Assembly (NCBI RefSeq): GCF_001904655.1
Contig: NZ_MRCC01000002.1
Coordinates: 1 to 64,000 of the forward strand
DNA length: 64,000 nt
From: Chroogloeocystis siderophila 5.2 s.c.1
Lineage (GTDB): Bacteria; Cyanobacteriota; Cyanobacteriia; Cyanobacteriales; Chroococcidiopsidaceae
Reading direction: 5' to 3'
Part shown: piece by piece, positions 1 through 64,000 of the stretch
Layout of the letters: each line of letters starts with the position of its first letter
Position numbering within the stretch: the stretch's first letter is position 1
Translations under genes and position numbers: made by a program
The notes under the pieces: generated by a model
Database searches by the model: none
What the model saw: only the letters and a program-made list of their open reading frames with translations
What the model was told of the DNA's origin: nothing

Positions 1-55
1 ACATGATTGAAGTAGAGTGAGCCATCTCTACTATCCTTACTTATTCAGGACTACC
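1..55 (+). mobile_element. Right end of an IS1-family-like element (remnant)
   Basis: The last 24 bases before position 55 (TATCCTTACTT...AGGACTACC) match 21 of 24 bases at the right end of the IS1-family copy that finishes near 10253, in the same orientation. The match stops further left, so this may be another isoform or a decayed copy. The open frame that follows has lost its 5' part at this junction. Confidence 0.45.
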
Positions 56-392
56 CCCAAATTTATTTCGTCAATTATTTCCTTTCATTTTTAGTCTTCT
101 CGATGATGCCTTAATTGTGGGTCTTTCTCGACTGGGTTGTAACCTTCCCTGGCTGGAATGGCTCTCTTCCGCTGTAATGACTTGTACCGCACTGTACATA
201 GCTGTGCAATTCTGGCATTATGGCATACCAAAGCTAGTCCAGGTATGGCGCAAATTTAAGCAAAAACCAGACATCGTGAAAATCCCAGCCAGTTGGACAC
301 CCCAATGTTTTAGCAGAACGACGGTTACAATGGGTCATCTGGTTGAATATATTGGTGATGTAGAAGATCGCTCCCGTGTTGGCTGTTGGTGA
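56..392 (+). pseudogene. 5'-truncated membrane protein fragment
   Basis: The frame is open from base 21 to the stop at 392, with a GTG at 117 as the first conventional start. The region after the IS1-like end reads FSLLDDALIVGLSRLG and then a hydrophobic segment (about WLSSAVMTCTALYIAVQF), followed by a basic stretch. The LLDDALIVG part recalls DUF1232-type small membrane proteins, but the match is too short to assign. No ribosome-binding site precedes the GTG. I read it as the 3' part of a gene cut by the IS-like end at 55. It could be a short real gene; function unknown. Confidence 0.35.
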
Positions 393-494
393 ATATTGAC
401 AGAATTGGCAAAAACGTTAAGAAAAGGTACTAACTGCCCCAGTTCCCCAGAGGTCTTAGTTCCAGGACAGCTAGCACCTGATGAGAGGAACTCT

Positions 495-1055
495 TTAGCA
501 ATGCCACAAGAAACCGCGTTTACCTAATCGGCTAATTGCACCTTCTTGCTCAAATTGCTGTAGCAAGCGTGTTACTGTTACTCTTGTGGTGCCAATTACA
601 TCTGCCATATCTTGGTGCGTCAGACGGATCTCAACCAGAACTCCCTGCTTCGTTTCGCTGCCAAACTTATGAGCTAGCCATTTCAACAATTGCCATAGAC
701 GTTGTGGAACTTGTCCACTGCGCATCTGAAGCAGATCTTGCATTTGATAAATGTGAGACAGCATCACCTGATTGAGACTTTCAAACTGTCCAAAATTCAG
801 AGTATGCGCCTTTACATCAACTAAACACTCAATTTGGCAAGGATAAATACGAACAAGGGGCTGACCGACAATATCTCCTGTACCCCATAAACCAAGCGGG
901 ATCGCTAATCCATTTTCAGTAAAAGTCAATGTGCGAACGGCTCCGGTTTCGATTTGCCAGAGTGTAGTTGTGCTAAGTGGCAAAAACTCTCGCCGTTTAA
1001 ATGTTTGGATCGCTGAATGGTTGAATTGAGACAGCATGAGGCTAGTATTCATCAT
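495..1055 (-). CDS. Crp/Fnr-family transcriptional regulator (short form)
   Basis: This 186-aa protein is a Crp/Fnr-type regulator. The N-terminal part (about residues 15-75) is a shortened cyclic-nucleotide-binding beta-barrel. The C-terminal half carries a Crp-type winged helix with the signature LTHQDMADVIGTTRVTVTRLL at about residues 143-163. It lacks some of the N-terminal length of CRP (usually 210-230 aa) and no cAMP-contact motif is evident, so the ligand is unknown. The start overlaps the stop of the upstream gene (1042-1446) by 14 bp, and it is the last gene of the minus-strand Mg2+ locus. It resembles the regulator at 31945-32544, which also sits close to an mgtE gene. The family call is secure; control of Mg2+ transport is inference. 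Confidence 0.85.
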   Translation of the reverse strand: MMNTSLMLSQFNHSAIQTFKRREFLPLSTTTLWQIETGAVRTLTFTENGLAIPLGLWGTGDIVGQPLVRIYPCQIECLVDVKAHTLNFGQFESLNQVMLSHIYQMQDLLQMRSGQVPQRLWQLLKWLAHKFGSETKQGVLVEIRLTHQDMADVIGTTRVTVTRLLQQFEQEGAISRLGKRGFLWHC

Positions 1056-1446
1056 GAGTTTTTTGCTGTGAGCGATCTGTAGATCTTGAGAGAGTGCGCC
1101 ATTTTAACACCAGAAAGGTGTGTAAATCTTTGATATTGCGTTTCTCTAGCCATCCTAGCCAAGCAAGTGCCCAGCGCAAAGGGCAGTGTGACAATATCCA
1201 ACACCAGAGGCGATCTCCAAGCGAATATTGATTTGATGGCAGACTTCCTCTTAAACGAGATAGCCGAATTGCATAACGAACTGCCGAGCGTTCAGCTTTC
1301 AGCGCTAACTGCTGGAAAATTTCCCGATGCAGTTCGCGGGATTCGCGTTTAGCTAATGTCCAGTAAATTCGGGATGACATCCAACTGCGGCGATAAGAAC
1401 GCTGAAATACTGCAATCAAGCGCGATTTTAGAGTTCGTTTGCTCAA
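1042..1446 (-). CDS. Small protein with ferritin-like helical segment
   Basis: The 134-aa product has the segment YWTLAKRESRELHREIF...LKAERSAVRYAIRLSRL at about residues 28-65. This is laid out like the first helix pair of rubrerythrin/VIT-associated ferritin-like domains (E...H...E patterns), but the rest of the four-helix bundle is missing and most metal ligands are not recognisable. The remainder is basic and Trp-rich with a short hydrophobic stretch (LRWALAWLGWL). Its end overlaps the Crp/Fnr start, which suggests translational coupling. It may be a truncated ferritin-like/VIT protein or a lineage-specific small protein; no function is claimed. Confidence 0.55.
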   Translation of the reverse strand: MSKRTLKSRLIAVFQRSYRRSWMSSRIYWTLAKRESRELHREIFQQLALKAERSAVRYAIRLSRLRGSLPSNQYSLGDRLWCWILSHCPLRWALAWLGWLEKRNIKDLHTFLVLKWRTLSRSTDRSQQKTHDEY

Positions 1447-1497
1447 GCTTCACCTCCCGCAGGCAGAGCCGTACAAAAACGAGGCAAGTCTACCTGT

Positions 1498-1896
1498 CTA
1501 ATCGCCACAGTCATTCTTATCAACTGTTGCAGCAGGTTGAGTCATCAAATTACCAAACAGCCAGTGGAGAGCTATCTGAAATTCTGCCCTCAGATTTGCG
1601 ATCAATTGTTCTGTCACCTCAGTAGGTAAGGTGGCAAACAGATGATATCGCCTTTCGGTTTCCATTGCTTTTAGCACCCCAATTAACTCTGATACTTCCA
1701 TCGCTTGGAGTAACTCTGCCTGTTCCGTTGGTGGTAAATCATTGAGAACAATTGCTGCCAAGCCTTCTCCTAAAATCTGGAGCGCTAATATGCGCTGTTC
1801 TAGATCTTCAGTCAATGGTCGTGCTGTTGCAGACATACTGAGGTAACTAGCAAGCTGTTGTGTAAAATCTTGAAAAGGCATTGATAGTTGAGACAT
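1498..1896 (-). CDS. Stand-alone MgtE N-terminal-like domain protein
   Basis: The 132-aa protein contains helical repeats typical of the cytoplasmic N domain of MgtE (residues about 45-105: LNDLPPTEQAELLQAMEVSE, then LFATLPTEVTEQLIANL). It has no CBS domains and no transmembrane pore. A strong GGAGGTGA-type ribosome-binding site precedes the ATG. It is one of three such short proteins in this locus (also 2525-2839 and 4811-5149) around the complete mgtE at 2955-4328. In MgtE the N domain helps gate the channel by Mg2+-dependent packing, so a free N-domain might modulate the channel; that role is inference. Confidence 0.6.
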   Translation of the reverse strand: MSQLSMPFQDFTQQLASYLSMSATARPLTEDLEQRILALQILGEGLAAIVLNDLPPTEQAELLQAMEVSELIGVLKAMETERRYHLFATLPTEVTEQLIANLRAEFQIALHWLFGNLMTQPAATVDKNDCGD

Positions 1897-1968
1897 GAGT
1901 TCACCTCCTTTGTTGCTGAATAAGGCTGCTCAATCGTGTTAAAGCCATTGACGATTATTGTTTGCCCA

Positions 1969-2496
1969 TCAAACTGAGCGATCCAGTGCGCGGATAAAAG
2001 CATCGTGAGGTGGAATGCCTTGCTTGAGCAGCTTGACATACTGCAACTCTGCCTGTCGAGCACATAATTCAGCCCATTGCGTATCCAAAATTGCCAAATC
2101 GATGCAGGCTTGCGGTGGAACTCTAGTATCAGCAAACAGCGAGTTCTGATGGTGGGATGATGTCGGCTGGATATCTCTAACTCGATACCCTGCAAAGCTT
2201 TGATACGTTATATAGCCTTGCCAACTCATGTAGCTCATTTCTAACTCTGAGTGATGGATTCTCCATTCATCCATCCCACATCCCTCAGTTGGCGTGACGT
2301 ACCTGGCAACTAGAATAGCCTTGCAGGCAAGGCAAGAAAGAATGCAGCAGCTATTGACAATCAGCCAGTCGTACCATTCTGCTTTGTTTTGCGCAATTTT
2401 GGAGGTTGAGATGATGACAGCAGCGATCGCGCTACCAATTCCAATGGCAGTGCCCAATTTCCAAAGATATCTCTGATTGTGAGGTTTAAACACCAT
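1969..2496 (-). CDS. Two-TM hypothetical membrane protein
   Basis: The start is placed at the ATG at 2496, preceded by AGGAG and an 8-nt spacer; a longer frame begins at 2541 but overlaps the upstream gene. The 175-aa product has two N-terminal membrane helices (about residues 13-32 and 43-62, the latter rich in Cys/Leu), then a soluble region of about 110 residues containing an aromatic segment (SYMSWQGYITYQSFAGYRV). I do not recognise the family. It lies 28 bp downstream of an MgtE-N-type gene and upstream of another, so it is probably part of the Mg2+ locus transcript. Confidence 0.6.
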   Translation of the reverse strand: MVFKPHNQRYLWKLGTAIGIGSAIAAVIISTSKIAQNKAEWYDWLIVNSCCILSCLACKAILVARYVTPTEGCGMDEWRIHHSELEMSYMSWQGYITYQSFAGYRVRDIQPTSSHHQNSLFADTRVPPQACIDLAILDTQWAELCARQAELQYVKLLKQGIPPHDAFIRALDRSV

Positions 2497-2524
2497 TGTT
2501 AATATCTCCTGTCTTTTCTCTTTA

Positions 2525-2839
2525 CTACCCATCAGGAGCATTCAGGAGAGAGTAGACAATCTCTTCAGAAGACTCCCGCTGCAAAGACTGAGAAACGGGT
2601 AAAACTTCAGGATCGGCTATGCCCTGAAGCAGGCTTGCCTGCTGGTCATAGGTTAGGGCTTCAAAAACATTGATCGCCTTGTCCTTCTCCAACAGCCGAA
2701 ATGCTAGACCGCGTTTGTGAGGTTCAATTTCAAGAAGCGATCGCACCAACACGGCTAAAGGCAGTTGATTGGCTGTTTGCTTTGTAGCTGCTAGAGATTT
2801 GGGTTGATGTAGTAAGTCATTGAAAACATTTCGTTGCAT
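2525..2839 (-). CDS. Stand-alone MgtE N-terminal domain protein
   Basis: From the ATG at 2839 the protein has 104 aa. It begins MQRNVFNDLL and closely parallels the first 85 or so residues of the full MgtE next to it (MQRNTLNDLL; shared SLLEIEPxKRxLAFRLLEKDKAI), then stops before the CBS region. This is best explained by duplication of the 5' end of mgtE. An alternative TTG start at 2866 is less likely because the ATG aligns with the MgtE start. It has no membrane helix. A role as an MgtE-associated regulator is possible but untested; it could also be a decaying duplicate. Confidence 0.65.
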   Translation of the reverse strand: MQRNVFNDLLHQPKSLAATKQTANQLPLAVLVRSLLEIEPHKRGLAFRLLEKDKAINVFEALTYDQQASLLQGIADPEVLPVSQSLQRESSEEIVYSLLNAPDG

Positions 2840-2954
2840 GGGCTGCTTTCTGAATGAGTGGGTCAATCTGACTCACTATTTAAAGCGCTCTTTTATTGAC
2901 AGAAGCAAACTCTACCTCTACAGAAGGCACTGGATAAGGTGAAATAAAAATACA

Positions 2955-4328
2955 TCAGGTTTGAATGTCAAGCAGCAAGGATACTAGATAGAAGTAGAGC
3001 AACAGCCCAGTGAAGTCTTTAATAGTTGTAATAAAGGGGTCGGCGGCTGGTCCATGATCAAACCCCACCTTTAACAAAAGCCAGGGTAGCAGCGCGCCTA
3101 AGACCGCCGCCAGGGTGACAACCGCAAACAGGGAAATCCCGACAGCCAAGCCGAGTTGGGGTACTCCGTTAGGTGCTCCCTGCCATATATAGGCGATCGC
3201 ACCACCTGCAACGCCCAAGATCGCACCCATGATCGCGCCAATGTAGAATTCTCGGAATAAGTAACTGCCATAATGCCGGATGTCGATATGCTGCCATGCC
3301 AGTCCACGGGCAAAGATAGTTGTCGATTGAGTGCCCACGTTCCCACCCATATCCATTACTACCGGAATAAAAACGGCAACGACGACGACCGTTTCCAAAA
3401 CTTCCTCAAAGTTTTGAATCACTCCTCCCACGACCATGCCGCCAATCAGGGTAATAATCAAACAGGCGATCCGCAGCTGAACAGCATAGCGAATGGAACC
3501 CCGAACCAGTTTTTCACTCCAAGCTTGATCGCGACCTAGTAAATTACCGACTCCAGCTTGAGCAAGGGCAGCAGCGGAGGCTTCTTCTTCAATGAGGTCA
3601 ATGACGTCATTAAAGGTAATATCCCCTACTAGCCGTCCTTCGCTATCAAGTACGGGGATGGCAGGCAAGTTATAATCTTTGAGCAAACGAGCCGCTTGCA
3701 TTTCAGAAGCCGTAGCACCAATGGCAATGTCTTTCCCGTCGATTAACCGCTCAATCGGCATTTCAGGATTGGCTTTAATCAGGCGCACTGTGCGAATAAA
3801 GCCGCGATAGAATCCCTGTTTGTCAATTACAAAGACCATATCCAGTTCATCATCCCGCAGGTTTGTTTCCCGCACTGAGGCGTGTACTTCCTCGGCTGTG
3901 GTTGTTTCTCGCACTGCCAGATAGCGCAGGCTCATCCGCCGCCCCACACTGCCTTCGGGATACCCTAGCAGCAAGTCAACAGCTGCACGCGATTCAGGAC
4001 TAAGTTGGCTTAACAGTCGTTTGGTGACTTTGGCAGGCAGTTCTTCAAATAGCCGCACCCGCTGCTCTGGATCGAGAGCTTCCAAGATCGGAACAATTTC
4101 GGGATCCTCCATTGCCTGAATCAAGTTTGCCTGTTCGTCAGGATGGAGAAATTCAAAGACAGCGATCGCCTTATCTTTCTCTAATAACCGAAACGCCAGC
4201 ACCCGCTTTTTCGGTTCAATTTCAAGAAGCGATCGCACCAACTCAGTCACGCTCAGCTGATTTGCGGTTCGTTTTGCGGCTCCCAGTGCCTTGGGTCGCA
4301 GTAAGTCATTCAGTGTGTTTCGTTGCAT
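2955..4328 (-). CDS. mgtE: Magnesium transporter MgtE
   Basis: This 457-aa protein has full MgtE architecture: an N-terminal helical domain (about 15-125, ending LFEELPAKVTKRLLSQLSPE), two CBS domains (about 130-255), the plug helix, and five membrane helices (about 285-455). The pore signature GGNVGTQSTTI is present, and the acidic residue of the last helices (PFITTIKDFTG) that binds Mg2+ in the pore is retained. MgtE is a Mg2+-gated channel in the plasma membrane. It sits mid-locus on the minus strand among stand-alone copies of its own N domain and downstream of mgtA. A second mgtE is at 33868-35262; the two differ substantially in their N domains. Confidence 0.95.
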   Translation of the reverse strand: MQRNTLNDLLRPKALGAAKRTANQLSVTELVRSLLEIEPKKRVLAFRLLEKDKAIAVFEFLHPDEQANLIQAMEDPEIVPILEALDPEQRVRLFEELPAKVTKRLLSQLSPESRAAVDLLLGYPEGSVGRRMSLRYLAVRETTTAEEVHASVRETNLRDDELDMVFVIDKQGFYRGFIRTVRLIKANPEMPIERLIDGKDIAIGATASEMQAARLLKDYNLPAIPVLDSEGRLVGDITFNDVIDLIEEEASAAALAQAGVGNLLGRDQAWSEKLVRGSIRYAVQLRIACLIITLIGGMVVGGVIQNFEEVLETVVVVAVFIPVVMDMGGNVGTQSTTIFARGLAWQHIDIRHYGSYLFREFYIGAIMGAILGVAGGAIAYIWQGAPNGVPQLGLAVGISLFAVVTLAAVLGALLPWLLLKVGFDHGPAADPFITTIKDFTGLLLYFYLVSLLLDIQT

Positions 4329-4596
4329 AATATATTTCCTATGATTGAATGTCCAATTGTGTTGGAGAACGAGATAAGTAGATGGGCATAACTACGGGTA
4401 ATGGGTAATTGGACAATAGACGTTTTTTCCGCGACCAATTACTAATTACCAACCTTTAAATGAAGTTGATTTCACCCATTTACTTAGCTGTTCCCATTGT
4501 TAAATCTGCGCGCAAGCGTCTTAGGGTGATTTGTCACCCGTTTCCAGCCCAGTCATCAAGTTCACTTGTTAAAGCAAGGATTCAGGGTAAGAGAAA
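4329..4596. other. Intergenic stretch with short inverted GGTAATTGG repeats
   Basis: The stretch lies between mgtE and the small membrane ORF. It contains GGGTAATTGG near 4400 and CCAATTACTAATTACC near 4435, an imperfect inverted pair of a kind that recurs elsewhere in the window (for example near 60600 and 61640). No coding signal. Confidence 0.4.
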
Positions 4597-4719
4597 TTAC
4601 AGATCGCTGAAATCTCTCTCTTTAGACTTAACCCCACTGCTCGGAAGAAGCATTATGCCCAGAACAATAGCCAAAGTCAGGCAAGCTGCAATCACTAAAA
4701 AAATGATGTCAGTTTTCAT
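4597..4719 (-). CDS. Single-TM small membrane protein (40 aa)
   Basis: From the ATG at 4719, preceded by AGAGG about 10 nt upstream, the frame encodes 40 residues: MKTD, then about 23 hydrophobic residues (IIFLVIAACLTLAIVLGIML), a proline, and a charged tail ending KSKERDFSDL. This is a typical small bitopic membrane protein. It lies between mgtE and mgtA genes on the same strand. Short TM proteins such as MgtS, MgtR and KdpF are known to bind and tune Mg2+ or K+ P-type ATPases; this one has no clear sequence match to them, so the analogy rests on size and position only. Confidence 0.5.
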   Translation of the reverse strand: MKTDIIFLVIAACLTLAIVLGIMLLPSSGVKSKERDFSDL

Positions 4720-4810
4720 AGGTGTTAAACCTCTTGGTGTAGAATTGTTTTGCGCGTTAGCGCATGATTGAATCATGCGTGGATTCACTCAGCTTGCCAG
4801 TGCCATCACC

Positions 4811-5149
4811 TCAGATGTCAGCGGTTGCATAGCTGAGGCGGAATTGTCCTCGGCGTAAAATGGCGAGCAATACTGCCTGCTCATCTGGCTCTAACAGATT
4901 TAAAAGCCAACTCTGCTCTGAACTTTCCATGGCATACAGCAAAATAAGCTGCTCCTCGAAGCGAAGACCTCTAAAGACATGCAGTGCAGTTGGTTCCTCC
5001 AGCAGCAAAAAAAGCAAGACTCGTTTGTTAAGTGCGATCGTGGGAAGCAGACTGACTAACTCACCCACGTTTAGTTGATTGACTGCTTGCTTCATTGCTT
5101 CTAGCGTCGGCTGCTGCAAAATATCTCGCAGTGCATTTTGTCGGGTCAT
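4811..5149 (-). CDS. Stand-alone MgtE N-terminal-like protein
   Basis: The start is the ATG at 5149, which has a GGAG site 8 nt upstream. The 112-aa protein starts MTRQNALRDILQQPTLEAMK and follows the MgtE N-domain pattern (NQLNVGELVSLLP, then ALHVFRGLRFEEQLILLYAM, then LLNLLEPDEQAVLLAIL), but is more diverged than the copy at 2525-2839. It lacks CBS and membrane parts. The gene lies just downstream of the conserved small protein 5178-5447 and is likely cotranscribed with it. Probably a paralogue of the MgtE gating domain. Confidence 0.6.
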   Translation of the reverse strand: MTRQNALRDILQQPTLEAMKQAVNQLNVGELVSLLPTIALNKRVLLFLLLEEPTALHVFRGLRFEEQLILLYAMESSEQSWLLNLLEPDEQAVLLAILRRGQFRLSYATADI

Positions 5150-5177
5150 AGTTATATCTCCTTGGTGTAAGGTGCAT

Positions 5178-5447
5178 CTAAACTTCTTCAATTTCAATTT
5201 GATCGAGCGTTGATTGATGGCTATTCAAATCGCCAAGATTTAGTGCGGTATATTCCTCAAACTGTTGCCAGAGTTCTACTAATCTGTGATACGCATCACT
5301 CGGTGCAACCTTACCATTCGTCTGTAGACCGCACAGTAGCGACACCTGGTGGGCGAAGTACTGCAAGTGAAGATTAAATGCGATATGTTCTGGAATGAAT
5401 TCTCCCCGATAACGAGAGCGGGGATAGAAGAAATCAAACTTATTCAT
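5178..5447 (-). CDS. Conserved cyanobacterial hypothetical protein
   Basis: The 89-aa product begins MNKFDFFYPRSRYRGEF and contains FNLHLQYFAHQVSLLCGLQTNGKV and a final acidic tail. I recognise this as a small conserved protein widespread in cyanobacteria (the group sometimes catalogued as DUF7219), but no function is known to me. It has a GGAGG-type site close to the ATG. It lies between mgtA and an MgtE-N-type gene on the same strand. Confidence 0.65.
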   Translation of the reverse strand: MNKFDFFYPRSRYRGEFIPEHIAFNLHLQYFAHQVSLLCGLQTNGKVAPSDAYHRLVELWQQFEEYTALNLGDLNSHQSTLDQIEIEEV

Positions 5448-5625
5448 GGCTACCTCCTGGTTTGCTGCAAAGAGTAAGCATGGAACTTGGAGCGTGGATC
5501 TGTTGTCAGAATGAGCGAGAAATGATATCAGTTGATACCGTCGTGACTAATGAACGGCGGGATACAATTTGCGATCAGTGAGCAATTGATGAGTTGGAGC
5601 GAACAAAGCTTCACGTTTGCCTGTC

Positions 5626-8337
5626 TTACAGCCACGATCTAAATCGGTGGATGTATAAGCCCTTGATGAATTGTGTCAGTAGACAGTAGCCCAACAAGGT
5701 CATAAACAGCCAGGGGAAGTAACTGCTGGGCAATGGGATCAATCCGATCGCTGCGCCATAGGGGGAAAAAGGAATGTAAATGCCAATAGCCATAATTGCC
5801 CCCGTCGTCAGCAATACAGGTAGCGATGCGATGCTTTGAACGAAGGGCACCCGCGCTGTGCGGATCATGTGAACGATCAGCGTCTGCGACAGCAATCCTT
5901 CAATAAACCAGCCCGATTGGAACAATGGTGCGTTTGCCTCAGTATTTGCCCCAAATACACCCCACATCAATGCATACGTGGTGTAGTCGAAAATTGAGCT
6001 AATAGGACCAACGAAGATCATAAAAGTTGCGATGCTCCTAGGGTCCCACTTGCGCGGTTTCCGCAAGAAATCGCGGTCTACTGAGTCCCAAGGTATGGAG
6101 ATCTGTGAGATGTCATACAACAAATTTTGCGTCAGTAGATGAATTGGCAGCATTGGCAAGAAGGGCATCAAGGCACTACCACCCAACACGCTGAACATAT
6201 TGCCAAAGTTAGAACTTGCTGTCATTTTGATGTACTTGATGATGTTGCCGAAGGTACGGCGTCCTTGAATGACACCTTCTTCGAGCACCACCAAGCTTTT
6301 TTCTAACAGAATGATATCTGCTGACTCTTTAGCAATGTCTACTGCTGTATCTACAGAGATGCCCACATCAGCATCACGCAGGGCGGCTGCATCATTAATA
6401 CCGTCGCCCAGATAACCGACAGTATGTCCTCGGTTTTGCAGTGCTCGAATCACCCGCGCTTTCTGAAGTGGGGTCATTTTGGCAAACACCGTGGTCTGTT
6501 CAACTACCTCTGCCAATTCTTCGTCAGACATCTTTTCTACATCAGCACCGAGCAAAACTCTTTGCACGTCTAACTCAACTTCACGACAGACTTTGCGGGT
6601 GACAATGTCGTTGTCACCAGTGATTACCTTCACTTCTATGCCATTTTGGTTGAGCGCGGCGATCGCTTTTGCAGCTGAGTCCTTGGGCGGATCGAGAAAG
6701 CCGATATATCCCACCAAAACCAGGTCAGCTTCATCTTTTGTACCGTAGGGTTCTAAGCGCGGTGGGGTTTGCTTATAAGCTACAGCCAGCACCCTCAATC
6801 CGTCTGCGTTGAGGTGGTTCGTGAGTTGTTTGGCTTCGCGCTTGACTTGATCGGTAATCGGACAAGTGCGACCATTCTCTATGATGCGAGTACAGATACT
6901 CAGTACCTCTTCCACCGCACCTTTGCAAATCAGCACATGCTGGCGATCGCGTTCTAGCACGACCGACATCCGCCGCCGCACAAAGTCAAAGGGAATTTCA
7001 TCTACCTTGCGGTAAGCACTCTCAGTTGCTTGCAATCCCCTTGCCTGCCCATACTCCAGCACTGCCACATCCAGTAGATTTTTCAATCCGGTTTGGTTAA
7101 AGCTGTTCTGGTAGGCATATTCCAACACCCGATCGTCTTGCTGTCCGTGGATATCCAAATGCACTTCTAAGATGATCTTGTCCTGAGTCAACGTGCCGGT
7201 TTTGTCAGTGCAGAGGATATTCATCGCCCCAAAGTTTTGGATCGCGTTGAGTCGCTTGATCACTACCTTTCGGTTCGCCATTGACACAGCTCCCTTTGCC
7301 AGGTTTGCCGTCACGATCATCGGCAACATTTCGGGGGTGAGTCCCACCGCCACCGACACGCCAAATAAGAAGGCTTGCCACCAGTCACCTTTGGTTAGCC
7401 CGTTGACCAAAAAAACGATCGGCACCATCACCAGCATGAACCGAATTAGCAGCCAGGTGACACTGTTGATGCCCTTGTCAAAGCTCGTTTGAGCGCGCTT
7501 ACCTACCAGGGTTTTTGCCATCGAGCCAAAGTAAGTATTATCTCCCGTTGCGACGACGACGGCGGTAGCACTCCCACTCACAACGTTAGTTCCCATAAAG
7601 CAGATATTATCTAGCTCTAGAGGATTCTGGAACTCATTAGTGTAAACATCCGTTCGCTTTTCAACAACGCCCCCCAGCGTGTCATATTTCTCTACGGGCA
7701 GCGACTCTCCCGTGAGCACAGATTGGCTAACATACAGATCTTTAGAGCCAATCAGCCGCATATCTGCAGGCATCATGTCGCCAGCTGCCAGTTGAATAAT
7801 GTCACCTGGCACGATCTCACTCATGGGGACGTCCTGCGGTTTCCGTCCCTGCCGCAATACAGTAGTCGTAGTTCGTACTAATGCCTTGAGTTTCTCTGCC
7901 GCTTGGGTAGAGCGGTATTCTTGCCAGAAGCGAAGTAGAGCACTGACGGCGATCATAATTGAGAGGATAATCACCGTTTCATAGCTGCGATCCTCTGGTT
8001 CTGCCATGATGATGTCAGTGACGACAGAGATCGCTGCCAGAAACGCAAGAATGCTAATGAAAGGATTGAGAAACGCTTGAAAAAGCTGCGCATACCAGGT
8101 GGGTGGCTTCTCGTGTGTGACTTCGTTTAAGCCATACTGGCTGCGGCGACGGGTTACTTCTTCCAGGCTCAGTCCGGCTGTACTTGTTCCGAGGTATCCC
8201 AGTGCTTCCTCTGGCTTCAAACGGGCGGTGGCAATCAGTTGCTCTGAAATACGTAAAAGCGCTTTTCTAGTAGCTGCTTCAATCCCTTTCAGTTGCTTGC
8301 GCTGCTTGCCAGCAGCGGCGTTTCTTGTTGTTTTCAT
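5626..8337 (-). CDS. mgtA: Magnesium-translocating P-type ATPase
   Basis: This 903-aa P3B-type ATPase imports Mg2+ across the plasma membrane. Landmarks are the N-terminal cation-ATPase segment (GTSTAGLSLEEVTRRRSQYG), the actuator TGES near residue 210, the phosphorylation motif DKTGTLT near 377, and the hinge GDGINDAAAL near 643. About ten membrane helices include the MgtA-type LPMLPIHLLTQNLLYDIS segment. The ATG at 8337 with AAGGA 9 nt upstream is preferred to a TTG 12 codons earlier. Length matches MgtA/MgtB (about 900 aa). It is the first large gene of the minus-strand Mg2+ locus. Confidence 0.93.
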   Translation of the reverse strand: MKTTRNAAAGKQRKQLKGIEAATRKALLRISEQLIATARLKPEEALGYLGTSTAGLSLEEVTRRRSQYGLNEVTHEKPPTWYAQLFQAFLNPFISILAFLAAISVVTDIIMAEPEDRSYETVIILSIMIAVSALLRFWQEYRSTQAAEKLKALVRTTTTVLRQGRKPQDVPMSEIVPGDIIQLAAGDMMPADMRLIGSKDLYVSQSVLTGESLPVEKYDTLGGVVEKRTDVYTNEFQNPLELDNICFMGTNVVSGSATAVVVATGDNTYFGSMAKTLVGKRAQTSFDKGINSVTWLLIRFMLVMVPIVFLVNGLTKGDWWQAFLFGVSVAVGLTPEMLPMIVTANLAKGAVSMANRKVVIKRLNAIQNFGAMNILCTDKTGTLTQDKIILEVHLDIHGQQDDRVLEYAYQNSFNQTGLKNLLDVAVLEYGQARGLQATESAYRKVDEIPFDFVRRRMSVVLERDRQHVLICKGAVEEVLSICTRIIENGRTCPITDQVKREAKQLTNHLNADGLRVLAVAYKQTPPRLEPYGTKDEADLVLVGYIGFLDPPKDSAAKAIAALNQNGIEVKVITGDNDIVTRKVCREVELDVQRVLLGADVEKMSDEELAEVVEQTTVFAKMTPLQKARVIRALQNRGHTVGYLGDGINDAAALRDADVGISVDTAVDIAKESADIILLEKSLVVLEEGVIQGRRTFGNIIKYIKMTASSNFGNMFSVLGGSALMPFLPMLPIHLLTQNLLYDISQISIPWDSVDRDFLRKPRKWDPRSIATFMIFVGPISSIFDYTTYALMWGVFGANTEANAPLFQSGWFIEGLLSQTLIVHMIRTARVPFVQSIASLPVLLTTGAIMAIGIYIPFSPYGAAIGLIPLPSSYFPWLFMTLLGYCLLTQFIKGLYIHRFRSWL

Positions 8338-9021
8338 CAGACGTTTTCCTTCATTGCAGTAGGTTTGTTGCAACGCTGCAAGCAGAGAGGGGGAATTGGC
8401 TTGTTCATCAAGAGCCTCATTGAACGGATGTGCAAATTGGCAGCTTTGGGAGGCTGCATGGAACCAAGCACTTCAGAACAAATTACTCAAAATAAAGGGT
8501 GCCAAATTTCTAAATTCAAAACATAGGAAATTAACCCATTGATGAACTGCTAAAAAGCAAAATTTAATGGGAACTAAACCTGTGTAAATAATGCTAAATT
8601 TCTAAATTGAAGCCATAGAAGGATAGCCTATTTATGAACCACTCAAGATTCAAATTCAATAGGAATTGTTGCTGTTTGCTGGTGCAATTTAAACCAATTT
8701 CATCAGAGTTTTGACTGTTGGTTATCGGCATATCGCAACGCAATATTACCCGCGCCAGCTAGTAGCTTAGATTGCAATTTCCACCAAAACTCCAAGAGAA
8801 CTAAGGGATGCAATTATTCCCAATCAATCTCCATACAAAACAAGGCTACAATTGGCAAGCACTTCAGCATTCAACACAAATATTCAATTTTTTGGCTTTT
8901 GGTCAGTCCACCAGAAACCAAGCAGTACAAATAATCATAGCTACGTAAATCCTCGCATGATTCATCTCCTTATCTTTACAGTCGCTGTGCCAGCCAACGA
9001 CCAGAGATGAACCTAGTGGCT
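8338..9021. other. Leader/intergenic region with a 92-bp-period direct repeat
   Basis: No convincing gene is seen on either strand. Two related blocks of about 72 bp start at 8504 and 8596 (both begin AAATTTCTAAATT and contain CATAG and ATGAAC at matching offsets). A shorter shared string CAAGCACTTCAG occurs near 8464 and 8857. This region would be the 5' leader of mgtA. I looked for an M-box-like Mg2+ riboswitch and could not recognise one. Confidence 0.5.
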
Positions 9022-9156
9022 CTACGCTAGAACCAACACTGGCAAATTCATCAAGGCGATCGTCAGCTGACCCCAACTTAAATGTGGTTCAGGGTCTTCG
9101 TCTAACACGATAGTTTCTTCAGTGGCAGTTAAATAGCTACTACCAGAAGCCTCCAT
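9022..9156 (-). CDS. Small 44-aa protein of unknown function
   Basis: From the ATG at 9156, with AGGGG 7 nt upstream, the frame encodes MEASGSSYLTATEETIVL, an acidic DEDPEPH segment and a hydrophobic C-terminus (LTIALMNLPVLVLA). No family is recognised. Support comes from the upstream signals: a good ribosome-binding site, a TTGACA/TATAGT promoter with 18-bp spacing, and two perfect inverted repeats (9198-9221 and 9241-9259). The codons upstream of this ATG in the same frame look non-coding. It precedes mgtA by about 700 bp on the same strand. Confidence 0.5.
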   Translation of the reverse strand: MEASGSSYLTATEETIVLDEDPEPHLSWGQLTIALMNLPVLVLA

Positions 9157-9197
9157 TTGGTTTCCCCTTATAAAAAAGTGAAAAAATAATGAGCTAA

Positions 9198-9221
9198 CAG
9201 TTAGAAATTCAATTCTAACTG
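9198..9221 (-). promoter_or_regulatory. Leader hairpin: 9-bp perfect inverted repeat
   Basis: CAGTTAGAA and TTCTAACTG are separated by 6 nt. It lies between the putative -10 box (9231-9236) and the 44-aa ORF, so it would be near the 5' end of its transcript. It could be an RNA hairpin or an operator. Confidence 0.5.
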
Positions 9222-9230
9222 CCATTCGTT

Positions 9231-9260
9231 ACTATAATCCTGACAAAGGTTCTTTGTCAA
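9231..9260 (-). promoter_or_regulatory. Sigma70-type promoter overlapped by a perfect palindrome
   Basis: On the minus strand TTGACA (9255-9260) and TATAGT (9231-9236) are 18 bp apart. The arms TGACAAAG and CTTTGTCA, 3 nt apart at 9241-9259, form a perfect inverted repeat over the -35 box and spacer. That is the geometry of a repressor operator. The gene served is the 44-aa ORF at 9022-9156. Confidence 0.55.
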
Positions 9261-9454
9261 TCTATTTGGGGTTAAAAATTAGGTTTGAAAATATAGTTAT
9301 TGAGTAAGAGTATACAATGTCTAGAAGCTGAGTGAATCAACTCAAGAAATTACAACTACGTGTTAAATGTTGGCTCATCTGTGAAATATGTGCAAAAGAA
9401 GAATATCTGGCTTGCTATGGAATTTCTTCTAAGAGCTGATTTTTCAACACAATC

Positions 9455-9499
9455 TTAAGCTGTCATTCGTCTAACCATAAGACGAATCAAATAGAAGAG
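9455..9499 (-). pseudogene. C-terminal remnant of an IS5-family transposase
   Basis: The minus strand reads LFYLIRLMVRRMTA and a stop, matching the end of the IS5-type transposase at 10953-11207 (FIYMAMIRIMVRRLA and a stop). Only about 15 codons survive; the rest is replaced by the IS1-family element that follows. Confidence 0.6.
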
Positions 9500-10253
9500 A
9501 GGTCTTTTTACTCTCAACTATGTCAGCACCCGCTTTAAATTGTCCACGATGTCAGTCAACTTCTTGCGTGAAAAATGGCAGAATCCATAACGGTGGGCAG
9601 AACTTTAAGTGCAAAGCCTGTGGCAGACAATTTGTTTTGAATCCAACCAAAAAAGTGATTGGGCAGGATACTACGGAGTGGATTGATAAGTTGCTGTTAG
9701 AGAAAATACCGTTGGCGGGGATTGCCAGAGTGACTGGAGTATCCGAAGGTTGGCTACAAACTTATGTAAATACAAAATACGATGCTACTCCCAGGCAAGT
9801 AGATGTTTGGCCAAAAAAAGGGGCGCTTGACTATGAGCGAGCGTGTGATCAGATGTGGTCATTTGTCAGCAACAAAGGTAACAAACAATCGATTTGGTTA
9901 GCCTTAGAGATGAAAACAGGAGAAATTGTTGGGGTCTTTGTCGGCGATCGCTCACGTTTAGGTTCTAGAAGGATTATGGCAGTCACTGCCCGGAGTATAT
10001 CGGCAATGCGCGGTTTGCTATACAGACTTTTGGGATGCGTATAAGCAAATAATTCCCCAGTCTAGACATCGAACCGTTAGTAAGAACAGTGGTAAAACAA
10101 ATTTGACCCTTGCGGTTTAACTGCACGCTTCGACAACGTATTTCTCGTTTAGTCCGTAAAACCTTATCCTTCTCTAAAAAACTGGATAACCACATGGGAG
10201 CTATCTGGTATTTTGTACATCATTACAACTTATCCTTACTTTTGTAGGACTAC
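9500..10253 (+). mobile_element. IS1-family insertion sequence (inactivated)
   Basis: The span runs from the remnant of an IS5-type gene on the left to the AGGACTACC end on the right, where IS630-type sequence resumes. It carries a single frameshifted IS1-type transposase (9520-10233). The right boundary is sharp; the left boundary is estimated and a matching left inverted repeat was not found. Confidence 0.6.
9520..10233 (+). pseudogene. IS1-family transposase, frameshifted
   Basis: The N-terminal zinc-finger motif CPRCQSTSCVKNG...CKACGRQF (about residues 8-37) and the following helix-turn-helix and DDE start (VWPKKGALDYERACDQMWSFV) are those of cyanobacterial IS1 transposases. After GVFVGDRSR at about residue 147 the frame shifts. 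The continuation (LWQSLPGVYRQCAVCYTDFW, then RISRLVRKTLSFSKKLDNH and IWYFVHHYNLSLL) lies in another frame, with a further lesion near 10100. The full family length is about 230 aa. IS1 elements can use programmed frameshifting, but the several lesions argue for a dead copy. Confidence 0.85.
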
Positions 10254-10865
10254 CATCTCAAACCAATCTCGGTTACAGGAGCCAGCAAATGTCAGAGGTG
10301 CAAACAGCTTGCCTTGTTTGAGTGCAGCAATCCAACTAATACGAGAAGTTCGCTTGCCAACTTGTGAGCGTAGCAGCGTTGCCCAATCGGACAGTAGCCA
10401 TACGGATAGTCGTCGCCATGTGATCAATGCCTGCTTCATCAACATAGACAATCGCACCCGCCGCCTTGGTTTTCAATTGTTCTCGGAAGGCTTCACGCTT
10501 GAGTGCATCGCGTTCTTGATAGCCGTAGGTCTTTTTTTTCGACTGATACCCAACTTTTGCCTTGCTGCACGGATGTTTTGCTGTGTCACACCTTCGCCCC
10601 ATAACGCCGCGAGTTGTACTTGTGTCTTGCCACCAGGCTGCGCTAATGAATGTCCCAAACCGCTCCAATCCGTAATCTTGTGACGGCACCCTTGCTGATA
10701 GTTTGTCATGGCTCGGCAGTTTCCAGTTTGGGCTTCGCGCTTGAGCGATTAGTCAAATGTATTGCGACTGATGCCAAACATCTTACTAACATCGGTTTTC
10801 CGTTCACGCTGTTTCACCGCAGCCATTGCTTTGGAGCGCATCTCCGCGCTGTAGGGGGCAGACAT
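10236..10865 (-). pseudogene. IS630-family transposase, multiply frameshifted and truncated
   Basis: Reading from the ATG at 10865: MSAPYSAEMRSKAMAAVKQ...ISRNTFD and a stop, then KITDW...GEGVTQQNI, KLGISRKKKTYGYQERD, AAGAIVYVDEAGID and ISWIAALKQGKLFAPLTFAG, spread over all three frames. These are the usual IS630 helix-turn-helix and DDE (VDEAGID) segments. The gene ends abruptly at the IS1-type end near 10253, so its last third is missing. At least three frameshifts or stops make it non-functional. Confidence 0.85.
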
Positions 10866-10952
10866 CGGCGTTCCTCACTGTCAAGACAGCCCATTCTATT
10901 TTATGTCCTAACACAGCTTAGTACAGCTATAAAAGTCGAGTCCAGTAAAAAA

Positions 10953-11716
10953 TTATGCTAGTCGTCTGACCATAATACGAATCATCGCCATATAGATAAA
11001 AGTCTCTGAGGTTTCGGGTAGTCTTTCATAATCTTTACTCAAGCGCCGACACCAATTAAGCCATCCAAAAGTTCTTTCTACTACCCACCGTTTTGGTAAG
11101 ACGAGGAAACCCTTTTTCTCTAAAGGTCTGAGGACAATTTCCACAATCCACTTAAACATATCCATTACCCAATGCATAAAGTTTTCTCCTCGATAGCCGT
11201 CATCCATCCAAATGGTGCGTCACTGCTTCACTTTGTCTCCCATGCGATGAACTCGTTTAAGTACTTTTTTCGCCTCTTACGTTCGGGAACACTCGCAGGA
11301 GTGACTAAGACCCGTAAAACTAGTCCCAACAAATCCACGCTCAGATGCCGCTTGCGTCCATGGATTTGTTTACTGGCGTCATAACCCACTGCGGTAGAAA
11401 TCATTGTTGCTGTTTCTGACGGACTCGGTTCCCGCCCTGCTGACACTCTCACCCACTAATAAAGCTTGTCATGTACTTTCAACAAAGTGCCATCCTTATG
11501 CCATGCTGGGAAGTAGCCATAGACTGTTGACCAAGCTGGAAAATCTCCAGGCACTGCACGCCACGTACATCCCTGGCACAGTATATACACAATGGCATTC
11601 ATGACAGTATACAGTGCTGTGGCACGAGGACGACCACCGGATTTCGCTTCTGGAAATAAATCGGCAATTAATTCCCACTGTAACCACGTTAAATCATTAG
11701 GATATGCTTTAGTCAT
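10953..11716 (-). pseudogene. IS5-family transposase, disrupted
   Basis: Three adjoining minus-strand pieces together make one IS5-type transposase: 11456-11716 (WLQWELIADLFPE...GGRPRATALYTVMNAI), 11228-11452 (AGREPSPSETATMISTAVG...GRKRHLSVDLLGLVL) and 10953-11207 (KRWVVERTFGWLNWCRRLSKDYE). There is an in-frame stop between the first two and a frameshift between the last two. The catalytic D...E framework is still recognisable (WVVERTFGW has the final Glu). The ATG at 11716 is the natural start. Confidence 0.85.
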
Positions 11717-12083
11717 TCGCTCATAAGGTGCTGATGTCTACAAATTTCAGCTTAAGCCTTGTGAGCTTTTTTACAATAGCCCCCACTTTTAAAACATCCT
11801 CTCAGCAATTCAGCCAGGATAAAACGATGTGATGGTCTGAGCCGTCCGTCCATCGCTTGGAGCAGTGGTTCTTCGCTGTTGTGATGTCACCGAAACCCGC
11901 ATTGAGCGTCCCAAACGTTGGCAACGCGCGTTCTATTCTGGTAATAAGTCATTCAAAGCCTCTGGCATTCACTTCAGTCTAATAAAGATAATCATCAGTT
12001 TGTTGCTACAACTGCTTCTCTATTGGGCAACATCTTGCTACTATATGCTTGCAGCGCAAATCTAAACAAAATCTAAAAAAAAG
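11717..12083. other. IS debris upstream of sat
   Basis: Apart from the short transposase scrap at 11862-11960 no gene is seen. The last 60 bp before sat would hold its promoter; no clear ribosome-binding site other than a purine-rich AAAAAAAAGATG start context is visible. Confidence 0.4.
11862..11960 (+). pseudogene. DDE transposase scrap
   Basis: The plus strand reads VVLRCCDVTETRIERPKRWQ...FYSGNKSF, matching the DxTERxIxRP...YYSGKKK segment of DDE_Tnp_4-type (IS5-related) transposases. About 33 codons only; flanking frames are not coherent. It marks another dead insertion next to the IS5/IS630/IS1 pile. Confidence 0.6.
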
Positions 12084-13262
12084 ATGAGTTATCGAGACGG
12101 CATTGCTCCCCACGGAATGCAATTGATCAATCGTGTCGCCACACCTGAACAAAAGCAAGAATTTTTGGACAAAGCTGATTCTTTACCGCGAGTTCAACTT
12201 GACGAGCGAGCCGTTTCTGACTTAGAAATGATCGCAATTGGTGGCTTCAGTCCGCTTTCTGGGTTTATGGAACACGAAGACTACGAGCGCGTAGTCGTTG
12301 AAATGCGGTTAGCGAATGGTTTACCGTGGTCAATTCCAATTACACTTTCAGTGGATGAAGCGATCGCCGAACCGCTCAAAGAAGGTAGCTTAATCCGCTT
12401 GGACAATACCAGTGGTCGATTTATTGGTGTCTTACAACTCACACAAAAATACCACTACGACAAAGCGAAAGAAGCCGTTAACGTTTATCGTACGGATGAC
12501 ATCAAGCACCCTGGTGTCAAAGTTGTCTACGACCAAGGAACAGTAAATCTCGCAGGTCCGGTTTGGTTACTCGAACGTCATCCTCATTCTTTGTTTCCCA
12601 ACTATCAAATCGATCCAGCCGCATCGCGACAAATGTTTAAAGAAAAAGGCTGGAAAACCGTTGTTGGGTTTCAAACACGTAACCCCATCCACCGCGCACA
12701 TGAATACATTCAAAAATGCGCACTAGAAACCGTCGATGGATTATTTTTGCATCCTTTAGTTGGCGCCACCAAAGAAGATGATATTCCAGCCGATGTAAGG
12801 ATGCGCTGCTACGAAATTTTACTCGAACATTACTACCCACAAGACCGCGTTATTTTAGCAATTAACCCTGCCGCAATGCGTTATGCGGGGCCGCGTGAAG
12901 CGATCTTCCATGCTCTAGTTCGTAAAAACTACGGTTGTACTCATTTTATTGTTGGTCGCGATCACGCAGGTGTAGGCGACTACTACGGTACATACGACGC
13001 GCAGTACATCTTTGACGAGTTTGAGCCTGCGGAATTAGGTATTACACCTATGATGTTTGAACACGCTTTCTACTGCAAGCGTACATTGCAAATGGCAACA
13101 ACAAAAACGAGTCCGAGTAAACCCGAAGAGCGCGTTCACCTTTCGGGAACTAAAGTTAGAGAAATGCTTCGTCGTGGAGAATTACCACCTCCAGAGTTCT
13201 CGCGTCCTGAAGTAGCCGCAGAATTGGCAAAAGCAATGCGTATACCTGTAGAAGCAAAGTAG
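12084..13262 (+). CDS. sat: Sulfate adenylyltransferase (ATP sulfurylase)
   Basis: This 392-aa enzyme activates sulfate with ATP to APS, the first step of assimilatory sulfate reduction, in the cytoplasm. The family signatures are [11 protein letters not shown] near residue 197 and GRDHAG near 291, with the N-terminal PUA-like domain ahead of them ([10 protein letters not shown]). Length and domain order match prokaryotic Sat of the Synechocystis type, without an APS-kinase domain. It begins at the ATG immediately after an A-rich stretch and is flanked upstream by IS remnants. No other sulfur gene is adjacent. Confidence 0.95.
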
Positions 13263-13390
13263 GGGTACAGGGGAAGCAGAGGAAGCAGAGGAGAAATACA
13301 TATGATGTTCTCTCACCCCTCATCCCCTCATCCCTCATCTCTCACTCCTAGTCTCTGTTAGGCTAAAAGCTGATGGCTAATAGCTAAAAT
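13263..13390. repeat. Degenerate purine- and CCCTCAT-rich low-complexity repeats
   Basis: A run of GGGGAAGCAGAGGAAGCAGAGG is followed by repeated CCCTCATC units around 13312-13345. This belongs with the short tandem repeats seen between many genes of the window. Confidence 0.5.
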
Positions 13391-15664
13391 ATGAAGCGGC
13401 GGGATTTTTTAAAAGTAGTTGGCGGGATAGTTACCACGCTAGGGATCAGCGAGTTTGATTTGTTCAGGTTGAGCGATCGCTACGGCTCGGCTTTGGCACA
13501 ATCTACCTCGCGAAAATTGGCGTTGTTGATTGGTATTAATGAATACTCGGTTACGCCGCTTAACGGTTGTACGACTGATGTTGAACTTCAAAGAGAACTC
13601 CTCATTCATCGTTTCGGCTTTCAACCAGCAGATATTGTTGTATTGCATAATCAACAAGCAACTCGGCAGCAAATTGAAGCCGCATTTATGCAGCATTTAG
13701 TTGAACAAGCACAACCAGGCGATATTGTTGTGTTTCACTACAGCGGTTATGGACGTCGCATTCAACTTGAGGAGGAACACGTAGAAGATCAGAATCTACA
13801 AGAGAATAGCGAACTCAGCCAACTGCTAGCATCTAAAACTTTATACTCCACCATCAGTAGCTTAGTACCGGTGGATAGTCCTATCACTTCGTCAGCCGAG
13901 CCAATCGTTAATGATGTTTTAGAAGAAACGCTGTGGTTGATGTTGCGATCGCTTCAGACAGAGAATGTAACAACAATTCTCGATACGAGCTTTTATACAC
14001 CTCCTACAGCACCCTTCGGGAACTTGCGAATTCGTTCATCACCACAAATCGCGCCCGCGCAAATTCATCCCCTCGAACTAGAACTTCAGCAACAACTTAT
14101 CGATAAAATCGCACCATATCGGTTACTCGTTCCGCCTCATGCTGCACTCGATTTACCAGGATTATTTATCACTGCATCGCAAACAGATCAACCTGCTGCT
14201 GAGGCGCAATGGAGTGGCTTTAGCGCAGGGTTATTTACCTATGCCTTAACTCAATCACTGTGGGAAGCAACCCCAGCAACAACGATTCACGTGAGCTTAA
14301 GTAAAGCAAGTAGTGTTGTCGAGCAAGTTGTCGGAAAACAGCAACCACAACTGTGCGGGCAAAAAAGTCAAGAACAAGCTGATATCGCACTTCACTTTAC
14401 GCCTAATACTGATGTCAGCGCTGATGGTGTCGTGATCGCTGTAGGAGATAACGGTAAAGCAGCACAATTATGGTTGGCAGGATTACAGCCAACGCTTTTG
14501 CAGTACTACGGCGTCAACTCGCGGTTTAAAGTTGTGACACCTTCTAGCAGTGAAACAGGTGTAGATCAAGCGCAGCTACAAATGCGATCGCGCGCAGGGT
14601 TAACCGCAAAAGCTTTGCTGGTTGCAGACAATGAAAATACCAACACGCTACAACCAGGTCAATTAGTTCAAGAGGCGATTCGCATCGTTCCACGCAATAT
14701 TAATCTTAACGTTGCCTTAGACCCTGGACTCGAACGCATCGAGCGCGTCGATGCGACCAGCGCGTTTGCTACCGCTTCTTTTGTAACGTTAGTAACTTCA
14801 GGAGAACAACTCGCAGATTGTCTGTTTGGTCGAATTCAAGACGATACTCAATCAACTACCGCTAGCCGTTACGGGTTATTTACGCTATCCCACGAATTAA
14901 TTCCTAATACTGCGGGTGAAGCTGGAGAAGCCGTTAAAGTAGCCGTACAGCGCTTAATTCCGAAATTGCAAACACTTTTAGCAGCAAAGTGGTGGCGGCT
15001 AACGAGTAATGAAACTTCTGACTTAGATATTAAGGCAACACTCGAAGTTGTCAGCGCACCAAAACAGCCAATTATCGAGCGCGAAACACAGCGATTGCAA
15101 GCGAAAAACCGAGTCGAAAGTACGACACCAAGCATTGTTTCGACGACTTCAGGTATTCCATCGTTATCGATCGGCAGCCGGATTAAATATAAAATAACTA
15201 ATCATGGTGATCGCCCTGTCTACTTATTACTGCTAGGCTTAGATAGCAGCAAAAATGCGATCGTCCTTTATCCAGGAAAAGCCCTTGCTGCTTCTGGTTC
15301 TACCGATACCGCATCGACACAAGAGTTGGCGATCGCGCCAGAGACAACTATAAGCGTACCTCGAACCGAGATTGATTTTGAGTGGATACTGCACGGACCA
15401 CCTGCGGTTTGCGAAACTCAGCTGATTCTCAGTAGAAGTCCTTTTACTCAAACGCTTACTGCTTTGGATGCTGCACGCGAAGATCTGCGCGGTGAAGAAT
15501 ACGTTAGTATCTTGTCAAACCCTCTAGAAGTTACCCAAGCCCTACTACGCGACTTACAAACAGCAAGCGCGATCGCTCCCGACACAATTGGAGCCGCCCC
15601 TGATACCTACGCTTTAGACGTCAACGCGTGGGCAAGCTTCAACTTCATTTATCAGGTAACTTAG
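13391..15664 (+). CDS. Caspase-homologue (orthocaspase) with Tyr/Ser in place of the His/Cys dyad
   Basis: The 757-aa protein starts with a Tat-like leader (MKRRDFLKVVGGIVTTLG; signal to about residue 35, ending ALAQ). The caspase p20 fold follows (KLALLIGINEYSVTPLNGC, about 43-61). The active-site His motif (normally SGHG) reads SGYG at 118-121 and the Cys motif (normally DxCHSG) reads DTSFYT near 198-203, so both catalytic residues are replaced (Tyr120, Ser200). The C-terminal part (about 590-680, SIGSRIKYKITNHGDRPVYL...ILYPG-like) is a DUF4384 domain. Tyr-Ser variants of cyanobacterial orthocaspases are known and predicted to be inactive as proteases. Likely an exported scaffold or binding protein; target unknown. 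Confidence 0.85.
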   Translation: MKRRDFLKVVGGIVTTLGISEFDLFRLSDRYGSALAQSTSRKLALLIGINEYSVTPLNGCTTDVELQRELLIHRFGFQPADIVVLHNQQATRQQIEAAFMQHLVEQAQPGDIVVFHYSGYGRRIQLEEEHVEDQNLQENSELSQLLASKTLYSTISSLVPVDSPITSSAEPIVNDVLEETLWLMLRSLQTENVTTILDTSFYTPPTAPFGNLRIRSSPQIAPAQIHPLELELQQQLIDKIAPYRLLVPPHAALDLPGLFITASQTDQPAAEAQWSGFSAGLFTYALTQSLWEATPATTIHVSLSKASSVVEQVVGKQQPQLCGQKSQEQADIALHFTPNTDVSADGVVIAVGDNGKAAQLWLAGLQPTLLQYYGVNSRFKVVTPSSSETGVDQAQLQMRSRAGLTAKALLVADNENTNTLQPGQLVQEAIRIVPRNINLNVALDPGLERIERVDATSAFATASFVTLVTSGEQLADCLFGRIQDDTQSTTASRYGLFTLSHELIPNTAGEAGEAVKVAVQRLIPKLQTLLAAKWWRLTSNETSDLDIKATLEVVSAPKQPIIERETQRLQAKNRVESTTPSIVSTTSGIPSLSIGSRIKYKITNHGDRPVYLLLLGLDSSKNAIVLYPGKALAASGSTDTASTQELAIAPETTISVPRTEIDFEWILHGPPAVCETQLILSRSPFTQTLTALDAAREDLRGEEYVSILSNPLEVTQALLRDLQTASAIAPDTIGAAPDTYALDVNAWASFNFIYQVT

Positions 15665-15821
15665 AGGAGTGAGGAGTGAGTGGCTAGTTCTGGAAAGTGC
15701 AAACGTTGGGAGGCATTATTATTAGTTTTAGATATGTGAGTTTTGAACTGAAAGAAAGTTTTACAACCCTCAGTCTCCCATGCTTCCCTGACCTCTGACC
15801 CCGACCCCCAACCTCTTAAGA

Positions 15822-16604
15822 ATGGCTGAGCCGATCATTGAACTTAAAGGCGTGAGTAAAGCATTCGGTAACAATGTCGTTTTAGATGAAGCCGATTTAA
15901 CGCTTTATCAAGGAGAAGCCTTAGCGATTATTGGTCCCTCGGGTACAGGTAAATCTACAATATTACGCATTATTGCTGGATTGCTAGCACCAGATGCAGG
16001 AGAAGTTTATATCCAAGGACAGCAGCGCAAAGGACTCATTGAAGATGCTGCCGATCCTATTAGTATTGGGATGGTATTTCAGCAGGCAGCTTTGTTTGAT
16101 TCATTAACCGTCGAAGAAAACGTTGGTTTTTTGCTTTATCAACATTCACAACTATCGCGATCGCAAATTCGCGAGTTAGTTAATCAAAAATTAGAAATGG
16201 TCGGCTTAACCGGAGTTGGCGATCGCTATCCAAGTGAACTTTCCGGCGGAATGCGTAAGCGTGTCAGTTTTGCTCGTGCAATTATGTCTAATCCCGATAA
16301 TGTCAAGGACTCTCCAGCGGTTTTACTTTACGATGAACCTACCGCCGGTCTTGATCCAATTGCATCTACAGTTATTGAAAATTTGATTCGACAGCTACAA
16401 TGCACAACTGGGGTATGTAGTACTTATGCGATCGTCACCCATCAAGATAGTACGATCCGCCGTACCGCAGACCGTATTGTCTTTCTCTACCAAGGAAAAG
16501 TTCAGTGGGAAGGCTCTGTAAAAGATATTGATACTTCTGACAATCCTCTCATTCAACAATTTTTTAGTGGCAATGTTGAAGGGCCAATTCAGGTTATTGG
16601 CTAA
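15822..16604 (+). CDS. ABC transporter ATP-binding protein, Mla/Mkl type
   Basis: This 260-aa ATPase has Walker A GPSGTGKST (about 38-46), signature LSGGMRKRVSFARAI (about 139-153) and Walker B VLLYDEPTAGLDP (about 167-179). The GGMRKRV form of the signature and VFQQAALFDSLTVEENVGF are characteristic of MlaF-like ATPases that work with MlaE permeases and MCE-domain lipid carriers (Synechocystis Sll0751/Sll1001-type lipid transport). The permease and MCE genes are not in this window. It starts with an ATG after a pyrimidine-rich CCTCTTAAGA stretch and appears to be transcribed alone. Confidence 0.88.
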   Translation: MAEPIIELKGVSKAFGNNVVLDEADLTLYQGEALAIIGPSGTGKSTILRIIAGLLAPDAGEVYIQGQQRKGLIEDAADPISIGMVFQQAALFDSLTVEENVGFLLYQHSQLSRSQIRELVNQKLEMVGLTGVGDRYPSELSGGMRKRVSFARAIMSNPDNVKDSPAVLLYDEPTAGLDPIASTVIENLIRQLQCTTGVCSTYAIVTHQDSTIRRTADRIVFLYQGKVQWEGSVKDIDTSDNPLIQQFFSGNVEGPIQVIG

Positions 16605-16692
16605 GCACTAGATAGACAACTTAAAAACTTAGTGCTTAGTTGCTAGTCACCCTTCACCTACACTCACTATTTTAATCATCACTCATCAGTAA

Positions 16693-16861
16693 ACCTTCTG
16701 CGTGAATGCCATCTCGTATAAATTCGCTAGCTAAATAAACCCTGGACTACGAGTAAGGCATGCCTTACCCTCTCAAACATCTTGTTTTAGTGTACGAAGG
16801 TACACTTTGCTTGGATAGCCCTGAAGAAAGTCGGAGGGCGTCTGTGATTCATGCAGAAGGT
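16693..16861 (+). repeat. Dispersed TIR-bounded repeat, copy A
   Basis: Outer arms ACCTTCTGCGTGAATG and (inverted) ACCTTCTGCATGAATC bound about 169 bp. Inside are TAAATTCGCTAGCTAAATAAA, a GTAAGGCATGCCTTAC palindrome, the hairpin AGTGTACGAAGGTACACT, and a GAAAGTCGGAGGGC block. The same modules appear in copies B (23173) and C (35804, inverted). Confidence 0.7.
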
Positions 16862-17342
16862 CTAGTAATAGAATTGATCTTTTTCCATGTTCTAAATACC
16901 TCTTCAATTGCTATTTACATAAAGTTAACCCGCCAAGCTACCAGAATGAATTAGCAACTTACAGCGGGTTAAAGAAGTTTTATTGTCTTTAGAGTTGGCG
17001 ACTTTAGAAATAAAATCAACTAATGTTCTTTACTACTGTGGACGTTATCTGCAATTCACTTATCAAGCTTTGTACATCCAGAACTATCCAAATAGTCGTT
17101 TCGGCTGTATGTTCAAACACCTCCATAATTAACAATAAATAATGAATACAAGGGTGAAACTAAAACAATTGGATGTCAAGAAACTTGACGGTATTGCAGT
17201 GTGATTAGTACAGGAGGCACAGGTACTAATTAATTTTTTTATTAATCAACTGTTTAGTGCCTTGATTTATAAATTAGCATCCCTTTTTTAAGAATAAGCT
17301 TCCGATTTAGTAAAGTTTATTGACATTCATTTTTTGTAATAT

Positions 17343-17364
17343 TTTTGTAAACTAGTTTACAAAA
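17343..17364. promoter_or_regulatory. 22-bp perfect palindrome (operator-like)
   Basis: Each half is TTTTGTAAACT, giving a 22-bp perfect dyad centred on CTAG. It lies 160 bp beyond the stop of the minus-strand gene 17525-18196 and is not next to any recognised start codon. It resembles a TetR/LysR-type operator or a stable cruciform; no T-run makes it a classical terminator. Confidence 0.4.
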
Positions 17365-17524
17365 TCAGCGGCAGTGGCTTCTCGCAAGATCTTTTTCTAG
17401 TTTGCTACCGAGTACGCGCGAATCCACATCGGGGTTGAAGTTACTTAGAAACCCTCGTCTGCTCTCAATTGCCCCTAATTCTGGGAAGAAGATACAGTGG
17501 GGGTTAAAGACTCGTACAAGCGGT

Positions 17525-18196
17525 TTACTGAGCACTTGTATTGCTAGTTTCTCCAGAACTACTCTCTGTTGTACTCGTTGCTGGTGTACTTTCAGGCGAA
17601 GCAACGGTATCGCTGCTGCTTTGTACAGCTTGTGCAGGAACATTACTACTTTCTTGTGTCTGTGGTTGTGTAGGTTCTGGCTGTGTTGTTGGTGCGGGTG
17701 GAGCCGGACTAGGAACAGTAATATTGATGTCTGGCGCTTGAGGGGCTGGGGCTTGTTGCTGAGGAACAGGAACCGGAACGGGAACTTCGGTTGTGCGTTC
17801 GATAATCGTCGTTTGGTTTTCGGGAGCAGGACTTGCTGCGGGTGATGGTTCCTGACGCGGTGCTGGAACGACGATATTTGTGTTGGTAGGTACAGGTTCT
17901 TCGCGTTGATTGAGTAACCAAATTCCGCCTGCGGTTAAAGCTGCGAGTGAAGCAAGGAGAATACCAAGAAGTAACCCCCGCGAGGCGTTTTCATTGTCTC
18001 TTGCTGCTAAAACTTCTTCTTGATAGAGGTTTTCGGATACTTGACCTTGAACATACCCTTCGCGGTAAGCTTCTGCGTTATTACCACCGCTTACAGTTTC
18101 GTTTGTACATGTAGTGTGAGTATTGCCATTTGCATCAGTGCGTGTCTCTTGGCGTTCGCGGTTATAACTTTTGTAATCGTTAGGGTTAGTAGACAT
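17525..18196 (-). CDS. Membrane-anchored Pro/Thr/Ser-rich protein
   Basis: The 223-aa protein has a polar N-terminus with TRTDANGNTHTTCTNETVSGG, one transmembrane helix (about residues 74-94, GLLLGILLASLAALTAGGIWLL), and a low-complexity C-terminal half rich in Pro, Ala, Thr and Gln (PVPVPVPQQQAPAPQAP and similar). Proteins of this layout (short cytoplasmic head, one TM, disordered exported tail) are common in filamentous and colonial cyanobacteria, but I cannot name a function. The start at 18196 is the first ATG; a GGAGAG lies rather far upstream. Confidence 0.65.
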   Translation of the reverse strand: MSTNPNDYKSYNRERQETRTDANGNTHTTCTNETVSGGNNAEAYREGYVQGQVSENLYQEEVLAARDNENASRGLLLGILLASLAALTAGGIWLLNQREEPVPTNTNIVVPAPRQEPSPAASPAPENQTTIIERTTEVPVPVPVPQQQAPAPQAPDINITVPSPAPPAPTTQPEPTQPQTQESSNVPAQAVQSSSDTVASPESTPATSTTESSSGETSNTSAQ

Positions 18197-18648
18197 AGCT
18201 TTAAAAGTACTCTCCTCACAGAGATGAACGAGATAAAAACGGTAGATGTTGTTGCGGTTATTACGTAGCTTTAAAGTAGCTTTAATTACCCAACACCCGA
18301 ATCGTCTTTAGAATAACTTCTGCGATCGCGTCCTCGGCTCTGTCTAGAGTAATGCTTTTTTCTTCTATCTAAAGATATATTTCGTTAAGTAATCTCATCT
18401 TTTTTCTAATGTTCCTAGTAATTACGCTTGACACTCACAAATACTAAAGGCTAAGTGGGTAAAAACAAACGTAACGATAAGGTTGATGTTTGGTAACTGG
18501 TCATTGGTCATTGAATAGTGATTAGCTATTGGCTATTAGCTTTTATTTGACTGCTAAATGCTAACAGAAGAAACGCTAAGTGCTGTGCCATTAACCATTA
18601 CCCGACCTGCACCTAGTCAACGACACGATGTAAGTATGCTCCGCTAAA
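18197..18648. other. Intergenic region without recognisable features
   Basis: AT-rich; contains degenerate repeats of the GGTAACTGGTCATTGGTCATT and TAGCTATTGGCTATTAGC type near 18490-18545. No gene seen. Confidence 0.4.
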
Positions 18649-19734
18649 TCAATGCGAACCAACTGAATTCATCACCAAATTCTCTGATACCGCATTGGTT
18701 GGAAAAAACCTAATTGCTTGTTCAGCAACGGCTAACTCGACTCGCGTTCCTACTGGTAAGACGACTTCGGCTGATGTGCGCGCGTGTAATCTTTTACCCG
18801 ATGCAGTGTGCAAACAGTAGCGGTATTCGCGTCCTAAAAACCTACGAGTGTGAATAATAACAGGCGCACTATCCGCAGGTTGTAAGATTAAATCTTCTTC
18901 GCGAATCATTAAGTCGCCTGTTTCTCCTTGTTCTGTCTCTTTGCGCGCGGTAAAACAGCCAATTTCGGTTTCCCACAGGTGTCCTCGGCGCTTGGCTGGT
19001 AGAAAGTTGGCGCGAGTGACAAACTCTGCAACAAAGCGTGTTTGTGGATGCGTATAAATTTCTTCGGGTGTACCTAGTTGTTCAATTTTACCTTGACGCA
19101 TCACTGCGACTTGATCGGCGATCGCTAAGGCTTCTTCTTGATCGTGCGTGACAAAAACCCCCGAAATTCCGGTTACTTTGAGAATTTCGCGTAATTCCTC
19201 GCGCAAGCGCAAGCGGACTTGCACATCCAGATTACTCAACGGTTCATCGAGTAAAATCAGGGCGGGTTCTGGTGCTAAGGCGCGTGCTAAAGCGACTCGT
19301 TGCTGTTGTCCGCCGGATAATTCATGCGGATAGCGTTTTTCTAATCCTGCTAATCCGACAAGTTCTATAAGTTGATCGACACGATCGCTGCGCTTTTTAT
19401 GCGACGATCGCAAACCAAACGCAACATTATCACCTACGGTTAAGTGCGGAAATAGTGCATAATCCTGAAACACCATGCCTACCGAACGCTGTTCTGGAGG
19501 TATCCAATGCGCACCAGCGACAGTTTTTCCCGCAATTTCGACTCTTCCTGATTGCGGACGCTCAAACCCAGCAATTAACCGTAACAACGTTGTTTTACCG
19601 CAACCTGATGGACCTAGTAAACCAAGTAAATCTCCTTGAATAAGATTAAGGCTGACATTCGCAACCGCTGGTGGTGGTTGATCAAACTGTTTCGTAACAT
19701 CATCGACGCGAAGAATAACTTGCTCGTGTCCCAT
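18649..19734 (-). CDS. futC: Iron(III) ABC transporter ATP-binding protein
   Basis: The 361-aa ATPase has Walker A GPSGCGKTT near residue 43, signature LSGGQQQRVALARAL near 140, Walker B LILLDEPLSNLD near 162, and a C-terminal TOBE-like extension (about 240-360). This is the arrangement of FbpC/FutC ferric-iron importers. It is encoded directly downstream of the permease with the same strand and about 20 bp between. AGGAGG lies 13 nt before the ATG at 19734 and 4 nt before an in-frame TTG at 19743, so either start is possible. The substrate (Fe3+) is inferred from the permease type and a Fur-box-like site upstream of the pair. Confidence 0.85.
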   Translation of the reverse strand: MGHEQVILRVDDVTKQFDQPPPAVANVSLNLIQGDLLGLLGPSGCGKTTLLRLIAGFERPQSGRVEIAGKTVAGAHWIPPEQRSVGMVFQDYALFPHLTVGDNVAFGLRSSHKKRSDRVDQLIELVGLAGLEKRYPHELSGGQQQRVALARALAPEPALILLDEPLSNLDVQVRLRLREELREILKVTGISGVFVTHDQEEALAIADQVAVMRQGKIEQLGTPEEIYTHPQTRFVAEFVTRANFLPAKRRGHLWETEIGCFTARKETEQGETGDLMIREEDLILQPADSAPVIIHTRRFLGREYRYCLHTASGKRLHARTSAEVVLPVGTRVELAVAEQAIRFFPTNAVSENLVMNSVGSH

Positions 19735-19754
19735 AAAATGCAATTAACCTCCTA

Positions 19755-21350
19755 CTATTGCTCTTGAGAAAGCATAAATAAAGTAGATCCGCAGGAAACT
19801 AACAACATCGTCAACGCTGCCGCTGCGGCATCGCTAAACGCAACGTTTTCTGTTGCTGTCCAAATCTTGGTTGCGAGTGTTGAAAAACCAATCGGCGCGA
19901 GTAACAATGTTGCAGGTAGCTCTTTAATTGCGGTCAAAAATACCAATATTGCTCCACTTAATATTCCTGGGCGGACGAGTGGTAAGGTAATTTCCCGCAA
20001 AGTTTGCCACGGAGTTCTTCCTAAGACTTGGGCAGATTCTTCGAGTTGGGGATTGACTTGCAACAGCGAACTACGGACTGTGCCGACTGATTGTGGTAAA
20101 AATAAGACTAAATAGGCAAAAACCAGGATTGGTAAAGTTTGATAAATCCAAGGAAGATAGTTAGCGCCTAAAAACACGAGCGATAATGCAACAACAATTC
20201 CTGGTAAGCCAAAGCCGACGTAGCTACAGCGCTCGATTATAGCAGTTATCCGGCTGGGAAAACGCACTGCCAAAATAGCCACGGGTAATGCACAAATTGT
20301 TGCCGCGATCGCCGCGAGTGCCGCTGCCCCAATTGAGTTAAGCGCAGGTTGGATCATGTCTTGAGCCAAATTAACTGCATCTCCACCGCCCACCGTTAAG
20401 CCGCGAATCAACCAAAACAAAGTCACGCCAACGGGTAACACTAAACTAATCAGCGTAATTCCTGCACAAAACAAAAGCGCTGGTAGTTTCCAATATCCGA
20501 GTTTGATTTGTAAAGCACGGCGAGAAGCACCGCGACTATAGTACCTTGCCCGCGATCGCGCCTTATTTTCTAGCCACAAAATTCCTAACACTAATACGAC
20601 CAAAATTAAAGCGAGGGCAGCGGCTAAATTGCGGTTAAAACTCGACCTGTATTGCAGAAAGATGACGCGTGTAAAAGCATCAAACCGCATCAGCGAGGGC
20701 GTACCAAAATCGCGTAACGCATACAATGCAACTAAAAGCGATCCGGCAACTATCGAAGGACGCAACTGCGGCAAGATGACGCGAAAAAATGTGTCTCGTC
20801 TACTATATCCCAAACTCCGCGCAGCTTCTTCGATGGCGGGATCAATTCCGTGTAATCCTGCACGGACACTCAACAAAATATATGGGTAAGTAAATAAAGT
20901 GATGGCTAAAATTGTGCCAAACCAGCCATAAATGCTAGGTAGCTGTTGCACTCCTAATGGTTCTAGCAATAGTTGCAATAAGCTGCCTCTTGGTCCAAAT
21001 GCTGCTATTAAAGCAAAGCTACCTACATAACTCGGAACAGCTAAAGGGAGAGTCGTCACAATTAACCAAAATCGCCGCCAAGGTAAATCTGTCCTGATGG
21101 TTAAAAACGCTAGTGGTATTGCAATCAATGCAGAAAATATCGTAACGGCTGCTGCCATTCCAGCGCTGTTGAGTAACACCGTCACAGTTCGCGGACGTAA
21201 GAGCAAATCAGATAATTCTTCTCTACCGACACCCGCCGTGCGAATGACTAAATACGTTAACGGAATCGCAATAGCAACCGCAGTAATTGCACCTGCAACA
21301 AGTAGAAATAACGGTGGTCGATGTGCTGAAATGCCCCTAGAGATTTGCAT
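19755..21350 (-). CDS. futB: Iron(III) ABC transporter permease (fused double-domain)
   Basis: This 531-aa permease contains two MetI-type permease domains of about six helices each. EAA loops are EEAARSLGYSRRDTFFRVILP (about 175-195) and EESAQVLGRTPWQTLREITLP (about 440-460). The two-in-one layout is that of FbpB/FutB ferric-iron transporters in the plasma membrane. The partner ATPase follows directly. No periplasmic binding protein (FutA) is in the window, so it must be encoded elsewhere. A Fur-box-like sequence lies 231 bp upstream of the start. Confidence 0.88.
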   Translation of the reverse strand: MQISRGISAHRPPLFLLVAGAITAVAIAIPLTYLVIRTAGVGREELSDLLLRPRTVTVLLNSAGMAAAVTIFSALIAIPLAFLTIRTDLPWRRFWLIVTTLPLAVPSYVGSFALIAAFGPRGSLLQLLLEPLGVQQLPSIYGWFGTILAITLFTYPYILLSVRAGLHGIDPAIEEAARSLGYSRRDTFFRVILPQLRPSIVAGSLLVALYALRDFGTPSLMRFDAFTRVIFLQYRSSFNRNLAAALALILVVLVLGILWLENKARSRARYYSRGASRRALQIKLGYWKLPALLFCAGITLISLVLPVGVTLFWLIRGLTVGGGDAVNLAQDMIQPALNSIGAAALAAIAATICALPVAILAVRFPSRITAIIERCSYVGFGLPGIVVALSLVFLGANYLPWIYQTLPILVFAYLVLFLPQSVGTVRSSLLQVNPQLEESAQVLGRTPWQTLREITLPLVRPGILSGAILVFLTAIKELPATLLLAPIGFSTLATKIWTATENVAFSDAAAAALTMLLVSCGSTLFMLSQEQ

Positions 21351-21668
21351 AAATCATTAACTGAAACTGATGTATCAAACTGTCAAATGTGGTCTAAAGT
21401 TGTTGTGCTATCAAGTTCGCACTGTAAGTTGAAGTTGTCGCACTGTGTTAGAGTTAATTTTGAGAATTACTTTCTATTCAACTTTTTGATTAAATAAGAA
21501 ATTTTCTCACTATTGTTCAGAGTCATAAAATAATTCCCGTAAGCACAGCAGGCGAAGACTTGTTGCTTCTATAACTTATTGAAAATGATTATGCTTATCT
21601 TGCCAAGGTAGTGCGCGAGAAAAAAGCAACTAAAGAAAGAGATATTGCGAACAAGTCGCAAAACAACT
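21351..21668. other. Promoter region of futB-futC
   Basis: Non-coding, AT-rich; contains the Fur-box-like sequence at 21581-21599. Nothing else recognised. Confidence 0.45.
21581..21599 (-). promoter_or_regulatory. Fur-box-like site
   Basis: GAAAATGATTATGCTTATC matches 15 of 19 positions of the classical Fur box GATAATGATAATCATTATC. It lies in the non-coding gap upstream of the futB-futC genes, where iron repression by Fur would be expected. A/T-rich sequence makes chance matches possible. Confidence 0.5.
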
Positions 21669-22460
21669 TTATTGTGCCGTCGAAAACATCTTTTGGCGTT
21701 GCGCTTCATACAACATCAAAGCAGCTGCGATCGCCACATTCAAAGATTCGACTTCTGCGTTTTGCGGAATTCTGACACAAAGATCGCTTTGCGCAACTAA
21801 TTCAGCGGATAAGCCTGCGCCTTCATTTCCCAGCAAGATGACACTAGGGCGCTGCCAATCTACTTCCCAGTAAGTTAATGGTGCATCTGCTTGTGTAGCG
21901 ATGACCTGCATTCCTGCTTGTTGACATTCGCGCACCGTTGTTTTTAAATCAGCGCTGACAGCGATCGGCAAACGAAACCACTGTCCGGCTGTAGCTCTTA
22001 AAACTTTTGGGTTGTAGATATCGACACTATTGGCACTTAACCACAATCCACTCGCACTAGCTGCTGTAGCCGTACGAATGATTGTCCCTACATTGCCTGG
22101 GTCTTGCACGTTTTCTAAAGCTAGAGTTAAACCGTTGTACGGTACTTGGATGCGATCCAAACTGCGGTGTGCGGTTGCGACAACGCCATCAGGGTTTACA
22201 GTTGTGGCGATCGCCTGTAAAACTTCTTCACTGACGATTTCCCCGCGTTGTGCTTGTTGATTAGCTTGTTGCCATATTATTGGGTTGCGACTTTGCCACT
22301 CTGGAGTACAACACACAGTCTCTAAAGGGTACTTTACCCGACAAGCTTCTTGAAGTAGGTGCGTTCCTTCGATTAAAAATACGCCTTGGTCCCGCCGTTC
22401 TTTTGCGGAATGCAACTTGCGAAGCTGCTTGACTAGCGGGTTTTGCAAACTAGTGAGCAT
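21669..22460 (-). CDS. TrmH/SpoU-family RNA methyltransferase
   Basis: The 263-aa protein has the SpoU N-terminal substrate-binding part (LRKLHSAKERRDQGVFLIEG, about 12-31) and the SPOUT knot motifs: LALENVQDPGNVGTIIRTA (about 112-130), VILLGNEGAGLS (about 206-217) and RIPQNAEVESLNVAIAAALMLYE (about 228-250). This is a SAM-dependent 2'-O-ribose methyltransferase, probably of 23S rRNA (RlmB/TsnR group); the exact target nucleotide cannot be read from sequence. Confidence 0.9.
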   Translation of the reverse strand: MLTSLQNPLVKQLRKLHSAKERRDQGVFLIEGTHLLQEACRVKYPLETVCCTPEWQSRNPIIWQQANQQAQRGEIVSEEVLQAIATTVNPDGVVATAHRSLDRIQVPYNGLTLALENVQDPGNVGTIIRTATAASASGLWLSANSVDIYNPKVLRATAGQWFRLPIAVSADLKTTVRECQQAGMQVIATQADAPLTYWEVDWQRPSVILLGNEGAGLSAELVAQSDLCVRIPQNAEVESLNVAIAAALMLYEAQRQKMFSTAQ

Positions 22461-23537
22461 ACAATTTGTAGCAGGCTACAGCCGAGTGAATTCAAAGTTA
22501 TCAGCTACAGGGGACTTTTTCAAGTTGAGTTTTTTGCTTTACGCGCATTTTTACGTCCTTCTTTAACCCGTAAATAGGATGTCTAAGAAGTGCTCTGGAT
22601 AGTTCATTCACCCCGTAAATCTCCTGATTGCCTCCTAAATCCCCCAATCTTGGGGACTTTGATTTTAGAGGTTTTTAGGATGGGGGAGCTAGGCTTGTGC
22701 AATCACATCTTCTTAGCCAGATAATGGTAACTGAATAAGTGATTAAAACTCATTCTTTAAGCTAGCTTTGATTATTAACAAATTTATATTTCAACTTCGT
22801 AAGAATACGGATATCGTAGGAAAATAATTTTAGTTTTTCTGACATTTTTATAAAAAGTATTTTCGTATCTAGAATCTTTTGTGGATAATTTACTAAATAT
22901 CCGTTCTTACACTGTTAGAGAAAGCAATTTTTAGCAAAAATCTTTGTATTTCAGTATCAACAAGTACTTGATAGAGTATTTTGATCAAAAAATAGCTTCT
23001 TTATGGCGAGATGAATTGCGCGATTTTTTAGTATGCGGCTAACTAGTGGTCAAGAGAAGTTTAAGTGCGATCGCCTATCTACATCTGTAGCATTTTTTTT
23101 TACTTTGATATCTCAGAATTAAAAATTTCGATGTTACCAGATAAGAGTATGAATAATTCTTGAATTATGTAAACCTCCTACATGAAGAGAACCGCAAATG
23201 AATTCGCAGCTAAATAAACCCTATTTCCTCCGTATATTTTTTGATAACACTTTTATTTTAGTGTGTGAAGGCACACTTCGTTTTGGTAGCCCCGACTTCA
23301 GTCGAAGGGCATCTGGATTAGCAATTTATACATTGATTCAGCAAAGCCAAAATTTTAATATTTTTTCCGTATTGTCCGCAATTAAGTTTAAAGTTTTCAT
23401 AAATTATCGGTAAATTTCTTAGATTTTAGTTTACGCAGTTTTACTACTGACAGTGACTATTTCTAGCAAATATGATGCGCAACGTGATACGTCAAGTGCT
23501 ACGTCATGTAGTGTCCAAGCTGGAGATTAAAAGTTAG
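22461..23537. other. Gene-free region of about 1.1 kb
   Basis: AT-rich and carrying one dispersed repeat copy (23173-23320). No coding frame with a family match was found on either strand. Confidence 0.45.
23173..23320 (+). repeat. Dispersed TIR-bounded repeat, copy B (right arm degraded)
   Basis: Shares with copies A and C the left arm ACCTCCTACATGAA, TGAATTCGCAGCTAAATAAA, the hairpin AGTGTGTGAAGGCACACT and the GACTTCAGTCGAAGGGCATCTG block. The right terminal arm is no longer recognisable. Confidence 0.6.
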
Positions 23538-23791
23538 ATGTCAGTCAAAACTTTAGAAATGAATCAGCCACAAACTGGGAAGCTCATTCGTGAAATACGG
23601 TTAGAAACTGCGCTGACACAAGAACAGTTTGCGGCTGAATTAGGTGTTACCTGTTCTTCAATTAATCGTTGGGGGAACGGGCAGAGTACAGGAGTACACC
23701 TTTACTTTTAGCTAGGCAAAAAAATTTTCAACACCTAGAACAAATGGGCGATCGCGGTCAGGAATTATTAGCTAAATGCACAGCTTATTAA
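23538..23791 (+). pseudogene. XRE-family HTH gene with one frameshift
   Basis: From the ATG at 23538 the frame reads GKLIREIRLETALTQEQFAA and LGVTCSSINRWGNGQS, a Cro/CI-type helix-turn-helix, then runs to a stop after HLYF. One frame away the coding sense continues from about 23695 (PLLLARQKNFQHLEQMGDRG) to the stop at 23791. A single small indel near 23690 therefore splits a protein of about 84 aa. Further downstream an open stretch around 23835-23980 (SLSSLLDDGNFVIQLVEDTN) could be another decayed piece. A sequencing error cannot be excluded. Confidence 0.65.
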
Positions 23792-24028
23792 GCCTGAAAC
23801 AGCTTGGTGTATTTGGATTTATACCTGGATAAAACTTAGTTTTTCATCATTATTAGACGATGGAAATTTTGTGATTCAACTTGTGGAGGATACTAACAAG
23901 CTTAACCTGATTGCGAATGAAGGTATTAAACCTACTAGCTTGCAAATTTCTTTAGCAGCATTTCTCCTAAGAGCATAACTGAACTAATCAACGCACTGTC
24001 TGTAATGTTTATTTATACAGAAAATAAT

Positions 24029-24109
24029 GCGGAACCCGGGACTTGAACCCGGAAGCCTTGCGGCACTAGAACCTGAATCTAGCGCGTCTGCCAATTCCGC
24101 CAGTTCCGC
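24029..24109 (-). tRNA. tRNA-Leu (anticodon CAG)
   Basis: On the minus strand GCGGAAC opens the acceptor stem and GTTCCGC closes it. The anticodon stem CTAGA/TCTAG encloses the loop TTCAGGT with anticodon CAG. A long variable arm (about TGCCGCAAGGCTTCC) and the T arm CCGGGTTCAAGTCCCGG follow, as expected for leucine tRNA. Length 81 nt; CCA is not encoded. Confidence 0.95.
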
Positions 24110-24529
24110 TCGTATATTTTTAACGTAGCTTTTCATTATCACTCAAATTTGTCTAAGTGTCAATATTAGTTTGTCTTAGTTCGGGATGTTAAGAACGCAA
24201 AACGCAGAGGGCAGACTTCTAGCAATGACCTAGAAACGCTGGTGTAAGGACGAAATTGTGTAACCCCTCATAGCGCAGTGGGTCAAAACCTCCTACGACA
24301 TCACATTCGTAAATACTTTCTGCTTTTTATTGGCGATCGCAATGTTCAAAACCGTAAACTTTATCATTCATTGAAAAATAAGACAATCGTGTAAATACTC
24401 TTTTGTTTCAAGCAACGATGAAATTAATATGCGATGACTCAGAAGGTTTAACTTTTGCAAATGTCAATGTAGAATCAAAACCAACTTTGAACTTGTAAAA
24501 GTACCGAATTCTTTACGGAGGATAGACCT
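24110..24529. other. Intergenic region upstream of murA
   Basis: Non-coding, AT-rich. The promoter of murA should lie here. A TGA at 24488-24490 closes the murA frame upstream. Confidence 0.4.
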
Positions 24530-25906
24530 ATTACTACCTCTCACGGCTTACCAAACGCCCACACGTTATCTGATGCTGACGCTTCTGTTCTACAGATTTG
24601 GGGAAAGCATCCATTAAAGGGTCATGTCAAGATTAGTGGCGCAAAAAACTCAGCGCTGACAATCATCGCCGCAGCCCTACTTTGTCCTGAGGATTGCCGC
24701 ATTCGCAATGTTCCTAACCTTGTCGATGTGAAGCGCATGGGACAAATTTTAGCAGCATTGGGAGTTAAGATTGAGCATCACGGTGATGTTTTAGACATCA
24801 ATGCGAGTACGATTAGTCACTCGAAAGCTCCGTATGAGCTAGTTAGCCAGCTACGAGCAAGTTTCTTTATCATTGGTCCATTACTCGCGAGGTTAGGAGT
24901 CGCACGCATTCCCCTACCTGGTGGTTGTACAATTGGCGCTCGACCGGTGGATCTCCATGTTCGGGGTTTACAAGCTATGGGAGCCGATGTGCAAATTGAA
25001 CACGGTATCGTTCACGCTTACGTCACGGGAAGTCAACGCAGACTTAAAGGCGCAAAAATCTACTTAGATTACCCCAGCGTCGGTGCTACCGAGACAATTA
25101 TGATGGCCGCTACCTTGGCAGAAGGGGAAACAACGATTGAAAACGCAGCACAAGAGCCAGAAGTCGTAGACTTAGCCAATTTTTGTCGAGCGATGGGGGC
25201 GCGTATTCGCGGAGCAGGAACAAATACTATTACAATCGCTGGAGTTCCTCGCTTGCATTCAACAGACTACACTATCAATCCCGATCGCATCGAGGCAGGA
25301 ACTTTCTTAGTCGCTGGAGCGATTACGCATTCGGAGATTAGTTTGTCTCCTGTCGTTCCAGAGCATCTGACTGCGGTGATTGCGAAACTTCAGGAAACTG
25401 GCGCGCAAATTGTCACTGAAGCACCTGATCGCTTGTGCATTATTCCAGGAGACACGATTAAAGCAACTGATATTGAAACCTTGCCGTACCCTGGTTTTCC
25501 TACCGATATGCAAGCCCAGTTTATGGCGTTACTCACACTGAGTGAAGGCAATAGTTTAATAACTGAAACTGTATTTGAAAACCGAATGCGTCATGTCGCC
25601 GAGCTAAATCGCATGGGCGCAGATATTCGGATTAAAGGCAACCATGCGCTTATACGAGGTGTTTCGATGTTATCTGGCGCACCAGTCATCGCAACAGATC
25701 TTCGTGCTTCCGCAGCGCTTGTCTTAGCTGGATTGGCAGCAAATGGTAAAACGGTTATTCAGTGCTTACATCATCTCGATCGCGGCTACGAACAGCTAGA
25801 AGTGAAACTACTTTCTTTAGGGGCGGTCTTAGAGCGCGTTCCGGCTGGTGCAGATGCAGGTAGTGCAGGTTTAACGAGTTATTCTGTTTTATCTGAGAAA
25901 GACTGA
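24530..25906 (+). CDS. murA: UDP-N-acetylglucosamine 1-carboxyvinyltransferase
   Basis: MurA transfers enolpyruvate from PEP to UDP-GlcNAc, the first committed step of peptidoglycan synthesis. The N-terminal signature [21 protein letters not shown] lies upstream of the first ATG/GTG/TTG (GTG at 24728), so that start is too late. The frame is open back to a stop at 24488 and contains no ATG, GTG or TTG before this signature. An ATT at 24530 sits 8 nt after GGAGG and gives 458 aa, in line with cyanobacterial MurA. The catalytic loop ([13 protein letters not shown], Cys near residue 144) is intact. Start codon choice is inference; the enzyme call is secure. Confidence 0.92.
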
Positions 25907-26089
25907 TGAACAATTGAGTTGAAGTGACTCACAACTTTGGCATCGTACACAAAGGGATGATTGCGAACCGCAGTGAAAAAGCTGTGATTCGTTATACTGA
26001 ACACATAGCGTATTAGTTCACAACGCGATCGCACCAGCAGGTACTAACCTGCTGTCATACCTCTATTCCTTCGCAAGCGAAAACGGCGC

Positions 26090-26962
26090 ATGATCTCTAA
26101 AACTCAATTAATTGGTTTAAAAGCCGACGAGTTTCGTCATCCATTAGATTTGGAGGCAACTAAAGCTCTCAAACAAATCCCTGGCGCTGATATCATTGTG
26201 CGCAACCTGCTAGGACAAATGGCAGAACAGTTTTTTTATGTGGAAAATATTGCCTCAAGCATCCTAGTCGGCGAGCAACAACTGCCTCAGTTTTACAAGC
26301 TGTTAATCGAAGCTTGTCGAGTGTTGGATTTAGAACCGCCACAGTTGTACGTCCGTCAGCACCCAGTCCCGAATGCTTACACGTTCGCCATGCGTGGTAA
26401 GCAGCCCTTTATTGTCATGCATACTTCGTTATTAGATTTGCTGACTCCTGAGGAAATTCAGGCAGTGATCGCGCATGAATTAGGTCATCTCAAGTGCGAT
26501 CATGGAGTGTATCTGACGTTAGTCAATTTGGTTGTTTTAGCCGCAGGACAGTTGCCTAATTTGGGCGGCTTTGTTGCGCAGGCACTTCAAGCACAACTTT
26601 TAGAGTGGGTTCGCTGCGCCGAATTTACGTGCGATCGCGCCGCACTCCTCGCCACTCAAGATCCAAAGATCGTCATGTCGCTTTTGATGAAGCTTTCGGG
26701 AGGTTCGCCGACACTCGCGCCGCAACTCAACTTAGATGCGTTTCTTGCACAAGCCCGTGCCTATGACGACATCAGCAACACCGAATTAGGCGAAGTCCTC
26801 AAATCAGCGCGGACATCACAACTCACTCATCCGCTACCCGTACTACGCGCACGAGAAATCGATCGTTGGGCATCAAGTCGAGATTATCAAAACTTGTTAG
26901 AAAGTCACACTATGGATTATAATCATAAAGCTGCACCCAAGGGCGGGTGGCGAAACTGGTAG
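26090..26962 (+). CDS. M48-family metallopeptidase whose stop lies inside tRNA-Leu
   Basis: The 290-aa zinc protease has the HELGH motif in EEIQAVIAHELGHLKCDHGVY (about 122-142) and the third ligand region CAEFTCDRAAL (about 182-192), as in HtpX/Oma1-type M48 peptidases. A hydrophobic stretch follows HELGH (LTLVNLVVLAAGQL). The last codons (GGWRNW and TAG) are supplied by the acceptor stem and D arm of the tRNA-Leu(CAA) gene, so CDS and tRNA overlap by 22 nt on the same strand. The ATG at 26090 has no strong ribosome-binding site. Probably a membrane-associated quality-control protease. Confidence 0.88.
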   Translation: MISKTQLIGLKADEFRHPLDLEATKALKQIPGADIIVRNLLGQMAEQFFYVENIASSILVGEQQLPQFYKLLIEACRVLDLEPPQLYVRQHPVPNAYTFAMRGKQPFIVMHTSLLDLLTPEEIQAVIAHELGHLKCDHGVYLTLVNLVVLAAGQLPNLGGFVAQALQAQLLEWVRCAEFTCDRAALLATQDPKIVMSLLMKLSGGSPTLAPQLNLDAFLAQARAYDDISNTELGEVLKSARTSQLTHPLPVLRAREIDRWASSRDYQNLLESHTMDYNHKAAPKGGWRNW

Positions 26963-27024
26963 ACGCACCACACTCAAAATGTGGCGACCTTACGGTCATA
27001 GGAGTTCGATTCTCCTCCTGCCCA
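26941..27024 (+). tRNA. tRNA-Leu (anticodon CAA)
   Basis: GGGCGGG (26941-26947) pairs with CCTGCCC (27017-27023; one G-U pair), discriminator A at 27024. The anticodon stem CCACA/TGTGG closes the loop CTCAAAA (anticodon CAA); a variable arm and AGGAGTTCGATTCTCCT T arm follow. The first 22 nt also encode the end of the upstream M48 peptidase. Confidence 0.95.
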
Positions 27025-27754
27025 TTAATTTCATCAAACTCAAGCGCTATGAAGCGCGAATAGTGTATCGAACGAGTATCACTCATCCAAGCTGTGTTGT
27101 TAATAACGCACGGCTCTTTTACAGTTGCCTTAATTTCTAATATTTCAAGATTGAGGTAGCGTTAGTGAAATAATTAATCATGCGATCGCCAAACTGAAAT
27201 ATGCTGCTTATCAGTTGTGACTTGCAATAACATGAGGTGTAGACTAACTACTTTTAGAATCTAATTAAGAGTTATAGTAAATTCTTTTATTATAAGCACA
27301 AAAAACATAACTGCCACTACCGTATGTTTTCTAGTATTACGATAAGTTTTTAGTATCATTTTGTCGCAAGATATCAGTAAAATTGCGCTTGGATCGCAAG
27401 TGGATCTGACGCTAATTTCTTTAGATGTTTGCTATGGCAGGGAGCCTAAATAAGATTGAGAGTAGCCTCGTTTATTAAAACACATTATTAAAAAATGCTT
27501 AAAAATCTTTCTATCAGGGAAGGGAACTTTTGCTTTGAGAAGCCACTCAATTGCTCTTTGAAAGATCCCCTTGTTCTCAAATAAGGCGATCATATTTTTC
27601 TAGTGCTGCGCAATCGTGCTTTGCATGTGCGTGAAACTACATTAAGTAATACTTTTAACTGATAGAGCAATCGTATTACTAACCCAGAGATTACAGACGA
27701 TCAATTGTCAAAGCTACTAGCCGAAGACTATTGTCTATGTTGAGGAGTGAATGT
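27025..27754. other. Intergenic region without a supported gene
   Basis: About 730 bp, AT-rich, between tRNA-Leu and the M23 peptidase. No coherent coding frame, RNA gene or strong repeat was recognised; the promoter of the downstream gene presumably lies in the last 150 bp. Confidence 0.4.
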
Positions 27755-28423
27755 ATGAAGCAAGCATCTGCATCTAGTTATCAACCCACTAAAAATTGTA
27801 TTCGTTTGAGAAAAAGTCTTCTTCTAGCTGCGTTAGGAATCTTAAGTGCATCGAGCTTAATTTGGCAACAGTACACCATCCAAGTTGTAGCAGCTGAAGA
27901 AAATCAGGTTGCTACTAGTAATTCTTGGCAGAATGCTTCATTTCCGGTAGAAAATTTTCAAGCTTACTCTTCCCCGTTTGGATATCGTCGTTCTGCGACT
28001 GGGGGTTCAGGGTGGGAGTTTCATCGAGGGCTAGATTTCGCGGCACCGCAAGGCAGTTATATTCGTAACTGGTGGTCAGGGAAGGTTGTTAAAGTTTCAG
28101 ATCGTACTGCTTGTGGAACGCATGTTATTGTGCAATCTGGTGATTGGGAGCATACTTATTGCCATATGCAAGGTCATGTCGAAGCACAGGGCGGAAATCG
28201 CTACTTAATTGACCGCGAGGGTGGAATTCAAATCTGGGAAGGTCAATACATTCATAGTGGCGCGCGAATTGGTCGAGTAGGAATGACAGGGCGCACCACA
28301 GGTCCGCACCTACATTGGGGGCTCAAGTACGCCAACAACTATGTAGATCCTGCACTTGTTCTACGAGCTATGTATGCTCAGCAATCGGGTAGAACGCTAC
28401 AATCTTCTGCAAGGATTCGATAA
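27755..28423 (+). CDS. M23-family (lysostaphin-type) peptidase
   Basis: The start is the ATG at 27755, with AGGAG 7 nt upstream; an ATG eight codons earlier lacks such a site. The 222-aa protein has a basic N-terminus and a hydrophobic signal (LLLAALGILSASSLIW, about 23-38), then the LytM fold: FHRGLDFAAPQGSYI (about 92-106, zinc His and Asp) and TTGPHLHWGLKY (about 185-196, HxH). Such enzymes cleave peptidoglycan cross-bridges or act as amidase activators. Both metal-binding motifs are intact, so activity is likely. Periplasmic location is inferred. Confidence 0.88.
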   Translation: MKQASASSYQPTKNCIRLRKSLLLAALGILSASSLIWQQYTIQVVAAEENQVATSNSWQNASFPVENFQAYSSPFGYRRSATGGSGWEFHRGLDFAAPQGSYIRNWWSGKVVKVSDRTACGTHVIVQSGDWEHTYCHMQGHVEAQGGNRYLIDREGGIQIWEGQYIHSGARIGRVGMTGRTTGPHLHWGLKYANNYVDPALVLRAMYAQQSGRTLQSSARIR

Positions 28424-28749
28424 GGGATCAGAGAATCTGCGCTATCATTAAAAGCCGGCTTAAAGCTCTTACTATGGTAAGAGGTCTAGCAAAACGCATT
28501 CAGCTTAGGACAAGTATATTGAGTAAATGTATTACTCGATAAAGCTTTTAAAAAAGCTAAGAGCTAACAGAAGAAATCGCTAACTGCTATAGAAGGTGAA
28601 AACCAAGAAAATTGCTGATGTTGAGATTTTAAAAATGTCCTAACATATAGCTCGACTGCTGTATGTCAGTAGCTCAATAAAAAGCCGATAATTTATACCC
28701 TGCAAGTTGAAATTATCGGCTCTTATGTTTGAAATTATCTCAGTTGTAA
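28424..28749. other. Intergenic region with ftsH terminator
   Basis: The convergent gap between the M23 gene and ftsH; apart from the hairpin at 28677-28720 no feature is seen. Confidence 0.45.
28677..28720 (-). terminator. Intrinsic terminator downstream of ftsH
   Basis: An 11-bp perfect stem (GCCGATAATTT/AAATTATCGGC) with a 15-nt loop is followed on the minus strand by CTTTTTATT. It lies about 30 bp after the ftsH stop. Confidence 0.75.
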
Positions 28750-30639
28750 CTAACTAGCAACAAGCGCATCTTGGTCTTGAGATTGCTTGTATTCGGCTAC
28801 AATTTTGCGAAATTCATCGCCGTCAATTGTTTCTCGTTCAATCAGTAAATCGACTAGCCGATCCATCAAAACGCGGTTTTCTTGCAGAATTGTTAATGCT
28901 TGCTCGTGACAATGAGAAATAATCTGTCGCACTTGAGCATCCACACGTGCTGTAATCTCTTCAGAATACTCTGAGCGAGTCATGAGATCGCGCCCTAGAA
29001 AGACCTCGCTGTTTTGGTTGTCGAGTGAAAGTAAACCTAGGTCAGACATCCCAAAGCGAGTGACCATCTGACGTGCTAAGTTTGTAAGTTGTTGTAAATC
29101 TTGACCTGCACCTGTTGTAACTTCCTCTTTACCAAAGACAATTTCTTCAGCTGCTCTACCGCCAAGTGTCGCCGTAATTCTAGCTAAAAGCTGCACGCGC
29201 GAAATTAATCCTTGGTCTTCACTCGGAGTAAACCATGTTAGTCCTCGCGCTTGTCCGCGCGGAATCAGCGTGACTTTTTGCACGGGGTCGTGGTCTTTGA
29301 GTAGTGTCGCCAGCAATGCGTGACCTACTTCATGGTAGGCTATGAGTCGCTTGCTCTTGCTATCGACAAGTGGTGTCCCTTCCATTCCTGCGACAACGCG
29401 GTCGATCGCATCATCTATTTCTAATAATGTAATCGCTTCTTTGCGTCGCCGTGCGGTCAAAATTGCGGCTTCGTTGAGCAAGTTGGCTAAATCGGCTCCG
29501 GTAAATCCTGGCGTCCGCCGTGCGACTGCATCTAACGACACATTCGGGTCAAGCTTTTTATTTCGTGCATGGACTTTGAGAATTTCTTGACGTCCTTTAA
29601 CATCGGGCGCATCGACAATGACTTGGCGGTCAAATCTGCCAGGGCGCAGTAATGCTGCATCGAGCACATCAGGGCGGTTCGTCGCGGCGATAATAATGAT
29701 TCCTGTGTTGCCTTCAAAGCCGTCCATCTCGGTGAGTAGCTGATTGAGTGTTTGTTCGCGTTCATCATTACCACCACCGATTCCAGTACCGCGTTGTCTT
29801 CCTACCGCGTCGATTTCATCGATGAAGATCAAGCAGGGCGCGTTGTCTTTGGCTTTTTTGAATAAGTCGCGGACGCGCGAAGCACCAACACCAACGAACA
29901 TTTCGACGAATTCGCTACCAGAGATACTAAAGAATGGAACTCCAGCCTCACCTGCGATCGCTTTTGCCAAAAGAGTTTTTCCAGTTCCTGGAGGTCCGAC
30001 TAATAAAACACCTTTAGGAATCCTGGCACCTACAGCGGTAAAGCGTTCGGGTTGCTTAAGGAACGTGACGACTTCTTGGAGTTCTTCTTTTGCTTCTTCG
30101 ATTCCAGCAACATCAACAAATGTTATTCCCGTTTTAGCTTCCATCTGAAAGCGGGCGCGGGATTTACCAAAGTTCATTGCTTGATTCGATGCGTTGCCCG
30201 AACGTCGGAGAAACAACAACATCAAAGCCATCAATGGTAAAATCCACAGCAGATTTGCTAAGATTCCAATTGCCACTCGACTATCCGCAGACGAGATCAC
30301 TTCAAATTCAACGCGGTTGGCTCGCAGTCTTTCAATCAATTCGGGATTTTGGTCAAGCAGTGGCACTTCTTGAGGTGGCGCATCTGCTTGTTGTCCTTCG
30401 AGTTGAACTCTCGCAACTCTTTGCGTTGGGTCAATTTCGACGCGTTCGACTTGACCTGCATCAATTCTTTCGATTAATTCTCCATACGTTAGAGCATTCG
30501 GCTCTCTTCTTTGCGCGAGTGCTGGGCTTGCCACAAGCGTAGACTGTAACATAATCCAACCTGCGGCGATCGCACCAGTGAAAGCCAAACCGCTTGCTGG
30601 TCTTTGGCGCATCAATGCTTTTTTTTGCAAACCTCTCAT
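28750..30639 (-). CDS. ftsH: ATP-dependent zinc metalloprotease FtsH
   Basis: This 629-aa membrane AAA protease has two N-terminal membrane helices (about 17-40 and 122-143) around a lumenal/periplasmic loop, then Walker [14 protein letters not shown] (about 209-221), Walker [11 protein letters not shown], the [22 protein letters not shown], and the zinc motif HEVGH (about 437). The HEVGH form and domain lengths fit the FtsH1/FtsH2 group of cyanobacteria, which degrade damaged photosystem II D1 and membrane proteins. The N-terminal helix ends ALAQR, like a cleavable signal. Which of the several cyanobacterial FtsH paralogues it is cannot be settled here. A terminator follows. Confidence 0.95.
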
Positions 30640-31016
30640 ATTGATTGCCCTTTGTCTACTGCCTTAACCCAAGCACTTGCATCTGAGCGTTCTGCCTGAG
30701 CGTGAATAAAAACTTACAATTTATCTTGCCAAGATCTAGTTTAGCCTTCCCACCACTACCTCTAGTATTACCGATACTTCAAGTTCTTTTGCTGGCAAAA
30801 TTTCGGGTTTGACACAATCTCAGCATTTTGACTACAATTAAGCCATACTCATTACGACTACGTTTTTCTGTAACTGCAACTAATTATCTAGTCGCTACAA
30901 GAAGCACATAAGTTGCATACATAGAGTACTTTGCTTCACAACGAGATTGGATAACCGAAATTCAGATTTGTTGAGAATAATTAATATTTAAGTAGATTCC
31001 CTCACAAAGCAACTCG
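30640..31016. other. Divergent promoter region between ftsH and FMN reductase
   Basis: Non-coding, AT-rich gap between divergently transcribed genes. No distinct operator was recognised. Confidence 0.4.
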
Positions 31017-31562
31017 ATGGTAAAAATTGTAGGAATTGGTGGTAGTTTAAGACCAGACTCTTATAGCCAAAGTGCTTTAAGACTGGTAGCACAGCGCGTA
31101 GAAGCATTGGGAGCAGAAGTAGAAATTCTTGACCTTAGGCAAATGGAACTACCATTTTGCAATGGAGAAGATAGCTATCCCGATTATCCTGATGTGGTCA
31201 AGCTACAAAATACGGTTAAGCAAGCCGACGGCTTAATTTTGGCAACTCCAGAGTATCACGGAAGTGTAAGTGGTGTCTTAAAAAATGCTCTAGATTTGAT
31301 GAGTTTTGAGCAGCTAGATGGTAAGGTCGTCGGGTTAATCAGCGTATTGGGAGGTCAATCTAATAGTAATGCTTTGAACGATTTACGCGTCATTATGCGT
31401 TGGGTACACGCGTGGGTAATTCCCGAACAAGTTGCGATCGGACAAGCGTGGAAGGCTTTCGGTTCTGACGGCAAAATTTTGGACGAAAAAATTTCTCAAC
31501 GTTTCGATCAATTCGCTCAAAGTTTAGTAGAAAACACGCGTAAGCTGCAAGGCGTTGCTTAG
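31017..31562 (+). CDS. NADPH-dependent FMN reductase family protein
   Basis: The 181-aa flavoprotein carries the FMN-binding GIGGSLRPDSYSQSALR loop (residues 6-22) and ATPEYHGSVSGVLKNALD (about 76-93), the pattern of NADPH-dependent FMN/quinone/chromate reductases (ChrR/ArsH-like, flavodoxin fold). It probably reduces quinones or metals in the cytoplasm; the physiological substrate cannot be told from sequence. Length is typical for the family. It stands alone, with the start ATG after CAAAGCAACTCG. Confidence 0.88.
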   Translation: MVKIVGIGGSLRPDSYSQSALRLVAQRVEALGAEVEILDLRQMELPFCNGEDSYPDYPDVVKLQNTVKQADGLILATPEYHGSVSGVLKNALDLMSFEQLDGKVVGLISVLGGQSNSNALNDLRVIMRWVHAWVIPEQVAIGQAWKAFGSDGKILDEKISQRFDQFAQSLVENTRKLQGVA

Positions 31563-31944
31563 TAGCAGGATTCGTAATTCGTAATTGTTATACGTTTAGG
31601 AACTTGAGAATTAATTGAATTACCAATTAGACGGTAATCATTACTTCATTGATAAGTGTGAGCTTTAAAACCTAAATCAATTTATTACGAATTACGAGTT
31701 ATTCGATTGTGAATAAATTGCTTACTAGGTTCGCTAAGAGTTTTTTGGCAGGAAACTCATTTATGTACCTTAGTAGGATTACCATATTTGTTGTATGTTT
31801 TGCAACCGTAATTTTAGGGTTTATTTTGAGAAATTCTAGGATTTCATCAAAAGATTTCCGTAAAACTACTATTGCTTGTCGATATTAAGTGCAATAGCGT
31901 GCTTATATAGTGTACTAACCTGCAACTTTTTGCAGTAAGAGAGT
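31563..31944. other. Intergenic region with long-range inverted repeat
   Basis: CGTAATTCGTAAT at 31573-31585 and ATTACGAATTACG at 31684-31696 are a 13-bp perfect inverted pair 98 nt apart. CTGCAA/TTGCAG with a 4-nt loop lies near 31921-31936, just before the Crp/Fnr start. A 59-codon frame is also present (31709-31888). Confidence 0.45.
31709..31888 (+). CDS. Possible 59-aa single-TM protein
   Basis: A GTG at 31709 opens a frame encoding VNKLLTRFAKSF..., a hydrophobic stretch ITIFVVCFATVILGFIL (about 23-39), and a short basic end. No family match and only a weak ribosome-binding site. It ends about 55 bp before the Crp/Fnr gene. It may be chance. Confidence 0.25.
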   Translation: MNKLLTRFAKSFLAGNSFMYLSRITIFVVCFATVILGFILRNSRISSKDFRKTTIACRY

Positions 31945-32544
31945 ATGGCAATACCCGACGCAGGTTTAGCACCTTTTCTGTCCTTACAGAAGTGCAGGTT
32001 TCGTCGCAGAAAACAAATTCCACTTCAAACAGACATTCTGTGGAAAATTGAACGCGGTGCTGTACGTACATCTACTTGGACGGCAGATGGAACATTAATC
32101 GTCTTAGGTTATTGGAAACCTGGTGAAATCGTAGGCAAAGCAATATCGCGTATTCAGCCCCTTCAAATCGAATGCTTAACTGATGTAGAGTGTACTGGCG
32201 TGCCGTCTAATTTATGGGATGGCATATTGAATGATATCGTACAGCAGATGCAACAAACTGATGAATTAATCTGCATCATCCGCAGAGAATCAGTTATGTT
32301 AAGGCTGTGGGAGTTTCTTATTTGGCTAGACAAAAAGTTTGGTTGTGATGTTAAGCAGGGGCGGCTATTAGATTTACCCATTACTCATCAGGATATAGCC
32401 GATACGATTGGCTCGACACGGGTGACAGTGACGCGAATGCTGCAACAATTAGCAATAGAAGGGAAAATACGGCGTCAAGGATGGAGCATTATTATTACTG
32501 AGCCTCGTTTATTAGAGCCAGATGAAATGAAGCTTGGCAAATAA
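31945..32544 (+). CDS. Crp/Fnr-family transcriptional regulator (short form)
   Basis: The 199-aa regulator shares layout and wording with the one at 495-1055: RRKQIPLQTDILWKIERGAVRT, GYWKPGEIVGKAISRI and IQPLQIECLTDVE in the sensor half, and a Crp-type recognition region ITHQDIADTIGSTRVTVTRML at about 145-165. The N-terminal barrel is shortened and the ligand is unknown. It is followed by a repeat fragment and then, on the opposite strand, a ferrochelatase-like gene and a second mgtE. An inverted repeat lies just before its start and may allow autoregulation. Confidence 0.85.
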   Translation: MAIPDAGLAPFLSLQKCRFRRRKQIPLQTDILWKIERGAVRTSTWTADGTLIVLGYWKPGEIVGKAISRIQPLQIECLTDVECTGVPSNLWDGILNDIVQQMQQTDELICIIRRESVMLRLWEFLIWLDKKFGCDVKQGRLLDLPITHQDIADTIGSTRVTVTRMLQQLAIEGKIRRQGWSIIITEPRLLEPDEMKLGK

Positions 32545-32596
32545 ATTCGCGGCTAGATAAATTATGCCTTGTGAGGGTAAGGCAGTGCCTTACCCG
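32540..32596 (+). repeat. Fragment of the dispersed repeat
   Basis: ATAAATTCGCGGCTAGATAAA and the GGGTAAGGCAGTGCCTTACCC-like hairpin match the inner left part of copy A at 16693. Terminal arms are absent. It overlaps the last codon of the Crp/Fnr gene and reaches the stop of the ferrochelatase-like gene. Confidence 0.5.
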
Positions 32597-32602
32597 TACT
32601 TT

Positions 32603-33724
32603 TTAGTGGTGATGATGGTGGTGATGCGCCTGCGTTGCTGCTAAGTGAGGGTTGACGGCGATCGCTTGTTCTGAGAGTAAAGCGGCGATGTGAGGGTTAG
32701 CCCACTCGGCTGCCATTTTCAGAAAGTCTGGATGGTCATTCACACAGGGCATTTGCACATAAGTAATATTTTTATGCTGGTGCTGTAGTCTATGAATGAT
32801 ATGATCGACATCGAGTAAAGTTTCATGATTCTCGGTAGCAAAGCCAATTGGCATAAAGACAATTGCTTTAGCACCAAGTTCGATCAAGTTTTTTGCGGCT
32901 TGCGTCGCGTTGGGCTGTGTCCATTCGATCAGCGGGGTGTCATGATTCAGCCAGCCGACAGAAATCAGCGGATAGCGGTAGATTAATTGTTCTCTTACCT
33001 GTTCGTATAGTGCTTCACTTTCTGTAATTCCAGAGGTGAATCCTTTGGCTTTATGCGGACAACCGTGATTCATTAACACGATACCAATTTGTGAAGGTAG
33101 GTAAGCTGCGGCTAAATCAGTCGCAATCTTTTCCTCAACAAGACGCGCCATTAAATCGATATACGCAGGTTCATTATAGAAAGAAGGAATATAGCGTTGT
33201 CCTTTCACCCAATGTTCGTCACCGTCTGCAAGCTTTGCTAACGCTTTGTTGACTTGCTCAACCGCAATTCCACTTGTGAAGATTGAATCGACAACGAGTA
33301 GCGGGTAAATGAGAATTTTGTCAAAGCCTTGATCTTTAATGTCTGTTAAGACTTGTTCTGGGAGAAACGGCGCGCAGAAGTTAAATGCTTTGAATACTTG
33401 AATGCGCTTTCCCCACTGTTGTTGTAAGTGCTGTTCAATTCCGGCGCGTTGCTGCTCAAAAATAGCGTTGTGGGGTGAGATGAAGTGATCGTGTTGATGA
33501 CCCCATTCATGTCGGTCAAATAGCGCCAGTACTTTCGCTAAAGGCGGATAAATCCACGTTGGTACTGGAGCGAATTTAGCTGTTAGTAGATTTAAAGCTT
33601 GTTCATTATAGTTAGCAAAATCTTCGTAACTTTCGACTTCGCCGTAGCCCATCAGCAAGACGGCAACTCGGTCGTTGCTAGAATGGGCAGATGCTTGTTG
33701 CTGTTTTTCGGGGATGGCAACCAA
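32603..33724 (-). CDS. Ferrochelatase-family protein with C-terminal His tail
   Basis: From a TTG at 33724 with GAGG 8 nt upstream the product is 373 aa; a longer frame to 33799 looks non-coding. The fold is that of HemH: LLMGYGEVESYEDF at the start, LMNHGCPHKAKGFTSGITE with the active-site His, and FMPIGFATENHETLLDVD with the catalytic Glu. It differs from normal cyanobacterial HemH (no CAB-like C-terminal helix, altered LLNLGGP motif). The last residues are AHHHHHHH, a natural metal-binding tail like those of CbiX-type chelatases. It may insert Fe or another metal into a tetrapyrrole; the substrate is uncertain. Confidence 0.75.
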   Translation of the reverse strand: MVAIPEKQQQASAHSSNDRVAVLLMGYGEVESYEDFANYNEQALNLLTAKFAPVPTWIYPPLAKVLALFDRHEWGHQHDHFISPHNAIFEQQRAGIEQHLQQQWGKRIQVFKAFNFCAPFLPEQVLTDIKDQGFDKILIYPLLVVDSIFTSGIAVEQVNKALAKLADGDEHWVKGQRYIPSFYNEPAYIDLMARLVEEKIATDLAAAYLPSQIGIVLMNHGCPHKAKGFTSGITESEALYEQVREQLIYRYPLISVGWLNHDTPLIEWTQPNATQAAKNLIELGAKAIVFMPIGFATENHETLLDVDHIIHRLQHQHKNITYVQMPCVNDHPDFLKMAAEWANPHIAALLSEQAIAVNPHLAATQAHHHHHHH

Positions 33725-33867
33725 TTTACATTCCTCAAATATGTAATTTCGGTAATGTAGGTACTTGAAGCGCCCAACGATGCCGCATATAGCCCACAAA
33801 GTACCGACACTATACTTAGGTTAACATCCCCATAGGGGGCATAACAGTGTTCTGTGAGAAGTCAGCT

Positions 33868-35262
33868 TTACAATCCGAGAATTAATCGTGCTGTCCACAA
33901 GTAAATTAAAACTCCTAACACATCAACCGCAGTTGTAATAAATGGTGCTGACATTAAAGCGGGGTCGAGTTTGAGCGAACGAAACAAAAACGGTAACGCG
34001 GAACCTGCGAAAGAAGCCAAAATCGCGATCGCAAACAAACTGACTCCGACAGCGATCGCCACTGATAGATTACCCTGAAGAAAGTAAGCCCACACGGTAA
34101 CAACAATAGCTAGCATGACACCCAAAATAACTCCTGCTAGCGTTTCCCGCGATATAACTCCTAGAAATTTGTTAGCTTGGACTTCGTTAGTACTTAACCC
34201 ACGAATGACTACTGTAGAAGACTGCGCGCCCACATTACCACCAGTATCAATCAACAACGGAATAAATGCTGCTAGTGCGACAACTTGCTCAAGAACTTCT
34301 TCTTGGTTTTGAATCACTACCGCTGTTGCTGTATTTGTAATTAAGAGAACGAATAACCAAACGACGCGTTTGCGCGCGACAGTAAATAAGTTAGTTTGAA
34401 AATAATTACCGCCACCCGATTGAACGCCACCCAACGTATAAATGTCTTCGGTTGTTTCTTGCTCTAAAATATCAATAACATCATCAACCGTTACAATCCC
34501 AACTAAACGCCGTTCAGCATCAACGACAGGGACTGCTAAGAAATCATAATCTTTGATAATACGTGCAACTTCTTCTTGATCGGTTTCGGTATAAACGTAC
34601 ACAACATCCCGCGTCATCACCTCACCAATTGTTTGGTCTGGTTGGGCTGTTACTAAGTCTCTTAACGATAAGATGCCTACAAGTCGCCGTGCTGCATCGG
34701 TAACGTACAGGTAGTAAATTGTTTCAGTAACATTAGCAACGCTGCGAATGCGCTCTAGGGCTTGGGCTACGGTCATTCCCTCTTTGAGCGAAATATACTC
34801 TGGGGTCATAATGCGCCCAGCAGTATTAGGTTTATAGCCCAAAAGTAAAGACGTCGCTTGTCGTTCTTCAGGGCTGAGTTGCGTCAGCAGCCGTCGGACA
34901 ATTTTCGCGGGTAATTCATCAAACAAACGCGCGCGATCATCTGGCGACATTTTATCAACAATATCCAAGACATCTTGATGTTTGAATTCCTCAATGAGCT
35001 TTTGTTGAACAACAGGATCGAGATATTCATAAACTTCGATCGCTTCATCTTTGGACAGCAAACGAAACGCGATCGCTTGCATTGCTTCTGGTAGCCCTTC
35101 GATCGCTTCAGCAATATCTACAGGTTGTACGGGTACAAGTAAAGCTTTTGCACCTTGAAAGTTTTGTTGTTCCAGCAGTGCTTGTAGCTGCATTTGTACG
35201 AGGTGGCGCAGTTCTTCACGCGATGCAGTTTGAGGGAGATTAGCATTGTAGTCTTGAGTCAA
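33868..35262 (-). CDS. mgtE: Magnesium transporter MgtE (second copy)
   Basis: This 464-aa protein has a complete MgtE layout: N domain (about 15-135; LFDELPAKIVRRLLTQLSPEERQA), two CBS domains (about 140-265, GRIMTPEYISL and GEVMTRDVVYV), and five membrane helices with GGNVGAQSSTVVIRGL and PFITTAVDVLGVLIY holding the pore acidic residue. It is the more canonical of the two MgtE proteins in the window. It follows divergently or in tandem with the ferrochelatase-like gene on the same strand (144 bp upstream of it). The start is the ATG at 35262, preceded by AGGAGGTT. Confidence 0.95.
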   Translation of the reverse strand: MTQDYNANLPQTASREELRHLVQMQLQALLEQQNFQGAKALLVPVQPVDIAEAIEGLPEAMQAIAFRLLSKDEAIEVYEYLDPVVQQKLIEEFKHQDVLDIVDKMSPDDRARLFDELPAKIVRRLLTQLSPEERQATSLLLGYKPNTAGRIMTPEYISLKEGMTVAQALERIRSVANVTETIYYLYVTDAARRLVGILSLRDLVTAQPDQTIGEVMTRDVVYVYTETDQEEVARIIKDYDFLAVPVVDAERRLVGIVTVDDVIDILEQETTEDIYTLGGVQSGGGNYFQTNLFTVARKRVVWLFVLLITNTATAVVIQNQEEVLEQVVALAAFIPLLIDTGGNVGAQSSTVVIRGLSTNEVQANKFLGVISRETLAGVILGVMLAIVVTVWAYFLQGNLSVAIAVGVSLFAIAILASFAGSALPFLFRSLKLDPALMSAPFITTAVDVLGVLIYLWTARLILGL

Positions 35263-35517
35263 GGTGAACCTCCTAGTAATACTATTATCTTTAAGGTTTA
35301 TATGTATAGGACAGCAGAGGAGCAGGGGTGCAAGGGTGCAGGGGAGAGTAGAGAATTATGAAATTCAGCTTGTACGAGCGCAAGACTTTTTTCCTTATAA
35401 AAGTGAAAAGGGCAATCTTAAAGCAACGATTAAAGATTTCCTTAAATCCTCCGTCTTATTCTCTTAACTTTTGCATAACAATGATGTCTTGATGCGTCTT
35501 ATCAACCTCCTCTAGTA

Positions 35518-35803
35518 CTAACTCAAAAATGGATTTTCCAGAATATTAAATTGCCTCAGTAAGAGAATAACAACTGTATAAACTGTAGAGGAAATCAAGC
35601 CAATTAGTAAATCTTTTTTTTGAAATTGCGTTTTGACTGATTGAGAACATCTGTAGCTCCAAATTGCATCAACAAAAAAACCGCAACGTTTAGGTATCCA
35701 GTGACATGCTATAGAAAAAGGTAAAAATAAATTTGCATGAAATAAACTAAAAACATAACCAATAAAGTAGGCAATTGGTAAATTAAAAAATAAATCATTA
35801 GCT
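35518..35803 (-). pseudogene. C-terminal fragment of a membrane protein, cut by a repeat element
   Basis: The minus strand is open for about 92 codons without any start codon: NDLFFNLPIAYFIGYVFSLF, HWIPKRCGFFVDAIWSY and a second hydrophobic helix LLIGLISSTVYTVVILLL, ending at a TAG (35518-35520). Its upstream edge coincides with the terminal arm of dispersed repeat copy C. The 5' half is not found beyond the repeat. The family is not recognised. Confidence 0.5.
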
Positions 35804-35961
35804 CTCCTGCATGAATCGCAGATACCCTACGACTGAAGTCGGAGATCTCTAGGCACAGTGTACCTTCGTACACTAAAATGAGATTTTTAGTAGTAAGTCC
35901 GCGGAAGTGGACTTTGTTTATTTAGATGCGAATTTATTCGCCCAGCATTCACGCAGGAGGT
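35804..35961 (-). repeat. Dispersed TIR-bounded repeat, copy C
   Basis: The outer arms CTCCTGCATGAATCGC and (inverted) CTCCTGCGTGAATGC bound about 158 bp. It includes ACGACTGAAGTCGGAG, the hairpin AGTGTACCTTCGTACACT, AGTCCGCGGAAGTGGACTT and TTTATTTAGATGCGAATTTATTCGC. It is the best-preserved copy in the window. Confidence 0.7.
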
Positions 35962-36016
35962 CTATTCTACCTTATTCAACACTAACAACGATCCTTGTGA
36001 CAAGAAAATGACAGGT

Positions 36017-37297
36017 TCAGTAGGGTTTAAGCGGTAGTTTGATTATAAAAGTAGATCCTTGAGCGTAGGTACTGCTAACACTAATTTGCCCATTATGCGC
36101 TTCTACAAGGTGCTGCGCGATCGCAAGTCCCAAACCAAAGCCACCGTTCTTCCTGGTGCGTTCGGTATCAACACGATAAAACCGTTCAAAAACGTGCGGT
36201 AAATCTTCCGCAGGAATACCAATACCGTTATCTTCAACTTCAATAACCGCCCAGCGCGATTGGCTAGTCAGACGTAACTGAACTTTACCGCCAGCCGGAG
36301 TATACTTGAAAGCATTATCGAGCAAATTCTTAACAGCTTGCTGAATCAAACTTGCATCGGCGAGTACTTTAACTGAATATGGTGGTAAATCGCTTGTAAA
36401 GCTCAGTGTTTCTGCGTTGTGTTCTATTTGATAACGTGCTAATTCTTTTAGCAGTTGAGTTAAGTCAATTTCTTGCAAGGCTTCGGGGGCTATTGTTCCC
36501 TGCTGTCGAGCCAGTAATAATAAATTACTGACTAAGTTACTCATTAATTTGGCAACTTCGACAATTTTCTCTAAACGCAAACGTTGCTGATCGGGATCAC
36601 TTGAAAGTAGTCCGACTTGTGCATTGCTCAAAATCGCGGCTAGGGGTGTGCGTAATTCATGCGAAGCATCAGCCGTGAAGCGCTGTAGTTGGAAGTAAGC
36701 CTGACGAATTGGCTGCATCGCGAGTCCTCCCAAAAACCAACCTGTCAGTGCAATGATGAATATTGTGATTGGTACTGCTAAAGCTAAAAATAAGCGTAGC
36801 TGACTCAGCGAATCTTGGGCTGCGGCTAAAGGCGTTGCAATTTGCAGATAGCCAATGACTGTACCATTTTTCTCAACGGCTAATGTGACTTGACGCAACC
36901 AGGGCTGAAATAGGTTTTGCGGTGCTAAGTAGTCAATGTCTTTAATCGTGTGAAAACCGATCGCGGTTGTCAGTTGCGGTGGTGGGGGAGTGCCAAAAAA
37001 ACGGACAATTTGCTTTTGCGAGTTGTACCAGCGAGCATAAACTAACTCGGTATCGACAGGTAAGGGAGTATTTCCTAACCAAGGGACGTTTTCTAAATCG
37101 ACGCGCCGCTGACCTTGTTCAAAACGATAATCAACATTAGCCGCGATCGCACGTGTTTTTTTGTAGAGGAGGCGATCGATAACTTCAAGTTCGTCTTCAA
37201 CTTCCTGATAATAAACAACCGCAGCAAAAATAACGAGAATACTTCCCATTGAAAGCGTAAACCAACGCGCTAAATTTCGACGACTGCGATTGAACAT
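36017..37297 (-). CDS. rppB: Sensor histidine kinase, RppB-like
   Basis: The 426-aa kinase has an N-terminal TM helix (about 12-32), an extracytoplasmic domain of about 130 residues, a second TM (about 172-192), a DHp helix with [17 protein letters not shown] (phospho-His near 218), and an HATPase_c domain with N ([13 protein letters not shown]), G1 (EDNGIGIP) and G2 ([10 protein letters not shown]) boxes. It closely fits the RppB/NrsS group of Synechocystis, which pairs with RppA/NrsR and senses redox or nickel. Its partner regulator lies about 1.4 kb away at 38707, separated by an MFS gene on the opposite strand. The assignment to RppB rather than NrsS is inference. Confidence 0.82.
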
Positions 37298-37549
37298 GGG
37301 TAGAGGTCAGGGGTCGGGGATCAGAGGCAAGAGGAGACGAAAAGTTACTCGTTAAGGATGTTCAGTGTAAGGGGTAAGGCATATCTTACTTCCTGCAAGT
37401 TTAAAACTGTTGAGGATTCAAAACTCAAGGTTAAAGTAAGTTTTCAGAAATTCTTGACAAAACCTCGCAGTTATTATTAGATAACCTCAGTAACAAGCTA
37501 AAAGGTGAGTTTTTCCTATGGCATACTTTCTGGCTCATGATTTCGGGCA

Positions 37550-38701
37550 ATGAGAACCACCTCAAATGCTCTTAATTTTGTCATTTTATTAGGTATTGTG
37601 AGTCTGTGTGCTGATGCGACTTATGAGGGTGGACGTAGCATTGCCGGGGCATATCTTAATGTATTAGGTGCAAGTGGGGCAATTGTCGGATTAGTCGCAG
37701 GCGCAGGTGAGTTAATTGGTTATACACTGCGGCTTGTGACCGGATATCTCAGCGATCGCACGCAACAATATTGGGGAATCACAACACTAGGATATGGAAT
37801 CAATACGCTAGCGATTCCACTGTTGGCGCTCACAGGACGCTGGGAAACAGCAGCCGCACTACTAATTGCCGAACGCGCAGGTAGAGCAGTACGATCTCCG
37901 CCACGCGATGTCTTGTTATCACACGCTGCAACTCAAGTAGGTAGAGGCTTTGGCTTTGGGTTACACGAAGCCTTGGATCAAATCGGGGCGGTAGCAGGTC
38001 CGCTTACTGTCGCTGGAGTCCTTGCTTGGCAACAAAGCTATCAACAAAGTTTTGCGATTCTACTAGTTCCAGCTTTAATTGGGCTAGGTGTGCTGCTGGT
38101 GACGCAACGACGCTACCCTAACCCGCGTGAATTTGAAACAAAAACTGTAGAATTAACCGGTACAGGTTTACCCCGTCGTTTCTGGATTTACTTAGCTGGC
38201 GTCATGTTGATCGCTTTTGGCTTTGCTGACTTTCCACTAATTGCGTTCCACTGGCAAAATACAGGACTGACACAAACGACAAACATTCCATTATTTTATG
38301 CTGTAGCTATGGCAATGGATGCGATCGCTGCGCTGATTTTAGGGAGATTGTTTGACCGCAATGGTATTGTTGTCTTCGTCTTCGCAGTTGTGTTGTCTGC
38401 ACTTTTCGCACCTTTAACTTTTTTGGGTAGTCCTCCTTTAGCACTATTAGGTATGGCACTATGGGGGATCGGTATGGGCGCGCAAGAATCAATTATGAAG
38501 GCGATCGTTGCAGCAATGGTGCCAACACTGCAACGAGGTTCGGCATTTGGAATTTTTTACCTATGTTATGGCTTGGCGTGGTTTCTAGGTAGTGCATTGA
38601 TGGGACTACTCTATGATCGCTCGGTTACCTTAGTGGTAGGTTTTTCCGTTGCCTTTCAGTTGGCTGCTGTTCCCGTAATCATATCAGTAATTCGGCAATA
38701 A
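37550..38701 (+). CDS. Major facilitator superfamily transporter
   Basis: The 383-aa membrane protein has about 11-12 hydrophobic helices and MFS-type cytosolic loops: GYLSDRTQQYWG (about 64-75) and, in the second half, LGRLFDRNG (about 263-271). The early motif DATYEGGRSIAGAYL and AGRAVRSPPRDVLLSHA are typical of a bacterial MFS subgroup of unknown substrate. It lies on the plus strand between the rppB and rppA genes, which are on the minus strand; it converges with rppA (5-bp gap). The substrate cannot be predicted; a link to the two-component system is suggested only by position. Confidence 0.85.
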   Translation: MRTTSNALNFVILLGIVSLCADATYEGGRSIAGAYLNVLGASGAIVGLVAGAGELIGYTLRLVTGYLSDRTQQYWGITTLGYGINTLAIPLLALTGRWETAAALLIAERAGRAVRSPPRDVLLSHAATQVGRGFGFGLHEALDQIGAVAGPLTVAGVLAWQQSYQQSFAILLVPALIGLGVLLVTQRRYPNPREFETKTVELTGTGLPRRFWIYLAGVMLIAFGFADFPLIAFHWQNTGLTQTTNIPLFYAVAMAMDAIAALILGRLFDRNGIVVFVFAVVLSALFAPLTFLGSPPLALLGMALWGIGMGAQESIMKAIVAAMVPTLQRGSAFGIFYLCYGLAWFLGSALMGLLYDRSVTLVVGFSVAFQLAAVPVIISVIRQ

Positions 38702-38706
38702 ATTAA

Positions 38707-39411
38707 TTAACTATGTAACTGCTCTTTCGGGAGATCTTCTTCGGGCGGATTTAGACGATATCCCATACCATAGATCGTCTCAATCCAGTCAGCAGCATTA
38801 ATAGTTTGTAACCGTTGGCGAAGGCGGCGAACTAAAGTTGTTACCGCGTTGCTTTCAGGTTCAGTACCCCATTCCCATAACGCTTCTTCGATTTGATCGC
38901 GGGTGAGTACCTGACGCGGATGACGAAAGAAGTATTCTAATAGCTGAAATTCCCGCGTCGATAGTTGCACAATTGTGTTATTACGTTCGACAGCAAGACT
39001 ATTGAGGTGCAATTGAAGATCTGCCATGCGCAGTGTATCGCCTTGCCACAGCGGCGATCGCCTGCCTAAAGCCCGAACTCGCGCTAAAAGTTCCACAATG
39101 TCTGTCGGCTTGACTAAGTAATCATCTGCGCCTGCATCTAAACCTGTAACTTTATCGGCTGTAGTATCTTTTGCTGTTAACATCAACACAGGAGCCGTTT
39201 TACCAGCTTGGCGAAATTGCTGACATAAACTCAAGCCGCTAACGCGTGGTAGTAGCCAGTCTAAGATGAGTAAATCGTATTCTTTTTGCGATAATAACCA
39301 CTGCGCGGTTTCTCCATCCTCAACACCATCGACAATATGTCCGGCTTGCGACAAAGCAGCGTAAAGCGGTTCTAATTGCGCGGGGTCGTCTTCTACGAGT
39401 AAGATTCTCAT
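38707..39411 (-). CDS. rppA: OmpR-family response regulator, RppA-like
   Basis: From the ATG at 39411 the protein has 234 aa: MRILLVEDD, receiver domain with the phospho-Asp in LLILDWLLPRVSG (Asp near 51), Lys in YLVKP (near 101), and a winged-helix DNA-binding domain with STREFQLLEYFFRHPRQVLTR and ETIYGMGYRL. It fits RppA, the partner of RppB. Regulators of this group control photosynthesis and pigment genes or nickel resistance in Synechocystis. An upstream in-frame ATG (39441) gives ten extra residues without homology. It diverges from the small membrane protein gene at 39502. Confidence 0.85.
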   Translation of the reverse strand: MRILLVEDDPAQLEPLYAALSQAGHIVDGVEDGETAQWLLSQKEYDLLILDWLLPRVSGLSLCQQFRQAGKTAPVLMLTAKDTTADKVTGLDAGADDYLVKPTDIVELLARVRALGRRSPLWQGDTLRMADLQLHLNSLAVERNNTIVQLSTREFQLLEYFFRHPRQVLTRDQIEEALWEWGTEPESNAVTTLVRRLRQRLQTINAADWIETIYGMGYRLNPPEEDLPKEQLHS

Positions 39412-39501
39412 ACAGCGCGATCGCCTACGAATGATGCCCATAGTAGAAAAGCTATGCTCCAGCGCACTTCTGCCATCGGAAAGATCCCCTCAGCCTCCCT
39501 T

Positions 39502-39903
39502 ATGCGCCGCCGTATGATTTCACTTCGCTTCTTAAGAGCATTGTATTCACTGGGGCTAGAGTTTTGGCTAGCTCTACCGCTACTTGGATTTGCCTTTTGG
39601 TTTACCACGAGTGCGCTAACAGATCATGTATTAAGTCGTCCTTATGGTACAACGACTCAACTCGAAGCCGATACTCAACTTGAAGTTCATCTTTCAGTCA
39701 CAGTAGTCACCATCCAAGCAGAAATCAATCAGCAGCAAGGTTTTACTAAAGTTGAAGTCTTGACAAAAGATTCTGTTTTGAAAAAATTAGATTTTATCTT
39801 TCCGGTGACTGACTTTAATCAACTCGAAACGACGATCGCATCTGAACTTGGACTCTCACGCGAAAATGTGCGGAGATTAGTGCGCTATCAAGTCAAAACT
39901 TAG
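39502..39903 (+). CDS. Membrane-anchored hypothetical protein
   Basis: The 133-aa product (ATG at 39502; an alternative upstream start at 39454 is possible) has one TM helix (about 14-36, SLGLEFWLALPLLGFAFWF) followed by a soluble domain of about 95 residues (VTVVTIQAEINQQQGFTKVEV...LEVKTKDSVLK-like, ending VRRLVRYQV). The domain has a regular beta-alpha rhythm but no recognised family. It is transcribed divergently from rppA with under 100 bp between starts, so the two may share a control region. Confidence 0.6.
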   Translation: MRRRMISLRFLRALYSLGLEFWLALPLLGFAFWFTTSALTDHVLSRPYGTTTQLEADTQLEVHLSVTVVTIQAEINQQQGFTKVEVLTKDSVLKKLDFIFPVTDFNQLETTIASELGLSRENVRRLVRYQVKT

Positions 39904-40002
39904 ACAAAGATTTAGTGCTTTTACGACTAAGTGAAGATGATTCGCCTCTACTGAACGAGATAAAAGTTCATCAGTTCACACTTATCATATTGTTCTAAAA
40001 AG

Positions 40003-41397
40003 ATGACAGCTAGTGACATTAGCCATGAATTAATGCAAGAGGCAAGAGAGTTATTAGATAAATCACTTTTGTACTATCAAGGGCGTGCAGTTGGTACAAT
40101 TGCAGCAAACGATCCTGAAATGGAAGCACTCAATTATGATCAGTGCTTTGTGCGTGATTTTGTTGTTTCAGCGATCGCTTTTTTAACCGAAGGACAAGTC
40201 GAAATTGTACGTGATTTTTTACTGGTAACGCTCAAACTCCAAAGTCATGAAAAGCAAATGGATGGTTTTAGTCCAGGACCTGGGTTGATGCCTGCGAGTT
40301 TTAAAGTAGAACACATTGATAGTGAAGAACGCTTGGTTGCTGATTTTGGCGAACACGCGATCGCCCGCGTCCCTCCAGTTGACTGCTGTTTGTGGTGGAT
40401 TGTGTTGTTACGCGCGTACGTTAAAGCAACCGGAGATTTAGCGCTAGCGCATCAAGCCGATTTTCAAGAAGGAATCAAACTTATTCTCGATCTTTGCTTG
40501 GTGCATCGGTTTGCGATGTACCCGACAATGCTAGTTCCCGATGGCGCTTTTATGATTGACCGACGTATGGGTGTTTACGGTCATCCTTTAGAAATTCAAG
40601 TTTTATTTTATGCAGCTTTACGCGCAGCGAAAGAGTTACTTTTACCAGATAACAATGGCGATGAATACCTTAATGCTGTGAAACACCGCTTAGGAACCTT
40701 AGGCTATCACGTACGCGAATATTATTGGTTAAATTTACAACGGTTGAATGAAATTTATCGTTTTTCTGGTGAAGAATTTGGTCAGGAAATTGCCAATAAA
40801 TTCAATATTTATGCTGACTCTATTCCACCTTGGTTAACCGAATGGTTGCCTGAAAATGGCGGCTATTTAGCAGGAAATCTAGGACCTGGAAGGATGGATT
40901 TTCGCTTTTTCGCGTTGGGAAATCTCATGGCAATTTTAATTTCACTAGCCAGCGAAGAAGAATCAAAACAAATTATGAATTTGATTGAAGCACGTTGGCA
41001 CGATTTAGTAGGATATATGCCGATGAAAATCTGTTTTCCAGCGGTTGAAGGTACCGAATGGCGCATTATTACAGGATGTGATCCCAAAAATAGACCGTGG
41101 TCGTATCACAACGGTGGAAATTGGCCTATTCTACTATGGATGTTAACTGCGGCAGCGATAAAAACGAATCGCCAAGAACTTGCCCAAAAAGCGATCGCGA
41201 TCGCAGAGGAACGTTTAGGGAAAGATCGATGGCCCGAATATTACGATGGTAAAAATGGGCGATTAATTGGTAAAGAATCAAGAAGATATCAAACCTGGAG
41301 TATTGCTGGATATTTAGCCGCAAAAGATATTATTGCTAATCCAGCAAACCTAAAACTTATCATCTTTGACGAAAATCCTGAATTTGTATCGTGTTGA
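40003..41397 (+). CDS. invA: Neutral/alkaline invertase, GH100
   Basis: This 464-aa enzyme hydrolyses sucrose to glucose and fructose in the cytoplasm. It matches cyanobacterial and plant alkaline/neutral invertases (GH100): [15 protein letters not shown] (about 44-58), [33 protein letters not shown] and [12 protein letters not shown]. Length equals Anabaena InvA/InvB (about 460-470 aa). The start is the ATG at 40003, preceded by an A-rich stretch. It is a single gene. It links to sucrose used for osmoprotection or as a carbon store. Confidence 0.92.
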
Positions 41398-41453
41398 ATA
41401 ATTAATATTAATATTATTAAGCACGTAACTTAGTACGCCTCTCCAAAAAACAA

Positions 41454-41789
41454 CTATTGATAACTATTAAGTACAACTAAAATAAACCATGAAAGTGTCC
41501 ATGAAAATATGATGATTTTATAATATATTTCTCGTTCTAAAGAACTGCCTGCATTACCTTGTTCTAAACAATGTTGAGGGTCAGTAAGAGTTTGACATGA
41601 TTTAACAATTGCATAAGCTTCGTTAATAATTTTGATTTTCTCTTGGGCTTCTTGCTGTAGTTGCGGATGATGCGGAAAGCGATCCGGATGCCAAACCATT
41701 ACTAAGCCTCGGTAAGCCTGCTTGATCTCAGCAAGCGACACACCAGGTTTTAAACCAAGAATTTCGTAGTATTGACCGATGTTGTTCAT
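41454..41789 (-). CDS. J-domain protein with C-terminal membrane anchor
   Basis: The start is the ATG at 41789, with GGAG 5 nt upstream. The 111-aa protein has an N-terminal J domain (YYEILGLKPGVSLAEIKQAY, HPD motif in VMVWHPDRFP near residue 33, IKIINEAYAIV) and ends in a hydrophobic helix (IIIFSWTLSWFILVVL, about 92-107). It is a DnaJ-like co-chaperone tethered to a membrane, without G/F or zinc-finger domains; the HPD tripeptide for stimulating Hsp70 is intact. It diverges from the tocopherol cyclase gene. Confidence 0.85.
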   Translation of the reverse strand: MNNIGQYYEILGLKPGVSLAEIKQAYRGLVMVWHPDRFPHHPQLQQEAQEKIKIINEAYAIVKSCQTLTDPQHCLEQGNAGSSLEREIYYKIIIFSWTLSWFILVVLNSYQ

Positions 41790-41860
41790 TTCAACTCCAA
41801 TGCAGGTGATTGCGCATAGCGCAGCGCCCAAAGCGATCGCGCATACTGGTAAAGGATTAG

Positions 41861-42961
<1,101 letters not shown>

Positions 42962-42986
42962 AGTCAATGTTTTGGAGTTGTTCAAA

Positions 42987-43015
42987 TAAAAAAAAGTCCG
43001 CTGTGACGCGGACTT
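42987..43015 (-). terminator. Intrinsic terminator for the repeat-protein gene
   Basis: An 8-bp stem AAGTCCGC/GCGGACTT with a 6-nt loop is followed on the minus strand by a run of seven or more T. It lies 65 bp after the stop of the minus-strand gene 43080-43760 and also just past the tocopherol cyclase stop. Confidence 0.8.
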
Positions 43016-43079
43016 GTCCTCTAGAAGGGGAAGGGGATGTGGGGGACTCTTAATTTTTGTTGCAACTTGAGCGCAGAGA

Positions 43080-43760
43080 TTACAGCGGCTGACTGCAAGC
43101 TTGCTGGGCTTGAATTCTTTCTCTAGTCGCTCCTCCACTGGGGCTTGCCATAGGAATAGGTTCACAAGCTACAGTACCAGAACTACTTGGGTTCGTAGAA
43201 CCCTCAGGAGTTGTTGTCGAATCTTCCGATTCAGGCGTCGTACCAGCATCCGGCGCTGTTGTGCCATCGGGGGCGGGAATCGTCGAACCATTGTCAGGAG
43301 TCGTACCAGTATCGGGAGTTGTTGGAGTGCCTGGTATGGGAGGGGTTATAGAACCATCTGGACTTGGAGTCGTGGTACCAGGATTGGGGCTTGTACCAGT
43401 GCCAGGAGGAGTTGTTGTCGAATCTTCCGATTCAGGCGTCGTACCAGCATCCGGCGCTGTTGTGCCATCGGGGGCGGGAATCGTCGAACCATTGTCAGGG
43501 GTCGTACCAGTATCGGGAGTTGTTGGAGTGCCTGGTATGGGAGGGGTTATAGAACCATCTGGACTTGGAGTCGTGGTGCCAGGATTGGGGCTTGTACCAG
43601 TGCCAGGAGGAGTTGTGGAGGCATCCGGTGCAGGAATTGTGGTCGGTGTTTCTTCCAGTTGAGCCTGCAACATCAGTTCTTTTGGTCTTGCTTCTACCGT
43701 AACACTGCTTGCTATCAAAAAAGCAAGAACAGAACTACCTGTTAAAAGTTGCTTGAGCAT
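43080..43760 (-). CDS. Secreted Pro/Thr-rich protein with two 67-aa repeats
   Basis: The 226-aa protein has a signal peptide (MLKQLLTGSSVLAFLIASSV, cleavage after about VEA at 24) and then a low-complexity region of Thr, Pro, Gly and Asp. Two nearly identical 67-residue units (each containing TPPGTGTSPNPGTTTPSPDG and TAPDAGTTPESEDS) follow each other, matching a 201-bp DNA tandem duplication at about 43208-43609. The C-terminus has two Cys (CEPIPMASPSGG and QQACSQ). Probably an exported, flexible protein. No function is recognised. Confidence 0.7.
   Translation of the reverse strand: MLKQLLTGSSVLAFLIASSVTVEARPKELMLQAQLEETPTTIPAPDASTTPPGTGTSPNPGTTTPSPDGSITPPIPGTPTTPDTGTTPDNGSTIPAPDGTTAPDAGTTPESEDSTTTPPGTGTSPNPGTTTPSPDGSITPPIPGTPTTPDTGTTPDNGSTIPAPDGTTAPDAGTTPESEDSTTTPEGSTNPSSSGTVACEPIPMASPSGGATRERIQAQQACSQPL
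43208..43609 (-). repeat. 201-bp tandem duplication inside a coding sequence
   Basis: Two adjacent copies (boundary near 43408/43409) are almost identical; two single-base differences were noted (A/G near 43300 versus 43500, and A/G near 43378 versus 43578). The period is a multiple of three, so the frame is kept. Confidence 0.85.
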
Positions 43761-44112
43761 TTCGGTTGTCTCCCTAGTATTTGCCTGCCTTGTCAGAAAT
43801 TAGGAATTACTGCTTAGCACGGCACCTCTAAGTTGGATCAATTCCTAGTACCTTAATGCACTTTGCCAATTCTGCATACCGAAGGTTTTTGGCAAACTAT
43901 TAAGTAGCAATAGACACTAGCAACGATTTAAATATTGAGTAGCTTTCCCGTTGGCTACAAATGCTGAGTTAATTTACTTACTAACTTTTTGTATTAAATT
44001 TTGCATTTTTGTCAAAAAACCTTAAGGAAAGATTAGGAAAACAAATAACTTATCCCTACTATTGATAAACATTTTCTTAGTAGTTGGTTACGACTATAAT
44101 GGTTAAACAAAT
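43761..44112. other. Intergenic region between repeat protein and tRNA-Arg
   Basis: AT-rich, no gene seen. The promoters of the tRNA (plus) and the repeat protein (minus) should lie here. Confidence 0.4.
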
Positions 44113-44482
44113 GGGGCTGTAGCTCAGCAGGATAGAGCGAGCGCCTCCTGATATATCGGGCATCATAAGGGAAACCTTATGTATGAATGCGGTCAAAGTC
44201 GGTGAACCCTAAGGAGCTAGCTGACGATAAATGCCTAGATTAGTTTAGGTTATAGTCGTTGGAATCTATGGAAATACCGAGCCAAGCCCAATGCTAGATT
44301 TGTGGTTTTAGCTTTGATCTCAATCTCAATCTAAAACTACGAATCAAACTAGGGAAGGTGTAGAGACTAGACGATCGCCACCTAAGAGCTTTTAAGCTTA
44401 TGGTGAAGGTATAGTCCAGAGAGTGAGGAAACTCACACAAATCTGAAGCGCTAGGTCGCCGGTTCGAATCTGGCCAGTCCCG
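44113..44482 (+). tRNA. tRNA-Arg (anticodon CCT), split by a group I intron
   Basis: Exon 1 is 44113-44149 (GGGGCTG acceptor; ends CGCCTCCT) and exon 2 is 44446-44482 (AAGCGCTAGG...CAGTCCCG). Joined, they give a 74-nt tRNA with anticodon stem AGCGC/GCGCT and loop CTCCTAA (anticodon CCT), a T arm with GGTTCGAATC, and discriminator G. The intron interrupts the anticodon loop directly after the anticodon. Confidence 0.9.
44150..44445 (+). ncRNA. Group I intron in tRNA-Arg(CCT)
   Basis: The 296-nt insert begins after the exon U and ends in G, the rule for group I introns. P1 can form as CCTGA-TATA-TCGGG with a U-G pair at the splice site. ATAAGG-GAAA-CCTTAT (P2-type) and GTGAG-GAAA-CTCAC (P9-type) are GNRA-capped hairpins. 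The core-like GAAGGTATAGTCCAGAGAGTG lies near the 3' end. No homing endonuclease frame is present. Self-splicing is expected but not shown. Confidence 0.88.
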
Positions 44483-44504
44483 TTGCCTGCTAATCTAGAT
44501 AATC

Positions 44505-45122
44505 GTGCTGTTGAGTAAAAATAGCTATTTGAGAAAGCAACGTTATTCGTCCTTGAACAGACGCAAATCTAGAAGCAGGTTGTTTCCTTATCTTATGCTA
44601 GTTCTACCACTGATTCTTTTGTGGGGTTACAAAGAAATCAAAAGCCAGTTAGCGCCACCGCAAGCCATATTGGTACTTGGTGGTTCTACTAAACGTGAGA
44701 AATTTGCCGCACAATTCGCGCGAAAACATCCTGATATTCCCATTTGGGTTTCTGGAGGAACGCCAAAAGACTATGCAGAAGGTGTATTTACCGATGCAGG
44801 AATTGAGCTTAGTCGTTTGCATCTAGACTATCGTGCGGTGGATACGGTTACAAACTTCACTACGTTAGTTGATGAGTTTCAAGCGCAAGGAATTAACAAA
44901 ATTTATCTCATTACTTCTGACTATCATATGCGCCGCGCCAGAGTGATCGGCAGTATTGTCTTAGGAAGCCGAGGAATGGAGTTCCAACCAGTACCTGTAC
45001 CATCCGAACGATCGCCTGAACCTGTGGAAAAAGTTCTACGTGATGGCGCGAGGGCTTTACTATGGTTAACAACTGGGCGTACTGGTGCTTCACTTCCAAG
45101 TTTAGGAAATAGGGAACCGTGA
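44505..45122 (+). CDS. YdcF/DUF218-family membrane-anchored protein
   Basis: The 205-aa protein (GTG start at 44505) has a basic N-terminus, one TM helix (about 27-44, LFPYLMLVLPLILLWGY) and a DUF218 domain: AILVLGGSTKREKFAAQFA (about 54-72), PIWVSGGTPKDYAEGVF, and YLITSDYHMRRARVIGSIV (about 134-152). E. coli members (ElyC, SanA, YdcF) affect envelope integrity; the biochemical role is unknown. It lies 22 bp after the tRNA-Arg. Confidence 0.85.
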   Translation: MLLSKNSYLRKQRYSSLNRRKSRSRLFPYLMLVLPLILLWGYKEIKSQLAPPQAILVLGGSTKREKFAAQFARKHPDIPIWVSGGTPKDYAEGVFTDAGIELSRLHLDYRAVDTVTNFTTLVDEFQAQGINKIYLITSDYHMRRARVIGSIVLGSRGMEFQPVPVPSERSPEPVEKVLRDGARALLWLTTGRTGASLPSLGNREP

Positions 45123-45196
45123 ATAGTGAGTTTTGGAAAGTGCCAGCGTTACAAGTCATATCATCTACCCTAACTAATTTTTAACCCTGACCTCTG

Positions 45197-45484
45197 TTAT
45201 AGTTCTTGGATGAGAACGAAGGGTTGGACAATTAAGCTATTAAATCGCTTTGTGCGATCGCCATTCCAGTCTGATATTTGAGTAACTGAAGGTTTATGAA
45301 TGAGTTGGTCATCAATCCAGCTTTGCACTGATGCTACATTGTCACTCGCAAGTGCTACTCCCACATCGACTAAATCGAGTTGTTCTGCAACAAAAATTAC
45401 TGCATCTCGCTGCACATGAGGAATTAACCAATTCCATTCGGCTTCATCTAAACCTTCTGCTAATTCTGCTCTTAAATCTTCCAT
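45197..45484 (-). CDS. DUF2288 family protein
   Basis: The 95-aa acidic protein has the DUF2288 pattern: LAEGLDEAEWNWLIPHVQRDAVIFVAEQLDLVDVGVALASD, then WIDDQLIHKPS and a terminal SLIVQPFVLIQE. Members are small conserved proteins of cyanobacteria and proteobacteria without known function. It is convergent with the YdcF-like gene and separate from the AI-2E-type gene upstream. Confidence 0.8.
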   Translation of the reverse strand: MEDLRAELAEGLDEAEWNWLIPHVQRDAVIFVAEQLDLVDVGVALASDNVASVQSWIDDQLIHKPSVTQISDWNGDRTKRFNSLIVQPFVLIQEL

Positions 45485-45613
45485 TATTCAAAAATATGTT
45501 GGCGTCTATGCTTATTTTACTACTTTAAAAATACTGGTACCTCGTACTAAGTAGAGGTTAGCCATAACTTTTTCTATTGCTAAGTGCTAGCATTTTTTTT
45601 TTGACTTATTTTT

Positions 45614-46651
45614 TTATACTTCTGCTTTCATTTCATCAATCTCGAACAAAGTGACGATAACTCCTGCTAAGGGAATAGCAATAAAAATTCCTAAAATTCC
45701 TGCGACTCTTGCTCCTACTAATAAAGCAAAAAAGACAACAACAGGATTAAGATTCAGCGAATCTTGCATTACACGTGGCGCGATTAAGTTATCTTGAATT
45801 TGTTGCAAAACAATACAAGCAGCTAATACTTTTAAAGCTAGCCAAACACTTTGCGATACAACAATTAGAGTTATGATACTGACACCTAAAGTTGCTCCAA
45901 TACCAGGTATAGCATCAAAAACGCCTACAATAATTGCTAATACTAATGGAAAAGGTACTCCTAAAACAACAAAAACTAAAAAACTAGAAATTGTTAAAAA
46001 AACCATTAAGAGAAACTGACCTCTAAAAAAGCCCAAAAACTTACGTTTAATGACTCCTGTTAAACGCGATCGCTGTTGCTTCGGTGCAAATTTTAGAAGT
46101 AATCTCCACAGGCGTTCGCCATCAAGTAGCATAAACAAGGCGACAACTGCGATTAAAATCATTGTGACAAGATTCGCCAGAAAAATCTGCAATGTAGCTA
46201 AACTAGAAAAGATTAACCCTAAAGCTTGACTGCGAATTTGTTCTTCGATTCCTTCTAGATTGACTTGTAAGTTACGTTCGCGTAAAAAAGCCTCGGCTTG
46301 ACCTACTAATGGTGCTAAAGAATTTAAAAAAGTCGTGACACTATCAATTAATTGTTGACCTTGATATAATACAGCTAAGCCGACGGTAATAGTCAGACCA
46401 GCAATGACGACAAGACTAACCAAGAAGACAACAATAACCGCAAAACCATGCGGTAAAAAATGTCGCAGCCATTGAACAGGATAGCTGAGTAAAAAAGCTA
46501 AAATAGCTGCTGAAGTAAAGATAATAATGACAGTTTGAAAGTAATCTAAAAGTAAAATTGAAGCCCAACCACAAGCAAACAACAATAAAAAGCGAACGAG
46601 AACTGAATTGTTGAGTCGTTCCCAAAAATGTTTTGCTGGTGGTTCACTCAT
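45614..46651 (-). CDS. AI-2E family transporter (UPF0118)
   Basis: The 345-aa integral membrane protein has about eight helices. The family's conserved stretch FVVLGVPFPLVLAIIVGVFDAIPGIGATLG (about 228-257) and LQQIQDNLIAPRVMQDSLNLNPVVVFFALLVG (about 280-311) are present. Members include the E. coli TqsA autoinducer-2 exporter and Na+/H+ antiporter-like proteins, so the substrate is open. The start is the ATG at 46651. Confidence 0.87.
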   Translation of the reverse strand: MSEPPAKHFWERLNNSVLVRFLLLFACGWASILLLDYFQTVIIIFTSAAILAFLLSYPVQWLRHFLPHGFAVIVVFLVSLVVIAGLTITVGLAVLYQGQQLIDSVTTFLNSLAPLVGQAEAFLRERNLQVNLEGIEEQIRSQALGLIFSSLATLQIFLANLVTMILIAVVALFMLLDGERLWRLLLKFAPKQQRSRLTGVIKRKFLGFFRGQFLLMVFLTISSFLVFVVLGVPFPLVLAIIVGVFDAIPGIGATLGVSIITLIVVSQSVWLALKVLAACIVLQQIQDNLIAPRVMQDSLNLNPVVVFFALLVGARVAGILGIFIAIPLAGVIVTLFEIDEMKAEV

Positions 46652-46680
46652 ATAATAGGGGTCAGAGGTCAGAGGTTAGA
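46652..46680. repeat. Short GGGGTCAGAGGTCAGAGG repeats
   Basis: Tandem degenerate heptamer-type repeats (GGTCAGA). Similar strings lie near 15790, 37300, 45185, 47430-47470 and 49580-49620, all between genes, resembling the short tandemly repeated repetitive sequences known in cyanobacteria. Confidence 0.55.
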
Positions 46681-46788
46681 GATCAGGATTACAAGCTAAC
46701 TTTTGACAATAACTTTAAGCTTCTATCATCTCCTAATCATCTCTTCAATTGCTATAAATTAGAGTTCAGAAGATAATAAAAATAACGG

Positions 46789-47427
46789 TTAGCGCCCCAG
46801 GTCGTGTAAAGATGCGATCGCATCCGCACATTTTTGCGTTACGGCGAGAAGTTCAGCTTTATCGGTTGAACTTGGTGGAGGTATAATCTGACTGATTCGG
46901 ACTGTAACGGGTACCGAACGCGGTATCGTCGAGCCTTTTTGCATAATTTTATGCGTTCCCCACAAACTAACGGGTAAAAGTGGTGCTTTTGTTTTAGCTG
47001 CAATCAAAGCTGCACCGAGTTTAGGTTCGGTAATTTTGCCATCAGGTGTACGAGTTCCTTGCAAAAAAACACCCGCAGCCCATCCTTCTTCAAGATACTT
47101 TACAGCGGCGCGAATCGCACTGCGATCGGCAGAACCGCGTTTAACTGGATAAGCACCGTATAACTCAATTGCACGACTGAAAACGGGAATTTGAAATAAT
47201 TCTTCTTTCGCCATATAAGCAACTGGTCTGCGCACGCAACATGATAGAATTGGCGGGTCAAAATCACTTGCATGGTTGCTAACGACGACTAATGGTCCTT
47301 CCTGAGGGACATTTTCTGCACCATAAACACGTCCTCGAAAGTAAACGCGCAGCATGGGATTAACAACTGACCACTTGAAGGCGTAGTACAGGAGTAGACT
47401 AACAAAAGGTTCGCGGCTTCGAGCCAT
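46789..47427 (-). CDS. plsC: 1-acyl-sn-glycerol-3-phosphate acyltransferase
   Basis: The 212-aa membrane-bound acyltransferase has the catalytic NHxxxxD motif in VVVSNHASDFDPPIL (about 47-61) and the substrate motif VFLQGTRTPDGKI (about 114-126; EGTR is replaced by QGTR). It converts lysophosphatidic acid to phosphatidic acid. It is followed upstream on the same strand by fabD, fabH and plsX, which together make fatty-acyl chains and phospholipid precursors. Length is typical of short bacterial PlsC. Confidence 0.88.
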   Translation of the reverse strand: MARSREPFVSLLLYYAFKWSVVNPMLRVYFRGRVYGAENVPQEGPLVVVSNHASDFDPPILSCCVRRPVAYMAKEELFQIPVFSRAIELYGAYPVKRGSADRSAIRAAVKYLEEGWAAGVFLQGTRTPDGKITEPKLGAALIAAKTKAPLLPVSLWGTHKIMQKGSTIPRSVPVTVRISQIIPPPSSTDKAELLAVTQKCADAIASLHDLGR

Positions 47428-47571
47428 AAAGAGGGGTCAGGGGTTAGAGGTTGGGGGTCAGAGAGTAAAAAAGCAGAGGTGCAGGGGTGGTAGAGGGGCA
47501 GAGGAAGAATAAAATGAGGGGTAACTCAAAACTCACGCACTAGTCACTAGCCACTCAGTTTTAGTTAACTG

Positions 47572-48450
47572 CTAAGCAGAGAGGTCTGCCGCACTACTAA
47601 CATTCTTTAAGATTAAGTCAGTGTGGGTACGTTTGATCAAACCAGTTAGCACATTACCAGGACCAATTTCTATAACTTGCTCGATTCCTTCTTGGCGGAA
47701 GTATTCACAAGTTTCGCGCCATCTAACAGCGCCAGTAATTTGACGCTGCAGGCGTTCTTTGATGACTTCACCATCCACAGCAGGAGTTGGTTCGACGTTT
47801 GATAGTACGGGAACTTGCGCAGTATTAAAAACAACGGTGCGCAGAACTTCCTCAAATTCAGACGCCGCCGCCGCCATCAAAGGAGAGTGAAACGCGCCTG
47901 AAACATTTAAGGGAACCGCACGCTTTGATTTCACTTGCGATAGAACTGCGTTCACGGCGTTAGGAGTTCCTGAAATTACCACCTGCGCGGAACTGTTGTC
48001 GTTTGCTAGGACAACATCGGGAGTTTGTTGAATTTGCGCTTCGAGTTCGTCACGATCAAAGCCGATCAAAGCTGCCATCATCCCACCCGCCGCATTGTCC
48101 ATCAATTCGGCTCGCCGTTTGACTAAAGTTAAGCCTGCTGCCCAATCATAAACGCCTGCTGCGTAGAGCGCAATGTATTCTCCTAAGCTGTGTCCAGCAA
48201 CAAGATCGGGGCGTTGACCTTGTTGTTGCATCAAGTCTACGAGCAGACTTTCTACAACGTAAAGACAGGGCTGCGTATAAAGCGTACGCGAGATATCATC
48301 TTCACTTTGACAAACGTCAGTCACTGACCAGCCTAAGATCTCTTCAGCTTGGGCAAATTTCGCTTTAGCTGCGTCGATTTCTAATAAATCGATTCCCATA
48401 CCAATTTTTTGGGAACCTTGTCCAGGAAATATCCATGCAGTCTTAGTCAT
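47572..48450 (-). CDS. fabD: Malonyl-CoA:ACP transacylase
   Basis: This 292-aa enzyme loads malonate onto acyl carrier protein for fatty-acid synthesis. FPGQGSQKIGMGIDL begins at residue 7, the active-site Ser is in VAGHSLGEYIALYAAG (about 87-102), and the catalytic His is in SGAFHSPLMAAAA (about 195-207). The ATG at 48450 is preferred over a TTG six codons earlier. It starts about 20 bp after the fabH stop, in the same operon. Confidence 0.95.
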   Translation of the reverse strand: MTKTAWIFPGQGSQKIGMGIDLLEIDAAKAKFAQAEEILGWSVTDVCQSEDDISRTLYTQPCLYVVESLLVDLMQQQGQRPDLVAGHSLGEYIALYAAGVYDWAAGLTLVKRRAELMDNAAGGMMAALIGFDRDELEAQIQQTPDVVLANDNSSAQVVISGTPNAVNAVLSQVKSKRAVPLNVSGAFHSPLMAAAASEFEEVLRTVVFNTAQVPVLSNVEPTPAVDGEVIKERLQRQITGAVRWRETCEYFRQEGIEQVIEIGPGNVLTGLIKRTHTDLILKNVSSAADLSA

Positions 48451-48473
48451 GTTTTTAGCAATTAGCAAGTGGC

Positions 48474-49469
48474 TTATCTACCCCATGAAAAAATTGCAGC
48501 ACCCCAAGTTAATCCCGCACCAAAACCAGAAGCAGCAATAATATCGCCATCTTTGATTTTGTCAGCGCGTACGGCTTCATCAAGTGCTAAAGGAATTGAA
48601 GCGGCTGAAGTATTGCCGTAGTGGGCAAGATTGCTGATGACCTTATGGTGAGGAATATGCAAGCGATCAGCTACAGCGTCGAGGATACGTTGATTTGCTT
48701 GATGTAGCAGCAACCAATCAATTTGGTCTACCTTGAGATTAGCCCGAAACAGTGCTTTATCAATCACCTCTGGAACGCGTTGTACGGCAAAGCGATACAC
48801 TTCTTTACCGTTCATCGTGATCGGTTGGTAATTGCCTTTAGCAACATCGATATCGTTGACGAGTGCTTGCACTTGAGGCTGATAGGCAAGGTTGAGGCAT
48901 CGATTTTGCGTGCCGTCACTTTTAAGTTCAAATCCAAGTAAGCGATCGCGCTTACTCGCTTGCATCACGACTGCACCTGCACCGTCGCCAAATAAAACGC
49001 ACGTCCGCCGATCTTCCCAATCAACCCAGCGCGAGAGAATGTCTGCCCCAATTAAGAGAATATTTTGGTAGACACCTGTGCGGATGTACTGTGCCGCAGT
49101 GACCAATCCAAACACAAAACCCGAACACGCTGCGGTCATATCGAAGGCGACGGCTTGCGTTGCGCCCAAAGCCGCTTGAATTTGACACGCACTACCAAAC
49201 AAGTCATCCGGAGTTGAAGTTGCCAGAATAATTAGATCGATGTCGGTTGGTGCGATGCCTGCCATTGCGATCGCCTGTAAAGAGGCTTGAGTGGCGATCG
49301 CTTGCAAAGAATCATTTGCTGTTGCTAAGCGTCGCGAACGAATTCCTGTCCGTGTCGCAATCCATTCATCTGAAGTTTCCACTAACTGCGTGAGTACTTC
49401 GTTGCTGAGGAAGTTAGTTGGTACGGCTGAACCACTCCCTGTAATTGCTACCCCAAAATTTTGCAACAT
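48474..49469 (-). CDS. fabH: 3-oxoacyl-ACP synthase III
   Basis: The 331-aa KAS III starts each fatty-acid chain by condensing an acyl-CoA with malonyl-ACP. The catalytic Cys lies in [11 protein letters not shown] (about 109-119), His in [12 protein letters not shown] (about 255-266) and Asn in [15 protein letters not shown] (about 282-296). The start follows a GGAGAAGA site. It is flanked by plsX upstream and fabD downstream. Confidence 0.95.
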
Positions 49470-49499
49470 TCTTCTCCATAGTTCAGATGCAGGTGTGAG

Positions 49500-49543
49500 G
49501 AGTTAGTGGTTAGTGGTTAGTGGTTAGTGGTTAGTGGTTAGTG
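49500..49543. repeat. TTAGTGG heptanucleotide tandem repeat
   Basis: About six consecutive units of TTAGTGG lie in the gap between plsX and fabH. Heptanucleotide STRRs of this kind are known from cyanobacteria. Copy number may vary between strains. Confidence 0.85.
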
Positions 49544-49580
49544 GAGTGATTTGTTATCTTCACTTTTCCTCTAGCGCAAT

Positions 49581-50627
49581 TTACCCCCTGACCTCTGACC
49601 CCTGATCCTTGACCTCTAGATTTACGCCGCGATTTTGTGACTGAATTCGCTCCAGGACTCGGTTATCAATTGCTTCTTTCGCTAAGCGAATCGCATTGAA
49701 GATTGATGGTGCTTGGGAACTGCCGTGACTGATAATGCATACTCCCGCAACACCCAGGAGCAATCCTCCACCGTGTTCGGCGTGGTCAATCCGCTGCTTG
49801 ATTCGCTTGAGGTTTGACTTGAGTAGGGCGGTGCCAATGTGTCCGTGCAACCCTTGCGGTAGTTCTTCGCGAAGAATTTGAATTGCTACCTCTCCTACAG
49901 CCTCAGCGAACTTCAACAGAACATTACCCGCAAAGCCATCACACACAATCACATCAAAGCGACCAGAAAGGACATCTCGTCCTTCGGCGTTACCAATGAA
50001 CGAGATTTGCTTATTCTCTTTTAGCAGTTGGTAAGTTCTTACCGCCAAGTCATTGCCTTTAGATTCTTCCTCACCGATGTTGAGTAGCCCTACTTTTGGT
50101 GCTGTAATCCCCAAGACATACTGGCTGTAAACTGTGCCCATCAGCGCGAACTGCTCTAAAAACTTCGGGCGACAATCAACGTTTGCCCCGACATCAAGAA
50201 TCAGCACCGGCTTACTTGCGATCATCGTCGGCAAAACTGCTCCAATCGCAGGACGGTCAATTCCTCGCAGGCGTCCCAAGCGGAGCAACGCAGCTGCCAT
50301 CGCGGCTCCTGAGTGACCCGCAGAAACTACCGCATCGGCTTGCTTTTGCTTCACCAAATCCATTGCTACATTGATCGAAGCCTTAGGCTTGCGTTTGATG
50401 GCGCTTAGCGGCTCCTCATGCATTTCTACCGTTCCTTCCGCTGGAATGATAGCAATTTGGTCTAAACGATTTTGATGTGGAACAGGTTTAATTTGCTGGG
50501 GATCTCCCACCAATAAAACTTCTACCCCTAATTCTTCCCGTGCGCGCAGTGCGCCAGCAACAATTTCGGTAGGGGCATAATCCCCTCCCATAGCATCAAT
50601 TGCGATCCGTGCGCGAGTCGCTCCCAT
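49581..50627 (-). CDS. plsX: Phosphate acyltransferase PlsX
   Basis: The 348-aa protein makes acyl-phosphate from acyl-ACP for glycerolipid synthesis. Signature segments are IAIDAMGGDYAPTEIVAGAL (residues 8-27), VVSAGHSGAAMAAALLRLGR (about 98-117) and VCDGFAGNVLLKFAEAVGE (about 228-246). The C-terminus (RIQSQNRGVNLEVKDQ...) overlaps a low-complexity repeat and is probably not conserved. It is the first gene of plsX-fabH-fabD. Confidence 0.95.
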   Translation of the reverse strand: MGATRARIAIDAMGGDYAPTEIVAGALRAREELGVEVLLVGDPQQIKPVPHQNRLDQIAIIPAEGTVEMHEEPLSAIKRKPKASINVAMDLVKQKQADAVVSAGHSGAAMAAALLRLGRLRGIDRPAIGAVLPTMIASKPVLILDVGANVDCRPKFLEQFALMGTVYSQYVLGITAPKVGLLNIGEEESKGNDLAVRTYQLLKENKQISFIGNAEGRDVLSGRFDVIVCDGFAGNVLLKFAEAVGEVAIQILREELPQGLHGHIGTALLKSNLKRIKQRIDHAEHGGGLLLGVAGVCIISHGSSQAPSIFNAIRLAKEAIDNRVLERIQSQNRGVNLEVKDQGSEVRG

Positions 50628-50916
50628 TGCTCAAAGTTCTAGAAACCTACAAAATTCTATCAGATTAAACGTTACAGGTTAGAGATTAAAAATTGTACAG
50701 ATAATTAATATTTTGCTCAGACGCATACTGGCGTAGTAGTTCAAGCATTTTTGTAAAAACATTTGAAAAGTCGGAGTAATTTTCTCAAGCGCAAATTTAG
50801 CGCAATGCTTCCGTTCATCAAATTGAAACTCTCTACCTAAATTTATCGACACCTAATTAGAGTTAGAATCGTCTCCTGAAATTGGGATTGGTATTTATTG
50901 GTGAGGCAAGTCAAGA

Positions 50917-52227
50917 ATGCTGCAACTTTTTGGTTCAGGACTAATTTCATTGTGGTTGGAAATGGCGGGGGTGCAACCTAAACCTGTCGATGCTTTGGAG
51001 TTTTTTACATTAAATAGCCGCCCTGGGTTAGTCCTGGCACCTGATTCTCATCCTTTTGCCGCTAATACTGTACAAGCGTATTTGCAGCAATTAGAAGCTA
51101 CGGGCTTAGAGAGAAACAATCAGGGAATTTGGTTACAATCTGGACCTGTATTACTTGCAAATAATCAAGGAACTCAACCTTTACCTGCGGCTTCGATTAC
51201 CAAAGTGGCGACGTCGCTTGCGGCTTTAAAAACATGGGGACCAAGTCACCAATTTGAAACGCTCGTTAGCGCAACTGGACCGATCAACAATGGCGTTGTC
51301 CGAGGAGACTTAGTCATTCAAGGCGGGGGCGATCCCTTTTTTGTGTGGGAAGAAGCGATCGCCCTTGGTAATAGTCTCAACCGCATGGGGATCAAGCGTA
51401 TCACCGGCAACTTAGTGATTAGTGGCAATTTCGCCATGAATTACAAAACCAACCCATTACAAGCTGGTCAACTGTTACAGCAAGCGATGAACGCAGCAAC
51501 ATGGTCGCGTGAAGTCACCGCACAATACTTAACCATGCCCCAAGGAACGCCGCGCCCGCAAGTTGCGATCGCAGGTACTGTCCATGTCGCATCCTTACCC
51601 AATCCTAAACAAATCTTGCTCGTGCGCCATCGTTCGTTACCCTTGTCCGAAATTCTCAAGGAAATGAACATTTACAGCAACAATGAAATGTCAGAAATGC
51701 TAGCCCAAAATCTTGGAGGCGCGCAGGTAGTACAATCGATAGCAGCAACCGCTGCCAAAGTTCCACGGCAAGAAATTCAATTGATTAACGGTTCAGGTTT
51801 AGGAGTCGAAAACCGCATATCGCCAAGAGCCGCGTGTGCAATGTTAATGGCAATTCAGCGCAAGTTACTGCCTGCGCAGCTGAGTGTTGCTGATTTATTT
51901 CCTGTATCAGGCCGCGATCGCCGAGGCACAATGGAAGCGCGACGCATTCCCCAAGCTGCGGTGATTAAAACGGGGACATTACGCGATGTCAGTGCTTTAA
52001 CCGGAGTTTTACCCACACGCGATCGCGGTTTAGTTTGGTTTACCATTATCAATCGCGGAACGAATGTCGAAGACTTACGCGCAAGACAAGATCAACTATT
52101 GCAAAGATTGTTAAAGCAATGGCAAGTCACCGCTACAGTTCCCGCCGCAATCGCTCCTAGATCCTCTAACAGCATTCCTATCCCGCTGGGCGCAGCCAGC
52201 CGCAATGAGATCTTGTACGGAGGCTAG
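50917..52227 (+). CDS. dacB: D-alanyl-D-alanine carboxypeptidase, S13 (DacB-like)
   Basis: The 436-aa penicillin-binding protein has all three serine-transferase motifs: SxxK in PAASITKVATSL (Ser near 93), SxN in IYSNNEMSEMLAQN (near 253) and KTG in AVIKTGTLRDVSALTGV (near 351). It trims or cleaves peptidoglycan peptides in the periplasm. The N-terminus is weakly hydrophobic (LFGSGLISLWLEMAG) and might be an uncleaved signal. It is convergent with lptC. Confidence 0.88.
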   Translation: MLQLFGSGLISLWLEMAGVQPKPVDALEFFTLNSRPGLVLAPDSHPFAANTVQAYLQQLEATGLERNNQGIWLQSGPVLLANNQGTQPLPAASITKVATSLAALKTWGPSHQFETLVSATGPINNGVVRGDLVIQGGGDPFFVWEEAIALGNSLNRMGIKRITGNLVISGNFAMNYKTNPLQAGQLLQQAMNAATWSREVTAQYLTMPQGTPRPQVAIAGTVHVASLPNPKQILLVRHRSLPLSEILKEMNIYSNNEMSEMLAQNLGGAQVVQSIAATAAKVPRQEIQLINGSGLGVENRISPRAACAMLMAIQRKLLPAQLSVADLFPVSGRDRRGTMEARRIPQAAVIKTGTLRDVSALTGVLPTRDRGLVWFTIINRGTNVEDLRARQDQLLQRLLKQWQVTATVPAAIAPRSSNSIPIPLGAASRNEILYGG

Positions 52228-52230
52228 CCT

Positions 52231-53391
52231 CTATGGTATAATCTCTGTCACTACCCGACGACCACTACCACTACTACTGACAACCAAACTTTCATTTTGC
52301 AGTTTTCCGACAGCTTTATCACCTGTAAAACTAACTGGCGGTTGCGTTTGACGATAGACAACATTACCTTGGGCTTCAACTAACTGCGTCGGAATCGTCC
52401 ACGTTAGCCTTTGCGAGTTGATCGTTTGACCTTTTTGCCCAGAACCTACAACATCGCCATTGAGATAAGCAATTTGCTGTCGCAAATCCATCCGCCCTCG
52501 TTTAGCTGTCATCGTCATTTTTTCTTGATGATGCACGACGCGTACTGGTTGATCTGTCGTAACAGTTTCTATATTTAAATCCCAAACGGCGGAGTTGCTG
52601 GCAACTTGTACAGGTGGATCGACAAGTGCAATTTGCGCATTTTCTTTCAACGTCGCAATTTTGGTTTTTAAATTGAACTCACCCGAATTCGCCGTCGATC
52701 TTGCTGTAATTTTTTTGTCTTGATAGCGATCAATTGCAATCGCGCGATCAGCGATCAATCTTTCTTCTGGAATTAACCAAGTCAATTGTTCCGTGCGCAG
52801 TTGCGTAGCAGGTTCGGTTGTGTTAGCAACAACTTTCCCTTGCAGTTCAACGCGCTGTTTGCGGCTAAAAACTCTTGCTTCTTGCGCTACAGCTTGTACC
52901 TGTTTATGGCTACCCGTTAACTGGTTGCGGACGATCAACAAATCTTCTTGGGGACGCCATTCTAACTCATTACCGCGCAGTACCAAGCCACTTTTGGGAT
53001 CTGTCGCTACAATTTGTCCTTTCAGGAATAGCTGTTTTCCATCTTGGTGAACTTCGCCTTCTTGGGCTTGAATTCGATAGACAGACTTGCCATCTTGGAA
53101 TAATTCTCCTGTCGGATTTTTGACCTGTGCGACTTGCTGATCTTGACTGTAAGTTGCTTGCACCGCTTTCACTTTCCAAACCGTTTGTCCTTGTTCGTCT
53201 GCTTGTTCTAAATCGACATTGTTAAAAGTCAACTCAGTGTCAACTTTTTGAACAGTCGTTGTGTCTTGCGAAAGTTTTTGCGCGGTTTGGTTTTGATTTT
53301 GGCAGCCCATAGCGATCGCTACCAGCACAATTGCCAATAGAGACGCTGTGGCGTGACGGCGAATAGAGAATAAAAGATAGAAACGATTCAT
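52231..53391 (-). CDS. lptC: LPS export protein LptC
   Basis: The 386-aa protein starts with a signal of lipoprotein type (LLAIVLVAIAMGCQNQ; lipobox Cys near 30), followed by repeated OstA/LptA-like beta segments (LEQADEQGQTVWKVKAVQAT, VYRIQAQEGEVHQDGKQLFL and similar). LptC bridges inner-membrane LptBFG to LptA. It is longer than E. coli LptC (191 aa), as usual in cyanobacteria, and may combine LptC and LptA-type parts. The partner gene labA-like is just upstream with 24 bp between. Confidence 0.85.
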   Translation of the reverse strand: MNRFYLLFSIRRHATASLLAIVLVAIAMGCQNQNQTAQKLSQDTTTVQKVDTELTFNNVDLEQADEQGQTVWKVKAVQATYSQDQQVAQVKNPTGELFQDGKSVYRIQAQEGEVHQDGKQLFLKGQIVATDPKSGLVLRGNELEWRPQEDLLIVRNQLTGSHKQVQAVAQEARVFSRKQRVELQGKVVANTTEPATQLRTEQLTWLIPEERLIADRAIAIDRYQDKKITARSTANSGEFNLKTKIATLKENAQIALVDPPVQVASNSAVWDLNIETVTTDQPVRVVHHQEKMTMTAKRGRMDLRQQIAYLNGDVVGSGQKGQTINSQRLTWTIPTQLVEAQGNVVYRQTQPPVSFTGDKAVGKLQNESLVVSSSGSGRRVVTEIIP

Positions 53392-53415
53392 ATTTCTATC
53401 TTCGCTCGTGATTCT

Positions 53416-54069
53416 TCACTCTTGTGACGTTGGCATAATATTTGGTATGCCATCAGGTGTGATAATTCCTGCTTGTGGTGGTTGCTCAATAATTTCCATT
53501 GTCGGAATTGGGCGATAGAGATAGTCTTGTCTTGGTGTCTTTTGAATATCGTCTTTAATCGATTCTAAATCGATATAGCGATCCGAGACATTAATCAAAC
53601 TATCGCTTGTCATCGTGCGTAAACTGACAACTTCTACCCGCGAACCGCGATAGCTAACCGCATTTGCTGCATAAGCGAGATCGCCATCGCCACTCACCAA
53701 TACTGCTGTATCGTAAGAATCAACGAGTGCCATCATGTCAACGGCGATTTCAACGTCCAAGTTAGCTTTCTTTGAGCCATCGGGTAACTGTACTAAGTCT
53801 TTCGCAATGACTCTGTACCCATTACGCCGCATCCACAATAAAAAGCCTTGTTGCTTTTCGTTTGTGCGATCTACTCCGGTATAGAAAAACGAGCGCAGCA
53901 GCCGAGAACCCGCTGTTAGCCGACATAAGAGTTTTGTATAGTCAATCTCGATTCCCAGTTGCAGGGCAGCGTAAAACAAATTAGAGCCATCGATGAAAAT
54001 CGCGACTCTACCTCGATTTTCTAGCACCTGTTCAGGCGTGAAAATCGAATCCGATTCAAAATTTAACAT
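53416..54069 (-). CDS. NYN-domain protein, LabA-like
   Basis: The 217-aa protein has the NYN (LabA/DUF88) ribonuclease-like fold: RVAIFIDGSNLFYAALQLG (about 17-35), KKANLDVEIAVDMMALVDSYDTAVLVSGDGDLAYAANAVSYRG (about 102-143) with the acidic metal-site residues D24, D107-type and D133-type. LabA affects circadian output in Synechococcus; other NYN proteins are RNases. It lies upstream of lptC on the same strand. Confidence 0.85.
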   Translation of the reverse strand: MLNFESDSIFTPEQVLENRGRVAIFIDGSNLFYAALQLGIEIDYTKLLCRLTAGSRLLRSFFYTGVDRTNEKQQGFLLWMRRNGYRVIAKDLVQLPDGSKKANLDVEIAVDMMALVDSYDTAVLVSGDGDLAYAANAVSYRGSRVEVVSLRTMTSDSLINVSDRYIDLESIKDDIQKTPRQDYLYRPIPTMEIIEQPPQAGIITPDGIPNIMPTSQE

Positions 54070-54231
54070 GATTTATTATGCCTCGATATTATTAAGATTT
54101 TTTATAAAAGAAATGATTGTTTTAGATAAAGTATGTTACACCAGATTGTTATATTTGACATGACAACTTATATTAAGACTTGATTAATTTAGCCATCATT
54201 AAGTTGCCAGTATAGTTGTATCAGGTGATAA

Positions 54232-55830
54232 CTAAATTGCTTGTAGCAATTCGAGTCTTTGGAACACGGGTTTTGGAGTGCCTAATTTTTCGTTTACGCT
54301 TAATAGTCCCCACTTGGCATGGCTATTAAAGGGCGTCACAACAATTTGTGACTTTTCATTAAAGTTTATAGAAAAACCAAGTTGTTGATAAATCTTGCTG
54401 GACACGTTAGGAATAATCGGTGATAGCAAATAGGCTGCTAATCGAATCGATTCGAGTACAGTATAGAGTACTTGTTCTACTTGTTGCTGCTGTCCTTGTT
54501 TATAAAGTGTCCAGGGGGCTTGCTCGTCGATAAACTTATTACCTGCTCTTACTAAAGACAAAATAGCATCACACGCTTGATTAAAGGCTAGGGCTTCGTA
54601 GTTATGTGCAACTTTTTCGCCCAAAGTTAAGCCAATCGCCTTTAATGGGTGGTCAGCGGGAATATCGTCACTTGAGCAATCAGGGACATTTCCGTTACAA
54701 TACTTTTTCACCATATTTAAGGTGCGGTTTAACAAATTGCCCAAGTCGTTGGCTAAATCTGCGTTTAGCACATTAATAAAGCGCGTTTCGTTAAAATCTC
54801 CATCTTTGCCAAATTCAATTTCTTTAAAAAAGTAGTATCGTACCGCGTCTGCGCCGTAGCGTTCAACTAAAGCAATGGGATCAAGAGTATTACCAAGGCT
54901 TTTGCCCATTTTTTGCCCATCTTTAGTTAAAAATCCATGCCCAAATACCTTATGGGAGATTGGCAGCCTTGCAGACATCAGCATTGCGGGCCAATATACA
55001 GCATGGAACCGTAAGATATCTTTGCCAATTAAATGTAAATTAATTGGCAACCACTGACTGAGGACATTTTCTAAGTTTGGTTCGTCGTCGGGATTAAGTA
55101 GCGCGGTAAGATATCCTACTAACGCATCAAACCAAACATAAATTGTTTGCTTGGGATCAACGGGTATGGGAAATCCCCAATCTAAGTTTACACGTGAAAT
55201 TGAAAAGTCTTGCAGTCCCTGGCTAACGAAGTTGAGAACTTCATTACGGCGACTTTCTGGTTGAATAAAATCGGGGTGTTGTTGGTATAGTTCTTCTAGC
55301 TGCGATTGATAGCGTGACAAGCGAAAAAAGTAATTTTCTTCATCGCGCCACTCGGCTTGCTTGTTGGTATGAATTGGACAACGATGTCCATCTAAGAGTT
55401 CGCGTTCTTCTTTGAATTCCTCACACGCAATGCAATACCAGCCTTGTTGTCTACTTTTATAAATATCTCCTTGATCCCAAACACGTTGAAAAAATTCTTT
55501 AACGATCGCTTCGTGTTTTGTGCTTGTTGTGCGGATAAAACTATCGTACTGAATATCAAGTTTTTCCCATAGTGCAACAAATCCTGCGGCAATTTCATTG
55601 CAGTAAGCTTGTGGCGATCGCCCTTTACTTTCGGCGGTGCGCTGAATTTTTTGACCGTGTTCGTCGGTTCCTGTCACAAACATGACAGACTTACCTTGTA
55701 ACCGCGCAAATCTTGCTAGTATATCCGCAGCGATTGTTGTGTAAGCACTACCAATGTGTGGTAGGTCATTCACATAATAAAGTGGTGTTGTCAGTGCAAA
55801 TTTTTCTGTTGTTTTACTCGCAGATATCAT
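54232..55830 (-). CDS. metG: Methionyl-tRNA synthetase
   Basis: The 532-aa class I synthetase has the HIGH-type motif LPHIGSAYTTIAAD (about 23-36), one zinc-binding knuckle (CIACEEF...CPIH, about 133-152), and the KMSKS-type motif KMGKSLGNTLDP (about 311-322). It lacks the C-terminal tRNA-binding extension found in many bacteria, as is usual in cyanobacteria. It charges tRNA-Met. The ATG start has no strong ribosome-binding site. Confidence 0.95.
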   Translation of the reverse strand: MISASKTTEKFALTTPLYYVNDLPHIGSAYTTIAADILARFARLQGKSVMFVTGTDEHGQKIQRTAESKGRSPQAYCNEIAAGFVALWEKLDIQYDSFIRTTSTKHEAIVKEFFQRVWDQGDIYKSRQQGWYCIACEEFKEERELLDGHRCPIHTNKQAEWRDEENYFFRLSRYQSQLEELYQQHPDFIQPESRRNEVLNFVSQGLQDFSISRVNLDWGFPIPVDPKQTIYVWFDALVGYLTALLNPDDEPNLENVLSQWLPINLHLIGKDILRFHAVYWPAMLMSARLPISHKVFGHGFLTKDGQKMGKSLGNTLDPIALVERYGADAVRYYFFKEIEFGKDGDFNETRFINVLNADLANDLGNLLNRTLNMVKKYCNGNVPDCSSDDIPADHPLKAIGLTLGEKVAHNYEALAFNQACDAILSLVRAGNKFIDEQAPWTLYKQGQQQQVEQVLYTVLESIRLAAYLLSPIIPNVSSKIYQQLGFSINFNEKSQIVVTPFNSHAKWGLLSVNEKLGTPKPVFQRLELLQAI

Positions 55831-56227
55831 GCAAAGTTTATAAATAATCTTAAATTTCCTTGATCATACCTCAGAGACTCTAGGTATGTATTTTTGTTAC
55901 CGAATTCTAATTAGATAAAAATGTCTTCTCGCGTTTGACTAAAGTAGTAGCCGATAAAGATAAAGCTGTTAGAAACAGTGACGAAGTATCTCGATGAATT
56001 TTGCCTAAAACTTGTAAAACTTAGCTGATTATACCAATTTTATGGTTATTTTTCTCAAACTATTAGCAAATAATGCCTGATTTGCTCAAATGCGGACGAA
56101 GACAGGTACATTTAGGCTAGTTCTTACTTCTGGGACTCGCCGCCAAAGATGAATAAATGTAACATCTTAGTTAAGTAAAGCTAATCTGCTTTCAGATATC
56201 CTAGACGCATAATTGACACGGCAACGC
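55831..56227. other. Divergent promoter region of metG and the acyltransferase
   Basis: AT-rich, no gene or conserved RNA recognised. Confidence 0.4.
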
Positions 56228-56977
56228 ATGAGTGCAAATAACGCCTTGCAGGTTTCTCAAGGGTTTCTTGCTTCGGTAGGAACTCAAATGTTTCGCTATT
56301 ACGAGGATCGCATTCCTCGCAGTGGTCCTGTGCTTGTGGTGAGCAATCATCGCAGCTTTATGGACGCACCAATTCTCATGGCAGCTTTAGAGCGACCGAT
56401 TCGCTTTGCCTGCCATCACTATATGGCTCAAGTACCAATTATGCGCGAAATCGTCACAGATCTTCTAGGATGCTTTCCGCTAGAGGCAAGAGAAAAAAGA
56501 CAGCAAGGCTTTTTTCAGCAGGCTTTGCATTTGTTAAATAGTTCTCAAGTCGTGGGCGTGTTTCCAGAAGGAACAAAACCGATGGTGACTTTTACGCAGC
56601 CGGATCATTTGGGTAACTTTCAGCGTGGGTTCGCGCATTTGGCTTTACGCGCTACGACACCTGGTACATTGTCAAAGCCTGTAACAGATTTAACGATTCT
56701 ACCGATGGCGATCGCCTCTTTAGAAGAAGTCAACACTTCGGCAGTGCCTTTAAAGCTACTCAGCTTGTTCGATCCTTCGGAACCTTTGTTCGATCAGTCG
56801 GGTTGGCATCCGTTAGTGATTTATCGTCGTGTTGCGGTTTTAGTTGGACGTCCCTATTGGATTTCACACCAACAGCAGATGGAATATCAAGGCAAGCAGG
56901 CAAAAAAAGCCGTGAGGGAATTAACACATTACTGCCAAACGGAAATTGCGCAACTACTACGCCAAGGATTCTACTAG
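56228..56977 (+). CDS. Phospholipid/glycerol acyltransferase (PlsC-like)
   Basis: From the ATG at 56228 the protein has 249 aa. The acyltransferase box is VVSNHRSFMDAPILMAAL (about 40-57), followed by VVGVFPEGTKPMVTF (about 112-126). It resembles the LPLAT domain of cyanobacterial and plant lipid acyltransferases, different from PlsC at 46789. The next gene, 105 bp downstream on the same strand, is an alpha/beta hydrolase; together they mirror the two domains of plant phytyl ester synthases. A TTG start 5 codons earlier is possible. Confidence 0.8.
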   Translation: MSANNALQVSQGFLASVGTQMFRYYEDRIPRSGPVLVVSNHRSFMDAPILMAALERPIRFACHHYMAQVPIMREIVTDLLGCFPLEAREKRQQGFFQQALHLLNSSQVVGVFPEGTKPMVTFTQPDHLGNFQRGFAHLALRATTPGTLSKPVTDLTILPMAIASLEEVNTSAVPLKLLSLFDPSEPLFDQSGWHPLVIYRRVAVLVGRPYWISHQQQMEYQGKQAKKAVRELTHYCQTEIAQLLRQGFY

Positions 56978-57082
56978 GAATTTTTATTAAGTTTTCAATA
57001 ACTAGTTAATAAACCAATATAAAACTTCTTTTCCTTGATCCCTATTTATTTACAGCAGAGTTAAGTCTATCCAAATTTAACA

Positions 57083-57901
57083 ATGTCAGAAATTGAAAGC
57101 AAACCTGTTTTTTTGACACCGAACAAAGTTCAGTCGCAGTATCCCTTGTTTGTATTTCTACCAGGAATGGATGGAACGGGGCGACTGCTGCGATCGCAAA
57201 CCGAAGGCTTAGAAGTTGCATTTGATGTTCGTTGTTTGTCGATTCCTTTGGATGATTTAACAAGTTGGGCAGATCTTAGTCAACAAGTCGTCGATTTAAT
57301 TGAACTAGAAATTGCTAAAAATCCGCAACGCAAAGTCTATTTGTGTGGTGAATCGTTTGGCGGTTGTCTCGCGATCAAAGTCGCACTCCACTCACCACAA
57401 CTTTTTGACAGAATTATTTTAGTGAATCCTGCGTCTTCTTTTCATCGTCGTTCGTGGTATGGTTGGGCATCGCAGTTAATTCATATCGTTCCGCGCTGGG
57501 TTTATCCGTTTGGCGCGTTAGGGCTACTCCCCTTCATTGCTTCCCTTGATAGAATTGCCCCAACTGAACGCCAAGATCTCCTCCACGTGATGCGATCAGT
57601 TCCACCAGAAACTGTTTTATGGCGGTTGTCTTTAGTGCAAGAATTTGATGTGAGTGATGCGCAGCTACGCCAGTTAACTCAACCGATTTTGGTTGTAGCG
57701 AGTAGACGCGATCGCCTTTTACCGTCGGTTGCTGAAGCACGACACCTGGCTAGAGTTTTCGATAATGTTCAAACAGTATTTTTACCGTATAGCGGACACG
57801 CTTGCTTAATCGAAGAAGACATTAACCTCTACGAGATTATGCAGAGGAAAGATTTTTTGGATGATTCGACTAAAGCAGTACCGTATGTAGTCGATCATTA
57901 A
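57083..57901 (+). CDS. Alpha/beta-hydrolase, phytyl-ester-synthase-like
   Basis: The 272-aa hydrolase has the oxyanion/start motif LFVFLPGMDGTGRLLRSQ (about 22-39), the nucleophile elbow LCGESFGGCLAIKVAL (Ser near 94), an acid in VVASRRDRLLPS (Asp near 211) and His in YSGHACLIEED (near 237). The PGMDGTG opening is characteristic of the esterase half of PES/DGAT-like proteins of chloroplasts and cyanobacteria (phytol and diacylglycerol metabolism). It is probably coexpressed with the acyltransferase in front. Confidence 0.8.
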   Translation: MSEIESKPVFLTPNKVQSQYPLFVFLPGMDGTGRLLRSQTEGLEVAFDVRCLSIPLDDLTSWADLSQQVVDLIELEIAKNPQRKVYLCGESFGGCLAIKVALHSPQLFDRIILVNPASSFHRRSWYGWASQLIHIVPRWVYPFGALGLLPFIASLDRIAPTERQDLLHVMRSVPPETVLWRLSLVQEFDVSDAQLRQLTQPILVVASRRDRLLPSVAEARHLARVFDNVQTVFLPYSGHACLIEEDINLYEIMQRKDFLDDSTKAVPYVVDH

Positions 57902-57918
57902 AACAATAACGACGAGTG

Positions 57919-59391
57919 TTAATCGGGTTGCAACTGCGATAAATCTCCCCCAGAACTTGAAGTGATAGTTTTTGCTGTGACTTCAAACGTGACATTACAA
58001 GCATGTGGTTGTTCTAACACCTGCAAACAAAGTTCAGCAATTGAATCGCGGCTAACTTTACCCTTAATATTGTCTCCTTGAGCGAAAACTAGCGGTTGAA
58101 TTCCAGATTCCTCAGTTAAAGCACACGGTCGAATGATTGTATAAGGAATACCACTGTGTCTTAGTGATTCTTCACCGCGCCACTTCCACGTTAAAATTCC
58201 ACCTAGTTGATCGTTTAATCTTACTGCTGGCGGTTCTTCTTCTAAGTTGATTCCTGGACGTCCAGGACGCGTGACTCCTGCCGAACTGACTAAGATAAAC
58301 TGTGGCAACTTAGCACCACCATAAGCTTTAATCGACTCGACTTGTAACGCAAAACCTCCTGGTGTAAATCTAGGGTTGAGTTGGCTATCGTATTCAAACT
58401 TACTCAACATCAGTTGCAACGAAGCAATTCTACTAGCATCAATCGCCGGCGCATCTTTTAAAGTTTTGGCACGAAACACCGCAGTTAAATCTGCGAAGGG
58501 AATATAGACATCCATCCAAGTGTTGTTGACCGTGTCAAACGAATACGAGTAAGCTGTACCGTCCCACTTAGTATCGGTGCGGATGAAGCACTTGTAGCGT
58601 TTTCCGTCGCCTCTCACGCGCAGTTTAATTCCTTGATAACCTGATAAATTTAACGGTGGTTCCAAGTTTTTGGTTCTCACAGAAGCAAAGCCGCCTGAAT
58701 TGGCGGTAGAGACGTTACCAGTAAATAAGGCAGTATTTTCCACAAATCGAATTTCACTCTGACTCACACCGCCCATCACAACATCGTCTACTGCACCCCA
58801 AATGCGTTTTAACTCTTCGGATGGATGCGTAAAATCAAAAATCAGTTTTTCATCAGCAGGAACTGTCGCAAAGTGTTTTGCTGCTACTTCAACTAAGTTT
58901 TTGACACCTATATACTCTACCGATTCTGGAGTATCGCCAACGATTTCGGGCTGATAGAATTTAACACCTTGATTGTACTTGGCACGGTCTGGGGTATCTC
59001 CGCCCATAGGTTGAACGCGTACGGCAGTGCAGCAAATAACCGCTGTCACATCTGCCATCATTTCTAGAGTTAGTGTTTCTGGCTTTGTGATGTCACCGAC
59101 ATACAGTTCAACGTTGTCACCGAGGATTTCTTTGGCTTTTTCAGCATCGCGAACAAGCGATCGCACTTTGTAACCGCGATCGAGTAGCCGTTTTACCACG
59201 CGCCTACCAACACCACCTGTCGCCCCAGCAACTAACACAACTCCCACTCGCTTTTCTCCCGTTGGTACAATTGCAGAATCTTGAGATCCTGGAATCAAGC
59301 GCTGTAACCACCCGATAAAAGGAATTACCTCAAAAAAGGTCAGGGTTTGGACAAACCTACCCAAATCCCATTGAGAACGATTTTCACTCAT
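57919..59391 (-). CDS. SDR-family protein with inserted CIA30 domain (HCF173-like)
   Basis: The 490-aa protein begins with a Rossmann NAD(P)-binding motif (VLVAGATGGVGRRVVKRLLDRGYKV, about 51-75), has a CIA30 domain inserted at about 185-345 (FDFTHPSEELKRIWGAVDDVVMGGVS, NSGGFASVRTKNLEPPLNLSG), then resumes the SDR fold (FILVSSAGVTRPGR, PYTIIRPCALTEE). This architecture is that of HCF173, which promotes psbA translation and PSII assembly in chloroplasts, and its cyanobacterial relatives. No catalytic YxxxK is evident. The role in PSII is inferred from the family. Confidence 0.85.
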   Translation of the reverse strand: MSENRSQWDLGRFVQTLTFFEVIPFIGWLQRLIPGSQDSAIVPTGEKRVGVVLVAGATGGVGRRVVKRLLDRGYKVRSLVRDAEKAKEILGDNVELYVGDITKPETLTLEMMADVTAVICCTAVRVQPMGGDTPDRAKYNQGVKFYQPEIVGDTPESVEYIGVKNLVEVAAKHFATVPADEKLIFDFTHPSEELKRIWGAVDDVVMGGVSQSEIRFVENTALFTGNVSTANSGGFASVRTKNLEPPLNLSGYQGIKLRVRGDGKRYKCFIRTDTKWDGTAYSYSFDTVNNTWMDVYIPFADLTAVFRAKTLKDAPAIDASRIASLQLMLSKFEYDSQLNPRFTPGGFALQVESIKAYGGAKLPQFILVSSAGVTRPGRPGINLEEEPPAVRLNDQLGGILTWKWRGEESLRHSGIPYTIIRPCALTEESGIQPLVFAQGDNIKGKVSRDSIAELCLQVLEQPHACNVTFEVTAKTITSSSGGDLSQLQPD

Positions 59392-59469
59392 AAGTCGCGT
59401 CCTCTCTCCTGTTTTTAGTTTAACTGTTTGTGGAGGGGTGAGTTACTAGCAACTCACTTGACATCCTAC

Positions 59470-59489
59470 TTAAGTGCATATACACTTAA
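59470..59489. promoter_or_regulatory. MarR operator 1
   Basis: Perfect dyad TTAAGTG-N6-CACTTAA (spacer CATATA) ending 3 bp before the marR-type start codon. A copy with one mismatch is found before the next gene (59949-59968). Confidence 0.75.
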
Positions 59490-59492
59490 ATT

Positions 59493-59936
59493 ATGCAAGA
59501 CCAACTAATCAAAACCGTCGTTAGTGACTGTACCTGCTTCAATCTGCGAAAAGCATCGCGCGTGATTACGCAACTTTTCGATCAAGTGTTGCAACCGAGT
59601 GGAATTTTGGCGAATCAGTTTACACTTTTAGCCGCCCTCAGTGTTACAGAAAGTGTATCCATTACGCGCTTAGCGCAAGAGTTGGTAATGGATCGAACAA
59701 CGCTCACGCGCAATCTCAAACCGTTAGAACGCGAAGGTTTGATTCATATTGAACCAGGACAAGATCAGCGAGTGCGGGTTGTTAGTTTAACGCAAAAAGG
59801 TCAAGCAGCCTTAGCTAAAGCACTGCCGTTATGGCAACAAGCACAAGCTCAAGTCATTGAGGAACTAGGTCAAGACCGTTGGCAAACATTATTATCTCAT
59901 TTGTCTGACACAGTATCGTTACTTCGCGAAAGTTAA
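59493..59936 (+). CDS. MarR-family transcriptional regulator
   Basis: The 147-aa winged-helix regulator shows the MarR core: FTLLAALSVTESVSITRLAQELVMDRTTLTRNLKPLEREGLI (about 46-87) and the wing GQDQRVRVVSLTQKGQ. It contains several Cys near the N-terminus (SDCTCFNLR, residues 11-19), a feature of redox- or metal-responsive MarR proteins. It is preceded directly by a perfect dyad operator and followed 48 bp later by a membrane protein with the same operator in front, so it most likely controls both genes. No ribosome-binding site fits between the operator and ATG. Confidence 0.88.
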   Translation: MQDQLIKTVVSDCTCFNLRKASRVITQLFDQVLQPSGILANQFTLLAALSVTESVSITRLAQELVMDRTTLTRNLKPLEREGLIHIEPGQDQRVRVVSLTQKGQAALAKALPLWQQAQAQVIEELGQDRWQTLLSHLSDTVSLLRES

Positions 59937-59948
59937 TTTTTTGGCATT

Positions 59949-59968
59949 TTACGTGTATATGCACTTAA
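59949..59968. promoter_or_regulatory. MarR operator 2
   Basis: TTACGTG-N6-CACTTAA (spacer TATATG): the same dyad as 59470-59489 with one mismatch, located between marR and the membrane-protein gene and 17 bp before its start. Confidence 0.7.
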
Positions 59969-59984
59969 GCTCAAGGAGTTCAAA

Positions 59985-60587
59985 ATGATGACACGTCAAC
60001 ATTCGATTACCCAGCGTTGGTTTTTTCTAGTATTGTCACTTTGGGGAATTGCGGTTTTAATTGCAGGGTACTGTGGTTTTTTTACCAAGATTGACTTGAT
60101 TTGGATTGCGGTACTTGTCGTTACGGGAATCACAATTCCTGTTGCGGTGTACTACTCAAATGCAGATTTTCATAGTTATATCAGGTCGCTTGATTTGAAG
60201 TATTTAACTCTATTCCATCTGTGGCGGATTCCTGCTGGGCTGTGGTTTTTGTATTATGGAAGTCAAAGTTTACTTCCAGAAAGGTTTGTCGCCAATGCTG
60301 GTTATGGCGATTTAGCAGTAGGATTATTAGTACCTGTGGTTCTCTTACTAAGGTTTCGCGGTAGGTACACGATGTTTCACATCTTTAGTGTATTGGACTT
60401 TGCGATCGCTGTAGGCACAGGTTTAACCTTTAATTTACTGCAAGTCCCTCTGATAGAGAATATCGCGACATTTCCAACAGTGATCATTCCGCTATTTGGT
60501 GTTTGTGTTACCGGCGCACTCAGTATCATGACTTTAGATCGACTCTTAAAAGGTAGCGCTTACACCGAAGCGATAGGCAACAGCTAA
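59985..60587 (+). CDS. Multi-TM membrane protein controlled by MarR
   Basis: The 200-aa protein has about six hydrophobic helices (for example WFFLVLSLWGIAVLIAGYCG at 12-31, IWIAVLVVTGITIPVAVYY, and VIIPLFGVCVTGALSIMTL near 160-178). I do not recognise the family. AAGGAG lies 6 nt before the ATG at 59985. It is preceded by the same dyad operator as the MarR gene, so it is the likely target of that regulator, perhaps an exporter or a stress-related membrane protein. Confidence 0.65.
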   Translation: MMTRQHSITQRWFFLVLSLWGIAVLIAGYCGFFTKIDLIWIAVLVVTGITIPVAVYYSNADFHSYIRSLDLKYLTLFHLWRIPAGLWFLYYGSQSLLPERFVANAGYGDLAVGLLVPVVLLLRFRGRYTMFHIFSVLDFAIAVGTGLTFNLLQVPLIENIATFPTVIIPLFGVCVTGALSIMTLDRLLKGSAYTEAIGNS

Positions 60588-60726
60588 TTAAATCCTATTA
60601 CCAATTCCCCATTACTAACCTGCGCAGACATAATTATTCAGTCGCCCTGTAACTTGCTATTCACAACTAGGGCGTTTTTGCCTGCTAAGATGTAACTGAT
60701 TCACATTATTAATATAGTCGTCAATC

Positions 60727-61605
60727 GTGACTGTTAAGCCAGATTGGTTGCGAGTCAAAGCGCCTCAATGGGAGCGTGTTGGCAGCGTTAAAGAGATTTT
60801 ACGGGATTTAGCACTCAATACGGTGTGCGAAGAAGCATCTTGTCCCAATATTGGCGAGTGTTTCAACGCAGGTACTGCTACATTTTTAATTATGGGACCT
60901 GCGTGTACCCGTGCGTGTCCGTATTGCGATATAGATTTTGAAAAAACACCCAAAGCCATCGATCCGACAGAACCCGAAAGACTTGCAGAAGCAGTACGCC
61001 GGATGCAACTCAATCATGTTGTGATTACTTCAGTAAATCGCGATGATTTACCTGATGGTGGCGCGTCGCAGTTTGTGCGGTGTATTACTGCAATTCGCGA
61101 AGTATCGCCACAGACAACGATTGAGGTACTGATTCCTGATTTGTGTGGCAACTGGGATGCGTTAGAGATAATCTTACAAGCGCAACCAGAGGTATTAAAT
61201 CATAATACAGAAACGATACCTCGGCTGTATCGTCGGGTACGTCCGCAGGGAAATTATGATCGCACTTTAGAATTAATGCGTCGCTCTCGCGAGCTTGCCC
61301 CTTGGGTTTATACTAAATCAGGATTAATGGTTGGGTTAGGGGAAACTGACGCGGAGATTCGCGCGGTGATGGCAGATCTGCGTGCGGTTGATTGCGATAT
61401 TCTCACATTAGGACAATACTTGCAACCAAGTCAGAAACATTTGAATGTTGCTGAATTCGTTACGCCAGAACAGTTCGATGCTTGGAAACAGTTTGGAGAA
61501 GAGTTAGGTTTTCTGCAAGTCGTGTCTTCTCCCTTAACTCGCAGTTCTTATCATGCTGAACAGGTAAGAGAATTAATGCAACGTTATCCACGCAGTCGAT
61601 TTTAA
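60727..61605 (+). CDS. lipA: Lipoyl synthase
   Basis: The 292-aa radical-SAM enzyme inserts two sulfurs into octanoyl-lipoyl domains. It has the auxiliary cluster motif [12 protein letters not shown] (about 34-45) and the radical-SAM cluster [11 protein letters not shown] (about 60-70), and ends with the RSSYHAE serine ligand region (about 276-282). The start is a GTG at 60727. The radical-SAM and auxiliary cysteines are complete. It belongs to lipoate synthesis for pyruvate and 2-oxo acid dehydrogenases and glycine cleavage. Confidence 0.95.
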
Positions 61606-61753
61606 GTAAGTGGCTGAAAATAAACGTAATGTACAAGATGGTAATGGGTAATTGGTATATGGAGAAGCACACAATAATGCATCTCCTTATCCCCTGTCAC
61701 TTAACCTAGAAACGTGGGGTCAATAATTTGTTTACCTACTTAGTTAGAGTTAG

Positions 61754-62722
61754 TTGATTAGCAGTGATGTAGATTCCCTTAGCAATAACAGGGGAATTCA
61801 ACCAAAATTAGTTGCAGTTTTGGGTGCTGGTGCTTGGGGTTCAACTTTGGCAAACTTGGCATCTGCCACAGGGCACAATGTCCGTTTGTGGTCGCGCCAT
61901 CTTGAGTGTAGTTTAGCAGAAACCGTTGACGGTGCAGATATTATCGTTTCGGCAATTTCGATGAAAGGCGTGCGATCGGTTGTCGAACAAATTCGATCTT
62001 TATCATTTGCACCAGAAACAATTTTTTTGACAGCCACCAAAGGGTTAGAACCAACGACGACGTTAACTCCCGCGCAAATTTGGCAAGCTGCATTTCCTGA
62101 TCATCCCATTGTTGTGCTTTGCGGTCCTAATTTATCAAAAGAAGTTCAGCAAGGTTTACCTGCTGCAACTGTTGTCGCTAGTACAGATATTACCGCAGCA
62201 GAAACGGTGCAAATGGTGTTTTCTTCCAATCGGTTTCGCGTTTATACTAATTCTGATCCAATTGGAGTAGAACTCGGCGGGACAATCAAGAATGTCATTG
62301 CGATCGCTGCGGGTGTCTGTGATGGTTTACACTTAGGAACGAACGCTAAAGCCGCACTTGTAACGCGAGGACTTACTGAGATTATTCGCATTGGTGTTGC
62401 TTGGGGTGCAAAAATCGAGACTTTTTACGGTTTATCGGGCTTGGGCGATTTACTTGCAACGTGCAACAGTCCCTTAAGTCGTAACTACCAAGTAGGTTAT
62501 CAACTAGCGCAGGGTAAAAATTTAGCAGAAATTCTCGAACGTCTAGAAGGAACAGCCGAGGGTGTGAATACGACGCAAGTTTTAATCGCCAAAGCACATC
62601 AACAGCATATTTCTGTACCAATTACAACACAAGTTTACAGATTATTACAAGCAGAAATTACACCACGACAAGCGTTAGAAGAATTGATGTTGCGCGATAT
62701 CAAACCAGAGTATAACTTTTGA
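61754..62722 (+). CDS. gpsA: Glycerol-3-phosphate dehydrogenase [NAD(P)+]
   Basis: The 322-aa enzyme reduces dihydroxyacetone phosphate to glycerol-3-phosphate for lipid synthesis. It has the Rossmann motif VAVLGAGAWGSTLANLA (about 20-36), CGPNLSKEVQQGLPAATVVAS, GGTIKNVIAIAAGVCDGLHLG with the catalytic Lys (near 180), and LTEIIRIGVAWGAK. The start is a TTG at 61754; no better start is nearby. The stop touches a nucleotidyltransferase remnant on the other strand. Confidence 0.93.
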   Translation: MISSDVDSLSNNRGIQPKLVAVLGAGAWGSTLANLASATGHNVRLWSRHLECSLAETVDGADIIVSAISMKGVRSVVEQIRSLSFAPETIFLTATKGLEPTTTLTPAQIWQAAFPDHPIVVLCGPNLSKEVQQGLPAATVVASTDITAAETVQMVFSSNRFRVYTNSDPIGVELGGTIKNVIAIAAGVCDGLHLGTNAKAALVTRGLTEIIRIGVAWGAKIETFYGLSGLGDLLATCNSPLSRNYQVGYQLAQGKNLAEILERLEGTAEGVNTTQVLIAKAHQQHISVPITTQVYRLLQAEITPRQALEELMLRDIKPEYNF

Positions 62723-62724
62723 TT

Positions 62725-62905
62725 CATTACATCTAGCCAGTCAAATAAACTCCAACCGCGATCAGGCTCAAGAGTCATTAAAACATCAATGTCGCTATCA
62801 AGTCCGAAGTCATCGCCTAAAACTGAGCCGAACAATGCAAACTCAACAATTTTCCATCGCTTGCAATAATCGGCGATGTGTGATGCGAAACCTAAAGCCG
62901 CTCGC
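62725..62905 (-). pseudogene. Nucleotidyltransferase (MNT-type) remnant
   Basis: The minus strand reads ASHIADYCKRWKIVEFALFG, SVLGDDFGLDSDIDVLMTL and RGWSLFDWLDVMNQKL, the GSxxxxxxxxDSDID nucleotidyltransferase core of MntA-like antitoxins. It has no start codon, an upstream in-frame stop, and the 3' part runs into gpsA, where the sequence ceases to match. Remnant of a HEPN/MNT-type gene pair; the HEPN partner is absent. Confidence 0.6.
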
Positions 62906-63300
62906 TAATTATAGTTGAGATTGCTATCGCCATTATCTTGTTAAAGATTTTCTCGTTGTAGCAAAGATGGTGCGATCGCTTCCCAATACACTCAGCTTAT
63001 ACATAGATTTTCATCTATACAGACCATTGATTAAAGTTTATAGTTAACAAGTAGTATAGATAAAAATCAATGATTACTATTAGTAAACTCCGTGATAGGC
63101 ATTACTAATAAATAAAAATTATAGAAACTATCGTAGATTCCACTGAAGCAATAATTTATTTTTAACACTCAAAAAGTTAAACTTTTATTTAAATCAAATA
63201 ACTAAATAACTAAAGCGTGAGTTGGTACTATTCCGGTTTCATAAGTCTCATGCGTTAGTATGAAAAATTTTAGTCGTTTCGAACTTTAGAGGCAATTCCG
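62906..63300. promoter_or_regulatory. ndhF3 upstream region with nested inverted repeats
   Basis: CATTGATT (63025-63032) and AATCAATG (63065-63072) face each other, CATCTATAC and GTATAGAT flank them, and ATTAGTAA (63079-63086)/TTACTAAT (63102-63109) is a further perfect 8-bp dyad with a 15-nt spacer. Inorganic-carbon genes are controlled by LysR regulators (CcmR/NdhR, CmpR); TCAATG half-sites are reported for NdhR. No gene in this stretch. Confidence 0.5.
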
Positions 63301-64000
63301 ATGGAATTTCTCATCCAGAGTGTCTGGGTTGTACCGTGCTATGCATTAATTGGTGGGCTTCTAGCTGTACCTTGGTCACCAGGAATCTTACGACGTACAG
63401 GACCAAGACCCGCAGGATATGTCAATTTTATAATGACATTTCTGGCATTTTTACATAGCTTACTGAGCTTGCCAGCAACTTGGCATCAACCACCCCAACA
63501 AATATTTATTCCTTGGTTGAATACAGCGGGTTTAGACCTGACTATTGCCATCGAAGTATCTTCGGTGAGTGTCGCCGCACTCGTTGTGATTACGGGGATA
63601 AATTTGCTCGCGCAAGTTTACGGCTTCGGTTACATGGAAATGGACTGGGGTTGGGCAAGGTTTTATTCGCTACTCGGTTTATTTGAAGCTGGATTGTGCG
63701 CGCTGGTGTTGTGCAACTCGCTGTTTTTCAGCTATGTGATTCTAGAAATCCTAACACTGGGAACTTATTTATTAGTAGGGTTGTGGTTCAGTCAACCTTT
63801 AGTAGTGACAGGTGCAAGAGATGCCTTCTTAACAAAGCGCGTTGGTGATTTATTTCTGTTAATGGGAGTGTTGGCGCTGTTACCCTTAGCAGGAACTTGG
63901 AACTTTACTGAACTTGCAGAGTGGGCGGCGACTGCAAACGTCGATCCAACCTTGATAACTCTCATCGGTTTAGCATTAATTGCCGGACCAATGGGTAAAT
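63301..64000 (+). CDS. ndhF3: NAD(P)H-quinone oxidoreductase subunit F, CO2-uptake type (partial)
   Basis: The first 233 codons are in the window; the gene runs off the right edge. The translation starts MEFLIQSVWVVPCYALIGGL and contains VPWSPGILRRTGPRPAGYVN, SVSVAALVVITGINLLAQVYG and ARDAFLTKRVGDLFLLMGVL. The GPRPAGYVN start and helix spacing are those of NdhF3, the proton-pumping subunit of the inducible NDH-1MS CO2-hydration complex, rather than respiratory NdhF1. ATG at 63301 with AGAGG 8 nt upstream. ndhD3 and cupA would be expected next. Confidence 0.9.
   Translation, partial: MEFLIQSVWVVPCYALIGGLLAVPWSPGILRRTGPRPAGYVNFIMTFLAFLHSLLSLPATWHQPPQQIFIPWLNTAGLDLTIAIEVSSVSVAALVVITGINLLAQVYGFGYMEMDWGWARFYSLLGLFEAGLCALVLCNSLFFSYVILEILTLGTYLLVGLWFSQPLVVTGARDAFLTKRVGDLFLLMGVLALLPLAGTWNFTELAEWAATANVDPTLITLIGLALIAGPMGK

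What the first reader, a model, noticed from the sequence alone, without database searches (positions are those of the whole stretch)
495..9156. Expanded Mg2+ locus: MgtA, full MgtE, three free MgtE-N proteins, tiny TM proteins and a terminal Crp/Fnr gene
Ten genes are read from one strand. The full MgtE is surrounded by three short proteins that contain only its gating N domain (1498, 2525, 4811). The family's N domain closes the channel when Mg2+ is bound, so detached copies could act in trans. This is seen in sequence; any regulatory role is inference. I am not aware of a described system with this composition.
Basis: partly seen in the sequence, partly recalled or inferred. Interest (0 to 1): 0.72.

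Follow-up and report, generated by a model that had tools for sequence, protein, structure and literature searches.

The report
Magnesium operon with translated leader switch
A bacterial gene cluster for magnesium uptake starts with a tiny gene whose RNA can fold in two competing ways, a recurring and apparently undescribed on/off switch in front of magnesium transporter genes, and it also carries detached copies of a magnesium channel's gating domain.

Summary
In detail: eleven minus-strand genes (495-9156) include MgtA, full MgtE and three short proteins above Pfam's MgtE_N cut-off. Two of the three are conserved; the third (2525-2839) is a decaying mgtE duplicate, broken in the sister species. 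Complete free-N proteins recur in six genomes; in G030 the neighbouring MgtE is transmembrane-only, which fits action in trans.

The stronger result is the ORF at 9022-9156: a 44-aa leader followed by a hairpin. Searches blind to neighbours find it in 24 of 388 genomes of the class. I count 34 loci; the 32 with readable downstream sequence lead to Mg2+-operon genes (MgtA, MgtE, MgtC, Nramp, DUF7219/free N), one only 2 kb away. The hairpin covaries. The ORF's distal half pairs with the hairpin's 5' half better than synonymous-codon shuffles (p<0.05 in 18 of 24 loci tested), giving two exclusive structures. An acidic/proline motif (DEDPEP) lies just before the pairing segment, as expected of a ribosome drop-off sensor like Salmonella MgtL/mgtQ. 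Rfam, Pfam, NCBIfam and ten literature searches gave no description. Mg2+ response and trans gating are inferred.

The parts
9231..9260 (-). promoter-like TTGACA-18-TATAGT before the leader
   Evidence: 11 of 12 consensus matches (the region as a whole has no more promoter-like sites than shuffles); TTGACW 88-164 nt upstream of the leader ATG in 24 of 24 loci against 7.3% of random positions
9022..9156 (-). leader ORF, 44 aa, MEASGSSYLTATEETIVLDEDPEPHLSWGQLTIALMNLPVLVLA
   Evidence: profile hits in 24 of 388 class genomes; dN/dS 0.15-0.72 in 12 measurable of 13 chosen pairs
9085..9102 (-). acidic/proline codons 19-24 (DEDPEP), proposed drop-off site
   Evidence: acidic cluster in 23 of 24 leaders by a loose pattern and eye
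9041..9077 (-). segment B: distal leader ORF that pairs with C'
8983..9013 (-). segment C': 5' arm, inner strand and loop of the hairpin (anti-Shine-Dalgarno-like)
8959..9013 (-). C:D hairpin, alternative to B:C'
   Evidence: 97.5% of cells paired, 9 of 17 pairs with double changes over 29 sequences
8959..8971 (-). segment D: AAGGAGATGAATC, extended Shine-Dalgarno
   Evidence: sequence; conserved in A9
8941..8958 (-). possible mini-ORF MRGFT after D
   Evidence: start 6-9 nt after the SD core with 5-18 aa in 13 of 24 loci; no chance control made
5626..8337 (-). mgtA, Mg2+ P-type ATPase
   Evidence: TIGR01524 1325.7 bits
5178..5447 (-). DUF7219 protein
   Evidence: PF23856, E 4.8e-16; recurs in leader operons
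4811..5149 (-). free MgtE-N protein, truncated at the end of the domain
   Evidence: PF03448 32.5 bits; 92% in G001, 46% in G030
4597..4719 (-). 40-aa protein, likely one TM helix (by eye)
   Evidence: 78% over 37 aa in G001
2955..4328 (-). mgtE, full length (N, CBS, TM)
   Evidence: TIGR00400 296.5 bits; Pfam
2525..2839 (-). degenerate mgtE duplicate with N-domain part only
   Evidence: PF03448 28.8 bits; 71.5% nt identity to mgtE; broken in G001
1969..2496 (-). 175-aa protein of unknown function
   Evidence: found in G001 only among 60 relatives (the tally line says 2 of 60, which counts the own genome); C-terminal relative in G338
1498..1896 (-). free complete MgtE-N protein
   Evidence: PF03448 41.4 bits; six genomes; ten best PDB matches of the model are MgtE, E 0.004-0.1
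1042..1446 (-). helical protein, weakly ferritin-like
   Evidence: relatives in G001, G535, G375, G485, G731, G369; model pLDDT 77.2, best PDB hits ferritins at E 0.05 or worse
495..1055 (-). Crp/Fnr-type regulator
   Evidence: PF13545 57.1 bits; below cut-off for PtrA

Best explanation
The locus is a Mg2+-acquisition operon headed by a translated, bistable RNA leader. A ribosome that reads the whole 44-codon leader melts segment B, so C pairs with D; the extended Shine-Dalgarno is hidden and expression is low. When Mg2+ is scarce, ribosomes drop off at the acidic/proline codons (DEDPEP); B stays free and pairs with C', D is released, and the Mg2+ transporters behind it are expressed. Inside the operon the free MgtE-N proteins act in trans as extra, exchangeable gate subunits for MgtE. 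Shown by computation: leader family, purifying selection on the peptide, covarying hairpin, exclusive pairing under RNA-level selection, linkage to Mg2+ genes, recurrence of free N. Inferred: Mg2+-dependent drop-off (about 0.5), release of D raising expression (about 0.5), free N acting on MgtE in trans (about 0.4). That the leader is a translated cis-regulatory switch of Mg2+ genes I hold at about 0.85.
For: Leader profile: 24 of 388 class genomes at E<1e-5; hairpin model: 10 of 386 phylum genomes at 28 bits or more. 32 of 34 loci have readable downstream sequence and lead to Mg2+-operon genes. Covariation: 97.5% paired, 9 of 17 pairs and 29 cells with double changes, 0 of 500 shuffles reach these. 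B:C' more stable than the mean of synonymous-codon shuffles in 24 of 24 loci, at p<0.05 in 18; cognate -33.5 vs swapped -27.2 kcal/mol, 0 of 5000 permutations; partner-shuffle control -21.5. Ser codons 6-9 AGY 51 of 51 vs 25 of 85 elsewhere. TTGACW in 24 of 24 vs 7.3%. Acidic cluster in 23 of 24. Free N in six genomes; transmembrane-only MgtE beside free N in G030. The same logic is proven for Salmonella mgtQ (PMC8092293, passages).
Against: No expression or Mg2+ data. The acidic motif lies at codons ~19-27; in E. coli EttA-dependent constructs the effect was small and not significant once the motif was moved 20 aa (PMC11282234, passages). The second own-genome leader lacks the motif. In the window itself the partition function favours C:D (0.84) over C:B (0.13); C:B wins in 16 of 24. 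A shorter 12-nt B:C test was not above synonymous shuffles. The hairpin model did not match 4 of 34 leader sources. One covariation measure (further pair types) was no better than shuffles, 156 of 500. The step from D to a gene hundreds of nt downstream is unexplained; no conserved terminator (5 of 19 loci). In G001 the leader has no mgtA behind it.
Confidence: 0.55

Rival explanations
1. The leader ORF makes a small working protein (for example a partner of the transporters, as MgtS is said to be for MgtA; recalled), and the hairpin is an ordinary translational or stability element.
For: Peptide under purifying selection, dN/dS 0.15-0.72, with conserved ends.
Against: Distal codons are constrained beyond the amino acids by pairing with the hairpin, Ser codons 6-9 are AGY only, and the peptide sits first in line before unrelated transporter families.
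Confidence: 0.15
2. The RNA binds Mg2+ or another ligand directly as a riboswitch; translation of the ORF is incidental.
For: Conserved loop and asymmetric internal loop in the hairpin, covariation.
Against: No Rfam riboswitch match at E up to 1 around the leader; the loop bases are explained by pairing with the ORF; the frame is kept and ends 3-36 nt before the arm.
Confidence: 0.15
3. The free MgtE-N proteins are leftovers of mgtE duplications with no function.
For: True of 2525: 71.5% nt identity to mgtE and a broken remnant in G001. Broken mgtE copies also occur at C12 of this genome and in G055 and G324. G485's N-less MgtE looks 5'-truncated rather than cleanly split. 1498-type proteins are rare: 5 of 388 class genomes, absent from G002.
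Against: 1498-type proteins form their own family over several families of the class (44-53% identity beyond the genus), share a C-terminal DCGD tail in four of six, have good ribosome-binding sites and recurrent neighbours.
Confidence: 0.3

Closest known systems
mgtQ uORF between mgtC and mgtB of Salmonella (PMC8092293; abstract, outline and passages seen)
   Same: short ORF with acidic codons, exclusive stems (2:3 against 3:4), ribosome-binding site hidden in one stem, Mg2+ transporter downstream
   Different: mgtQ has 8 codons, acidic codons 2 and 5, lies inside an operon and exposes the RBS of mgtB itself; here 29-58 codons, a late motif, a 5' leader with its own promoter-like site, and D lies hundreds of nt before the transporter
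MgtL leader of mgtA, E. coli/Salmonella (PMC11282234; passages)
   Same: acidic/proline leader peptide before mgtA; drop-off at low Mg2+ changes the RNA fold
   Different: MgtL motif EPDP is at the very start and acts through Rho; here no Rho site was sought and cyanobacteria are recalled to lack Rho; no sequence comparison with MgtL was run
MgtE N domain (Thermus MgtE, PDB 2yvx; PMC5882242, passages)
   Same: free proteins match PF03448 and the model's best folds are MgtE cytoplasmic domains
   Different: here the domain is a separate protein; the E59 (Mg7) position is not kept even in the window's full MgtE, while the D91 (Mg4) position stays acidic (read by eye)
Mg2+ riboswitches (M-box, Mg sensor; recalled)
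   Same: 5' leader RNA before Mg2+ transporter genes
   Different: no Rfam match; translated ORF forms one half of the switch

Membership tests
MgtL/mgtQ-type translation-abort leaders | short translated ORF directly upstream of Mg2+ transport genes | tested here: met
   translation itself only inferred from selection
MgtL/mgtQ-type translation-abort leaders | acidic (with proline) codons in the leader | tested here: met
   23 of 24 by loose pattern and eye; later in the ORF than in MgtL or mgtQ
MgtL/mgtQ-type translation-abort leaders | mutually exclusive stems, one overlapping the ORF | tested here: met
MgtL/mgtQ-type translation-abort leaders | released RBS belongs to the transporter gene (mgtQ) | tested here: not met
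   transporter starts hundreds of nt downstream
MgtL/mgtQ-type translation-abort leaders | induction at low Mg2+ through ribosome drop-off | not testable with these tools
   needs reporters and toeprinting
MgtL/mgtQ-type translation-abort leaders | sequence homology to mgtL or mgtQ | not tested
   no comparison run
Rfam Mg2+ riboswitches | match to the curated covariance models | tested here: not met
MgtE N domain (free proteins) | PF03448 above gathering cut-off | tested here: met
   41.4, 28.8, 32.5 bits vs 25.9; relatives
MgtE N domain (free proteins) | N-domain fold | tested here: met
   1498 only: best ten PDB matches MgtE, but E 0.004-0.1 and TM-scores 0.28-0.50
MgtE N domain (free proteins) | Mg2+-bridging residues E59 and D91 of Thermus MgtE | tested here: inconclusive
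   D91 position acidic, E59 not, by eye
MgtE channel (2955-4328) | TIGR00400 equivalog cut-off | tested here: met
   296.5 vs 232.75 bits
PtrA (Crp/Fnr) | equivalog cut-off of NF053664 | tested here: not met
   79 vs 300 bits; Crp/Fnr superfamily only

The most novel reading that the evidence does not exclude
The leader founds an undescribed class of translated, bistable RNA switch spread over many families of one bacterial class, which reads Mg2+ through ribosome drop-off at an acidic/proline motif and commands a regulon of MgtA, MgtE, MgtC and Nramp genes, probably without Rho. Within it MgtE has been taken apart, so that free N-domain proteins serve as exchangeable gates for full-length and transmembrane-only channels.
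Probability: 0.4. Interest if true: 0.88.

Novelty: new variant of a known kind. Interest (0 to 1): 0.77.

Why it matters
I found no described Mg2+-responsive leader in this lineage (searches listed in Tried and rejected). If the model holds, sensing Mg2+ by ribosome stability, known from enterobacteria, arose separately or is much older, and a Mg2+ regulon can be found by searching for one RNA. The transmembrane-only MgtE of G030 beside free N proteins offers a natural test of how the N domain gates the channel, where published deletion results disagree (PMC3435302, passages).

Tried and rejected
Plasmid searches with 1498 and 4811: no match. An exact pattern of the hairpin found only 3 of 195 genomes, too strict.

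Considered and dropped: the 20-aa 'tiny TM protein' after the hairpin (reading from 8965); the start with proper SD spacing is 8958, giving 5-18 aa in 13 of 24 loci. An intrinsic terminator between leader and transporter: hits in 5 of 19 loci, not conserved. A simple 12-nt B:C pairing: not above synonymous shuffles; replaced by the longer B:C' pairing seen in the consensus fold. The tool alignment A10 shifted the arm by one base in some rows and its consensus fold shows only the inner stem; I made no column-by-column pair count for B:C'. G485 as a clean split MgtE: rejected, it looks 5'-truncated. Short N frames of G055, G324 and G389: broken or contig-cut MgtE, not free N; G260 (169-aa frame) was not examined.

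Rows dropped before counts: of 37 rows I accepted 23 (E up to 0.0082) and set aside 14 without examining their neighbours. In one search three rows at E 0.006-0.008 were set aside; the downstream ORFs that I read by eye look like no Mg2+ transporter. In one search three rows at 23.7-24.8 bits in three 2-Mb genomes were set aside (ORFs by eye). Of 34 leader sources given to the hairpin model four gave no match (L174, L177, L178, L276) and one was cut by a contig end (L164); one search used 29. The energy test used 24 of 34 loci; left out were the cut one and those with divergent or unmatched hairpins (L164, L174, L177, L178, L179, L195-L197, L269, L276).

Literature: ten searches showed in their listings no description of this leader or of free MgtE-N proteins in Mg2+ operons; only open-licence papers are held. 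PMC8632094 (passages) has no hit for magnesium, Mg2+ or mgt. One search listed flagellar papers that mention MgtE_N (PMC13023049, PMC11870540; listing only).

Full report
Observation. The window is the first 64 kb of contig C2 of a 5.0-Mb genome. I take it to be a cyanobacterium because its regulator scores, below cut-off, on the cyanobacterial PtrA and NtcA models; the collections give no name. The minus strand of 495-9156 holds eleven gene-like ORFs in one direction. MgtA and MgtE pass curated cut-offs. Three short proteins exceed the MgtE_N cut-off. The genome has five MgtE genes with both N and TM domains in long frames, one shorter relative and one broken copy.

Which of the short genes are real. 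In the sister species G001 the cluster is kept (crp 92%, 1042 94%, 1498 86%, 1969 81%, mgtE 93%, 4811 92%, DUF7219 90% identity) except for mgtA and 2525. At the place of 2525, G001 has a broken remnant that passes from N-terminal to C-terminal MgtE sequence, and 2525 itself is 71.5% identical to the mgtE 5' end; it is a decaying duplicate. A second congener, G002, shows no match to 1498, 1969 or 4811. 1498 is a whole N domain that stops where the CBS part would begin; 4811 and 2525 are shorter. A profile of 1498 over 388 genomes of the class gives five free proteins above 100 bits (G000, G030, G535, G375, G485); with G001 that makes six. Gene maps place them in Mg2+ operons: leader-MgtA-MgtE-DUF7219-freeN-1042-like (G535); leader-MgtA-DUF7219-1042-like-freeN-freeN-MgtE (G375); N-less MgtE-freeN-1042-like-Crp (G485). 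In G030 two free N genes precede a 208-aa MgtE with only the transmembrane domain and its own ribosome-binding site. Five of the six loci begin with the leader described next; G485 has its leader on another contig, before another mgtE. The AlphaFold2 model of 1498 (mean pLDDT 73.7) has MgtE structures as its ten best PDB matches, with E-values of only 0.004-0.1.

The leader. A four-sequence profile gave 35 of 388 genomes at E up to 0.1, of which I accept 22 genomes (23 of 37 rows, E up to 0.0082). A 24-sequence profile gave 24 of 388 at E below 1e-5, three more at 0.006-0.008. A covariance model of the hairpin alone found 10 of 386 genomes at 28 bits or more and three at 24-25 bits; G027, G055 and the second copy in this genome had not been found by the peptide profile. 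Together with G001 I count 34 loci. Two end at a contig edge (G238, G519). Of the other 32, the first recognisable gene set is MgtA in 12 (G210 by eye from 172 residues), MgtE in 14 (two of them broken copies; some by eye), free N plus transmembrane-only MgtE in one, Nramp in one, MgtC in one (by eye) and DUF7219-led operons in two; in one (G497) MgtE follows about 2 kb away after an ORF of unknown kind (Pfam for MgtC and Nramp). None of the searches used the neighbours. No Rfam, Pfam or NCBIfam family matches the leaders tried.

It is translated and it is RNA. Chosen pairs of leaders show dN/dS of 0.15-0.72 in all 12 measurable of 13 tried. A TTGACW element lies 88-164 nt upstream in 24 of 24, against 7.3% of random positions. 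Ser codons 6-9 are AGY in 51 of 51 cases and only 25 of 85 elsewhere, over 21 leaders. The hairpin has 17 pairs; over 29 sequences 97.5% of cells pair and nine pairs show double changes in 29 cells, which none of 500 shuffles reaches; a further measure, the number of pair types, is no better than shuffles (156 of 500). Slid versions pair at 35-58%. That alignment was fitted to the model, which favours the structure, and 18 of its 29 rows built the model. A plain MAFFT alignment of 18 gave 6 of 17 predicted pairs with double changes. Four of 34 leader sources had no match to the hairpin model; in two of these (G265, G242) the region folds into a different hairpin.

Two exclusive states. A consensus fold of 16 whole leaders pairs the distal half of the ORF with the hairpin's 5' arm, inner strand and loop. 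Tested on 24 loci, this duplex averages -33.5 kcal/mol. It is more stable than the mean of synonymous-codon shuffles in 24 of 24 and at p<0.05 in 18 of 24 (Wilcoxon 6e-8; the sequences are related, so this is optimistic). Cognate partners pair better than partners swapped between genomes (-33.5 against -27.2; 0 of 5000 permutations); shuffling the 31-nt partner gives -21.5. The duplex energy is below the hairpin's in 22 of 24, but loop costs are not included. In full partition functions C:B is favoured in 16 of 24, while the window's own leader favours C:D (0.84 against 0.13). The two forms compete, as a switch needs. The hairpin's 3' strand is an extended Shine-Dalgarno (AAGGAGATGAATC here; AAAGGAGGTGAACCC in several mgtE loci).

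Mechanism proposed. An acidic cluster (DEDPEP here) is present in 23 of 24 leaders by a loose pattern and eye. By the script it ends 4.3-4.7 codons before B in 13 of 23, with a range of 0.3-15 and a few misplaced starts. A ribosome that drops off there leaves B free; one that reads on melts B. In enterobacteria such motifs destabilise the ribosome when Mg2+ is low and control mgtA (PMC11282234, passages) and, through exclusive stems around the mgtB ribosome-binding site, mgtB (PMC8092293, passages). I therefore propose: low Mg2+, drop-off, B:C', free D, expression. What D does is the weakest link: in 13 of 24 loci it could serve a mini-ORF of 5-18 codons, and the transporter lies hundreds of nucleotides downstream (684 nt here). 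The late position of the motif is a real objection, and the second leader of this genome, before another mgtE, lacks the motif.

Free N proteins. In Thermus MgtE, Mg2+ bridges the N domain to the CBS domain and to the plug helix and closes the gate (PMC5882242, passages). The position of D91 (bridge to the plug helix) stays acidic in the free proteins; that of E59 does not, nor does it in this MgtE (by eye). Extra N proteins made under Mg2+ shortage could compete with, or replace, the built-in domain. Whether that would open or close the channel I cannot say; the published deletion studies point in opposite directions (PMC3435302, passages).

Verdict. The main discovery is a candidate Mg2+-responsive leader family of the MgtL/mgtQ kind in a lineage where my ten searches found none described.

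Noticed in passing
G000 C4:110276-110343 (-), locus L202: A second copy of the leader and hairpin in the same genome precedes another mgtE; its peptide MEVPGSSS... lacks the acidic motif.
   Followed up: partly
G000 C4:193501-194274 (+), locus L152 976-1896: A 306-aa MgtE relative with a weak N domain (21.3 bits, below cut-off) and a TM domain but no CBS match.
   Followed up: partly
window 34825-35127 (-) and G000 C12:161225-161571 (-): A further full MgtE in the window, and a broken MgtE on contig C12 split over two frames.
   Followed up: no
window 1042-1446; L233 8162-8569; L234 8601-8954; L235 7168-7536; L236 7903-8262; L242 3580-3846: An unnamed helical protein family that recurs in the leader operons; its model resembles ferritins weakly (E 0.05). 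No Pfam match at cut-off.
   Followed up: partly
leader ORF codons 6-9 (window 9130-9141): Ser codons are AGY only, 51 of 51 over 21 leaders; what this RNA segment does is unknown.
   Followed up: partly
window 9241-9259: Palindrome TGACAAAGGTTCTTTGTCA overlapping the -35 box of the leader promoter; possible operator, perhaps of the Crp/Fnr protein.
   Followed up: no
window 9520-11716: Insertion-sequence genes right beside the operon: InsA-like zinc ribbon, DDE transposase and DUF4096 matches.
   Followed up: no
window 1498-1896; L061 5306-5698; L234 7997-8437; L235 6701-7138: Four of six complete free-N proteins end in the tail DCGD.
   Followed up: no
L177/L251 (G265) and L178/L252 (G242), region after the leader: In these two genomes of one genus the hairpin takes a different form with ATGAACC in its loop, complementary to the 5' arm; not in the covariation counts.
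   Followed up: no
L238, L239, L247, L248, L251: MgtC-like genes follow MgtA or MgtE in leader operons (L238 by Pfam; the others by likeness of the N-terminus).
   Followed up: partly
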